The notes under the pieces: generated by a model | Database searches by the model: none | What the model was told of the DNA's origin: nothing | The model's input: only the letters and a program-made list of their open reading frames with translations | Part shown: one piece after another, positions 1-41,239 of the stretch | How the letters are laid out: every line of letters starts with the position of its first letter | Position numbering within the stretch: position 1 is the stretch's first letter | IMG/VR virus record: IMGVR_UViG_3300035210_000103 | Coordinates: 1-41,239 of that record | DNA length: 41,239 bases | Source of the DNA: a virus | Direction: 5' to 3' (one strand) | Position numbers and translations under genes: made by a program

Positions 1-184
1 CTAGGCGTCCGGCGGGGGTTCGATCCCGCCGCGGGCGAGGAATTTTATTCCGGCCTCCTCAAACTTGTTGCGGATTATCTCACGATACGGACGGCGGGGC
101 ATAGCCTATCCGGACTCGAAACGACGTAGCGTGCGCACTGATATTCCTGTCTTTTCCGACAGAACCTCGAGCGACCAACCAAGG
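1..184. repeat. Left copy of 184-bp terminal direct repeat
   Basis: This segment recurs at 41056-41239 with two substitutions only: A at 108 against C at 41163, and A at 119 against G at 41174. The repeat holds most of a small minus-strand XRE gene. Joining the right end to position 185 restores one continuous gene, which favours a circular or terminally redundant genome of about 41,055 bp. The mismatches mean it is not a perfect assembly overlap. Base-calling error at contig ends, population variants, or diverged attL/attR copies are the alternatives. Confidence 0.9.
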
Positions 185-222
185 GCGGCTCTTCCCATGC
201 GGCACTGCGCAGCGGTTATCAT
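1..222 (-). pseudogene. Small XRE-family HTH regulator, left copy interrupted by a nonsense codon
   Basis: Read leftward from ATG at 222, the frame encodes a 73-codon helix-turn-helix protein: a helix around GWSLEVLSEKTGIS, the recognition-like stretch VRTLRRFESG, then an arginine-rich tail ending PPPDA. This is the compact XRE regulator pattern (known family trait: S/F-E-S-G-E after the second helix). In this copy the expected Glu codon is TAG at 106-108, cutting the product to 38 aa. An ATG at 102 could restart a 33-aa piece. The right-hand repeat has GAG here but Ser for Phe three codons earlier. It lies at the distal end of the leftward operon. The nonsense codon may be a sequence error. 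Confidence 0.7.
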
Positions 223-357
223 CCGTCACAGCGATTAGTGCGCTATTCGCACACTGCCAAGCCGGGAACAGCCACGAATGCGGCCGTATCACGCCCGTAT
301 GTCCGCAAATTGCGGCGTTTCTGCGGGGGCGCCCCGCTTTGGGTCGAAAGCGGACGT

Positions 358-582
358 TCAGCCGAGCCACGTCCGCAGCAGCCAGCCGGCGACAGCCCCG
401 GCGGACATGGCGGACAAGGTCGCCCCGCGTCGCCTCCACCAGGAGGGCCGCGGGTAGAGTGCGGCCATGGCGTCCCGCTCGGCCTCGGCGCGCCAGGCCT
501 CGTCCCGCTCGGCCTCGGACGGCTCCGGGGGCAGGGGCGCCCGGGTCAGCGACGGCGGCAGCGGGATGCGGGGAACGGGCAT
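358..582 (-). CDS. Small C-terminally anchored membrane protein
   Basis: The 74-aa product starts at ATG 582 behind an AGGG ribosome-binding site. The first half is proline- and charge-rich (PPEPSEAERDEAWRAEAERD). A WWRRR cluster is followed by one hydrophobic segment (about residues 54-73), which suggests a single inner-membrane anchor with a cytoplasmic charged N-terminus. I do not recognise the family. It sits near the end of the leftward early operon among other short genes, so an accessory role is inferred only from position. Confidence 0.55.
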   Translation of the reverse strand: MPVPRIPLPPSLTRAPLPPEPSEAERDEAWRAEAERDAMAALYPRPSWWRRRGATLSAMSAGAVAGWLLRTWLG

Positions 583-669
583 AATTTTCCCTTTGGCAAC
601 CGCCTCACATTTTAGGTGGCATTCAGGCGCATGTCGCCCGATTCGGCGCTTTTCAGGCCAAAACAGCCA

Positions 670-963
670 TCAAAGGGCGCGGATCAGCCACACCATGCCG
701 GCGACCAGAGCGAGGAACGGAACGGCGACGGCGGCGGCCGACCGCCATGCCTGCCAGGCCGGCGTGGGCTTGCCGGCCAGGGTGTCCTCGCAGTGATTGG
801 CGCCCACGGCCAGGTCGATTATTTGCTCTGACGTAACAGCCCAAGCTCGGCCCTTCGCGGCCTCCTTGGCGACATGCAGAGACACTGTCTCGCCGCTCTC
901 GCCGCCTGCGATGGCGTTGGCCAGGGCGTCGGTGTCGGTGGCGACCGCGCGGAACCAGTTCAC
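670..963 (-). CDS. Hypothetical protein with C-terminal membrane segment
   Basis: The 97-aa product starts at GTG 963, which overlaps the upstream gene's TGA in a GTGA arrangement, the usual coupling in this operon. Residues 1-55 are soluble and mixed (begins VNWFRAVATDTDALANAI). Residues about 74-95 (AAAVAVPFLALVAGMVWLI) form one transmembrane helix. A longer frame upstream exists but collides with the next gene and has shadow-like composition, so the GTG start is preferred. Function unknown. Confidence 0.6.
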   Translation of the reverse strand: MNWFRAVATDTDALANAIAGGESGETVSLHVAKEAAKGRAWAVTSEQIIDLAVGANHCEDTLAGKPTPAWQAWRSAAAVAVPFLALVAGMVWLIRAL

Positions 964-1226
964 GGCACCAGCTCGTCGGTCAGCACCAGCCAGGCGCGCC
1001 GGGCGTGCCGCGCCCTCATGTACGTGCGCTCGTCGTTGGTGGTCGGGTCCACGGTAAACCGGGCGCTGCACACCAGGCCGAGGACGTGCTGGCCGCGCGC
1101 CGCGGCCCAGATCGCCGCGGTTTCCCGGGCGACCGCGACCGAGCGCGCGAACCCGACCACGCGGCCGGCGGCATGCTCGGCGATCATGATCGGCAAGGCG
1201 GGGCTGTCCAGCCGGCTGGGGAGCAT
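960..1226 (-). CDS. Hypothetical early protein
   Basis: An 88-aa protein from ATG 1226; a GTG at 1316 would add 30 residues of proline/arginine-rich sequence, and no ribosome-binding site clearly settles the choice. The body alternates hydrophobic strands with charged turns (AEHAAGRVVGFARSVAVARE, then CSARFTVDPTTNDERTYMRA), as in a small alpha/beta fold. I do not recognise the family. Its stop overlaps the start of the next operon gene by four bases. Confidence 0.5.
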   Translation of the reverse strand: MLPSRLDSPALPIMIAEHAAGRVVGFARSVAVARETAAIWAAARGQHVLGLVCSARFTVDPTTNDERTYMRARHARRAWLVLTDELVP

Positions 1227-1349
1227 GACGGGTAATCCGGGGGCTAAAATGTGACGCCCCGGCGCGGCGGCGAGGGACGCACGGGGTGGGTCCACCGGCG
1301 GGCGAGGCCGGGCCACCTGTCGCGTCGGGGCGATAATGTTGGTGTATCA

Positions 1350-1556
1350 CTACACTTTCGAGCGATCCATGACGTGCGTCACGGTATCATTTTTTGCTAA
1401 TGGATATTCTGGCGCGGGCGGCGGCATGCAAATTCCGGCCTGATCGTTACAGATAGTTTTTTGCGATCCGCCGTCGCCGAGCCAGAACGCGCACATTTCG
1501 AGCCAGATGCAGTTGAGGCAGGATGGGTCGATCGGCGCTTCGTCGCTCAAAGCCAC
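1350..1556 (-). CDS. Small cysteine-rich protein
   Basis: A 68-aa product from GTG 1556, overlapping the previous gene by ten bases. Five cysteines occur in the first 45 residues (CLNC, then EMC, then IC and GIC), a spacing that could hold a metal ion. The C-terminal part is polar. I know no family with confidence. Its place in a run of cysteine-containing early proteins (1801-2070, 2081-2296) suggests small zinc-binding adaptors or inhibitors, which is inference. About 120 bases separate it from the next gene. Confidence 0.5.
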   Translation of the reverse strand: MALSDEAPIDPSCLNCIWLEMCAFWLGDGGSQKTICNDQAGICMPPPAPEYPLAKNDTVTHVMDRSKV

Positions 1557-1804
1557 GTCTCGATCAGGTTCTCGTCGTCCTGTTCGCAGCGTGCCAGCAG
1601 CACCAGCCCCGGGGGCAGCTGGTGGCGCAGCTCGTCCAGCGTGGCGGCGCGCAACAGCATGTCGGTGGGCTCCGGGCGCGGCAGCGTGCGCCACAGGCGG
1701 GCAACGTATTCGCCGGGGTAGTCCTCTGTCCCCGGTCCGAACACCGCCCACATGGGCAGCGCCGCGGGGCCCAGGGCATAGTGGCGGCGGGTGGCCCGGC
1801 TCAC
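1547..1804 (-). CDS. Conserved-looking small phage protein
   Basis: An 85-aa product from GTG 1804, which overlaps the TGA of the upstream gene (GTGA). A TTG at 1834 would add ten residues. The sequence contains WAVFGPGTEDYPGEYVARLW, then LDELRHQLPPGLVLLAR and an acidic C-terminus ending ETWL, a pattern I associate with short proteobacterial phage proteins of unknown function. There are no membrane segments. The sequence is clearly protein-like with good codon use, so the gene is likely real though its role is unknown. Confidence 0.65.
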   Translation of the reverse strand: MSRATRRHYALGPAALPMWAVFGPGTEDYPGEYVARLWRTLPRPEPTDMLLRAATLDELRHQLPPGLVLLARCEQDDENLIETWL

Positions 1805-2070
1805 GCGTCGGCCAGCGCGCAGGTCAGCGAGCAATAGACCGCAGGCCCCCGGTACAGCGCCCCGCAGCAGTCACACGCGCGCTCGGAGCAGGAGCCGTCG
1901 CGATAAGCTGCAGCGGGCGATGTGCGGCGCGCCAGGTCGCACAGGACGCGCGCGGTCGCCGCCTCGCTGCCGGTCAGCTCATGCCACCGGGCCCGGTGGC
2001 ATTCAGACCAGGGGCCGCCGGCATGGAACAGCAGCACTGCCTCGGCCAGGCGGTCGGAATCGTCGCTCAT
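1801..2070 (-). CDS. Small zinc-finger-like protein
   Basis: An 89-aa product from ATG 2070, eight bases after a GAGG ribosome-binding site. The C-terminal third carries C-D-C-C-G and then YCSLTC (CxxC...CxxxC spacing), a treble-clef or MYND-like zinc knuckle pattern. The N-terminal half is predicted helical (DSDRLAEAVLLFHAG). Such knuckles usually bind proteins or nucleic acid, but no specific role can be read. It is coupled to its operon neighbour by a four-base overlap. Confidence 0.6.
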   Translation of the reverse strand: MSDDSDRLAEAVLLFHAGGPWSECHRARWHELTGSEAATARVLCDLARRTSPAAAYRDGSCSERACDCCGALYRGPAVYCSLTCALADA

Positions 2071-2080
2071 CTCCGCAGCC

Positions 2081-2296
2081 TCATCCGTCACGGGGGCAAC
2101 GCTTGTTCGCAACCAGCTTCGCCGCCCTGGCGCTGCGCATCAGCTTTCCGCAGCACGGGCAGAGCAGGATCGGGAGCGCGCCGGGGCGCTCGATGACCCA
2201 GGCCGTGCCGCCTTCCGCGGTCGGAACCGGGCATTCCACAACCCGCACCCCATCGTCCCGCTGCAGGCCATCCCATCCGGGCGGGTCATCGCTCAT
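2081..2296 (-). CDS. Small zinc-ribbon protein
   Basis: A 71-aa product from ATG 2296, seven bases after the preceding gene. It contains CPVP, then LLCPCCGKLM followed by an Arg/Ala/Lys helix and a final RCP, the arrangement of a small zinc ribbon (CxxC plus a distal Cys). The family is not recognised. Similar ribbons in phage early regions often act as transcription or nuclease accessory factors; here that is only inference. Confidence 0.55.
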   Translation of the reverse strand: MSDDPPGWDGLQRDDGVRVVECPVPTAEGGTAWVIERPGALPILLCPCCGKLMRSARAAKLVANKRCPRDG

Positions 2297-2303
2297 CGTT
2301 GGA

Positions 2304-2489
2304 TCACTTCTCGCTCTCGCGGCGGCGGGCCAGCTGGCGGACCATGTGCAGCGCGTCGGGATCCACCCAGCCGCGCGCCCGCGCGATCTCCTCGACGGCG
2401 TACCGCTCGCGGTCGCTGAGGTTCTGCAGCGTCGCCTCGTCCTGCAGCCGCGCCGCCATCCTCTGGTCCCAGGCCGTCGCGGTTGCCAT
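2304..2489 (-). CDS. Small helical early protein
   Basis: A 61-aa highly charged, helix-forming product from ATG 2489 behind a GGAGG-like site. It has no cysteines and no membrane segment. The stretch LSDRERYAVEEIARARGW resembles a helix pair, but there is no convincing HTH. It is the first gene after a 130-bp non-coding gap that holds a perfect dyad (2575-2591), so it may have its own promoter. Function unknown. Confidence 0.5.
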   Translation of the reverse strand: MATATAWDQRMAARLQDEATLQNLSDRERYAVEEIARARGWVDPDALHMVRQLARRRESEK

Positions 2490-2574
2490 CGCCGCCTCCC
2501 TGAACGTCCTTTTATCGGCCGTTTCGGCCAGGCGCGACTGACAATCGCATGTTCAAACCGGAACCATCACCCGC

Positions 2575-2591
2575 GATAACGTGCCGTTATC
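2575..2591. promoter_or_regulatory. Perfect 7+3+7 dyad, operator-like
   Basis: GATAACG, a three-base spacer TGC, then CGTTATC form an exact inverted repeat inside the only sizeable gap (2490-2617) of the distal leftward operon. There is no T-run after it in the leftward direction, so it looks more like an operator than a terminator. It could bind the small XRE protein or the winged-helix protein encoded nearby; this is inference. Confidence 0.4.
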
Positions 2592-2617
2592 ACGCGTGCT
2601 GACCGGTGCCGTAATTA

Positions 2618-2890
2618 TCATGGTGTGCGCCATTCGCTCAGGATTGCCTGCGTCCGCTCCACCAGGTCGCGGCGCCGGTCGGCGCGCAGGTTTGGCAGCG
2701 TAGTCCATTGAAACAACAGCAAAATCAGCCCCTTGCTATACGGGATATCGGCCTGCGGAACTTCCGCCAGCATGAAATCGCTGGACGCCAACAGCTTCTC
2801 CAGCTGGCCATCCGACACGCCGTGCGAGGCCTGCACCCATCTGCGGAGCAGGGCCAGCACCGCGGTGTCGGTCGGGCTCTCCTCCGTCAT
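2618..2890 (-). CDS. Hypothetical early protein
   Basis: A 90-aa product from ATG 2890, overlapping the upstream gene's stop (ATGA). It is mostly helical (LALLRRWVQASHGVSDGQLEKLLASSDF), with a hydrophobic GLILLLFQW stretch too short to be a sure membrane span. The C-terminus is basic. No family is recognised. Its direct coupling to the winged-helix gene suggests they are made together. Confidence 0.55.
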   Translation of the reverse strand: MTEESPTDTAVLALLRRWVQASHGVSDGQLEKLLASSDFMLAEVPQADIPYSKGLILLLFQWTTLPNLRADRRRDLVERTQAILSEWRTP

Positions 2891-3117
2891 GGATCCGCCC
2901 GCACCCGGGCCGCGGCGTAGATGCCGGCCGCCGCCCCGTGCCCGCCGCCGCTCCCGCGGACCGGTGCCGATATGCGGGTGACCTCGCCGCGGCTGACCAG
3001 CTCGCGGATCCACGGCCGCACCGTCTCGCGCGGCTTGTTGAGCGCTTCGGCCAGCTCTGAAACCGACCGCGGACGCTCGCGCAGCGCCGCCAGGATCGCG
3101 TCGGTCAGGGCGCTCAA
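2887..3117 (-). CDS. Winged-helix DNA-binding protein
   Basis: A 76-aa product starting at TTG 3117, which overlaps the upstream TGA (TTGA). Residues about 4-50 (DAILAALRERPRSVSELAEALNKPRETVRPWIRELVSRGEVTRI) match the winged-helix plan: helix 1, helix 2, a recognition helix with RETVRPWIREL, and the start of a wing. The tail is glycine/alanine-rich. Its size and place in an early operon fit a small transcription repressor, possibly autoregulatory. The partner operator is unknown. Confidence 0.65.
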   Translation of the reverse strand: MSALTDAILAALRERPRSVSELAEALNKPRETVRPWIRELVSRGEVTRISAPVRGSGGGHGAAAGIYAAARVRADP

Positions 3118-3389
3118 TTCGGGCGCGCCTCGGCCAGCAGCGCGTCGAGCCGGTCGGCCGGCGTGAGGGCCAGCGTCGCGGCCTGCTCGGTGACCCAGGC
3201 CAGCATTCCGGTCGCCGCCTCCTCCGACATGCCGTCCGCGCGCTGGAGGCGCAGCCACAGGCCGACCGAAAGGGCGACTGTGATCGGCCCCGCCGGACGG
3301 TCCGCGTCCGCGTCGCACGCGGCCTGCAGGGCCTGGTCCAGCGCCTGCAGCGCCTCATGTTCCGTCAGCAGCGCCTGATGTTCCGTCAT
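3114..3389 (-). CDS. Hypothetical helical protein
   Basis: A 91-aa product from ATG 3389, overlapping the exonuclease stop codon (ATGA). The N-terminus has a heptad-like duplication (TEHQALLTEHEALQALDQALQ), suggesting a short coiled coil that could oligomerise the protein. The rest is helical and alanine-rich. I do not recognise a family. Confidence 0.55.
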   Translation of the reverse strand: MTEHQALLTEHEALQALDQALQAACDADADRPAGPITVALSVGLWLRLQRADGMSEEAATGMLAWVTEQAATLALTPADRLDALLAEARPN

Positions 3390-4111
3390 CAGAATGGTAT
3401 TTCCATGTCCAGGTCGTCGCGTTCGTGGGGTGCGGTTTCGACCTCCGGGCTCCAGACGACGTGCCGCCTGGTCAGCTCGGCCGGCAGGGTCAGCCAGATG
3501 GCGCGGCAGGCCTGCGCATCGGCGAGGGCACCGTGCGCCGAGGCCCCCAGGTTATGGCCGCACCGGGCCGCGGCCGGGGCAAGTTTGTGCCATTTCCAGT
3601 TGCCGCGGTATTCGTTCCACTCCTTCGCATGTTCGGCGAAAGCCAGCATGCAGCACGATACCGAAATGGCCTGTGACAGGTCGATGAAGCGGGAGTCATA
3701 CCCCGCGTTGTAGATGACCACCTTGCGGCCGGCGGCCAGCCTGGCGGCGGTCCGCACGACATCGTCCACCGGCGGCGCGTTGCGCACCATGGCGTCCGTT
3801 ATGCCATGAATTCTGGTTGCCTCCCTGGGGATCGCAAACCCTGGGTTGCAGAGGCTGTTGAGCAACGCCATGCCGCCCGGTCCGACGACCGCGACCTGCA
3901 CCGGCCGCGCGCTGGAATCCAGCCCGGTCGTCTCGGTGTCGATGAAAATTGTGTTGTCGTCATCGGACAGCTCGACGGGCGGCTGGTCGCTGGGCCAGCT
4001 TACCAGCATGCCGTCCGGTTTCCAGGCCACATCCGACCCGTCCGGCGCGCCGGCATCCTGCCGTATCAGGGCATCGACGGCGGCTTTCGTGTAAAATTCC
4101 GTTCTGGGCAT
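3389..4111 (-). CDS. DEDDh 3'-5' exonuclease (DnaQ-like)
   Basis: A 240-aa product from ATG 4111 behind a GAGG site. The RNase-H-like exonuclease motifs are in order: D-T-E at residues 58-60 (ExoI), IHGI near 101-104, NAGYD with Asp139 (ExoII), and H193-x4-D198 in HGALADA (ExoIII, DEDDh class). This is the polymerase-proofreading/RNase-T fold, which removes nucleotides from 3' ends using two metal ions. About 50 residues precede the domain. It lies just downstream of an SF1 helicase gene, so it probably works with it in recombination, replication or degradation of host or incoming DNA. No polymerase gene is present. Confidence 0.85.
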   Translation of the reverse strand: MPRTEFYTKAAVDALIRQDAGAPDGSDVAWKPDGMLVSWPSDQPPVELSDDDNTIFIDTETTGLDSSARPVQVAVVGPGGMALLNSLCNPGFAIPREATRIHGITDAMVRNAPPVDDVVRTAARLAAGRKVVIYNAGYDSRFIDLSQAISVSCCMLAFAEHAKEWNEYRGNWKWHKLAPAAARCGHNLGASAHGALADAQACRAIWLTLPAELTRRHVVWSPEVETAPHERDDLDMEIPF

Positions 4112-4121
4112 GCCGGCCTCC

Positions 4122-5693
4122 TCATGATGCGTCCATGAGCCATTGGTACAGCCGCGGAGGGAGCAACAGGCAATCCACCGCCCTCGTTGCCGCAACGTAT
4201 AAAACGTGCCACTCCTCGAGGGCCGGCATGACGCTCGCCCTGCGGTCCAGCGCGTCATCGTATTTCCGTCCAAGCCGCCACAGGCCCGGGAAATCGTCCG
4301 CCAGGGCAACCGTGCTCCACTCCCGCCCTTTGGCCCGGTGGGCGGTGGACAGCACCACGTCAGCCGCCGCCTCGTCCGTCACATGCATTTCCTCCAGCAT
4401 GCGCAAATCCTGCACCAGGCCCTCCTCGACGGACTTGATCAGCTGCTCCATCTGCTGGTCGCAGAGCTGCCTGGTTTCCTCCACCAGGTCGCGCCAGTGT
4501 TCAAACCGGACGAAATGAGAGGATTCCGGCAGCTCGTCGCGCCGGCCCGCGTAAAGCAGCCACGCCTCGCGCAGCTCCTCGGCGATCTCGCGCAGGCCGC
4601 CGATGATGTGCGGGCGCAGTCCGGCCTTGGCGACGGCGGTGGCCTCCTTGAGCAGCCTGGTGTTGCCGCGGCACAGCAGGACGGGCACGCGCTGCCCGCG
4701 GTAGAGGCCGACCCGGCTTTGCTTTGCCGAGCCGCGCAGATCGACCGGCGGGGCAAACCGCGGCTTGCTTGCCAGGATACGGCGCGCAACCTCGGCGATG
4801 GCCTCGCCAAACCGGAACGACTGCGAGAGATAGAGGCGCTCGCCGGGCAGCCTCTCCAGCGCGTCCTCGGCGCCGCGCCAGGTGTAGATTTGCTGCCACG
4901 GGTCGCCGACCGGAAACAGCCTGGCGCCGGACGCCTCGCCGATGGCCCGCATGACAGGGTTCAGGTCTTGCGCCTCGTCGATCATTAAATAATCGAACCG
5001 CTTAAAACTGCGGCGCACCAGGTCGCCGTCGAGCTGAAATGCCTTGAGGTATATGTCGTGGTCGATGCGGGCGCCGGTATGCTTCCAGCGACCGAGCTGC
5101 CCCCACAAGGTCCTGGCATAAGCCAGCATCAGTGCGCCCAGCTCCACCCGGTTCTGCATGCCCAGGACGTGCCGCGCATGGTCCTCTGGCTCTGTGACCG
5201 GGTCTGGCTCGGTCAGCGGCATGCGATAGACGAACCGGTCCAGCAGGGGCTCGACATGCCGCGCCGTGATCTCGTCATCCGCGCTCTGGCAGAACAGGCC
5301 GACCGTGCGCCCCACCAGCCTGGCCTGGACGTTGACGCTGAAGCCGCAGCGTTGTTTCGGTATCCACCCGTCTATGCCGGCGTCCCGCACGCCCTGTGCC
5401 ATGAGGGCGCGGGTGTTGATGTTGCTGTCACGGACCACCATCGCGGCGAACGCGAAACTGTGCAGCGTCCGGCACAAGACGCTGTCCGGAAACCCGAGCG
5501 CGGCCTCCAGGGCGATGGCTTTGTTAAAGGCGGCATACATGCCCCTGCCAAGGCCGGAATTGTCCGCCACCGCCCGGAGCGTGAAGGTCTTGCCGGAACC
5601 GGCAAACGCGATGGTCTTCTGGCACAGGCCGCGCTCCAGGCGCGACGCGGCCCGGATGATGGCAACCTGTTCCGCCGTCAGGTCATGGCCCAT
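4122..5693 (-). CDS. UvrD/Rep-like superfamily 1 DNA helicase
   Basis: A 523-aa product. The start is placed at ATG 5693 because LTAEQ-x-A, the Q-motif region, follows at once; a longer open frame upstream lies inside the neighbouring gene. Helicase motifs: GSGKT at 32-36 (I), MIDEAQD at about 237-243 (II), VGDPWQQIYTWRGA at 262-275 (III), LSQSFRFGEAIA at 289-300 (IV), STAHRAKGREW at 449-459 (V) and YVAATRA at 499-505 (VI). It is compact beside UvrD (about 720 aa). It should translocate on and unwind DNA using ATP. It is flanked by the exonuclease and the recombination-type gene. Confidence 0.9.
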   Translation of the reverse strand: MGHDLTAEQVAIIRAASRLERGLCQKTIAFAGSGKTFTLRAVADNSGLGRGMYAAFNKAIALEAALGFPDSVLCRTLHSFAFAAMVVRDSNINTRALMAQGVRDAGIDGWIPKQRCGFSVNVQARLVGRTVGLFCQSADDEITARHVEPLLDRFVYRMPLTEPDPVTEPEDHARHVLGMQNRVELGALMLAYARTLWGQLGRWKHTGARIDHDIYLKAFQLDGDLVRRSFKRFDYLMIDEAQDLNPVMRAIGEASGARLFPVGDPWQQIYTWRGAEDALERLPGERLYLSQSFRFGEAIAEVARRILASKPRFAPPVDLRGSAKQSRVGLYRGQRVPVLLCRGNTRLLKEATAVAKAGLRPHIIGGLREIAEELREAWLLYAGRRDELPESSHFVRFEHWRDLVEETRQLCDQQMEQLIKSVEEGLVQDLRMLEEMHVTDEAAADVVLSTAHRAKGREWSTVALADDFPGLWRLGRKYDDALDRRASVMPALEEWHVLYVAATRAVDCLLLPPRLYQWLMDAS

Positions 5694-6027
5694 TGGCGCG
5701 CCTCTGCTGGTGTGCGGCGCCTCGCGGAACCGGCCTCGCCGACACGCACGTCCCGGCCAGCGCGCATCCGTCGCGGTGCCGGCAGGCGCGGCCAGGAACG
5801 GGCGCGCGGCCCAGCCTGCAATCCTGGCTCTGGATCTCCTCTTCGTCGCTCTCGGCGCGCCGCGCCAGCAGCTCCAGGCGGTTCCGCACGCTGCTTTTGC
5901 TGCGTTCCAGATGCCGGCCGATCTCCGCGATCGACCAGCCAAGGACGCGCAGGCGTTCTGCCAGCACGTCGTCCCGAGGCCCGAACGGCACCACCGGGTA
6001 GCCGTTGCGGATGTAAGCTCGCGTCAT
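5683..6027 (-). CDS. HTH protein with C-terminal cysteine cluster
   Basis: A 114-aa product from ATG 6027 (ATGA overlap with the upstream stop). Residues about 20-52 (DVLAERLRVLGWSIAEIGRHLERSKSSVRNRL) form a clear helix-turn-helix of the sigma-region-4 or GcrA-like type. The tail carries ACRHRDGCALAGTC, three cysteines with x5/x5 spacing that might bind a metal. It overlaps the helicase start by eleven bases, giving translational coupling. A DNA-binding regulatory role is likely; the target is unknown. Confidence 0.65.
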   Translation of the reverse strand: MTRAYIRNGYPVVPFGPRDDVLAERLRVLGWSIAEIGRHLERSKSSVRNRLELLARRAESDEEEIQSQDCRLGRAPVPGRACRHRDGCALAGTCVSARPVPRGAAHQQRRANGP

Positions 6028-6863
6028 CCCGGAGGCGGCTGCCGAGGCCCGTCGCCATCGAACGGGAAATCGCCGACCCGTTGCAGCGCGGCGTTGATCA
6101 TCCTGTTCAACCTGGTCAGCGAGCCGTTCTTGAACATCCCGGTTGCCTTTTTTACGTCTTCTGACGTAATGATTTCGAGAACCGACGGCTCGTCCGGGGC
6201 GGCATCCAGACGGGTCTGCAAAACGTCGAGCCACTCGGACTGCGTGGGCCTGCGGGGCTCGGCCGGCGGCGGTGGCGGGGCAGCGGCCCGCGTCGGCGGC
6301 AATTCCTCCTCCTCCTGCCGTCTCCTGGCTTCTTGCCTGTGGTCCTCGAAACCTTCGCTGGGCACTTCCTCGGCGGGCGTGGTCATCAGGCCGGCCTGCA
6401 TCATGATGACGACGTGGGCGAAGGCGCTGCGGGCGGCGCGCGATATCGCTCTGGTCTGTGCCATGGCGCGGATCGCGTAATCAGGGCGCCGAGGATATAC
6501 CTTCACTTTTCCGTATTTGTCTTTTCCCTCGCCGCCATACCAGACCGGCTCGTCGGCCCCCACGTAACCCTCGGCGCTCGAAATGATCATGCCGGTGTCG
6601 GCGCGCATGATGCGGCCGATAGCCGAAAATGATCCGTCCTCATGGCGCTTCACGTCGCCGCTCGACGCCACGCATCCGTGCGCAAGCGCGATTGCCTGCC
6701 ATCCCTCGACCGCAACGTAATTCCTGCCTCCGATGTTTTTTGCGGTCGCCAGCACAATCTCCCTGCAGATCGCCGCGGCGTCGGTGCTGACACGATAGAG
6801 GGCGGCGCCGCTCGACTGCTGCGGCGCGTCCGGCTGCTGGACCGCCGGGACCATGGCGTTCAT
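6024..6863 (-). CDS. Putative phage recombination / single-strand annealing protein
   Basis: About 279 aa; ATG 6863 overlaps the previous TGA, and a GTG at 6866 is also possible. The core includes NYVAVEGWQAIALAHG, then RADTGMIISSAEG and a motif with AQTRAISRAARSAFAHVV followed by TTPAEEVP. The AQTRA...TPAEE pattern recurs in phage proteins sitting beside Gp157 or single-strand-binding genes and is often assigned to recombination or ssDNA binding; I rate that assignment as moderate. A proline-rich linker (about residues 180-200) precedes a small C-terminal domain. The neighbours (Gp157-like protein, helicase, exonuclease) support a DNA recombination module. Confidence 0.55.
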   Translation of the reverse strand: MNAMVPAVQQPDAPQQSSGAALYRVSTDAAAICREIVLATAKNIGGRNYVAVEGWQAIALAHGCVASSGDVKRHEDGSFSAIGRIMRADTGMIISSAEGYVGADEPVWYGGEGKDKYGKVKVYPRRPDYAIRAMAQTRAISRAARSAFAHVVIMMQAGLMTTPAEEVPSEGFEDHRQEARRRQEEEELPPTRAAAPPPPPAEPRRPTQSEWLDVLQTRLDAAPDEPSVLEIITSEDVKKATGMFKNGSLTRLNRMINAALQRVGDFPFDGDGPRQPPPG

Positions 6864-7378
6864 CACTTCACCCGCACTGTGAAAATCGGCGGCGCCGGCT
6901 GGATTTCGACCCCGGGCGGAATACCGCCGGCCTTAATCGCCTTGTCGATCAGGGCCATGTCCGGGCTGCGCTCGACTTTCACCCGCACCAGGGCTTCGGG
7001 AAGCAGCTCGGCGTTGACCACCACGGCCTTGCTGCGCGGCGAGCCGATCGTCGCCGAAAACTCGGTGTCCACGATCTTATGCGTCTCGATCGCGGTCATC
7101 ATGTCGCGCGCCAGGCCGCGGGCGGCCTCCTTGCGCGCGGCATAGCGGGACTTGCGGGCCTGCAGGTCGCGGATGCGGGCGGCGATGGCCTCCTCGAAAG
7201 CCTCGTCCTCGATGGCGCTTCGGATGACCCGCCGGATCAGGTCGGGCGCCTCGGTTTCGCTGTCGAGCGCAAGCAGCAGGTCGTCGTGGTCAAGCTCCGG
7301 GTCCTCGGCGCGCAGCCTGGCGGCGAACTGCTGCGCGTGGCTCATCGCCATCTCGATGCGGACCGGCGAGACGTTCAT
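6863..7378 (-). CDS. Gp157-like phage protein
   Basis: A 171-aa product from ATG 7378. The central charged helix (EAFEEAIAARIRDLQARKSR and on) and the C-terminal pattern AELLPEALVRVKVERSPDMALIDKAIKAGG...PGVEI match the siphovirus Gp157 family: a coiled coil followed by a beta-rich end with the LP-x-L-R-V-K and AIKAG motifs. Family members neighbour recombinases and SSBs. One Streptococcus member was linked to phage resistance, but the molecular role is unclear. It overlaps both neighbours by four bases. Confidence 0.75.
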   Translation of the reverse strand: MNVSPVRIEMAMSHAQQFAARLRAEDPELDHDDLLLALDSETEAPDLIRRVIRSAIEDEAFEEAIAARIRDLQARKSRYAARKEAARGLARDMMTAIETHKIVDTEFSATIGSPRSKAVVVNAELLPEALVRVKVERSPDMALIDKAIKAGGIPPGVEIQPAPPIFTVRVK

Positions 7379-7626
7379 GCGTGCCTCGCCGCGTCATGGT
7401 TCTGGCGGACGCTGTCGAGCCACAGCTCATGCGCCGAGGGGTTTGGGGTGTCGTCCGCCACCGCCAGGCGCATGAGACGCAGCGCGTCGGACAGTTTGTC
7501 CTCGGCTTCGCCCCAGAGGTCGTTGGCGTGCTCGGTCGGCAGGCGCGCGGCCGGCACTGCGGCGGCGGACGCTTTCAGGGATGTGGTGAACGCAATAACG
7601 GCGTCCGGTGACATGGCGGGCGGCAA
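7375..7626 (-). CDS. First gene of the leftward operon, hypothetical
   Basis: An 83-aa helical product. TTG 7626 is chosen because an AGGAGG ribosome-binding site sits about six bases upstream on the minus strand; ATG 7614 would be too far away. The Shine-Dalgarno region overlaps the operator half-site at 7627-7636, so a bound repressor could block this start directly. The sequence has no cysteines or membrane segment and is not recognised. As the promoter-proximal gene it should be among the first made after infection. Confidence 0.6.
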   Translation of the reverse strand: MPPAMSPDAVIAFTTSLKASAAAVPAARLPTEHANDLWGEAEDKLSDALRLMRLAVADDTPNPSAHELWLDSVRQNHDAARHA

Positions 7627-7705
7627 GGGATCCTCCTCGGAACGGATCCCAACCGTAGAGGATCCCTCCTCACCCCGTCCAGGGCTAAAGCGAGGATCCC
7701 TCTAC
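7627..7705. promoter_or_regulatory. Left operator cluster (OL-like)
   Basis: Copies of one motif, GTAGAGGGnTCCTCC in consensus, lie here: GTAGAGGATCCCTCC at 7655-7669 (plus), its reverse form at 7690-7705, and a partial GGGATCCTCC at 7627-7636. The same motif occurs twice at 8254-8294 on the other side of the repressor gene. The arrangement mirrors lambda OL/OR. The leftward promoter should lie within or just upstream of these sites, though I see no good -35/-10 pair. Confidence 0.7.
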
Positions 7706-7874
7706 GGCCGCGGCCGGGTAAAGACGCGGCGCGCGTGCGAAGTCACACAGATTTATGGAGCGCAACTCACGCTGGGTTGAGCGTTTGAGGGCGCGCAATC
7801 GTATTGCACCGCAGAGCGGATGTGTGTTCTGTGGCCGCTTAACGGCCACTCAGGGGGAAAGCCGGTGGCAAATA
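7706..7874. other. Non-coding stretch between operator and repressor stop
   Basis: Together with the operators, 7627-7874 forms a 248-bp gap. Beyond the operator sites I see no credible gene; the open frames are shadows with unlikely composition. It presumably holds the leftward promoter and the end of the repressor transcript, but no T-tailed hairpin is visible. Confidence 0.4.
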
Positions 7875-8195
7875 TTAGTCGGTTTCGCCCCCCGGGGGGC
7901 GTTGACTGCCCTCCTTCTGGGCAGATCCCTTTGCCGCCTGACTCAAATAGTCCGCCAGGTTCCGCGGCAACGCGGAAGACCTCTCCAAATAGATCCAGTC
8001 CGCGCTGATACCGTAGCGCTTGTCGAATACTTCGATCCATTGTGGATCGGGGTAATGTTTGCCCCTGCACCAGTGACCCAGCCTCGATTTGTCGATGCCG
8101 GTTGCTGCCGCAGCCTCGCTGTACGATACGCCCAGCCCCTCCAGCGCGAGCCGGATGCGGTTGCCTATGATCTGTCGATGCCGTTCCACGTCCAT
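7875..8195 (-). CDS. CI-type XRE repressor (HTH only)
   Basis: A 106-aa product from ATG 8195. Residues about 8-65 form an HTH_3/XRE domain: IGNRIRLALEGLGVSYSEAAAATGIDKSRLGHWCRGKHYPDPQWIEVFDKRYGISADWIYL, with the turn at AATGID and a conserved DWIY end. There is no S24 peptidase domain, so it is not a LexA-type self-cleaving repressor; induction would need an antirepressor or another signal. No ribosome-binding site is evident before the ATG, as with leaderless lambda cI. It is flanked by the two operator clusters and divergent from the Cro-like gene. Confidence 0.8.
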   Translation of the reverse strand: MDVERHRQIIGNRIRLALEGLGVSYSEAAAATGIDKSRLGHWCRGKHYPDPQWIEVFDKRYGISADWIYLERSSALPRNLADYLSQAAKGSAQKEGSQRPPGGETD

Positions 8196-8253
8196 GGCGG
8201 CGAATATGACGCAACGCGGCGCGGCTGGATAGGATAACTCCTCACTTGCGGTC

Positions 8254-8294
8254 GTAGAGGGGTTCTCCTTTCCTGACGAGGAGGAACCCTCTAC
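8254..8294. promoter_or_regulatory. Right operator cluster (OR-like)
   Basis: Two inverted copies of the operator motif, GTAGAGGGGTTCTCC at 8254-8268 and, on the minus strand, GTAGAGGGTTCCTCC ending near 8280, lie between the repressor and the Cro-like gene. They face each other across a short spacer. Occupancy here would decide between repressor (leftward) and Cro (rightward) transcription. Confidence 0.7.
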
Positions 8295-8303
8295 GGTCGG
8301 CGG

Positions 8304-8567
8304 ATGACCAGCCGCGACCCGATCCTGCAGCAGCTGATTGACCGGCACCGGCTGCGCGGGCTGGCGGCGCCGCTCGGCATCACGCGCAGCGCGGTGCAGA
8401 AGTGGCGGCGCGTGCCTCCCCAGCATGTGCCCGCCCTGGCGGTGCACCTGGGCCTGCGGCGGCATGACCTGCGGCCCGATCTGTGGGGGCCGGGGCGGCA
8501 GCGCCGGTCGTCTGACCTCGTTGGCGACGAGGACGACACCGGAGAAACCATGGAGGCTGCAGCGTGA
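8304..8567 (+). CDS. Cro / YdaS-like antirepressor-type HTH protein
   Basis: An 87-aa product from ATG 8304. Residues about 6-50 (ILQQLIDRHRLRGLAAPLGITRSAVQKWRRVPPQHVPALAVHLGL) have the YdaS/Cro signature: short helices, GIT-x-SAV-x-KW, and the V-P-x-x-H/R motif. The tail is acidic. It is the first rightward gene, directly behind the OR-like sites, exactly where lambdoid phages keep cro. It probably binds the same operators and favours lytic growth. Confidence 0.75.
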   Translation: MTSRDPILQQLIDRHRLRGLAAPLGITRSAVQKWRRVPPQHVPALAVHLGLRRHDLRPDLWGPGRQRRSSDLVGDEDDTGETMEAAA

Positions 8568-9058
8568 ACAGATCCGAGCACGCCCTGCAGCGGGCATGCG
8601 CAAAATACCTTACCAGGGCGCTGCCGGCCGACGCGGTCTGGACCGCCATAGACCCCGGCGCGGAGACGCTGGACCTGGAGGAGGGCGCCAACCGCAAGGC
8701 TCGCGGCGTGCAGGCCGGGTGGCCGGATCTGGTCGTGCTGTGGCGCGGCGTTCTGCACGGAATCGAATTGAAATCGAAAACCGGCCGGCTGAGCCTGGAG
8801 CAGAAAAAGGTCGCCGCGGCCATCCTCGCCGCGAATGGGCGATACCGGCTGATCCGCACCGTGCAGGCCCTGGCTGACGTGCTGGCCCTGTGGGGCCTGC
8901 CGTGCTGCCTGAACAACCACGAAATGAGAGCGGAACAATACGACGCCATGCTGCAGGAGCGGCTGCAGCGTCCCCGGAAGCCCGCCGGCAAGGCCCGCAA
9001 ACCGGCCGCGGCCCGCGCGATCAGCCGCATGCACGCGGCAGGGTTATGGAGGCCGTAG
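8564..9058 (+). CDS. VRR-NUC domain nuclease
   Basis: A 164-aa product from GTG 8564, overlapping the previous stop. The PD-(D/E)xK nuclease core is visible: ARGVQAGWPDLVVL with Asp55, followed by HGIELKSKTGRLSLEQKK with the E68-x-K70 pair and the downstream SxEQ helix. This is the VRR-NUC family, found as stand-alone phage nucleases cutting structured DNA. The C-terminal 40 residues are basic and alanine/arginine-rich, probably for DNA contact. Its location beside the replication ATPase suggests processing of replication or recombination intermediates. Confidence 0.8.
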   Translation: MNRSEHALQRACAKYLTRALPADAVWTAIDPGAETLDLEEGANRKARGVQAGWPDLVVLWRGVLHGIELKSKTGRLSLEQKKVAAAILAANGRYRLIRTVQALADVLALWGLPCCLNNHEMRAEQYDAMLQERLQRPRKPAGKARKPAAARAISRMHAAGLWRP

Positions 9059-9255
9059 CGAAACCCTTCCCGGCGGCGAAGCGGTCGCAGCGCCAGGCCT
9101 GGCTGCCGACCGCGCCGGGGGCGTGCGTGCTCTGCCGGCGCCAGGTGATGCCGGTCTGCGTCCAGGTGCGCGACGGGCTGCAGGGCTGGTGCCGCCGGTG
9201 CCTTGCCCGCCAGCGGCGCCGGGCCGGCATGGCCGTGCGGGATCTGTTCCTCTGA
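9046..9255 (+). CDS. Small zinc-finger-like protein
   Basis: A 69-aa basic product from ATG 9046, overlapping the nuclease gene by 13 bases. CVLC, then MPVCV and GWCRRCL give a CxxC...C...CxxC array that could hold one or two zinc ions. The ends are arginine-rich. It could be a small DNA- or RNA-binding accessory factor of the early rightward operon, but no family is recognised. Confidence 0.6.
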   Translation: MEAVAKPFPAAKRSQRQAWLPTAPGACVLCRRQVMPVCVQVRDGLQGWCRRCLARQRRRAGMAVRDLFL

Positions 9256-9536
9256 GCGCCCCGCCGCCCCGACCTTTTTTCACGGGCACGCTGCAGCGGC
9301 AGGGCGCGCATTTCGTGTGGGAGCTGTCCGACCCGTGGGGCTGGACGACCACCGGCACGGTCACGGCGGATCCGCAGCCGGACGGCAGCAAAATATGGAG
9401 GATGGAAGGGTACCTCGGGGCGCCTCCCGATAAGCTGACGAGGCGCAACGAACCTGATAAAGAGTTCGGCACCCGGGGCAGTGTTGGAAGCACTGCCACG
9501 GGGCCTGGCCATAAACCTGGTGCAGAGGTCACATAA
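9252..9536 (+). CDS. Hypothetical early protein, probable CTG start
   Basis: A 94-aa product in which the only start consistent with the tiling pattern is CTG 9252, overlapping the upstream TGA as CTGA, the same geometry as the ATGA/GTGA couplings elsewhere. No ATG, GTG or TTG occurs in frame close by; the next is a GTG at 9318, inside the well-composed part. The sequence has aromatic and tryptophan-rich strands (HFVWELSDPWGWTTTGTVTA), suggesting a small beta fold. Function unknown. Confidence 0.5.
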   Translation: MSAPPPRPFFTGTLQRQGAHFVWELSDPWGWTTTGTVTADPQPDGSKIWRMEGYLGAPPDKLTRRNEPDKEFGTRGSVGSTATGPGHKPGAEVT

Positions 9537-9604
9537 TGGCTCCGATCCATATAGCGGCGTGCTGCCGTTTTGTCACGTATTTCGTTACGGTGACGCCGTC
9601 GTGA
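9536..9604 (+). CDS. 22-aa leader micro-ORF before the replication ATPase
   Basis: ATG 9536 overlaps the previous TAA (TAATG), and its TGA at 9602-9604 overlaps the helicase GTG start (GTGA). The 22-residue product begins MAPIHIAACC and is rich in Thr, Val and aromatics. It may exist only to carry ribosomes to the GTG start of the ATPase (translational coupling). It is too short for homology-based support. Confidence 0.35.
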   Translation: MAPIHIAACCRFVTYFVTVTPS

Positions 9605-11085
9605 GCCCGGTGCGGCCCGGACCTGGCCACGATCCTGACAAAGCGATCGGCCCGGACACCGACAAGCCGATCGAACCCGAGAAAGAGGGGCAGACCTGGT
9701 CGCCGGCCCTGGCAAAGCTCTGGGACGAACTGCCGGAAGCTGGCAAGGAGCTGGTGAAGGCCCGCCAGCAGGACGTGCAGCACCGCTTCCATGTCAGCAC
9801 CGTGGTTGCCGCCCTGCGGTCGCGCGCCGGCTGGACGCCCGACCTGGCGGTGGAGCTGGCCGGCTATTGGCCGCTGGGGCTCGGCTGTCTGAATGATTTC
9901 ACCGAGAAGGCGATCCGCGAGGAGTGGCGCTGGGCCGAGGAGGCCGAGGCCAAGGCCCGGGAATGGAGCGGCCTGCCCCTCCTGTGGTTCGGGCAGATCG
10001 AGGCGGTGCTGGATGCCGGCGACTTCGTCCAGGGTGTCCTGACGCGGGGGTCCTCGATCATCGTCTACGGGGAGAGCAACAGCGGCAAGACGTTCTGGGT
10101 GGTGGACCTGGCGCTGCACATCGCGGCCGGGTTGCGGTGGAACGGCCGGCGCGTTGACCAGGGCGCGGTGATCTATGTTGCCATGGAGGGCGGCGTGGGG
10201 TTCCGCAACCGGGTTGCCGCCTGGCGGACCGCGCACGCCGACGAGCTGCTGGGGCAGGACATTCCCTTTGTGGCAATCCCGGCGCCGCTCAACATGCTGG
10301 ATCCGGCCGCGGACACCCAGAAGCTCATCGACGCGGTTCTGCACGTCGCGAAGCGGATGGGCCTGCCGGTCTGCCTGGTCGTGCTCGACACCGTGGCGCG
10401 GGCCATCGCCGGCGGCAACGAGAACGCCAGCGACGACATGGGCGCCCTGGTGAACAACGTCGACCGGGTCCGCGCCGCGACCGGCGCCGCGGTCCTGGGC
10501 GTGCATCACTCAGGCAAGGACGCGGCGAGGGGGGCGCGCGGCTGGTCCGGCCTGCGCGGCGCCATCGACACAGAGATCGAGGTTAGGGCAGATGACGAGA
10601 CAAAGGAGCACAGCGCCGAGGTCGTGAAGCAGCGCGACCTGCCCAAGGGCGACGCCTTCACCTTCCGGCTGCAGGTGCACCAGCTCGGCGTGAACCAGCA
10701 CAAGGAGCCGGTGACGACCTGCGTGGTGGACAGCGGCGACGGCGAGGCCTCGCCCGTGAAGCGAAAGAAGGTGCTCCCCGCACACGCGCGGACCGCCCTG
10801 CGGGCGCTGCAGAACCTGCTGGCGAAGGGCAAGGGCATGGTCGGATGCCTCGATTGCCCGCCGGGCCTCCGCTCAATCCAGGAGCGTGAATGGCGCGAAG
10901 AATATTACGCCACAGCTGTGCCCGGCGCCTCACCAGAGGCAAAGAAGAAGGCGTTCCGCCGCGCAGCTGACGTGCTGATCGACGGGCAAGCCGTTGCAAT
11001 GGCTCATGAACGCTGTTGGATTGTTGCGGACGCCAAGCACGTTCATAACGATAACGAACAGGGGGACATTTCCGAGGAATCGTAA
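9601..11085 (+). CDS. RepA-like AAA (RecA-fold) replication ATPase/helicase
   Basis: A 494-aa product from GTG 9601, overlapping the micro-ORF stop. The RecA-like core has Walker A GESNSGKT at 157-164, EGG near 196, Walker B VVLDT at 260-264 and VHHSGKD at 301-307, the layout of AAA_25/RepA-type hexameric helicases related to the RSF1010 RepA and DnaB fold. About 150 helical residues precede the core and a 150-residue C-terminal domain follows. It should unwind DNA at the phage origin. The GGGGGACA repeat field begins inside its last codons and continues downstream, which supports an origin there. No primase or polymerase was found. Confidence 0.8.
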   Translation: MSPVRPGPGHDPDKAIGPDTDKPIEPEKEGQTWSPALAKLWDELPEAGKELVKARQQDVQHRFHVSTVVAALRSRAGWTPDLAVELAGYWPLGLGCLNDFTEKAIREEWRWAEEAEAKAREWSGLPLLWFGQIEAVLDAGDFVQGVLTRGSSIIVYGESNSGKTFWVVDLALHIAAGLRWNGRRVDQGAVIYVAMEGGVGFRNRVAAWRTAHADELLGQDIPFVAIPAPLNMLDPAADTQKLIDAVLHVAKRMGLPVCLVVLDTVARAIAGGNENASDDMGALVNNVDRVRAATGAAVLGVHHSGKDAARGARGWSGLRGAIDTEIEVRADDETKEHSAEVVKQRDLPKGDAFTFRLQVHQLGVNQHKEPVTTCVVDSGDGEASPVKRKKVLPAHARTALRALQNLLAKGKGMVGCLDCPPGLRSIQEREWREEYYATAVPGASPEAKKKAFRRAADVLIDGQAVAMAHERCWIVADAKHVHNDNEQGDISEES

Positions 11086-11087
11086 AA

Positions 11088-11440
11088 TGTCCCCCTTTTC
11101 GGTTCCGGACAGAATTTTTGGCAGTTTCTGGTCGCCGGAAACAGGGGGACATTTCCGATTTTCCTTCTCGGTTCAATGTCTTGCCAGGTATCTGGTGCGG
11201 CACCGAAAAGGGGGACATTCTGGTTTTTTGGATCGAAACCGCACAGGGGGACATTCTCACGAAAACGCGATGTCCCCCTTTTCGCTGCCGGTCCTAATTT
11301 TTGGCAGTTTTGGAAAACGGAGGATAGAGGTTTATGCACTTGCTTCAACAGCTTATCAGACTTCCGGTGCGACACCGGAAAGGGGGACACTCTTTTTGCA
11401 ATGAGGGACACGGGGGGGACAAACGGGACATCATGTCTCA
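11088..11440. repeat. Tandem duplication of a ~180-bp unit in the iteron field
   Basis: Two diverged copies follow one another. Each begins with TGTCCCCCTTTTCG followed by AATTTTTGGCAGTTT (11088-11132 and 11271-11314), and each then has a (C)GGTGCGnCACCG hairpin leading into an AAAGGGGGACA (about 11192-11217 and 11364-11389). The offset is about 175-182 bases. The spacer parts are less conserved than the octamers and hairpins, which suggests these elements are under selection. Confidence 0.65.
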
Positions 11441-11462
11441 TCCGAAAAGGGGGACACACTTG

Positions 11463-11488
11463 GGGTGTATATGTATACATATACCCCC
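11463..11488. promoter_or_regulatory. AT-rich palindrome next to the iterons
   Basis: GTATATGTATACATATAC at 11467-11484 is a perfect 18-base palindrome, extending to GGG...CCC flanks with one mismatch pair. It lies between the last two octamers and 40 bases before the next gene. It could be a DNA-unwinding element or an operator for the downstream promoter. Confidence 0.45.
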
Positions 11489-11527
11489 GTGTCCCCCTGG
11501 TGGACCCGGATTTCGTTGCGAGGTCAC

Positions 11528-11974
11528 GTGAACCAGCAACGAGAACTGGCTACGGACGAAATCGCCGAAGGCAGCCGCGGGACGATCAGGCGCCAGCGCG
11601 TGGTCGACAACCTGGAGCAGCTCGACCTGCCGCTTCCCGAGCGGCACGCGGCGATGCTGCTGCGGCAGGCGTGGGAGCACGTCAGGGCCGGTTTGCCCCT
11701 CGGGCCGGTGCCCTGGGGCCGGGAGGAGGCCAGAACCGCCTCAGGGGGCCGCCTGTGGGCCGCGGAGGGGGCTTTGAGCGCGGCCGACACCCTGCGCCGC
11801 GGCCTCGACGCGGTCGGCCACCACGCCATGGATCACGGCGTTATACCGTGGGTTGTGTTCGCTGGCCTGTCACTCGCCAGTTACGAGAGGGCCCGGGGCT
11901 GGCGCACGCATGGCAAGGCCAGGGTCGAGCTGCTCGATGCGTTAGAGCGGCTGTCAGATGCGTATGGCACATGA
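11528..11974 (+). CDS. Hypothetical protein preceding the packaging genes
   Basis: A 148-aa product from GTG 11528 with a GAGG site four bases upstream; an ATG at 11465 would place coding sequence through the palindrome and is rejected. It is helical and soluble (RRQRVVDNLEQLDLPLPERHAAMLLRQAWEHVRAGLPLGP, then a second helical half ending LDALERLSDAYGT). I do not recognise the family. Its position between the replication block and terminase is where late-gene activators sit in many phages, but no DNA-binding motif proves that. Confidence 0.6.
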   Translation: MNQQRELATDEIAEGSRGTIRRQRVVDNLEQLDLPLPERHAAMLLRQAWEHVRAGLPLGPVPWGREEARTASGGRLWAAEGALSAADTLRRGLDAVGHHAMDHGVIPWVVFAGLSLASYERARGWRTHGKARVELLDALERLSDAYGT

Positions 11975-11975
11975 C

Positions 11976-12001
11976 CATCGCTCTAGCCGGCTGGAGCGAT
12001 G
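11976..12001. terminator. Strong hairpin after 11974, possible terminator
   Basis: CATCGCTCTAGCC and GGCTGGAGCGATG form a 13-base inverted repeat with one G-T pair, starting two bases after the stop codon. No T-run follows, so it may be a weak or factor-dependent terminator or a protein site. The rest of the gap (to 12144) has a TTGACT at 12039-12044 but no well-spaced -10 box. Confidence 0.35.
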
Positions 12002-12144
12002 CACACGTTTCTGTGAATGCCAGCCCATGGTTGCGGGCTTGACTCAAATCGGGAGCTAAGGGCTCTAGTTATGTATGCTGTCGTTATTGCGACGGCGACA
12101 CGCCGCCCCGAGCAATCCGGGCGGCCATTTTCAAATGATGGCAA

Positions 12145-12423
12145 ATGGCAAAGTTTGAGGCCGGCTGGGCGGGTGGTCCTGGTAGGCCCAAGGGCTCGCG
12201 CGCAAAGCTCGGAGAGGCGTTTTTGCGCGCCCTCAAGGCAGACTTTGCGGCAGGCGGGGTCGAGGCCATCCAGCGCATGCGCACCGATGATCCGTCCGGA
12301 TATGTAAAGACCATCGCGGGCCTGCTGCCCAAGGAGCTGACCGGAGAGGGCGGCGGCCCGGTGCTGATTGTCAGCGGCGTGTGCCGGCCAGGCGAGCTGC
12401 TCGAGGAACCGGGGGAGGACTAG
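12145..12423 (+). CDS. Putative terminase small subunit / TerS-like protein
   Basis: A 92-aa product from ATG 12145. The core GRPKGSRAKLGEAFLRALKADFAAGGVEAIQRMRTDDPSGYVKTIAGLLPKEL is a pattern seen in short proteins directly upstream of large terminases in P22-like and other proteobacterial phages: a basic GRPKGS-x-x-K motif, then helices ending LLPKEL. A role in recognising packaging-site DNA is inferred from position. It ends with TAG at 12421 in the same frame as TerL, which follows without a gap. Confidence 0.65.
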   Translation: MAKFEAGWAGGPGRPKGSRAKLGEAFLRALKADFAAGGVEAIQRMRTDDPSGYVKTIAGLLPKELTGEGGGPVLIVSGVCRPGELLEEPGED

Positions 12424-13722
12424 CTGGGCGCTCTGCAGAGGGTTGACCTCGGCTACAGAGCCCGCCCGCAGTTCAGGACATTTCATGCTCGCACCGAAAG
12501 GTGGGCCTGCCTGGTGGTGCACCGGCGCGCGGGAAAAACCGTGGCCTGTGTTATGGACCTGGTGGACGACGCCCTGCGCTGCCTGAAGCAGGAGGGGCGT
12601 TTTTCCTACATCGCGCCGACTTACGCGCAAGCAAAAGACGTTGCGTGGCAGTATCTAAAGCGGTTTACCGCGCAGGTTCCGGGGGTCGAGCAGCGCGAGT
12701 CCGACCTCATGGTGGTGCTGCCCAACGCGGCCAGGGTGCGGCTCTACGGCGGCGACAACTACGACCGCCTCAGAGGCACCTACAACGACGGCCTGGTGCT
12801 GGACGAGAGCGCCGACCTTGACCCGCGCGCCTGGCCCGAGGTTCTTCGGCCGAGCCTGGCGGACCGCCGCGGGCGCGCCACCTTCATCGGCACCCCGAAA
12901 GGGCGCAACCAGTTCTGGAAGATCCACGAACAGGCGCAGGGTGATCCGGATTGGTTCAGCCTGGTGCTCAAGGCGAGCGAGACGGGGCTGCTGCCGCAGG
13001 TCGAGCTGGACGACATGCGCCGGACGCTCTCGCCGGATGCCTATGCGCAGGAGCTGGAATGCTCATTCGACGCCGCGGTTGCGGGCGCAATTTACCGCAA
13101 CGAACTGGCTGAGATGGAGGCGGCCGGACGGCTCTGCAGCGTGCCGCATGACCCATCGGTGCCGACCTACACCGCGTGGGATATCGGCATAGGCGACGCA
13201 ACGGCAGTGATCTGTGCGCAGATCGTGGGTCGGGAGATCCACATCATCGACTACTACGAATCGAGCGGCGAGGCTTTGCCGCACTACGTCGCCTGGCTCG
13301 ACAGCAAGCCATACCGCTTCGCCACAGACCTGCTGCCGCACGATGCCGCGGCCAGGGAGCTGGGCACCGGGCGCACGCGCGAGGAGCTGCTCAGGGCCAA
13401 CGGCAGGCGGGTGCGGATCGTGGCGCGCCAGGCGGTCGAGGACGGCATCGAGGCGGTGCGGACGGTCCTGCCGCGGTGCTGGTTCGACCGCACGCGGACG
13501 GAGCGGCTGCGCGAATGCCTGGCGCACTATCACCGGGCGTTCAACGACAAGATGGGAATATTCAGAACGGAGCCGGTTCATGACTGGAGCAGCCATGCAG
13601 CCGACGCCGCGCGCACGCTGGCGATGGGGCTGCGCGAGGTGCAGCCGACGCTGTCGCCGACGCCGAGCAAACCGGCGGGCGAGCCGACATTCGGCATGAA
13701 CACGGGGTGGATGCAGTCATGA
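12424..13722 (+). CDS. terL: Terminase large subunit (ATPase-nuclease)
   Basis: A 432-aa product if it begins at CTG 12424. The conserved N-terminal stretch (DLGYRARPQFRTFHARTERWACLVVHRRAGKT) lies upstream of the first standard in-frame start (GTG 12514), which would cut into Walker A (HRRAGKT). CTG 12424 follows a GGGGGAGG ribosome-binding site and abuts the TerS stop. Further motifs: Walker B LVLDESAD, FIGTPKGRN, nuclease Asp in AWDIGIGDA, LLPHDAAARELGTG, and the final DWSSHAADAARTL. It packages DNA into proheads through the portal. Readthrough of TAG giving a TerS-TerL fusion is a less likely alternative. Confidence 0.85.
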   Translation: MGALQRVDLGYRARPQFRTFHARTERWACLVVHRRAGKTVACVMDLVDDALRCLKQEGRFSYIAPTYAQAKDVAWQYLKRFTAQVPGVEQRESDLMVVLPNAARVRLYGGDNYDRLRGTYNDGLVLDESADLDPRAWPEVLRPSLADRRGRATFIGTPKGRNQFWKIHEQAQGDPDWFSLVLKASETGLLPQVELDDMRRTLSPDAYAQELECSFDAAVAGAIYRNELAEMEAAGRLCSVPHDPSVPTYTAWDIGIGDATAVICAQIVGREIHIIDYYESSGEALPHYVAWLDSKPYRFATDLLPHDAAARELGTGRTREELLRANGRRVRIVARQAVEDGIEAVRTVLPRCWFDRTRTERLRECLAHYHRAFNDKMGIFRTEPVHDWSSHAADAARTLAMGLREVQPTLSPTPSKPAGEPTFGMNTGWMQS

Positions 13723-14123
13723 GCCACAACGTCCTGCTGTCGCCGCGGATGATGCTGGTGGCGTGCCTGCGGGGCATCCAGAAGATCGACCCGCAGCCGA
13801 TCGGCGCCGGATACTGCCTCGACTTCTGGTTTTCGATCATGCCCACCGACCTGATCAGGCAAACGGATGACTTCTATGAAAACTGCCTGGCGGCTCCGCT
13901 GAAAGAGGCGATGGCGACGGGACGCAAGCCATATCGGAAGGGTGTCCGCCTGACGCTCCCGGGAGGCGTGGATATGGCAAGCCGGCTGGAGCATCCCCCG
14001 TGGGGCGTCAGGGCGCGGCTGGTCAGGCGTTACGACCTGAACACTGACACGCTGCCCGCGCGCATAGATGCCGTCCGGTGGCCTGTGGTGCCTGACGGCG
14101 CGCGCGAAGCGGAGCGGGCGTGA
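13719..14123 (+). CDS. Hypothetical protein between terminase and portal
   Basis: A 134-aa product from ATG 13719, overlapping the TerL stop (ATGA). It has a mixed alpha/beta composition with no membrane segment: CLDFWFSIMPTDLIRQTDDFYENCLAAPLKEA, then RKGVRLTLPGGVDM. No recognised family. Its last codon overlaps the portal start, so it is translated with the head genes; a head-assembly role is possible by position only. Confidence 0.6.
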   Translation: MSHNVLLSPRMMLVACLRGIQKIDPQPIGAGYCLDFWFSIMPTDLIRQTDDFYENCLAAPLKEAMATGRKPYRKGVRLTLPGGVDMASRLEHPPWGVRARLVRRYDLNTDTLPARIDAVRWPVVPDGAREAERA

Positions 14124-16360
14124 TGAGCCGCACCGACGACGAGACTGTGCGCGAGGCCCACGAGAGGTTCCGGTATGCGCGCGATTGGTGCAGCGTGGCT
14201 CACCAGCATTACCGCGACGACTACAAATTTGCATACGGGGACAGCGAAAACGGGCACCAGTGGGACTCGGTGACGACCGGCAACCGGCAGGGCCGCCCGA
14301 CGCTCACGGTGAACAAGACGCGCGTGCACAACCTGCAGATCGTCAACGACAGCAGGCAGAACAAGCCGCAGATCAAGATATCTCCGGTGGGCGACAACGC
14401 GACCTATGACGCGGCGCAGATCTTCGAGGGCATCTGCAGACACGTCGAATATGTCAGCCAGGCGCCCGCGGCCTACGATACCGCGGTGCACTGCGCGGTG
14501 TTCGGAGGGATCGGCTACTGGCTGGTGCGCACGAAGTACGTTGACGACGCCAGCTTCGACCTCGACGCCTTCATCCAGCGGATCCCGGACCCGCTCGGCG
14601 TGTATCTCGATCCGGATATACAACAATATGACGGGTCGGATGCGCGCTGGGGCTTTTATTTCAGGGACATGGCCAGGGACGATTTCGAGGCGGAGTATCC
14701 CGAGCACGCGTCTGACACCGCCGACCCCTCGCCGGATTTTCCGCTGGACGACCGCAGCGGCTGGAGCGACGGCAAGCACGTCCGGGTGGCCGAGTATTGG
14801 CGCAAGGGCAAGAAGGACGACGAGCTGCTGGAGTGGAGCGACGGCACCGTGGTGCGGGCGTCCGAGCTGGGGCGCGCCGGACGGGCCGCTTTCGAGGCGA
14901 CAGGCCAGAAGATCGTGCAGCGCCGGGCGATCAGCGTGCCCGAGGTAGAATGGCTTCTGATAGCCGGGTACAAGGTGCTCAAGCGCCGCGCCTGGCCCGG
15001 CAAGTACATTCCCATCGTCCGGATGCCCTGCGAAGAAGTCATTACGGATGACGGAAACAAGGTGGATTGGGTAAGCCACACCAGGCATCTGCGGGATCCG
15101 CAGCGGCTGTACAATTGGTACACCTCGAGCGCCGCCGAGTTCGTCGCGCTGCAGGGAAAGGCGCCCTATATCGGCGCGGCGGCTGCGGTCGAGCCGTTCA
15201 AAAACGCCTGGGAAACGGCGAACGTGCAGAACCCGGCGGTGCTGCTGTACCGCCACATTGACGACCACAACCAGCCCCTGCCGCCGCCGCAGCGCGCCCC
15301 GCCGCCGGTCATGGCGCAGGCCTATATGGAGGGGCTCAAGATCAGCCAGGCCGAGCTGATGATGGTGTCAGGGCAATACCAGGCCGTGATGGGCGCGCCG
15401 TCAAACGAAACGTCCGGCACCGCCATCAATGCACGCCAGCGCCAGGGTGATAACGCGACATACCATGTGCTCGACCATCTTTCGAGCGCGATACGCTATA
15501 CAGGGCGTATATTGATCGACATGGTGCCGCGTATCTACGACAACAAGCGTATTATTATGATAATGGCAGAGGATGGCTCGACCTCGCGCGTGCATGTCGA
15601 TCCGCAGGCCCCCGCGGCGCACGCCACCGTGCCGACCGGCGGAACCCAGGGCATGAAAGTCAGCCCGAACGGCCAGGCCGACCCGCAGCAGGCCGCGGCC
15701 GACGCGGTCGCCACCATATTCAATCCGTCTGTTGGTCGATACGAGGTCGTTGCGGAGGTCGGGCCGAGCTATGGAACCCGCCGCGCCGAGGCGTTCAACG
15801 CCTATTCGCAGATCCTGGCTCAGAACCACAACCTGTTCACGGTCATCGGCGACCTGATGATGCGCGCGGCCGATTTTCCTGGCGCGGACGACATGGCCGA
15901 AAGGCTTCGGAACATGGTCCCGCCGCAGGCCCTCGGCGGTCCTGGCCCCGAGGTCCAGCAGCTCCAGGCCCAGCTCGAGCACACCACGCAGACCGCGCAG
16001 CAGCTCCTCCAGAAGGCCGACGCCGAGCTGGCGCACGTCAGGGCCGCGCTGGTGCAGGCCCAGGAGCAGGCGCGGGAGAAGGGCCGCAGCGTGGATATAG
16101 ACGATTACAAAGCCGAAACGGAACGGCTCAAGGCGGTGGCCGCGGCCGACCCTGGCGCGGCTCAGGTTCTGATCAGGTCGATGTTGTCCGATTTGCTGGG
16201 CATGCCGGCGCTGCCTGTCATGCACGAACACATGGCGGCCGACGCGGCGCACCAGCAGAGCCTGGCGCCGCCCGAGCCGGACCAGGACGACACCGGCGGC
16301 GCGGGTCCGCCTGGCGGCGCGCCGGCCCCGATGAACGGCCAGGGCGGCATGCTGCAGTGA
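14123..16360 (+). CDS. Portal protein, P22 gp1-like
   Basis: A 745-aa product from ATG 14123 (a GTG three bases earlier is possible), close to the 725 aa of P22 gp1. It has the P22-type portal beginning (RFRYARDWCSVAHQHYRDDYKFAYGD) and the signature RPTLTVNKTRVHNLQIVNDSRQNKPQIKI followed by AQIFEGICRHVEYVSQAPAAYDTA. The C-terminal 150 residues include a helical, Gln-rich coiled coil and a Gly/Pro/Asp-rich tail, as in the barrel extension. Twelve copies should form the DNA channel at one vertex, partnering terminase during packaging and the gp4-like protein afterwards. Confidence 0.9.
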   Translation: MSRTDDETVREAHERFRYARDWCSVAHQHYRDDYKFAYGDSENGHQWDSVTTGNRQGRPTLTVNKTRVHNLQIVNDSRQNKPQIKISPVGDNATYDAAQIFEGICRHVEYVSQAPAAYDTAVHCAVFGGIGYWLVRTKYVDDASFDLDAFIQRIPDPLGVYLDPDIQQYDGSDARWGFYFRDMARDDFEAEYPEHASDTADPSPDFPLDDRSGWSDGKHVRVAEYWRKGKKDDELLEWSDGTVVRASELGRAGRAAFEATGQKIVQRRAISVPEVEWLLIAGYKVLKRRAWPGKYIPIVRMPCEEVITDDGNKVDWVSHTRHLRDPQRLYNWYTSSAAEFVALQGKAPYIGAAAAVEPFKNAWETANVQNPAVLLYRHIDDHNQPLPPPQRAPPPVMAQAYMEGLKISQAELMMVSGQYQAVMGAPSNETSGTAINARQRQGDNATYHVLDHLSSAIRYTGRILIDMVPRIYDNKRIIMIMAEDGSTSRVHVDPQAPAAHATVPTGGTQGMKVSPNGQADPQQAAADAVATIFNPSVGRYEVVAEVGPSYGTRRAEAFNAYSQILAQNHNLFTVIGDLMMRAADFPGADDMAERLRNMVPPQALGGPGPEVQQLQAQLEHTTQTAQQLLQKADAELAHVRAALVQAQEQAREKGRSVDIDDYKAETERLKAVAAADPGAAQVLIRSMLSDLLGMPALPVMHEHMAADAAHQQSLAPPEPDQDDTGGAGPPGGAPAPMNGQGGMLQ

Positions 16361-16674
16361 CCAAGGCAAACCTGCGCCGCCGCATCCGCCGGTTGCCGCC
16401 GTGCATGTTCGTCTCTGTTCGGAAGCCGCCCCGAACCCGGCTAACAGCTGGTTACGTTGTGCGGCGGGCAATCGACCTGTTCCGGGCCGGCGCCGAAAGG
16501 GCCATGCGCGCGGAGGCGCCGCCAGCCAGGAGCGGCGACACCCTGCGCATTCGTATGCCGGAAGGATACGCAGTGTCCGGTGGCGTCGATGTTTCGTTCG
16601 GCTCGGTGGACCGCACCATGGGCCTGCAGGATTTCGCGGACCGCTACCTAAAAACGTGCGGGGCGCCGCAGTGA
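16357..16674 (+). CDS. Truncated coat-protein paralogue (N-terminal arm only)
   Basis: A 105-aa product from GTG 16357 (ATG 16405 is an alternative). From about residue 30 it parallels the first 115 residues of the coat protein at 20077: YVVRRAIDLFRAGAE against FVVRRALDLFRNANA, GDTLRIRMPEGYAV against GSTIGIRLPNDYVL, and GVDVSFGSVDRTMGLQDF against GVDVAFSMVDRTMSLQDY. Two internal segments are missing and nothing follows. It is intact, in a tiled operon position between portal and scaffold, so it may be functional (capsid arm mimic, scaffold partner) rather than debris. Confidence 0.7.
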   Translation: MTKANLRRRIRRLPPCMFVSVRKPPRTRLTAGYVVRRAIDLFRAGAERAMRAEAPPARSGDTLRIRMPEGYAVSGGVDVSFGSVDRTMGLQDFADRYLKTCGAPQ

Positions 16675-16733
16675 TCCGCAGCCTGTTCGGCCAGGGGGCA
16701 ATAGGCGTCGTCGTTACAAGACCGCAAAAATGA
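16671..16733 (+). CDS. 20-aa micro-ORF
   Basis: GTG 16671 overlaps the previous stop, and its TGA overlaps ATG 16730 of the next gene, so it fills the gap exactly. The peptide (MIRSLFGQGAIGVVVTRPQK) has a short hydrophobic centre. It may be a real mini-protein or only a coupling ORF. Evidence is limited to tiling. Confidence 0.35.
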   Translation: MIRSLFGQGAIGVVVTRPQK

Positions 16734-17149
16734 TCACCTATTGGCTGGCCCGATACCTGCCGGCCCCACCCCCCGACCCGCGCCTCGACAGGGTGCTGGC
16801 GGCGCTCGCGCAAATTGTCCGCAACCAAGGAGCTATCATGACCACACTGCAGGAAATCAAAGACGCTGTTGCCGCCAACACGGACGCGACGAAATCGGCC
16901 GAGCTGCTGATGGATCAGCTTCACGCCGCGCTGGAGGACGCGGTTGCCAGCAACGACCCGGCCGCCCTGCAGGAGCTGCTGGACGATATCAAGGCCAACA
17001 CCAAGGGGCTGGGCGCCTCGGTGGTCGCCAACACGCCGGCCGCGGGTGGCGGCACCGGCGGCGGCACGCCCCCGGCCGACACGGTTGCGGGCGGCGGCGG
17101 GCAGGACACCGCGGGCGGCGGCGGCTCAGACACCCCGCCGGCGGCCTGA
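16730..17149 (+). CDS. Coiled-coil/Gly-rich hypothetical structural protein
   Basis: A 139-aa product from ATG 16730. A second start at ATG 16838 has a much better ribosome-binding site (AAGGAG about seven bases before it) and would give 103 aa beginning MTTLQEIKDAV, so two forms may be made. Residues 37-95 are helical with heptad-like spacing. The C-terminus is a Gly/Pro/Ala/Asp low-complexity tail. Its place between portal and the large 17166 gene suggests a virion or assembly role, not identified. Confidence 0.55.
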   Translation: MITYWLARYLPAPPPDPRLDRVLAALAQIVRNQGAIMTTLQEIKDAVAANTDATKSAELLMDQLHAALEDAVASNDPAALQELLDDIKANTKGLGASVVANTPAAGGGTGGGTPPADTVAGGGGQDTAGGGGSDTPPAA

Positions 17150-17165
17150 CGGCAGCAGCCACGCC

Positions 17166-18833
17166 GTGAGCGACAATCCGCTCTACGCCGGCCCCGGCCC
17201 GGAGAACCGCCTGGTGGGCTATGCCGGCGACGAGCCGCTCGACCCGCGGCTGGCGGGTCCGGGCAACGCCCTGATTGCCGCCTATCTGGCGCGGGGCGGC
17301 GACCGGATGGCGGGCAATGCGGTGGGCACCGAGCGTGTGCCGGCCGCGCAGCTCACCCGGCCCGACCCGGGCGTGGATCCGGTGGCGATCGACGTGGACG
17401 GACACCCGGTGCTGGGCTCGGAGCTGCGCCGGATCCAGCAGACCTCGGCGAACATCCGCGACAGCATGTTTCTGGCGGGCCACACGCTGCCCAACGGGGT
17501 GCCGGTCATCCCCAAGCAATCGGCACAGGTGATAGCCGAAAGCCTCAAGGACCGCATATCCACCCGGGTGCCGACCTCGGTTGGCGCCCCGGACGTGCAC
17601 GGCACGCCGCACCTGACCATCAACACCGATGCCATGCGGGAGGTGCCCGAATCCTTCCAGAAGAACATGGAGCTGCTGCGCGGCTACCCCGGGCTGCGGA
17701 TCGAGCCGGGCTCGAGCCCGGACGAGGTTGCGCGGCAGTTTCTCGACCATGCCCGCGACAACGTCCTGGCGCTGCACGACGCGGTGCCGCCGCAGATCAG
17801 GCAGCGCAGCAAGCTGTGGTACGACGGCGCGAACGTGCTGGCCGGCACGAATGCCGAGACGGCAAACCTGCCGCTACGGTCCGCCGCCGGCAGCATCGCG
17901 GCGTTGTCGCCCGGCATGGATTGGTTCAAGAACGTCAGTCTGCACGATCGGGTGCTGGACACCTTCCTGAACCATCAGGACACCCGCACCACATCCGAAA
18001 TGCTTGCGCTCGGGAAAAAATTCATCGAGGAGAAAATTGCCGGCGGCACCCCCAAGGCGCTCAAGGGCGCGGCGATTCTGCGGGAGGCGCTCGGCAACAT
18101 GGAGGGGCGCAAATTCGGCGACCTGCCCCAGGATGGCGTGTCGCAGGCGCTCTGGACGCGGCTGCACGACGTGGCGCACCGCGACCCCGGATACAACATC
18201 CTGACGCCGGAAGGGACGATTGCCGGGCGCGCGGTCAATCTGGACAGGACGCCGAGCACGGTCACCTGGGCGGCCCTGCCCGATATCGAAAAATCGCTGT
18301 CGTCATTGCGCGACCCTTCGTTGCGAAACATTTCCGCGCAGATGGGGCTCGCTCACAAGGTCAGGAATTTTTACAACAATATCGCGGCGCCTAACGCCAC
18401 GTTCGGCGACGTAACAGCCGACACCCACGCCATTGCTGGGGCGCTGCTGCGCCCGCTCGGGCAGAGCGCGGATGAGGTCGCGCACGGGCTGGGCGGGGCC
18501 GGATCCGGAAGCTCGATCAGCGGCGCCAATGGGATATACGGCCTGCACGCGGACGCCATCCGCGAGGCGGCTGCCATGCGCGACCTGCTGCCTCGGGAAA
18601 TGCAGTCAATATCCTGGGAAGCGATGAGGGGGCTCTTTTCTCCCGCGCAGAAAACGAATAAAGGTATGAAGGAATGGACTAACCAGCTCGCGGAGCAGTA
18701 TCGAAATGGCACCATCGACATTGGCGAATACCGGGACGCCATCTCCGACGTTGCCCGGGGCATCAACGCCCCAAGCTGGGCTGGACGGGGTGTCCCGACT
18801 TATAGTTTCCCGCGGGTGGCCCCTCGACCGTGA
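17166..18833 (+). CDS. Large hypothetical protein of the head module
   Basis: A 555-aa soluble product from GTG 17166. The first 60 residues are Gly/Pro-rich. Motifs that look conserved include QRSKLWYDGAN (around residue 220), LSPGMDWFKNVSLHDRVLDTF, and in the last third KVRNFYNNIAAPN, DTHAIAGALLRPL, GIYGLHADAIREAA and PREMQSISWEAMRGLF. I recall this C-terminal pattern from uncharacterised phage proteins near portal or capsid genes, with no known activity. There is no signal peptide. An internal virion or DNA-modifying accessory role cannot be decided from sequence. Confidence 0.65.
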   Translation: MSDNPLYAGPGPENRLVGYAGDEPLDPRLAGPGNALIAAYLARGGDRMAGNAVGTERVPAAQLTRPDPGVDPVAIDVDGHPVLGSELRRIQQTSANIRDSMFLAGHTLPNGVPVIPKQSAQVIAESLKDRISTRVPTSVGAPDVHGTPHLTINTDAMREVPESFQKNMELLRGYPGLRIEPGSSPDEVARQFLDHARDNVLALHDAVPPQIRQRSKLWYDGANVLAGTNAETANLPLRSAAGSIAALSPGMDWFKNVSLHDRVLDTFLNHQDTRTTSEMLALGKKFIEEKIAGGTPKALKGAAILREALGNMEGRKFGDLPQDGVSQALWTRLHDVAHRDPGYNILTPEGTIAGRAVNLDRTPSTVTWAALPDIEKSLSSLRDPSLRNISAQMGLAHKVRNFYNNIAAPNATFGDVTADTHAIAGALLRPLGQSADEVAHGLGGAGSGSSISGANGIYGLHADAIREAAAMRDLLPREMQSISWEAMRGLFSPAQKTNKGMKEWTNQLAEQYRNGTIDIGEYRDAISDVARGINAPSWAGRGVPTYSFPRVAPRP

Positions 18834-18933
18834 GACATACCTCGAGGTCGCATACCCGGACGGCGTGCCCAAGGAATGGACAGCCGAGCATGAGCTGCAG
18901 CTTCCGCGCGAGCTGCAGCGCAACCAAGAATAG
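18790..18933 (+). CDS. Small conserved-looking protein
   Basis: A 47-aa product from GTG 18790, overlapping the end of the previous gene in another frame. It contains VSRGWPLDRETYLEVAYPDG followed by WTAEHELQLPRELQ, a compact protein-like sequence similar to short proteins I associate with capsid operons of podoviruses. It ends 23 bases before a strong terminator, so it closes the first packaging transcript. Function unknown. Confidence 0.55.
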   Translation: MSRLIVSRGWPLDRETYLEVAYPDGVPKEWTAEHELQLPRELQRNQE

Positions 18934-18955
18934 CCACCGGCCTGCGCTGGTGACC

Positions 18956-18980
18956 AAGGGGCCTTGCGGCCCCTTTTTTT
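18956..18980 (+). terminator. Rho-independent terminator
   Basis: GGGGCC (18958-18963), loop TTGC, GGCCCC (18968-18973), flanked by AA/TT and followed by a run of seven T. It is a textbook intrinsic terminator. It lies between the packaging/portal genes and the scaffold/coat genes and may lower transcription before a separate coat promoter or act as an attenuator. Confidence 0.85.
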
Positions 18981-18996
18981 GTGACCAGGGGACAGC

Positions 18997-19842
18997 ATGA
19001 GCGGAACAGCACCGGCACCGGCAGAGGAGCTGCGCTATTACGGCGGTACGGGCAGCGAGGGGCTCGAGGGCCTCGAGGAGACGAAGCAGCCCGACGCGCC
19101 GGCCGAGGCGCGCCAGCCGCAGGCCGAGCCCGACGCCGGGGCCGATGCCGAGCCGGTGGACGAGGCCGAGCCGCGCGAGGAGGGCAAGGCCGCACTCACC
19201 GAGGAGCAGCAGCGCCGGCAGAGCGAGAACCGGAGATATGGCCGGATCGTCGCGGCACGGTACGCGGCGCAGCGCCGCGCCGAGGAGGCCGAGCGCCAGC
19301 TGCAGGAGCTGCAGCGGCGCCTCGATGCGGTCGAGCATCCGGAGCGGGCGCAGCAGCCGCCGCAGCCGGCCGACCTCGACCGCCTGGTGGAGGAGCGGGC
19401 GCAGCAGCTCCGCGCCGTCGAGGAGAGCCAGGCCAAGGTGCGGGCGTGGGACACCGCGGGCCGGCAGGATTACGGCGCCGAGCCGTTCAAGGCGGCCTGC
19501 AACGACCTGGCGAATATCAGCACCGAGCAGGAGCGCATCAACCTGCTGGGCGTGGCGGTGGACGTGGAGGGCAGCCACCGCGGCATCATGGCGCTGTCCG
19601 CGCAGCCGCCCGCCGAGATTCACCGCGTGCTGGCCCTGCCGCCGCACAAGCTCGCGCTGGAGCTGGCCAAGTTGTCCAGCGCGCCCGGTCCTGCCGCCTC
19701 CCCCTCGGTCCAGCGGCAGGCGTCGCGCGCACCGGCCCCGGCAGACCCTCCGGTCGGGGGCCGGGCGCGCGGCGAACCGCGGCCGGACGGCAGCATGGAA
19801 GATTTCGTCAGGTGGTCAGAAAGCATGCGCTGGCACCGCTGA
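18997..19842 (+). CDS. Scaffolding protein
   Basis: A 281-aa product from ATG 18997 with an AGGGGA site. It is extremely rich in Glu, Ala, Gln and Arg: an acidic, disordered N-terminus (residues 1-70), a long charged helix (about 70-150: EEQQRRQSENRRYGRIVAAR and on), and a C-terminal part ending in a basic WSESMRWHR, like the positively charged coat-binding end of P22 gp8. Its position directly before the coat gene and its length (P22 gp8 is 303 aa) fit an internal scaffold that leaves before DNA packaging. Confidence 0.75.
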   Translation: MSGTAPAPAEELRYYGGTGSEGLEGLEETKQPDAPAEARQPQAEPDAGADAEPVDEAEPREEGKAALTEEQQRRQSENRRYGRIVAARYAAQRRAEEAERQLQELQRRLDAVEHPERAQQPPQPADLDRLVEERAQQLRAVEESQAKVRAWDTAGRQDYGAEPFKAACNDLANISTEQERINLLGVAVDVEGSHRGIMALSAQPPAEIHRVLALPPHKLALELAKLSSAPGPAASPSVQRQASRAPAPADPPVGGRARGEPRPDGSMEDFVRWSESMRWHR

Positions 19843-20076
19843 CGAGAGGCCCTCACGGGAGGCCGTAAACCCCGCGCGCCGTGCCGTGCCACCCCGTCTG
19901 GGCGGGCAATCCCTGCGCCTGGCCGTGCCTGCACCGTCTGGGCGGTAATCCCTGCGCCGTGCCCGGCCCGCGTGTCTGCGGCTGTCAGACTTTCTGCACG
20001 CGAGGAATGAGAGGCTCCGAGAACCCGTAACGGGTGAGGAGTGTCTTGCGCTTCCTCCAGTGCAGAACAGTGAAAA
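19843..20076 (+). promoter_or_regulatory. Coat-gene leader with direct repeats and hairpins
   Basis: This 234-bp non-coding leader holds two tandem copies of a ~37-base unit (19883-19919 and 19922-19958; core CGTCTGGGCGG then AATCCCTGCGCC), a partial third start, and a small hairpin ACCCG-TAA-CGGGT at 20023-20035. A GAGGA/TCCTC pair could form near 20036-20055. No strong ribosome-binding site precedes the coat ATG. The leader may carry a promoter or tune translation and mRNA stability of the most abundant protein. Confidence 0.45.
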
Positions 20077-21306
20077 ATGGCAAACACGCTTGTAACGCCA
20101 CAGTTCGTGGTGCGGCGCGCCCTCGACTTGTTTCGGAACGCTAACGCCTTCCTCAAGAACGTGGGCCGGGATTACGAAGATAAATTTGGCAACCAGAGCG
20201 TGGCCGGTCAGAAGCCTGGCAGCACGATCGGCATCCGTCTGCCGAACGATTACGTGCTCCGGACCGGCCCGACCGCGGTGCCGCAGCCGACCAACGAGCG
20301 GCAGATGGCGCTCACCGTCGCCAAGCAGGTCGGCGTCGATGTGGCGTTCAGCATGGTCGACCGCACCATGTCGTTGCAGGACTATTCGGAGCGCATCATC
20401 GAGCCGGCGGTGAACGTCATCGCCGGTGGCATCGCCAGCGACCTTATGTCCGGCATCGCCGTGCCGAACCTGGTGCACAACGTCGACGGATCAAACAACA
20501 CGATTTCGCCGACGCTGACCACCTGGGCGACCGCTGGAGCGTTGCTGGATAAAAACAATGCCCCGCGCGAGCGCCGCAAGGTTGTGCTGGATCCGATCAC
20601 GATGGCCCGCACGGTGTCCAGTTTCTCCGGGCTGTTCAACAACCAGGAAAAGATCGGCAATCAATATAGCTCGGCCATGATCGGCCGCGGCGTGCTGGGC
20701 ATGGATTGGATGCAGGACCAGACGGTGGTGACGCACGCCACCGGCGCCTATGGCACTGCGCCGAAGGTGAACGGCGCAAGCCAGACCGGATCTACCATCA
20801 CGGTGACCGCGGTTGCCGGAAGCGGCTTCAAGGCCGGCGACGTGATCACCATGGCCGGCGTCTATGCCGTCAACAGGGTGACAAAGGCCAGCACCGGCCA
20901 GCTGCGGCAGTTCACCGTTACGGCGGATGTGGCTGCGGGCGCGACCTCGATACCCATCTATCCGGCGCTGATCCCGGGCGGAGCTGGCGGCGCGCAGGCG
21001 CCCTACCAGACTGTGCTCGCCTCCCCCGCCGACCAGGCGCAGATCGTGGGCATCACCAACGCGTCGGAAACCTACCGGCAGAATTTCGTGTTTGTTCCGG
21101 AGGCGGTAACGCTGGCCATCGTGCCGCTGGAGATGCCGACCCGCGGCGTGATGGAGAGCTACCGCGACAGCCTCGATGGCGTCTCGATGCGTCTCATTAC
21201 GTTTTATGACGGCATCGCCGATCAGGCGATTACCCGCCTGGACGTGCTCTACGGCTCGCTCTGGGTGCGCCCGGAGTGGGCGTGCATCGTGCCTGACGCA
21301 TTGTAA
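20077..21306 (+). CDS. Major capsid (coat) protein, P22 gp5-like
   Basis: A 409-aa product from ATG 20077; P22 gp5 is 430 aa. It begins MANTLVTPQFVVRRALDLFRNAN and continues KPGSTIGIRLPNDYVLRTGP and GVDVAFSMVDRTMSLQDYSERII, as in P22-type HK97-fold coats. The middle (about residues 240-305) is a Gly/Thr-rich beta insertion (GSTITVTAVAGSGFKAGDVITMAGVYAVN) corresponding to the I-domain. It should form the icosahedral shell around the scaffold. A shortened relative of its first 115 residues is encoded at 16357. Confidence 0.9.
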   Translation: MANTLVTPQFVVRRALDLFRNANAFLKNVGRDYEDKFGNQSVAGQKPGSTIGIRLPNDYVLRTGPTAVPQPTNERQMALTVAKQVGVDVAFSMVDRTMSLQDYSERIIEPAVNVIAGGIASDLMSGIAVPNLVHNVDGSNNTISPTLTTWATAGALLDKNNAPRERRKVVLDPITMARTVSSFSGLFNNQEKIGNQYSSAMIGRGVLGMDWMQDQTVVTHATGAYGTAPKVNGASQTGSTITVTAVAGSGFKAGDVITMAGVYAVNRVTKASTGQLRQFTVTADVAAGATSIPIYPALIPGGAGGAQAPYQTVLASPADQAQIVGITNASETYRQNFVFVPEAVTLAIVPLEMPTRGVMESYRDSLDGVSMRLITFYDGIADQAITRLDVLYGSLWVRPEWACIVPDAL

Positions 21307-21332
21307 CGATAGCGGAACGGGAGACTCAAGCC

Positions 21333-21491
21333 ATGGCACTGACCCTGGACAAGGAAAAGCCGGCCGGCAAGGACGCGCCGCCCGACGCGCCGGCCGAGGG
21401 CGACGCGGATCACCAGGCCATCCGCAAGGCGGCCGGCGCCATCGCCGAAACCGTCATTCCCGTGACGCGGACAGCAAAGGAGGCCGTATAA
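21333..21491 (+). CDS. Small hypothetical protein after coat
   Basis: A 52-aa product from ATG 21333; its TAA overlaps the next ATG (TAATG). The sequence is charged and Ala/Pro-rich with a final helix (AIRKAAGAIAETVIPVTRTAKEAV order). No family is recognised. It may be a capsid-associated peptide or simply couple translation of the next gene. Confidence 0.5.
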   Translation: MALTLDKEKPAGKDAPPDAPAEGDADHQAIRKAAGAIAETVIPVTRTAKEAV

Positions 21492-21934
21492 TGGCCAAAG
21501 GGGACGCCTCGACCGGCATCGACCAGGACCAGCAGGCGCCGCCGCCCGGCGCGGCTCCGGAGCCCGGCGCCAAAATGGCCAACCCGGCCGAGCCGCTCGC
21601 CGAAACCGTGGTGCCCGAGCGGCACCAGGCCGAGGGGTCGCCGTTCATCCGCAAGGGCGCCAGCGCAGGCTTCCCCAAGCCGAAATGGCACCCGGTGCAC
21701 GGCAAGATCGAGCTGCGCAGCGCCGACGAGGAGGCGGGCCTGGTCAACCCGTCCGATTGGTTCGACAGCCCGGAGCGCGCGGACGCGGCGCGCACCTGGA
21801 CCGAGGCCCACACGGTCATGCACGCGAACTATGCGGCGAAGGCGATGGCGCATGAGGAGGCGGGGCACCCGGTAGTCAGGAACAGCGTGGCCGCGGACGA
21901 GGCGGTGCGCCGCGGTTCTCCAGAGCCGCTCTGA
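21491..21934 (+). CDS. Hypothetical capsid-associated protein
   Basis: A 147-aa product from ATG 21491. The N-terminal 50 residues are Pro/Ala-rich and disordered. The C-terminal part reads WHPVHGKIELRSADEEAGLVNPSDWFDSPERADAARTWTEAHTVMHANYAA, compact and protein-like, and I associate it loosely with small proteins following coat genes. It could decorate the head or bridge to the neck. Not identified with certainty. Confidence 0.5.
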   Translation: MAKGDASTGIDQDQQAPPPGAAPEPGAKMANPAEPLAETVVPERHQAEGSPFIRKGASAGFPKPKWHPVHGKIELRSADEEAGLVNPSDWFDSPERADAARTWTEAHTVMHANYAAKAMAHEEAGHPVVRNSVAADEAVRRGSPEPL

Positions 21935-21944
21935 GGCGCAGAGC

Positions 21945-23042
21945 ATGACCGCTGCACGCAGCGTAATCAACCTGGCGCTGCGCTATTCGGGCGTCGTTGG
22001 CGTGGGGCAAACACCCCTCGCCGAGGACGTGAACGACAGCCTGGTGCTGCTCAACAGCATGATCGGCCAATGGCAGCGCCAGCGTGCCGTGCAGGTCATC
22101 CCCGGCGTGCTCGATACGTTTCCGAGCCTGTTCACCGACGTGCCTTCGTGGACCGGCCAGGAGAACGTGCTGCTCGTCGCGCTCGCCGAGCGGCTGCGCG
22201 CGGCCTACGGCCTGCCGCCGGATGAGCAGATCAGCAAGGCGGCGGACAGCGCGGTGCAGCTGCTGCAGGCCAACAACCTGCACCAGCAGCCGCCGGACCT
22301 GCCGGGGCTGGCGACGACCTGCGGGCACGTCGTCCGCCTGGCGCTGCGCGCGTGCGGGCGGGTGAATGACGCGCAGGGGGTGTCGGACGCGTCGCAGGAC
22401 ATGGCGGACGGCATGGCGCTGCTGGTGTCGATGCTGGCGCAATGGCAGCGCCAGCGGTGGCTGGTGCCGCACCTGACCGAGGCCGTGCTGCTCTCCACCG
22501 GCGCCGCGTCCTACGGTATCGGGCCTGGCGAGGCGTTCGACACGTCCCGCCCGGTGCGGATCGACAGCGCCTTCGTGCGCCTCATGTCGAGTCCGGGGCC
22601 GGTGCGGCTCGACTATCCGCTGGTGGTGATCGAAAGCCGGGAGGACTACAGCGAAATATCTCTTAAGAACATGACCACGCTGCCGGCCGCGGTGTTCCTC
22701 GACACCGGCTGGCCGACCGGCACGGTGTATGTGTGGCCGGTGCCGACGGCCAGCCTTTACGAGCTGCACCTGTTCACGGCGGCGGCGCTGCCGGTCTATG
22801 CCGCCCCGACCGATCCGCTGGGCCTGCCGCCGGAATACACCGACGCGGTGGTCTACAACCTGGCGCTGCGCGTCGCCGCGGCCACCGCCAGCCAGGTGTC
22901 GCCGGGCGTGCTGGCCCTCGCCAGGGCCACGCTCGAGACGGTGCGCGGCGCCAACGCGCAGATGAAGAACCTGGACCTGCCGCCCGGCCTGGCGGGGCGC
23001 AACACGCCCACCGCGGCCCGCCTGATCGGCGGGTGGATCTGA
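21945..23042 (+). CDS. P22 gp4-like head-tail connector with internal duplication
   Basis: A 365-aa product from ATG 21945 (GAGG site). P22 gp4 is 166 aa. The pattern RSVINLALRYSGVVG...DVNDSLVLLNSMIGQWQRQR (residues 5-47) recurs as GHVVRLALRACGRVN...DMADGMALLVSMLAQWQRQR (126-168). The closing helices also recur: LLVALAERLRAAYGLP near 76 and VVYNLALRVAAATA near 305. The second unit contains the full beta-rich middle; the first lacks it. The family binds the portal ring and starts the tail. The duplication may have arisen in the ancestor of this gene. Confidence 0.75.
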   Translation: MTAARSVINLALRYSGVVGVGQTPLAEDVNDSLVLLNSMIGQWQRQRAVQVIPGVLDTFPSLFTDVPSWTGQENVLLVALAERLRAAYGLPPDEQISKAADSAVQLLQANNLHQQPPDLPGLATTCGHVVRLALRACGRVNDAQGVSDASQDMADGMALLVSMLAQWQRQRWLVPHLTEAVLLSTGAASYGIGPGEAFDTSRPVRIDSAFVRLMSSPGPVRLDYPLVVIESREDYSEISLKNMTTLPAAVFLDTGWPTGTVYVWPVPTASLYELHLFTAAALPVYAAPTDPLGLPPEYTDAVVYNLALRVAAATASQVSPGVLALARATLETVRGANAQMKNLDLPPGLAGRNTPTAARLIGGWI

Positions 23043-24271
23043 TGGCGCGCACGCAGCTCATGGGCGGCGCTTATGAGGCGCGCAGCTATATTGCGAGCGC
23101 GCAACGGTGCCTTAACCTGTTCTGCGAGCCGATGCCGCACGGCAACCCGAACTCGCCGACCACCGGCCAGGGTGAGCCGGCGCCCTATGCCTATTACCCC
23201 ACCCCGGGCCTGCGTCCGCTCTGCAGCCTCGCGCAGGGGCCGGTGCGGGGCATCTGGTCGAGCACCGACGGCCGCGTCTATGCCGTGGGCGCCGACACGG
23301 TGTACCGCGTGGGCGCGGATTGGAGCGTGACGGCCATCGGCAGCCTGCCGCCGGGCCGCACCACGCCGGTGTCGATGGCGGACAACGGGCTGGACGTGCT
23401 GCTGGTGGACGGCTCGCCCTGGGGATGGACGATCCGCCTGGCCGACGACGCATTCGCCAGGCTGGACAGCAGCGGCGGCGCGTTCCGGGGCGGCACCCGG
23501 GTCGATTATCTCGATACGTTTTTCATTCTGAATGCGCCCGGAACGCCGCAATTTTACGCCAGCAACAGCCTGTCGACCGTGTTCGACCCGCTGTATTTCG
23601 CGAACAAGGAAGCGTTTTCCGACATGCTGGTGGTGGCTGCGGTCGCGAAGCTCGAAATCTGGCTGGTCGGAACGAAAAGCACTGAAATATATTTCAATTC
23701 CGGAAAGGCCGATTTTCCTTTCGAGCGCCAGCCGAGCGTTTTCATCGACCACGGCACGTGCGCGCCTTACAGCGTGGTGTCGGTCGACAACAACGTGCTG
23801 TGGCTTTCGCAGGACCGCGAGGGCCGTGGCATCGTGGTGCGCGGGGCCGGATACACGGCCTCGCGGATCTCCACCTATGCCATCGAGGATGACCTGTCGC
23901 GGTATCGGAACCTCACCGACGCGATCGGCGTGGCGTATCAGGTCGCCGGACACTGGTTCTATTCGTTGTCGTTTCCGACAGACGACCGCACATGGTGCTA
24001 CGACATCGGCGTGGGCCAGTGGCATGAACTGGCGACGCTCGACAGCAACGGCACCGAGCACCGCCACCGGGCGAACTGCAGCGCGGTGGCTCATGGCCAG
24101 GTCGTGGTCGGCGACTATGTGACCGGCGAAATCCACGCACTGGACCCGGACTGCTACACCGACGCCGGCATGCCGATAAAGCGGCAGCGGGCGTTTCCGC
24201 ACATCATGGCGGACGGCAAGCGGGTCGCCTTCCATTGCCTGCAGGCCGACATGCAGGCGGGGCGCGACTGA
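23042..24271 (+). CDS. P22 gp10-like DNA-stabilisation protein, N-terminal piece
   Basis: A 409-aa product from ATG 23042 (overlaps the previous TGA). It starts like gp10 homologues (GGAYEARSYIASAQRCLNLFCEPMP) and continues with SLYFANKEAFSDMLVVAAVAKLEIWLVGTKSTEIYFNSG-type motifs and LWLSQDREGRGIV, ending FHCLQADMQAGRD and then TGA. Family members are about 470 aa and go on with a D-x-S-D-D-x-G end domain; that part lies 1.2 kb away in the next gene (24271-25746). 409 plus about 67 residues gives 476, against 472 in P22. The protein plugs the portal-tail hub and keeps packaged DNA in. Confidence 0.85.
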   Translation: MARTQLMGGAYEARSYIASAQRCLNLFCEPMPHGNPNSPTTGQGEPAPYAYYPTPGLRPLCSLAQGPVRGIWSSTDGRVYAVGADTVYRVGADWSVTAIGSLPPGRTTPVSMADNGLDVLLVDGSPWGWTIRLADDAFARLDSSGGAFRGGTRVDYLDTFFILNAPGTPQFYASNSLSTVFDPLYFANKEAFSDMLVVAAVAKLEIWLVGTKSTEIYFNSGKADFPFERQPSVFIDHGTCAPYSVVSVDNNVLWLSQDREGRGIVVRGAGYTASRISTYAIEDDLSRYRNLTDAIGVAYQVAGHWFYSLSFPTDDRTWCYDIGVGQWHELATLDSNGTEHRHRANCSAVAHGQVVVGDYVTGEIHALDPDCYTDAGMPIKRQRAFPHIMADGKRVAFHCLQADMQAGRD

Positions 24272-25746
24272 TGCCATCGACCCTCACAAACTACCTTGCC
24301 ATTTCGCCGCTCGATGCGGTCAAGGCCGAAGGCAACGCCGGCATCACGCCATTTACGTTCCGCGTGGACCTGACGACGGGCCTGACGCCCTCGACGGTGC
24401 ATTGGGACCACGGCACCCATGGCGGCGGCGTGTTCATATTTGTTTCGGGTGCATCATCCCTTGGCGACGTGTTCGCGCGCTCGACGGACGGCCTGGCCTG
24501 GTCGCTGATCCCGATGCCCCGCGACAGCTGGCTCGATGTGGCTTATGGCAACGGCAGGTTCGTCGCCATCACCGGGTCGATCGGCACCAGCACCCGGGCC
24601 GCGGTGTCGACGGACGGCGGGCTGACCTGGTCGCCGGCAGCCCTGCCGTTCCCGTGCGCCTGGCAGTCCATCGCGTTCGGCGCCGGCATGTTCGTCGCGG
24701 TCGCCTTTCAGTCCGCCGACTACGCGACCTCTCCGGACGGCATCACCTGGACGGCCCGCACGCTCGACGGCGGAAGCGAAACGGTCGCCTACATCGAATA
24801 TGGCAATGGCATATTCGTTGCCACAGGCGATGCTTTCATGTCGGGCAAGGTCAAGACCTCGCCGGACGGCATCACCTGGACGCTGCGCGACGCCGGGGCC
24901 GGCGCCGTCACCTGGATGGATATCGCCTTCGGCGGGGGGCGGTTCTTCCTGCCTGGCATAGGGGCCGGCGGCGCGTGGTCGAGCGACGGCATCACCTGGC
25001 ACGCCACCACGCTGCCGGCCTCGACCGCGTGGCGCCGGGCGGCCTGCGTCGCCGGGGTGTGGGTGTGCGTCACCGGCGACGGCAGGGTGGCGACGACGCC
25101 GGACATGGTGACGTGGACGCTGCGCACGATGACGGCGGCGCCGTATAACGGCATCGCCTCGAGCGGCAGCCGGCTGGTCGCGGCCGGCTATTCCGGGGTT
25201 GACTTCGCGAGCACCTCGGACGGGATGGCCTGGACCTATTGGGACGGCGTGCCGGCTGGCGGGGGAGACGCGGGCGCGCATTGGCAGGTCAGCGGCTCCG
25301 GTGACAGCCCGGCACTGCCCGGCGAGTTTTTCGGGGGCGCCTATCCATCCGGTTCGGTCGCGTTCCCGGGCGGCGCCACGCCGCAGACGATAACGGTGCA
25401 GGTTGCCGGCAACCGGACTGTGCAGGAAGACCTTTCATTTGCGGTGACGTTGAGCGCGCCGGTCAACGCCTCGATCAGCACGGCGACCGCGATAGGCACC
25501 ATCCTCAACGACGATTTTCCGCCGATCGACAAGCCGCTGGTGTTCTTGGATTGGAGCGACGACCGGGGCAAAAGCTATGGAAACCCGGTCGCGCAGCCGC
25601 TCGGCGATGTGGGCGAGTACCGGACCTCGCTGCAGTTCCGGCGCCTCGGCATGGCGCGCGACCGGGTGTTCAGGCTGACCTGGTCAACGCCCGCCCCGAC
25701 CGCCCTGCAGGCCGCGTTTGTCGATGCCGCGCCGGCAGTGAGCTGA
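24271..25746 (+). CDS. Calx-beta / seven-motif Asp-box propeller / gp10 C-terminal domain protein
   Basis: A 491-aa product from ATG 24271 (TGATG overlap with gp10N). Residues 7-46 look like the first half of a Calx-beta domain (AVKAEGNAGITPFTF). Residues 47-325 hold seven Asp-box-like S/T-x-D-x-x-x-W motifs starting at 71, 113, 154, 197, 237, 276 and 315, spaced 39-43, each after a F/V-V-A-x-G strand: a likely seven-bladed propeller. Residues 336-416 are the Calx-beta second half (AHWQVSGSGDSPA...IGTILNDD). Residues 421-488 are the gp10 end (LDWSDDRGKSYGN...FRRLGMARDRVFRL). It is probably a surface-exposed, sugar- or receptor-facing addition to the tail hub. Confidence 0.8.
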   Translation: MPSTLTNYLAISPLDAVKAEGNAGITPFTFRVDLTTGLTPSTVHWDHGTHGGGVFIFVSGASSLGDVFARSTDGLAWSLIPMPRDSWLDVAYGNGRFVAITGSIGTSTRAAVSTDGGLTWSPAALPFPCAWQSIAFGAGMFVAVAFQSADYATSPDGITWTARTLDGGSETVAYIEYGNGIFVATGDAFMSGKVKTSPDGITWTLRDAGAGAVTWMDIAFGGGRFFLPGIGAGGAWSSDGITWHATTLPASTAWRRAACVAGVWVCVTGDGRVATTPDMVTWTLRTMTAAPYNGIASSGSRLVAAGYSGVDFASTSDGMAWTYWDGVPAGGGDAGAHWQVSGSGDSPALPGEFFGGAYPSGSVAFPGGATPQTITVQVAGNRTVQEDLSFAVTLSAPVNASISTATAIGTILNDDFPPIDKPLVFLDWSDDRGKSYGNPVAQPLGDVGEYRTSLQFRRLGMARDRVFRLTWSTPAPTALQAAFVDAAPAVS

Positions 25747-25756
25747 GAGGAAAAAC

Positions 25757-26512
25757 ATGGTTGCGCTGCTCCCTCCCGCCGAGCTGCAATTCTGCGACGG
25801 GGCCGGCGTGCCCCTCGCGGGCGGCACGATCGACACATTCACGCCCGGAACGACCACGCGCAAGACGACCTGGTCTGACCCTGCCGGAACGGTGTCGAAC
25901 ACCAACCCCGTGACGCTAGACAGCGCCGGACGCTGCGTCCTCTATGGGGACGGGGCCTATCGGTGCGTGCTGAAGGACAGCGCCGGCAACACGGTCTGGG
26001 ACAAGCAGGCCAGCACGCTGGTGAGTGTCGCCATGGCGCCGGTCGTTATCGCGCCGGACCTGGCCACCGCCCGCGCCGCCCTCGGCATCGACGGTCTAAT
26101 CGGCGCGGAGACGACAAGGGCCCTGGCCGCGGAGGCGGCGCTGGCGTCCTCGCAGGCGGGGTTTGCGAGCGCGGCCAGCGTGACCGCGGAGACGGCGCGG
26201 GCCGAGGCCGCGGAAGCCGCCGAGGTCGCCAGGGCCACCGCGGCCGAGGCCGAGCTGGCCAACTCGATCGGGCTGTCGGTCAAGGTGATGGCCGGATCCG
26301 GCACGACCGACGCGAGCGGGTATTGCCGGGTGGAGTTCTCCCCCGCGTTCGCCAGCGTGCACGCCTTCGTCGCGACCGTGGCCGCCGCCGCGGCGCTGTC
26401 GGTTTCGACCGTGGCCAACACTGACGTGTCCGGCGCTGACGTTCGGATGATCACGACAGTTAGTTACGAGCCGGCAATGCTTGGCTTCACCTGGATAGCG
26501 GTTGGAACGTGA
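25757..26512 (+). CDS. Tail fibre/spike protein with N-terminal virion-attachment motif
   Basis: A 251-aa product from ATG 25757. Its start (ALLPPAELQFCDGAGVPLAGGTIDTFTPGTTTRKTTW, then GRCVLYGDGAYRCVLKDSAGNTVWD) matches the head-binding-like N-terminus found on many tail fibres and spikes. Residues about 110-170 are an Ala/Glu repeat (TRALAAEAALASS, TARAEAAEAAEVARATAAEAE), a trimeric coiled coil. The C-terminal 80 residues form a beta-type tip ending in YEPAMLGFTWIAVGT. It is short, so it may be an adaptor onto which the later fibres assemble. Confidence 0.7.
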   Translation: MVALLPPAELQFCDGAGVPLAGGTIDTFTPGTTTRKTTWSDPAGTVSNTNPVTLDSAGRCVLYGDGAYRCVLKDSAGNTVWDKQASTLVSVAMAPVVIAPDLATARAALGIDGLIGAETTRALAAEAALASSQAGFASAASVTAETARAEAAEAAEVARATAAEAELANSIGLSVKVMAGSGTTDASGYCRVEFSPAFASVHAFVATVAAAAALSVSTVANTDVSGADVRMITTVSYEPAMLGFTWIAVGT

Positions 26513-27123
26513 GCCTTGCGGCCGGCTTCCCGTCCTCGCCGATAGTCGACCCGGGCACCGGCCTGGTCACGCCGGTCTGGCGCGGGTTCCTGCTGCAGAT
26601 GTTCCTGCGCACGGGCGGCGGCACGGGCGCCGACCTGCCGGGCGCGGTCGCCGCGGTGAAGGTCGAGGCGGCGGCGCGCGAGCTGGCCGACAGCAACCTG
26701 GCGGACCAGGTGTCGGGCGAGGCGGCGACAAGGGCGGCGGCGGACCAGGCCGTGCTCGGGCAGGCGATTGCCGCGGTGCAGGCCGAGGCCGTGTCCAGGC
26801 GGGTCGCGATCAATGCCGGGGGCGCCAGCATCGCCACCGAGGCCGCGGCGCGGGCGGCCGGCGATGCCGCGGTGCTGGCCGCGCTGTCTGCCGAGACGGC
26901 GGCCCGGATCGCGGCGGATGCGCTCCAGGCGACCATCTACGTCTACACGCAGGGCGTGCCAGCCTCGACCTGGCACATCACCCACAACCTGGGAACCTGC
27001 CCGGCCGTCAATGTCATCGACTCGTCCGGCCGCCTGGTCGAGGGCGACATGCAATTTGTCGACAGTAATACGCTGGTTGTCGGCTTTTCCGCACCCTTCT
27101 CTGGCACCGCCTACCTAATATAG
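26509..27123 (+). CDS. Short coiled-coil tail fibre protein
   Basis: A 204-aa product from GTG 26509 (GTGA overlap). A short N-terminal region is followed by repeated A-AR-A-AD blocks from about residue 45 to 145 (AARELADSNLADQ, ATRAAADQAVLGQ, AARAAGDAAVLAA, AARIAADALQAT), a trimeric coiled coil. The end (VYTQGVPASTWHITHNLGTCPAVNVIDSSG...SGTAYLI) is a small beta tip whose T-W-x-I-x-HNL motif resembles the TVTHNL tip of the next fibre. It is probably a subunit of the tail fibre complex. Confidence 0.65.
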   Translation: MSLAAGFPSSPIVDPGTGLVTPVWRGFLLQMFLRTGGGTGADLPGAVAAVKVEAAARELADSNLADQVSGEAATRAAADQAVLGQAIAAVQAEAVSRRVAINAGGASIATEAAARAAGDAAVLAALSAETAARIAADALQATIYVYTQGVPASTWHITHNLGTCPAVNVIDSSGRLVEGDMQFVDSNTLVVGFSAPFSGTAYLI

Positions 27124-27133
27124 GGATAGTCAA

Positions 27134-28678
27134 ATGGCGCGCAGTTTCCTAACGCCAGTCAATTTCAACCAGCTGGAGCTGCAAAATACGCGCGCCCACC
27201 AGCTAGGGACTGCGCCGGCCACGCCAGTTGAGGGGCAATGGTATTGGAATACCGCCAGCCACTTGATGTTCTGGTGGAACGGCACCGCGTGGGTGGATCC
27301 TCTCGCCCGCAGCTTTGAAAGTGGTACCCAGGCTGCCTCCACAATCTCCGACCTCAGTGCGGTTGTTCACGCCTATACTTTGGACAGCTTTGCCGCGCCG
27401 GCAGCGAATGTTGCGTTTAACAACAAAAAGGCGGTTGGCTTACTTGCGCCGAGCGCCACCGGAGACGCCGCCACCTATGAGTGGGTGAACGCAAAGACGC
27501 TCAATTCGTGGGCCACCCCCACCGCGAACGTGGCGATGGGCGGAACCTACACGGTCAGTGGGCTCCCCGCGCCGACGGGGGCCGGGCAGGCCGCGACGTA
27601 CGATTGGACGTTGGGCCTGCGCCTCAATAGCTTTACCGCCGCTAATGGTAATTACGCCATGGGCGGAAATAAACTTACAGGATTGTCAACTAGTCCTAAC
27701 GCATCTGGGGACAGTGCAGAATACAGCTGGGTGCTATCCAGAGCGTTGAATAACTTCACCGGCACTATTACTGCGAACATTCCGCTTGCGGGGTTCAAAT
27801 TCACTGGCGCCGGCGCGCCGAGCGGGGCCGGTGACCTGGCGACGTGGGATTACGTCAATGCCCGGCGCCTCGACCAGGCGGCCCTGCCGACCGCACAGGT
27901 AAGCCTGAACGGCCAGACCCTCACCGGCCTGGCCACGCCGGTGAACCCGTCCGACGCGACCCGGATGGATTGGGTCGTGACCCAGGTGCAAAGCAGCGCC
28001 GCGGGCATCTCAAGCAAGCCGCCAGCAAGGCTCGTTACGACAACAAACGTCACACAGAGCGGCCTCGCCGCAATCGACGGCGTGACGCCTATTGCCGGCG
28101 ACCGTATATTGTGCGTCGGCCAGACGACCGCCTCGCAGAACGGCATATTCAATGCCTCGGCCGGGGCGTGGTCGCGCACGACTGTTGAAGGACCGGCCCC
28201 CGGAGAAATTGAGACGGGGGCTATGTGGCTCGTTACGGAAGGGACACTAAACTCAGGCAGTTCCTGGCGCGTATCGACTACAGGCGCAATCACAGTTGGG
28301 ACAACAAGCCTAGCAATCGTTCAGTTCGGCATCGCATCAATATACAGCGCGGGGTCGGGCCTGTCGCTCACCGGCGGCGTGTTTGCTGCCGCTCCCAAGG
28401 CTGGCGGCGGCCTGGCGGCGGACGGAACCGGCATATACCTGGCAACGGACGGCACGACTTGTAGGAAATTTTCCTCCAACATCGGGGATGGGTCGTCAAC
28501 CTCCATTACGGTAACGCACAATTTGAACACGCAGGACGTGCATATGCAGGTGAGGTCTACGACAACGCCCTGGCAGACGGTGGATTGCGACATGCAGGCC
28601 GCATCGGTGAACACAGCAACATTTATATTCGCTGTCGCACCGACATCGGGGCAGTATCGCGTGATTGTCCTGGGGTAG
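27134..28678 (+). CDS. Repeat-containing tail fibre protein
   Basis: A 514-aa product from ATG 27134. It begins MARSFLTPVNFNQLELQNTR with GTAPATPVEGQWYWNTA, a common fibre beginning. From about 85 to 285, five units of roughly 40 residues repeat with the plan LNSF-x-x-x-AN-V-A-M-GG...L-P-A-P-T-G-AGQAATYDW. A later domain (GVTPIAGDRILCVGQTTASQNGIF...GAWSRTT) is typical of fibre shafts, and the tip has ITVTHNLNTQDV. Codon use is more A/T-rich than in the head genes, consistent with transfer of host-range modules. Confidence 0.75.
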   Translation: MARSFLTPVNFNQLELQNTRAHQLGTAPATPVEGQWYWNTASHLMFWWNGTAWVDPLARSFESGTQAASTISDLSAVVHAYTLDSFAAPAANVAFNNKKAVGLLAPSATGDAATYEWVNAKTLNSWATPTANVAMGGTYTVSGLPAPTGAGQAATYDWTLGLRLNSFTAANGNYAMGGNKLTGLSTSPNASGDSAEYSWVLSRALNNFTGTITANIPLAGFKFTGAGAPSGAGDLATWDYVNARRLDQAALPTAQVSLNGQTLTGLATPVNPSDATRMDWVVTQVQSSAAGISSKPPARLVTTTNVTQSGLAAIDGVTPIAGDRILCVGQTTASQNGIFNASAGAWSRTTVEGPAPGEIETGAMWLVTEGTLNSGSSWRVSTTGAITVGTTSLAIVQFGIASIYSAGSGLSLTGGVFAAAPKAGGGLAADGTGIYLATDGTTCRKFSSNIGDGSSTSITVTHNLNTQDVHMQVRSTTTPWQTVDCDMQAASVNTATFIFAVAPTSGQYRVIVLG

Positions 28679-28684
28679 CGCGGC

Positions 28685-31546
28685 GTGTCGCGCCAGTTCC
28701 TCAATGGGCTGCAGGTCGCCGGCAGCGCGGCGCTGGCGAACGGCGCCACGTTCGGCTCCCAGGTCGCCGCGAGCGTAACGGACCTGTCGAAACATCTGGC
28801 GTTATACGGAACGAGTTACGGCCTCTCGATCACGGGCGGTCGGCTCAATCTCGTCGCGCCCGGCGTATCGGCGATAGTCGCAAACGTCAACGGCGCGGAT
28901 GTCGTGACGGTCATACCGACTGGCGCAGGCGTCACGGGCACGCTCGGCGTCAGCGGTCTTGCCACGCTCGCCGCCGGCTTGACGGTCAGCAGCGGCACCA
29001 CGAGCTTGGGTTACACCGCGCTGTCCAGCGGCCTGCTCATGTCGGCGGCGAACGCAAACATCGAGATAGGAGCTGTGGCAAGCGCGAACACGCCATTCAT
29101 TGATTTTCATTCCTCTGGCAACTCAACTGACTATGACGGGCGGATTATCTGCTCGGGCGGCACGACCACCGGAACCGGCACGCTTAGTTTCAACTGCGCG
29201 ACGGGCGCGTTCACAGGCGCAATGAGTTGCAGCGGGGCGATGACCATCGGTGGCCTCGCGACGTTCAGCAATGGTTTCGCATTCGCATATAATTCGTCCG
29301 CAATCCCGCCCGCGCTCGATGGCGGACGGATCGGCTGGAATTACACCAGCGGTTCGGCCGAGGTCGATTTTTGGAACACTTACAGCACATCTCTGCCCGG
29401 CTACAGCTTTGCGTGGTGGCAACGAACGAATGCCGGCGGCGCCGTGAGGCTGCTCGATCTCGGCAGCGGCGGCGCGCTGCGTGCTTACGGCGGCATCGTC
29501 AATACGCCAATCGGCGCGACGACACCCAACACGGGCGCCTTCACGACGCTCTCCACAAGCAGCACAACTACGCTTGGCGGACCTGCAACGATAACGTCCG
29601 GAGGGCTGTATATCACTGGCGCCAGCACCGGATTTGAGATCGGTGCCCCCGGCGTACTGAACTATCCATACATTGATTTTCATTCGTCCGCCGTAGCTAA
29701 CGACAGCGACGCGCGCATCGCCGCGAGCGGAGGCGGGACCGGATTTGCAACCGGGGTGCTCACCCTGACCGCGGCCACGGTCGCGCTGCAAGGCGCGGTC
29801 ACGACAAGCAGCACGGTGACGGCCGGCGACACCGTGGTGATCGGCAGCAACACAGCCAATTTCGGCACCCACCTTGCAATGAATGGCGCGGCAGCAACGC
29901 AACGATCGCTGCGCATCCAGACCGCTGGCGTCAACCGCTGGTCGCTGTTCGCGGACAGCGGAGCGGAGGGCGGCGGCAACACAGGCTCGGACCTGTGGCT
30001 TCGCTGCTACGACAATGCGGGCGGCGCGATAGCCACACCGCTTTCCGTTACGCGTGCGACCGGGCTAATTACGCTCTCGAACAGCCTGACGGTGGTTGGC
30101 GCAACGTCGCTTAATGGAACGCTGTCGGCCACCGGAACCGCGTCGCTGGGCAACGGCTCCGCAAACTACCTCACGGTGGCGGGCGCCGCTTCCACGTACA
30201 ACGTCCAGATGTCGGCCGCCGGTTCCGACGCGAATGTCGGAATGCAGTTTAATCCCAAAGGCACCGGAGGCTTTGTCGTAAACGGAACGTCGTTCCATAC
30301 CGGCCCGGTGTGGTGCGGAACTGGATCGGCGAATTACTGGATCGCATCTGGCGCCGCCGCAGCCGCTTCACCTGTCCTGAGCGTTTCCGGGTCCGATACG
30401 AACATCGACCTCACGCTTACTCCGAAGGGCGCCGGGATCGTAAGAGCCAACGGGCAGCTTAACGTACAGGGCGCGCTTTATGCCAACACACTGTCAACGA
30501 ACTACGTGGGGCTATGGGGCGGCGCCACAGGAAGTCCGGCGATCATAACCGCCGCCGGTGGCGACACCAACATAGACATCAGGCTGACCCCGAAAGGCGC
30601 CGGTCTGGCGCGCGTGGCGGCGGCGCCGGCTGCGGCCGACGCCAGCACCGCCGTGCCCAGCACGGCCTGGGTCGCGGGGTCCGGCGCGCTGCGCAACCTG
30701 GGCCGGAACAGGCTGCACAACGGCTCCATGGCGGTTTTCCAGCGTGGCTCCGGGCCGTTCGCGAGCGGCGCGTTCACGGCTGACCGTTGGCAGTGGATCA
30801 CCAACGGCTCGTCTCCGAACACCAGCGTGCAGGAACCCGGCGGGACGTGGACCTCGAAATACATCCTTCAGATCACGGCCACGCTCGCCGCCGCGCAGTA
30901 CGCGCAAGTGTGGCAGCGCCTCGAAAGTCTGGATTGTTACGATCTCGTTGGCCAGACACTTACGCTCCAACTCGATACAAATTACTCCACCAGCGCGGGG
31001 ACCACGACGTTCGCGCTGCTGCTTATGTATCCGAACTCCGCCGACAACTATTCGGCCACGACCAGCATTGGCACGTACGCGATCCCGGTATCCACGTCGC
31101 GCGGGATCGTCACCGTAACCACAGGAGCGATGCCGGCCGGCGTCGCGAACGGGCTGCAAATTGTTCTCATCGCGACGCAGGGCGCCGGCACGGGCAACCT
31201 GATCTGGAATTTGACATCCATTCAGCTGGAGGCCGGCAACTATGCGACGCCTTATGAGAGACGCCCGATCGCGTATGAGCAGGTTTTGTGCGGGCGCTAC
31301 CTGCAAGTAGGTTCGTTCGGAATTTCCGGGTATGGCGCTGCGGGGGTCGGAGAAAGCTCTGTAATTACGCTGTCGCCCCGGATGCGGGCCGGGCCGACCA
31401 TAACCACATCGGGGGTCAGCGTGATCAACGCCGGATCGCAGCAGGTGACCGCGCTCGGCGGCTGGGCCTTGCAGGTCTACGCGGTGGTTACCGGGTTGGG
31501 TGGCTATATCTACAACGGATCTTACACCGCAAGCGCGGAGCTGTAG
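28685..31546 (+). CDS. Long tail fibre protein
   Basis: A 953-aa product from GTG 28685, the longest gene. The shaft has repeated motifs: PFIDFHSSGNSTDYDGRI and PYIDFHSSAVANDSDARI; three D-x-N-I/V-x-x-x-x-x-PKG-x-G units (about residues 515-645); and many LSNG/TSLNG blocks. A boundary at RNLGRNRLHNGSMAVFQRG (about 680) starts a distal domain with FTADRW and IQLEAG-x-YATPYERRP, the signature of a lectin-like or receptor-binding tip before a variable end. It probably decides host binding. No intramolecular chaperone domain is seen. Confidence 0.75.
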   Translation: MSRQFLNGLQVAGSAALANGATFGSQVAASVTDLSKHLALYGTSYGLSITGGRLNLVAPGVSAIVANVNGADVVTVIPTGAGVTGTLGVSGLATLAAGLTVSSGTTSLGYTALSSGLLMSAANANIEIGAVASANTPFIDFHSSGNSTDYDGRIICSGGTTTGTGTLSFNCATGAFTGAMSCSGAMTIGGLATFSNGFAFAYNSSAIPPALDGGRIGWNYTSGSAEVDFWNTYSTSLPGYSFAWWQRTNAGGAVRLLDLGSGGALRAYGGIVNTPIGATTPNTGAFTTLSTSSTTTLGGPATITSGGLYITGASTGFEIGAPGVLNYPYIDFHSSAVANDSDARIAASGGGTGFATGVLTLTAATVALQGAVTTSSTVTAGDTVVIGSNTANFGTHLAMNGAAATQRSLRIQTAGVNRWSLFADSGAEGGGNTGSDLWLRCYDNAGGAIATPLSVTRATGLITLSNSLTVVGATSLNGTLSATGTASLGNGSANYLTVAGAASTYNVQMSAAGSDANVGMQFNPKGTGGFVVNGTSFHTGPVWCGTGSANYWIASGAAAAASPVLSVSGSDTNIDLTLTPKGAGIVRANGQLNVQGALYANTLSTNYVGLWGGATGSPAIITAAGGDTNIDIRLTPKGAGLARVAAAPAAADASTAVPSTAWVAGSGALRNLGRNRLHNGSMAVFQRGSGPFASGAFTADRWQWITNGSSPNTSVQEPGGTWTSKYILQITATLAAAQYAQVWQRLESLDCYDLVGQTLTLQLDTNYSTSAGTTTFALLLMYPNSADNYSATTSIGTYAIPVSTSRGIVTVTTGAMPAGVANGLQIVLIATQGAGTGNLIWNLTSIQLEAGNYATPYERRPIAYEQVLCGRYLQVGSFGISGYGAAGVGESSVITLSPRMRAGPTITTSGVSVINAGSQQVTALGGWALQVYAVVTGLGGYIYNGSYTASAEL

Positions 31547-31547
31547 T

Positions 31548-31967
31548 GTGGCAGATTATGCGCTGACGATAACGGGCACCCAGAGGCCCTACGTGATGCG
31601 GCGCAGCGATGGCGCGCTGGTGCCGGACGACCCAAACAACGCGGATTGGCAACGATATCAGGCGTGGCTGGATGCCGGCAACCTTCCGGATCCGGCGCCG
31701 CCGCTGGCGCCCCTGCGCACCATCGCGCCGCTGGCGTTCCGCAGGCGTTTCAGTCCCGCCGAGCGGGCGGCAATCGCGCTGGCAGCCTACGGCGGCGGGG
31801 GCGACCCCACCCTAATCGTCGCGCTCGAGGACAGCCTGGCCGCGAGGTCGGTCGAGCTGGACGACCCTAACGTGGCGATGGTCCTGGGCCTGTTCGTGTC
31901 GCGCGGACTGATCGCCTCCAGCCGCATCCCCCAGCTGCTGCGCGACGCAATGCCGGACGAGACATGA
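31548..31967 (+). CDS. Tail-fibre-associated protein (possible assembly factor)
   Basis: A 139-aa product from GTG 31548, directly after the fibre gene. The N-terminus carries D-P-N-N-A-D-W-x-x-Y-x-A-W-L-D-A-G-N, a motif widespread in short proteins or domains following fibres. The second half (APLAFRRRFSPAERAAIALAA...LDDPNVAMVLGLFVSRGLI) is helical and common in tail-region proteins. It may be a fibre chaperone or a cap; neither is proven. Confidence 0.6.
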   Translation: MADYALTITGTQRPYVMRRSDGALVPDDPNNADWQRYQAWLDAGNLPDPAPPLAPLRTIAPLAFRRRFSPAERAAIALAAYGGGGDPTLIVALEDSLAARSVELDDPNVAMVLGLFVSRGLIASSRIPQLLRDAMPDET

Positions 31968-33031
31968 GCCAGCCCTTCATCGTCCTGGCGCTCCCGCGGT
32001 CGCGCACGTTCTGGCTGTCGCGGTTCTTGTCCTATGGCGGCTGGACCTGCGGCCATGAGGAGCTGCGCCACGTCCGGAGCCTCGAGGACGTGCGGTCCTG
32101 GCTGTCTCTGCCCCTCACCGGCACCGCGGAAACCGCCGCCGCGCCCTGGTGGCGCACCCTGCGCGACCTGGCGCCGCACGCCCGCGTGGTGCTGGTGCGC
32201 CGGCCGGTCGAGGAGGTCGAGGCGTCACTGCTGCGGCTCGGCATAGGCTATGAGCAGCCCCTGCTCGGCCAGGCGCTGCGGCGCCTCGATGCCAAGCTCG
32301 ACCAGGTCGCGGCGCGCTGGCCCGGGGCGATGCAAATACGGTTCGCCGACATGGCGCAGGAGGAAACCTGCGAGCGAATATTTGCCCATTGTCTCGGACT
32401 GCCGCATGACCGCGCCTGGTGGCGGGCCATGGCGGCGCTTAACCTGCAGGTCGACCTCGGGGCGCTCACCCGCTACATGATAGGCCACCGCGCCCAGCTC
32501 GACCGCGTGGCCTCAACGGTCCGGCATCAGACGCTGGTGGGGCTGCAGGCGCGGCCCATTCCGGCCGGGTCCGGCGAAACGGTCATCGCCGAGGAGCCAT
32601 TCCGGACGTTCTATCGCGACGGCGCCCATCTGTTCCGATCGCACCTGGTCGAGGTCGGCGAGCCGCCCGACAACGCCGGGACGAAAAACATCCCCCTGCT
32701 GGAGGCCCTGGACGACAGGGGCGCGCTGCAGGTCATGACGGCCAGGTGCAACGGCAGGATGGTCGGCTATCTGGTTTCCCTGCTGTCTCCGACTATCGAA
32801 TTTCGCAACGTCACATCGTCGGTGCACACTTTTTTCTTCGCCGACCCGTCATTTCGAGGCCTCGGCATGCGGCTGCAGAGGGCGGCGCTGGCGGCGCTCA
32901 AGGCCAAGGGGGTCGGAGAACTGTTCATGCGCGCGGGGCCGCGCGGCTCCGGGCCGCGGCTGGGGACGATGTTCAAACGCCTCGGCGCCGAGCCGGACGG
33001 CGAGCTTTTTCGCCTGAAAATGGAGGCTTAG
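31964..33031 (+). CDS. Sulfotransferase-like / GNAT acetyltransferase fusion
   Basis: A 355-aa product from ATG 31964 (ATGA). Residues 1-180 look like a sulfotransferase: PRSRTFWLSRFL near 10-21 in the place of the PAPS 5'-phosphosulfate loop, VVLVRRPVEEVEASLLRLG near 84-102 like the 3'-phosphate motif, and a helical RFADMAQEETCERIF...WW. Residues about 195-355 look like a GNAT fold: VMTARCNGRMVGYLV, a TFFFADPSFRGLGMRLQRAAL acetyl-CoA loop (R-G-x-G-M/L), and RAGPRGSGPRLGTMFKRLGAEP. It lies between fibre and ejection genes, so surface or virion modification is plausible; substrates are unknown. Confidence 0.7.
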   Translation: MSQPFIVLALPRSRTFWLSRFLSYGGWTCGHEELRHVRSLEDVRSWLSLPLTGTAETAAAPWWRTLRDLAPHARVVLVRRPVEEVEASLLRLGIGYEQPLLGQALRRLDAKLDQVAARWPGAMQIRFADMAQEETCERIFAHCLGLPHDRAWWRAMAALNLQVDLGALTRYMIGHRAQLDRVASTVRHQTLVGLQARPIPAGSGETVIAEEPFRTFYRDGAHLFRSHLVEVGEPPDNAGTKNIPLLEALDDRGALQVMTARCNGRMVGYLVSLLSPTIEFRNVTSSVHTFFFADPSFRGLGMRLQRAALAALKAKGVGELFMRAGPRGSGPRLGTMFKRLGAEPDGELFRLKMEA

Positions 33032-33032
33032 G

Positions 33033-33881
33033 ATGGGGGCTGGAGCAGGGATTGCGGCGGCATCCGTCGCGGCGGCGGGCATCGGAGCAATTGCCAGCAG
33101 CAGCGCCGCGGGCCAGGCGAGCGGCGCGGCGAAGGAGGCCGCGGCACAAAACCTGCAGATGCAACAATTTAACATTGCGCAGCAGGAACCGTTTAGGCGC
33201 ATCGGCGTGGATGCGATAAACCAGCTCGGCGACCTGAACAGGCGAGGCTTCACCGAGGGCCAGCCCAACTACCTGACGCTGGCGCAGGGCGCGATGCCGG
33301 GCCAGATGAGCCAGGCCGAGCTGGAGGCGACGCCGGGCTATCGGTGGAACCTTGCCCAGGGCCTGCAGGCGACGCAGAACAACGCCGCGGCGAGGGGGTT
33401 AGGCGTTTCCGGGGCCGCATTGAAAGGTGCCGCCACCTACGCAACGGGTTTGGCTGACAGCACCTACCAAAATCAGTTCAATAACGCACAGAATAGGGCC
33501 AAGACATACCTTGACCTGAATACGGCGCAGCAGGGCAACGCGCAGAACCTCTACAGCCGGTTGCAGGGCACCGCTTCGGTCGGCCAGAACGCCGCCAGCC
33601 AGACCGGGTCGCAGATCACGCAGGGCGCGGCGACCAGCGCCAACCTGCTGACGCAGGCGGGGCAAAACGCCGCGGCCGGCACGGTGGGCATGGGCAACGC
33701 GGCGACCAACGCCATCAACAGCGGTCTGGGCAACTATCTCACCTATAAGGGGCTGCAGGCCGGGTCTGGTGCCGGGGGCGGCGGCGGGTCGCTCGGCGGC
33801 TACACGTCCAGCACCGGCACCGCCGCGCAGGACGCTTTGTTTAGCGGCTCGTTTGGGGCCGGTGGGGTGAGCCCGTCATGA
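33033..33881 (+). CDS. DNA ejection protein (P22 gp7-like position)
   Basis: A 282-aa product from ATG 33033. The first 35 residues are Gly/Ala/Ser-rich and hydrophobic (GAGIAAASVAAAGIGAIASSSAAG), a membrane-inserting type of start also seen in gp7-like ejection proteins. It continues with QQFNIAQQEPFRRIG, then TPGYRWNLAQGLQATQNNAAARGLGVSGAALKGAATYATGLADSTYQNQFN, a pattern common to podovirus ejection proteins. The tail is Gly-rich. It should leave the capsid ahead of the DNA and help cross the host envelope. Confidence 0.75.
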   Translation: MGAGAGIAAASVAAAGIGAIASSSAAGQASGAAKEAAAQNLQMQQFNIAQQEPFRRIGVDAINQLGDLNRRGFTEGQPNYLTLAQGAMPGQMSQAELEATPGYRWNLAQGLQATQNNAAARGLGVSGAALKGAATYATGLADSTYQNQFNNAQNRAKTYLDLNTAQQGNAQNLYSRLQGTASVGQNAASQTGSQITQGAATSANLLTQAGQNAAAGTVGMGNAATNAINSGLGNYLTYKGLQAGSGAGGGGGSLGGYTSSTGTAAQDALFSGSFGAGGVSPS

Positions 33882-35428
33882 GCGGCAGCAGCAGCGAGGG
33901 CGGCAACGGCCTGCTCAGTGCCATTGCGCACCCGGCCGGGATCTCCCCGAACCTGCTCACGGCCTATGGCCATGGGCTCGACATTGCGCAAAAGCAGTGG
34001 GCGAACAAGGAGTGGCAGGCCAAGCAGCTCGCCGGCCAGGCGTTCCAAAATTCTGTCAATCCGGACGGGACGCCGAACCAGACGGAACTTAACCGCAACC
34101 TGGTGGCGGCCGGGCCGCAGGCGGCGCTGGCGGCGCAGACATCCTCGCAGGCCGGGCAAACGCTCGACAACGAAACATACAACACCCACCGCAAGAGGAT
34201 CGACACCCTGTCGGGCGCCATGGGCGCGCTCACCGCGCAGTTCCCGGGCGGCGTGCCGCTCGACCAGGTCAGCGGGGCAGTGGACCGCCTGGTGGCGAAC
34301 GGCATCGCCACGCCCGCCGAGGGCCAGCAATGGAAGAGCATGTTCGGCGGCGACCCGGCGCAGAACTCGCGCATCATCCTGCAGAAGCAGCTCGGCATGC
34401 TCGACGCCCATGCCGCCCTCGAGGCCTCCAGGCCCAAACCCCAGCAGCAGGAAATGGGCGGCTACACGCGGACGATAGACGTGAACCCGATAACCAACCC
34501 CACGGGGCCGGGCGCCGTCGGCACCGCGGCGCCCCGGACGACCTCGCCGGAAACCAACGCGGGGCTGGTCGAGACTTACGTGCCGGACCCGGCGCGGCCG
34601 GGATCCTACCTCAAGGTGTACCAGCCCCGGAGCGACCTGCCGGGCGCGTCCGGCGTGCCGGGCGGTGGCGGGGTGCCCGGCGCGGCGCCAGGCGGCGGCG
34701 GACCTGCGCCGAGCCCGACGAACCCGCCGCGGCTGCCGGGAGCCGCGGCCCCGGGGGCGGCGCCAGGCGCGCCGGCCAGAACGGCGGCGGCACCGCTGGC
34801 AGCCCCGCCGCAGGGCACGACGGAGAGCAATGCGGCCGACACCACCAGCTATAAGGCGGCGCAGGGCGGCGTGGTCGCGGCGAACAACGCGATGCAGAAC
34901 CTGCAGCACGCCTACCAGGCGCTGCGGCTCACCAACGCCGGCAAGAGCACCGAGACGACGCACGCCATGTATTCGCTGTTGGCGGCTCAAGGTTTGGTGC
35001 CGCAGGGTCTGGTGGACGACGTCAAGAACTACGACCTGTTCCGGAAGTATACCGAAAGGTATGCCCTAGACCAGGGCGCCTCGAGCGGCACCGACGCGGG
35101 CCGCGCGATGGCCGCGGCGAGCAACGCCGGCACCAGCATATCGACCGCGGCGAACCTTGATGTGCTGCGCAACGAAATCGGGCGGCAGCGCCAGCACATC
35201 GCGATGGTCGCGGAGCACAAAGACCCGACCGGCGTGGGCTGGGGCAAGCATTCGGAGGGGTTCAGTTCGGCTACGGATCCGCGCGGGTTCTCGGTCGAAA
35301 TGTATTCGCCCGCGGAGATCAGGCGGATGGTCGCGGGGATGAAGGACGACGCCGAGCGGACCCGGTTCCACAAGAGCGTCGGCATCGCGCAGCGGCTGAA
35401 GCTGTCAGCCATGCCATCGGGCATGTGA
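33878..35428 (+). CDS. Internal virion / ejection protein
   Basis: A 516-aa product from ATG 33878 (ATGA). It has a helical N-terminal half (WANKEWQAKQLAGQAFQ...), a very Pro/Gly/Ala-rich linker (about residues 245-310), and a helical C-terminal domain with NNAMQNLQHAYQALRLTNAGKSTETTH and RYALDQGASSG. It corresponds by position to P22 gp20 or gp16, the second ejected protein. The linker suggests two folded parts that must unfold through the portal. Confidence 0.65.
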   Translation: MSGSSSEGGNGLLSAIAHPAGISPNLLTAYGHGLDIAQKQWANKEWQAKQLAGQAFQNSVNPDGTPNQTELNRNLVAAGPQAALAAQTSSQAGQTLDNETYNTHRKRIDTLSGAMGALTAQFPGGVPLDQVSGAVDRLVANGIATPAEGQQWKSMFGGDPAQNSRIILQKQLGMLDAHAALEASRPKPQQQEMGGYTRTIDVNPITNPTGPGAVGTAAPRTTSPETNAGLVETYVPDPARPGSYLKVYQPRSDLPGASGVPGGGGVPGAAPGGGGPAPSPTNPPRLPGAAAPGAAPGAPARTAAAPLAAPPQGTTESNAADTTSYKAAQGGVVAANNAMQNLQHAYQALRLTNAGKSTETTHAMYSLLAAQGLVPQGLVDDVKNYDLFRKYTERYALDQGASSGTDAGRAMAAASNAGTSISTAANLDVLRNEIGRQRQHIAMVAEHKDPTGVGWGKHSEGFSSATDPRGFSVEMYSPAEIRRMVAGMKDDAERTRFHKSVGIAQRLKLSAMPSGM

Positions 35429-35429
35429 C

Positions 35430-37994
35430 GTGCCCAGCCCCGACCAACAGGCTTTCATCGACACCTACGGGCCGCTTGCTGACGACATTGCCGCGGCCAC
35501 CGGCCTGCACCGTTCCGTTGTGCTCGGCATTGCGGCGCAGGAAACCGGCTGGGGCAAGCATGTCTCGGGGCACAACATATTCGGCATTTCGCCGACCGAC
35601 GCGAGCGGCCGGCAGTATGTCGCTGGCTACCCCGACACCGGCCAGGCGGGGCAGGCATTTGTCGACCTGGTGCGGCGGCGCTACGGCGACGCGGCGAAGC
35701 AGAGCGATCCTGATGCGCAGGTCACCGCGATTGTCCGCGGCGGCTACAACAGCGCGGACCCCAACTACGTCCCGTCCGTCACCGGGCACGCCCGCGCAAT
35801 CAGAGGACAGGCACCCGTGGCATCAGCAGCGAAGCCGGCGGCCGAGGATCCCGACGTGGCCGCCGGCCGCGCGCACGTCGAGAGGTTCACCAGCGGCAAA
35901 CCGGCGCCGGTTGCCGCGCCGGCCGCGAACGACGACCCCGACGTGGCCGCGGGCCGGGCGCATGTCGAGCGGGTGGCCAGCGCGCCCGATGAGCCGGCCA
36001 GCTCCAGGCCCCTGCCGGCCGATCCGAATATCCTTATGCGCGCGGCGGATTGGATGGGGTCAGGGGGGCCGAGCTGGGTGGAGCGCAACCTGCCCACCGT
36101 TCACCGCTTCGCCGCCGGGGCAACGCAGGGCGCGCGGGACGTGGTGGCCAGCGGCGCGGACCTGGCGCGCTGGGTCGATGACCGCGTGCCCCTCCTGCGG
36201 TCGCTCGACCAGGCAAACCCGCTGGTGGGCGACCCCGCCCAACTGGCCGAGGCCATGCAGGCGCAGCGCGGGGCGTTTGAGCAAAGCCCGGCAGGGCAGA
36301 GCACCGCCGGCCAGATCGGACGCGTCGGCGGGCAGATCGTCGCCGCATCTCCGCTCCTCGGCCCGGTGGGGGAGGTTGCCGGTGCGGCGCTGGCCCCGGT
36401 GTCCGCGGCTGCCCGGGCTGGGACTAATTTCCTCGCTTCGGGGGCTCCCGCGGTGATCCAGCCGGTGGTGCGCGGGGTGGCCAACGCGGGCAACTATCTC
36501 ACGCGCATGGCCGGGCTCGGCGGCACCGAGGGCGCGGCGTTCGGCGCCGCCACCGAGGGCGGCACCGACAGGCCGCTGGGCGAGAACGTCAGGGAGAACG
36601 CGGCCCTCGGCGCGGTCATTGCGCCGGCGGGCGGCGTGGCGCTCAAGGCGCTGGGGGCCGCCAGCAGCGCCGCCGGCAAGACCGCCGCCTATGTGACGGG
36701 CAGCGGGGCCAGGAAGGCGGTTGACGAGGCGGTGGGGGCCAGGGTCGAGGCCGCAGGCCCTCCCGTGGACGCGCCCGCGCCGGGCGGCACCGCGCCGGCC
36801 GAAAGCACCGTGGGCGCTGCCTGGCTGCCGCCGGAAGAGCGTTATGTGATGGAGCACGGCGAACGGCTGGCCAACTGGCGGCGCAACATCACCCTGGGCC
36901 AGGCCGAGCGTCCGCGGCCAAACGACGCGACGCAATACGTGGAGGGATCGAGGCCGACGCTCGCCGAGCAGATGGCGGACCCGCACCTGGCGGCGGTGCA
37001 GCGCCAGGTCGCGCCCGGCAACGCCACCGCCCTGTCGCTCGACACCGCCAACAATGCCGCCCGCCTCGAGCACCTGGACAACATGAGAGGCGACGCCCCG
37101 TCGCTGCGCCAGGACAGGCTCGCCCGCGGCGCGCAGGCCGACCAGGACCTGGCCGCGGCGTTTGGCGCCAAGCAGGACGTGGATCCGGCCGCGGTCGAGC
37201 GCATCGCCAATCAGATGACGGCGCGGCTGCAGACCCCGCGCGCGGTCGAGAACGACACCCTGCAGGACACGCTGCGGCCGATGATCGCGCGGCTGCGCGA
37301 GGGTGACGGCTTCAAGCTGGACCCGGAGCGGCTCTACGGCGTGCGCGAGCACATCAACAGGGAGCTGCAGAACGCCGCGCGGTCCGAGGACGCGAACGTG
37401 CGCAGCACCGCCGGGCATCTGCGCGACATGAAGAACATGCTCGATGAGGTCATCGAAAGCGGGGCGCAGGGCTATCGCCGGTATCTGCACAATTACGCGT
37501 CGGCATCCCGGCACATCGACACGCAGGAACTGCTGCAGAACATGAACTGGGGGACGGCTGACCAGAAAATCACGCTGGCCGGCGTCAACCGGAACATCGA
37601 CACGATCAAGAAGATGCTCACCGCGGACGGCTGGAACGCCGCCAAGGGCATGAGCGACGCGCAGCTGGAGGGGCTGCTCAACCTGCGCCGCGACCTGGCC
37701 AGGGAGAACGTGCGGACGTGGGCGGCGCCGATCGGCTCGCCCACCGCATTCAACCTCGACCTCGGCGCGCGCCTCGGCATCAATGCCGCGGTCACCGCGG
37801 GCCGGGCGGTGGCGAACCGGATCCCGGGCGGCAACCTGCTGATTGACGCCGCGCAGGGCCGGATCGAGGGGTCGAACGCGGAGCGCATGAAGCAGCAATG
37901 GCTGCGGCACCTGTATGGCCAGCGGCCGATGAACCCGCTGGACACGGGGCCTGGCCCGACCCCCACCTGGGGGACCGGCCCGGCGCCGCCCTAG
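35430..37994 (+). CDS. Large ejection protein with N-terminal peptidoglycan-hydrolase domain
   Basis: An 854-aa product from GTG 35430. Residues about 5-125 are a glucosaminidase/lytic-transglycosylase-type domain: VLGIAAQETGWGKHVSGHNIFGI with likely catalytic Glu38, then YPDTGQAGQAFVDLV and GGYNSADPNYV. Next come two copies of DPDVAAGRAHVER (about 140-185), a long Ala/Gly-rich helical body with hydrophobic stretches (380-430), and a C-terminal helical domain. It should be ejected and cut the wall locally so DNA can pass. Its stop shares CTAG with the convergent gene at 37991. Confidence 0.75.
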   Translation: MPSPDQQAFIDTYGPLADDIAAATGLHRSVVLGIAAQETGWGKHVSGHNIFGISPTDASGRQYVAGYPDTGQAGQAFVDLVRRRYGDAAKQSDPDAQVTAIVRGGYNSADPNYVPSVTGHARAIRGQAPVASAAKPAAEDPDVAAGRAHVERFTSGKPAPVAAPAANDDPDVAAGRAHVERVASAPDEPASSRPLPADPNILMRAADWMGSGGPSWVERNLPTVHRFAAGATQGARDVVASGADLARWVDDRVPLLRSLDQANPLVGDPAQLAEAMQAQRGAFEQSPAGQSTAGQIGRVGGQIVAASPLLGPVGEVAGAALAPVSAAARAGTNFLASGAPAVIQPVVRGVANAGNYLTRMAGLGGTEGAAFGAATEGGTDRPLGENVRENAALGAVIAPAGGVALKALGAASSAAGKTAAYVTGSGARKAVDEAVGARVEAAGPPVDAPAPGGTAPAESTVGAAWLPPEERYVMEHGERLANWRRNITLGQAERPRPNDATQYVEGSRPTLAEQMADPHLAAVQRQVAPGNATALSLDTANNAARLEHLDNMRGDAPSLRQDRLARGAQADQDLAAAFGAKQDVDPAAVERIANQMTARLQTPRAVENDTLQDTLRPMIARLREGDGFKLDPERLYGVREHINRELQNAARSEDANVRSTAGHLRDMKNMLDEVIESGAQGYRRYLHNYASASRHIDTQELLQNMNWGTADQKITLAGVNRNIDTIKKMLTADGWNAAKGMSDAQLEGLLNLRRDLARENVRTWAAPIGSPTAFNLDLGARLGINAAVTAGRAVANRIPGGNLLIDAAQGRIEGSNAERMKQQWLRHLYGQRPMNPLDTGPGPTPTWGTGPAPP

Positions 37995-38182
37995 CGCACG
38001 CACCCGGCGATCGCCGCGGCGACCACCAGGGCAAGCACCAGGTAAAGAAACCACAAGCCCCTGTCTGGCCTCGGCGGGAGGCGTGGCGCCGCCGGCAGCG
38101 GATCCGGCCGGGAGGCCAGCCAGGCCATGAACGCGACGGCGGCGATGATGCCGGCGAACACACCGGCGGCTATGTGCAGCAT
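37991..38182 (-). CDS. Antisense small two-TM membrane protein
   Basis: A 63-aa product read leftward from ATG 38182. It has two hydrophobic helices (IAAGVFAGIIAAVAFMAWLA, and WFLYLVLALVVAAAIAGCV) separated by a Pro/Arg loop. Its stop shares the CTAG tetramer with the stop of the large ejection gene. It is the only minus-strand gene in the late region, so it could be a lysogen-expressed (moron-like) protein or a holin/antiholin component; both are inference. It overlaps no plus-strand gene except the shared stop. Confidence 0.55.
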   Translation of the reverse strand: MLHIAAGVFAGIIAAVAFMAWLASRPDPLPAAPRLPPRPDRGLWFLYLVLALVVAAAIAGCVR

Positions 38183-38354
38183 GGTCGATGCCTATACCGC
38201 ACAAAAGGCCGCCGCGGCGACTCGGATCGTCCTGCGGCGCCAGGTGCTCGGCCAGTTTCTTCCACAGCACGGCACGTCCGCCGGTCGGCACACGACACGC
38301 CGCCGGCCCGGACAGCCTGCACCAGGTTCGCGCGCCGTACCAGCGCCGGGAGGC
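38183..38354. other. Divergent intergenic region before the lysis genes
   Basis: This stretch separates the antisense gene from the lysis operon and probably carries promoters in both directions. The open frames across it are poorly composed shadows. A GGGAGG site at about 38348-38353 serves the ATG at 38355. Confidence 0.4.
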
Positions 38355-38840
38355 ATGGCCATCGAACCGAGCACCGACAGCGAGCAGGCAACGGGAACGG
38401 ACACCAGGCGAATGCGCGACGAAGGCCGGTGGCGCTTTGTTCCGGAGGTCAATCTCGGCGCCGTCATCCAGGCCGCGATCGTTTTGGTGGCGTTGATATC
38501 GTGGGCCGCGACCGCAAACACGCGATCAGACCAGACCCGCGCAGACGTGGTGCAATTGCGCGCGGAAACGGCGCAGCAGAGCAAGGAGCTGCGGGACACG
38601 ATCAGCCAGCAGCTGACCGACCTGCGGACCGAGCTGCGCACCCTCCCCGACCAGCGCGCCCGCCTGGAAGGCCTGGAGCGGTGGGTGCAGCAGCACGACA
38701 CCGCGGTGTCGCAGGAGCGTCGCCAGCTCGATGACCTGGCGGGCCAGCTGAGCGACCTGCGCGCCACGGTGGGCACGGTCAACGGCCGGCTGGGGACGAT
38801 TGGAGACACGCTGAACCGCCCTCTGAGGACCGTGCGATGA
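38355..38840 (+). CDS. Membrane-anchored coiled-coil protein (possible inner spanin or holin partner)
   Basis: A 161-aa product from ATG 38355 behind GGGAGG. Residues about 33-53 (LGAVIQAAIVLVALISWAAT) form one membrane helix. The rest is a long coiled coil (RADVVQLRAETAQQSKELRDT, then LRTELRTLPDQRARLEGLERW, and a final LSDLRATVGTVNGRLGT). The topology, N-in with a periplasmic coiled coil, is that of an inner-membrane spanin. The next gene is a lipoprotein, which supports a two-component spanin pair, though the helix lies farther from the N-terminus than in lambda Rz. Confidence 0.55.
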   Translation: MAIEPSTDSEQATGTDTRRMRDEGRWRFVPEVNLGAVIQAAIVLVALISWAATANTRSDQTRADVVQLRAETAQQSKELRDTISQQLTDLRTELRTLPDQRARLEGLERWVQQHDTAVSQERRQLDDLAGQLSDLRATVGTVNGRLGTIGDTLNRPLRTVR

Positions 38841-39172
38841 TGGGACCGGACGAGCGCGAGCTGCTGCGGTCGCTGCGTTGGGTGGCGCTGGTGGTGTTCG
38901 TCGCCCTGGCGGTGGTGCTGCTGGCCGGGTGCGCCAAGAGTCCGCAGGCCGCGCCGCAGGTCACCGAGGAGCTGGAACCGGTGCCGCCGGCCCTGCAGGT
39001 CTGCCCAGAGCCCGCGCTGGCGCCGGCGCCGCCGCCGGTGCCGAGGACGGTCGAGGCGGTGCTGGCCTGGGGCGAGAAGGCGGCCCAGGCGGCGGACGCG
39101 AATGCGCGGGCCCTGCGCAATTGCCACGCCAGGCTGGACCGCCTGAACGCCTGGATCGGCACGCGCCCATGA
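38837..39172 (+). CDS. Lipoprotein, Rz1/o-spanin-like
   Basis: A 111-aa product from ATG 38837 (ATGA overlap). A signal-anchor helix (about residues 14-30) ends in a lipobox, L-L-A-G-C, with Cys32 as the lipidation site. A Pro-rich stretch (PPALQVCPEPALAPAPPPVP) follows, as in Rz1 proteins. The C-terminus, NARALRNCHARLDRLNAWI, resembles the helix ending many spanin-like proteins. It would sit in the outer membrane and help disrupt it at lysis. Confidence 0.65.
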   Translation: MMGPDERELLRSLRWVALVVFVALAVVLLAGCAKSPQAAPQVTEELEPVPPALQVCPEPALAPAPPPVPRTVEAVLAWGEKAAQAADANARALRNCHARLDRLNAWIGTRP

Positions 39173-39717
39173 GCGCCGATCTGTTCCCGGGCTGCTTCGC
39201 CGCGGTGGTCGCGGCCGAGGGCGGCTATTCGTGTGAGCGCGAGGACAGCGGCAACTGGACCGGCGGGGCCTGCGGTCGCGGCGTGCTGCGCGGCACTAAA
39301 TTCGGCATCAGCGCCGCGACGTATCCCGGGCTCGATGTTCAGGCGCTGACGCTCGACCAGGCGGCGGAAATCTATCGCCGGGACTTCTGGCTTGCGGTCC
39401 GGGGCGACGAGCTGCCCGGCCCGCTGGCGTTGCTGGTGTTCGATGCCGCGGTGAACAACGGGGTCGGCCGGGCCGCGCGCTGGCTGCAGGCGGCGGCCGG
39501 CGTGACCGTCGACGGCGTGCTGGGGCCGGTGACGATGGCGGCCGTAGCCTCGTCTGTGGCCCATCGCGGGGGTGCCGCGCTCTGCATCGAGTTCATGGCG
39601 CAGCGGCTGCTGTTCATGGCCTCGCTGCCGACCTGGCGGGTGTTCGGGCTCGGCTGGGCCCGCCGCCTCTGTGCGCTGCCGTGGCGCGCCATCGCCCTAC
39701 AGCAGGAGAGCACATGA
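39169..39717 (+). CDS. Endolysin, GH108-like muramidase
   Basis: A 182-aa product from ATG 39169 (ATGA). The N-terminus has E-G-G-Y with Glu17, the catalytic motif of glycosyl hydrolase family 108, then TKFGISAATYP and the DAAVNNGVGRAARWLQAAAGVTVDGVLGP region, which matches the peptidoglycan-binding end of this family. There is no signal peptide, so it needs a holin for export. It degrades host peptidoglycan at the end of infection. Confidence 0.85.
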   Translation: MSADLFPGCFAAVVAAEGGYSCEREDSGNWTGGACGRGVLRGTKFGISAATYPGLDVQALTLDQAAEIYRRDFWLAVRGDELPGPLALLVFDAAVNNGVGRAARWLQAAAGVTVDGVLGPVTMAAVASSVAHRGGAALCIEFMAQRLLFMASLPTWRVFGLGWARRLCALPWRAIALQQEST

Positions 39718-40376
39718 CCGACGTGGGATTTTTCGCCTCGCTCGCCCGGGACACGGCGGCCGGGGCCGCGGCCGGCGCGGTGGCCGGGCCGATCGGCGCC
39801 GGGGCCGGGGCTGTCGCGGCTATCATTTCGGACGTGTGCGACGCGACCGGCGTGACCCGCTGGCTGTTCGGCGCGGGCGCGGAAGCCACCAAACAGGCCG
39901 TCGTGTCGGCCGTGGCGCAGGCGACCGGCACGGCGGATCCGGAGGCCCAGGCGGCGGTGCTGGAGCGCGACCCCGAAGCGGCGCTGCGGCTGCGCGCTAG
40001 CCTAGCTAGCATAGCGGCGGCGCGCGAGGCGGCGAGCGACCAGGCGCGCCTCGACGCGTTCCGGTCCGCTGTCGGCGACGTGCAGTCCGCCCGCGCGCAG
40101 ACCGCGCATCTCGTTGATTCCAAATCGGTCCTGGCCTGGGGCGCCCCGTTGGTTTCGCTGGTCACGCTACTCGCTTATGGTGCAGTTACAATCGCTTGCG
40201 TGATACTTGTGAGCACCAGGAGCCTTCCGGAGGGGGCCACCACCATTTTGTCGCTCGCCATGGGGAGCCTCACCACGCTGGCCAGCGCGGTGGTGTCGTT
40301 CTGGGTCGGCAGCAGCGCCGGCAGCGCCAGGAAAAGCGAAACAATAGAACGGATCAGCGCAAAGGCCCCGCCATGA
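39714..40376 (+). CDS. Holin-like protein (GTA-type three-TM)
   Basis: A 220-aa product from ATG 39714 (ATGA overlap with the endolysin). It has a Gly/Ala-rich hydrophobic N-terminus (AAGAAAGAVAGPIGAGAGAVAAII), a helical middle (LERDPEAALRLRASLASIAAAREAASDQARLDAF), and two membrane segments at the C-terminus (LVSLVTLLAYGAVTIACVILV, LTTLASAVVSFWVG). This resembles the three-TM holins associated with gene transfer agents. It probably makes the inner-membrane lesion that releases the endolysin. Confidence 0.7.
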   Translation: MTDVGFFASLARDTAAGAAAGAVAGPIGAGAGAVAAIISDVCDATGVTRWLFGAGAEATKQAVVSAVAQATGTADPEAQAAVLERDPEAALRLRASLASIAAAREAASDQARLDAFRSAVGDVQSARAQTAHLVDSKSVLAWGAPLVSLVTLLAYGAVTIACVILVSTRSLPEGATTILSLAMGSLTTLASAVVSFWVGSSAGSARKSETIERISAKAPP

Positions 40377-40552
40377 CACTCCTGCTTATAATAATTGTCG
40401 TCATTCTGCTGTCTAGCGGCGGCGGATACTACGGCTACAACCGGTTCGGGGCTGCCGGCCTCGGCGGAGTGCTTGGACTTATTTTGATTGTCGTGCTGCT
40501 GTGGGTGCTGCTTGGCGGCGCCCATTTTGGCGGCGGCTACTATTCGCGATGA
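40373..40552 (+). CDS. Small two-TM membrane protein (DUF3309-like)
   Basis: A 59-aa product from ATG 40373. Two very hydrophobic helices (LLLIIIVVILLSSGGGYYGY and GGVLGLILIVVLLWVLLGGA) flank a Gly/Tyr-rich turn and are followed by a GGGYYSR end. This is the pattern of DUF3309-like small membrane proteins found in alphaproteobacteria and their phages. It could be an accessory holin. The next gene overlaps its stop. Confidence 0.6.
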   Translation: MTLLLIIIVVILLSSGGGYYGYNRFGAAGLGGVLGLILIVVLLWVLLGGAHFGGGYYSR

Positions 40553-40827
40553 ACCAGAACGAGCGGTTCCGCATCACCTGGCATGACCGGCAGCGCGAGG
40601 CGACGGTGCCTGCCGACCGGACGTTTCCGAACGGCCGGGACATTGACTATGCCGGCCCCGGCGCACGGGCCTGCCTTGTCGAACTGGCGCACCCCGCGAG
40701 CAGGGTCGGGTTCTGGACCCTGTTCTGTCTCAAGTGCCGCTCGCACGCGGGCGTCGGCACGGCGGGCCGCGCGGACGATCCCCGGTCGGTCAGAGTGCCG
40801 TGCGCCGATGCCGGCCCGGGACGGTGA
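40549..40827 (+). CDS. Small hypothetical protein
   Basis: A 92-aa product from ATG 40549 (ATGA overlap). It reads FRITWHDRQREATVPADRTFPNGRDIDYAG, then VGFWTLFCLKCRSHAG, with CLKC and one later Cys, a possible metal knuckle. No family is recognised. It is in the terminal accessory part of the late operon. Confidence 0.5.
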   Translation: MNQNERFRITWHDRQREATVPADRTFPNGRDIDYAGPGARACLVELAHPASRVGFWTLFCLKCRSHAGVGTAGRADDPRSVRVPCADAGPGR

Positions 40828-41059
40828 CCGATGCCAGCACGGGCGCCTGTGGTCGCAGGAGTGCCCTTCCTGCGCCTCTGCCTGGCACCATGAGATGCTG
40901 GCCCTCCATTGCGCGGCGGTCGATCACCATCTCGCGGAGATCGAGGCCACCCCGGCCGACGCGTTTTCGTTCCGGACCGGACGCGCCGCCAGGGTGCCGC
41001 AACGCCTCGCCGCGTTCGCGCAGGCGATCAGGGCGGCCCGGCGCGGGTTCGACTTCTAG
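40808..41059 (+). CDS. Small Cys/His-rich protein, last rightward gene
   Basis: An 83-aa product from ATG 40808, overlapping the previous gene by 20 bases. CQHGRLWSQECPSCASAWHHEMLALHCAAVDHH holds four cysteines and several histidines in a zinc-finger-like arrangement, followed by a helical basic tail. Its TAG stop shares CTAG with the convergent XRE gene stop inside the right terminal repeat. This tail-to-tail contact is where the rightward and leftward operons meet on a circular map. Confidence 0.55.
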   Translation: MPARDGDRCQHGRLWSQECPSCASAWHHEMLALHCAAVDHHLAEIEATPADAFSFRTGRAARVPQRLAAFAQAIRAARRGFDF

Positions 41060-41239
41060 GCGTCCGGCGGGGGTTCGATCCCGCCGCGGGCGAGGAATTT
41101 TATTCCGGCCTCCTCAAACTTGTTGCGGATTATCTCACGATACGGACGGCGGGGCATAGCCTCTCCGGACTCGGAACGACGTAGCGTGCGCACTGATATT
41201 CCTGTCTTTTCCGACAGAACCTCGAGCGACCAACCAAGG
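41056..41239. repeat. Right copy of 184-bp terminal direct repeat
   Basis: It matches 1-184 except at 41163 and 41174. It starts exactly at the shared CTAG of the convergent stops and ends within the XRE gene. It is consistent with the overlap of a circular molecule, or with the second half of a diverged att pair. Confidence 0.9.
41056..41239 (-). CDS. XRE-family HTH regulator, right copy (start outside window)
   Basis: The reading frame of the left pseudogene is open here: E-S-G-E-A-M replaces the nonsense codon, and LRRSESGE replaces LRRFESG. The downstream part (PRRPYREIIRNKFEEAGIKF, ending PPPDA) is the same. Its first residues lie beyond the window end, but position 185-222 supplies them if the ends are joined, giving 73 aa. 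It would be the last gene of the leftward operon and could regulate late or lysogenic functions. Confidence 0.65.
   Translation of the reverse strand, partial: LGWSLEVLSEKTGISVRTLRRSESGEAMPRRPYREIIRNKFEEAGIKFLARGGIEPPPDA

Follow-up and report, generated by a model that had tools for sequence, protein, structure and literature searches.

The window analysed here is the whole stretch of viral DNA, 41,239 nucleotides long (IMG/VR record IMGVR_UViG_3300035210_000103, positions 1 to 41,239), in which a gp4-like adaptor gene is followed, in the gp4-gp10 gene order, by a gp10-like tail hub that sequence comparison shows to be divided between two open reading frames (ORFs). The features of the locus are as follows.

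21945..23042, + strand: gp4-like adaptor gene, 365 aa, upstream of gp10N; Pfam P22_Tail-4, E 6.9e-8.
23042..24271, + strand: gp10N (ORF1), 409 aa; P22 gp10-like tail hub/head-closure Hc3 without the last ~66 residues, from the PHROG 578 match and alignment with intact gp10s.
24269..24273, + strand: TGATG junction, read from the sequence, at which the gp10N stop overlaps the ORF2 start.
24271..25746, + strand: ORF2, 491 aa; Calx-beta module with nested propeller, then gp10C.
24289..24405, + strand: Calx-beta, first half, ORF2 residues 7-45; adjoins the second half in Azospirillum repeats.
24403..25230, + strand: predicted seven-bladed Asp-box beta-propeller, ORF2 residues 45-320, from AlphaFold2 and VIA-align.
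24481..25233, + strand: stretch containing all seven Asp-box motifs (residues 71, 113, 154, 197, 237, 276 and 315), from a pattern scan and direct reading.
25279..25518, + strand: Calx-beta, second half, ORF2 residues 337-416, from homologue searches and a weak Pfam Calx-beta score (16.8 bits, cut-off 27).
25528..25743, + strand: gp10C, ORF2 residues 420-491; the C-terminal strands missing from gp10N, from the PHROG 578 match.
25757..26512, + strand: conserved gene downstream, at which the swapped cassette of relatives has its far boundary.

PHROG 578 (head closure Hc3, the P22 gp10 family) aligns to ORF1 over positions 4-397 of its 486-position profile (E 2.5e-84) and to ORF2 residues 420-485 over positions 403-468 (E 4e-8); the matches adjoin, so both parts belong to a single family and meet at one point of it. 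In this comparison gp10 was uninterrupted (457-491 aa) in every phage relative looked at, and aligning the window with 12 intact gp10s puts the break within the loop that leads from MQxGxG to the LxWSDDxG strand. The locus shares with P22 gp10 and Sf6 gp8 (PDB 8eap, 8u10, 7sg7; PHROG 578) the family, the position after gp4 and the summed length (409 plus ~68-75 aa, compared with 471-472 aa), but whereas those proteins are a single uninterrupted chain, the window has its gp10 sequence on two chains, with ~415 aa of module intervening and the break lying at 24269-24273. At this point ORF1 terminates in TGA and ORF2 is read in the -1 frame relative to ORF1; the TGA of the gp4-like adaptor gene likewise overlaps the gp10N ATG as TGATG. 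As judged by these matches, ORF1 and ORF2 are jointly a gp10 homologue, which is classed here as a split gp10. A preliminary description, made from the letters of the window, had already read gp10 as split in two with its C-terminal end in the following ORF, and had suggested a profile search of that end; the search gave the ORF2 match above, and the coordinates, frames, TGATG overlap and summed length in that description all hold.

The seven Asp-box motifs in ORF2 are spaced 39-43 residues apart. Six of them fit the strict pattern [ST].D[GM]..W (compared with 0.03 matches per shuffle), and the seventh box, STDGGLTW, which is one residue longer than the strict pattern, was identified by eye. 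The AlphaFold2 model of ORF2 alone has seven blades over residues 45-320 (pLDDT mostly 70-92), with 27 strands listed and the last strand of blade 7 too short for listing, and the predicted propeller matches virginiamycin B lyase in VIA-align (Z 27.9, 266 aa, 2.5 A). Used as separate queries, ORF2 residues 9-45 and 334-421 match directly adjacent segments in three Azospirillum thermophilum Calx-beta repeats, and the spliced domain is 52.5% identical to the Azospirillum Calx-beta array (E 2e-24); the flanks of the propeller are thus one Calx-beta domain by homology, though not by the Pfam rule. Pfam Calx-beta (PF03160) scores, 12.7 bits whole and 16.0 bits spliced, miss the gathering cut-off of 27, and with 16.8 bits for the second half alone, the Pfam score of the spliced domain was dropped as proof and the homologue search used instead. 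In the AlphaFold2 model, the alignment for which contained almost no Calx-beta rows, the Calx-beta halves have pLDDT <50, and the spliced domain matched no phage record. The seven boxes and the model of ORF2 alone, a check that the preliminary description had proposed, bear out its seven-bladed propeller, and the Azospirillum matches bear out the nesting of that propeller in one Calx-beta domain, but its description of the propeller as carbohydrate-binding was a guess, since the sialidase-type FRIP motif is absent (no RIP or FRxP in ORF2). A near-repeat at the propeller edges (GTGCATTGG/GCGCATTGG) was also considered as an insertion scar and rejected, because the older junction is present in another phage contig, L256, without the first copy.

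On L256 the same nested module forms the N-terminal part of a Mu gp48-like baseplate protein (PF10076, E 2.3e-27), so that the fusion partner there is PF10076, whereas in the window it is gp10C. The two modules are 38% identical over ~408 residues (E 2e-51), and the L256 ORF likewise starts at a TGATG overlap. The module is therefore common to unrelated tail proteins, and its nesting need not have arisen within gp10. A scan for further Calx-beta modules with a nested propeller returned known loci only.

The gp10 loop was surveyed by scanning viral contigs twice and genomes once, which yielded 159 distinct gp10 genes readable at both ends; the scans are biased to relatives of the window, and the counts are not frequencies in nature. 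No insert is present in 102 of the genes, 43 have an insert of about 15-100 aa, four have >200 aa in one ORF (the unsplit sisters L018, L019, L150 and L152, at the same loop), and 10 are split, the last figure including two copies of the window's own gene and hence representing nine distinct split genes. The largest inserts at the loop in these 159 genes reach ~540 aa, and among 175 loci no insert >21 aa was found elsewhere in the 394-position N-part of gp10. The inserts are of several types (e.g., Gly_rich_2 in L047, fn3 in L139, Cadherin_3 in L133, and several unnamed families), with a weak dockerin-like match in L049 and L061; a LamG label for the modules of L019, L130 and L151, based on by-eye resemblance, was abandoned after no match was found in Pfam, PHROGs or (for L019) PDB sequences.

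Split gp10 is recurrent and not unique to the window, as it is also present in L129, L130/L131, L133/L134, L135, L139, L151, L153 and the distant L047. The nine split genes differ in stop/start arrangement (TGATG, TAGTG, GTGA, TAAaATG, or a stop with GTG or ATG 9 or 25 nt downstream) and in frame offset (-1, +1 and 0), and all have a start codon at or just after the stop. On a 90-sequence gp10N tree the split label needs five changes, at least four of them forced by well-supported branches, where a change may be a gain or a loss and clustered splits may have one origin. The closest gp10 relatives of the window (weak support, 86/52) are L135 and L139, both of which are split and carry unrelated domains. 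In the scan of genomes, prophages have an unsplit gp10 where readable, with the exception of an in-frame stop in Dyella. Recurrence of the split lies beyond what the preliminary description could see from the window alone.

Comparison of related loci demonstrates how the second ORF changes. To either side of the locus L129 and L130 share long stretches of 96-97% identity, their homology ends at the gp10N stop codon and restarts after the gp10C stop codon, and ORF2 is only 51% identical at the amino acid level in the module and 87% in gp10C; given the break at both stop codons, insert and gp10C have been exchanged as a unit. In L130 the homology restarts directly after the gp10C stop, and in L129 after an additional HNH endonuclease gene (PF01844, E 6e-11). 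L133 and L130 have the upstream breakpoint in common, and between L018 and L133 homology breaks at the gp10N end and restarts after the gp10 stop. In most of the relatives checked, gp10C or an intact gp10 is followed by a homologue of the gene at 25757..26512. The dS between L129 and L130 is 2.2 in gp10C and 0.02 in gp10N; across relatives, pairs with a split or big insert have a dS of 2.12 in gp10C versus 0.41 in gp10N (about five times), and insert-free pairs 0.57 versus 0.44; the 25 pairs stem from about four lineages and are non-independent. An omega of 0.06 for gp10C in L130/L153 and L129/L130 indicates purifying selection, and together with the dS excess it argues that gp10C moves along with the module and retains its function. 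This evidence for swapping comes from about four related lineages that do not include the window, which has no near-identical relative bearing another module.

When the unsplit L019 (~56% identical) was folded with 63 relatives, a confident gp10 was obtained around an insert of pLDDT <50, and the model superposes on P22 gp10 (8eap_D) from residue 2 to 472 (Z 37.6, 446 aa, 2.4 A); the tail past the insert (699-764) is predicted to form five strands of the same fold, matching the P22 gp10 end. The propeller-plus-platform fold is accordingly predicted for this L019 relative of the window. The nozzle or muzzle proteins of T7, SU10 and crAss001 combine a seven-bladed propeller with a platform or ring-joining domain (PMC6702177, PMC9509320, PMC10172136). 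In T7 the N- and C-terminal strands jointly build the platform that meets the adaptor (PMC6702177), and in SU10, as in T7, a platform of N- and C-terminal strands contacts the adaptor (PMC6702177, PMC9509320, PMC10172136).

The split tail hub is therefore likely, in our assessment, to be one in which two chains reassemble a single subunit and gp10C docks a swappable module. Within a gp10 subunit, ORF1 would provide the propeller that lines the lumen and a portion of the platform (ring-joining) domain, and ORF2, translated in coupled fashion from the TGATG overlap, would provide gp10C, the missing C-terminal strands, with the large module ahead of it. Supplied in trans, gp10C would complete the platform by strand complementation to give one hub subunit, and up to six module copies would project from the hub near gp4. 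The gp10C piece would thus act as the docking tag of a replaceable module, and exchange of module plus gp10C would alter what the tail hub displays. We infer the re-association, the stoichiometry, the outward display and the adhesive or receptor-binding role, the last two from the domain types and from the analogy with tail-fibre mosaicism, by which the module is probably adhesive or receptor-binding.

A split gene usually signals an error, made in sequencing or assembly, and it may also be in decay; the gp10C frames of L105 and L149 are indeed broken. For the window such an explanation is extremely improbable: the same junction, with zero base differences there, is present in two further IMG/VR contigs from other samples and is thus no local error, nine distinct genes are split, and gp10C is under an omega of ~0.06 in split relatives. 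Alternatively, a programmed -1 frameshift near 24270 may produce a fused gp10 of ~900 aa as the working product, in line with the ORF2 frame, which is open for 244 nt upstream of the junction (the ORF1/ORF2 overlap), and with the unsplit fused versions in relatives. A motif scan of the 244-nt overlap, however, found no canonical slippery heptamer (X_XXY_YYZ), L135 has a second in-frame stop at the split, and every stop is accompanied by a start codon; with offsets of -1, +1 and 0 among the splits, programmed frameshifting cannot account for all of them, and it is very unlikely here.

It is also conceivable that gp10N alone is the hub and that ORF2 is an accessory fibre, with gp10C serving only to fix it to the adaptor or a subset of the hub subunits. 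The ORF2s of L133, L139 and L151 do resemble free-standing adhesin genes with their own starts, but no clean hub without gp10C was seen among the loci surveyed, since every locus lacking a gp10C match either runs off the contig (L124, L137, L154) or has an interrupted gp10N frame (L126, L161), and gp10C in the L019 model is predicted to be an integral part of the fold; an accessory fibre is unlikely. The history in the preliminary description (a propeller inserted into Calx-beta, this into gp10, and then a gene split) is compatible with reassembly of two chains, and both the nesting and the existence of fused inserts speak for it. Against it, the nested module occurs outside gp10, split relatives bear unrelated modules, insert and gp10C swap together, and no close relative was found that has this module within a single-ORF gp10, making that order of events unsupported and quite unlikely. 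Since the module exists elsewhere, L135 and L139 are split, and swaps are seen in sisters, a swap into an already split locus appears to fit better.

Two-chain reassembly with a docked, swappable module has partial parallels in known systems. T7 gp12, SU10 gp17 and crAss001 gp44 are propeller-plus-platform proteins with inserted domains, as proposed for the window, but in them the inserted domains sit at propeller blades 2 and 3 or between these blades (PMC6702177, PMC9509320, PMC10172136), whereas the window's insert occupies the C-terminal platform loop of a protein that is split. Tail-fibre mosaicism, in which the N-terminal anchor is conserved and the C-terminal receptor domain swapped (PMC10386132), similarly keeps an anchor and exchanges the display part; unlike that of tail fibres, the anchor of split gp10 is C-terminal, forms part of the hub proper and moves with the swapped gene. 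The literature covered, which is partial, contains no description of a split or inserted gp10 or of this cassette, and nothing on Calx-beta together with a phage tail and propeller. Nozzle proteins with inserted domains and the exchange of receptor-binding parts are thus already known, and what is new, as far as the literature covered goes, is a hub that is split, its proposed docking piece at the C-terminus, and exchange at the gene level.

Hub proteins are treated as conserved single-chain genome gates. A hub that is repeatedly split, and in which one loop is the sole site of large inserts, suggests that the hub itself is a display site, and whole-gene swapping of a surface domain suggests an unrecognised way for phages to vary tail display. 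The chances are evenly balanced that in a clade of P22-like phages the hub serves as a two-chain socket, with gp10C a detachable tag for recombinational exchange of adhesin genes, a natural split-protein complementation for modular tail display that is possibly aided by neighbouring HNH endonucleases. If true, this would account for gp10C fragments missed by annotation, would open split-protein assembly within a virion machine to experimental test, and would constitute a second, so far unrecognised, path to mosaicism in adhesion or host range.

An additional domain family of ~190 aa lies between the N-terminal part of the P22 gp10-like tail-hub protein (gp10N) and the split, at the ORF1 ends of the split-gp10 loci L129, L130, L133, L151 and L153, and the same family occurs within the fused insert of L152; no library match was found for it in the ORF1 ends or the L152 insert. 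The gp10 loop, where relatives carry inserts or split, also holds ~100-aa inserts with a dockerin-like calcium loop (GDVDNTG..; L049, L051 and L061), for which the Pfam Dockerin_1 match is weak (E 0.014 in L061). Short inserts in several loops among L054-L093 contain repeated hairpin-like LxTESGDxLxTE units.

In most relatives, the C-terminal strands (gp10C) carry a conserved motif, WSDDxGxTW, that is itself Asp-box-like. The gp10C of a Dyella jiangningensis prophage (L105/L158) is interrupted by an in-frame TAG (..WSNYIT-stop), reflecting either decay or an unusual end. Extra genes occur in L129 and L133, and the Calx-beta[propeller] module also occurs outside gp10:

L129:6234-6926, HNH endonuclease gene (PF01844), immediately behind the swapped cassette (insert plus gp10C)
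L133:7998-8732, minus strand, further extra gene, homing-type endonuclease-like by eye, with no Pfam match
L256:1363-3213, Mu gp48-like baseplate protein (PF10076) fused to the module, starting at a TGATG overlap

Two other genes of the window are:

21945-23042, gp4-like adaptor, 365 aa
35430-37994, protein of 854 aa that begins with a glucosaminidase domain at its N-terminal end (PF01832, E 2e-9)

The strongest P22_Tail-4/Ad3 match of the adaptor, which has a long N-terminal extension, is confined to near residues 286-342. The glucosaminidase-domain protein is perhaps an ejected lytic protein.
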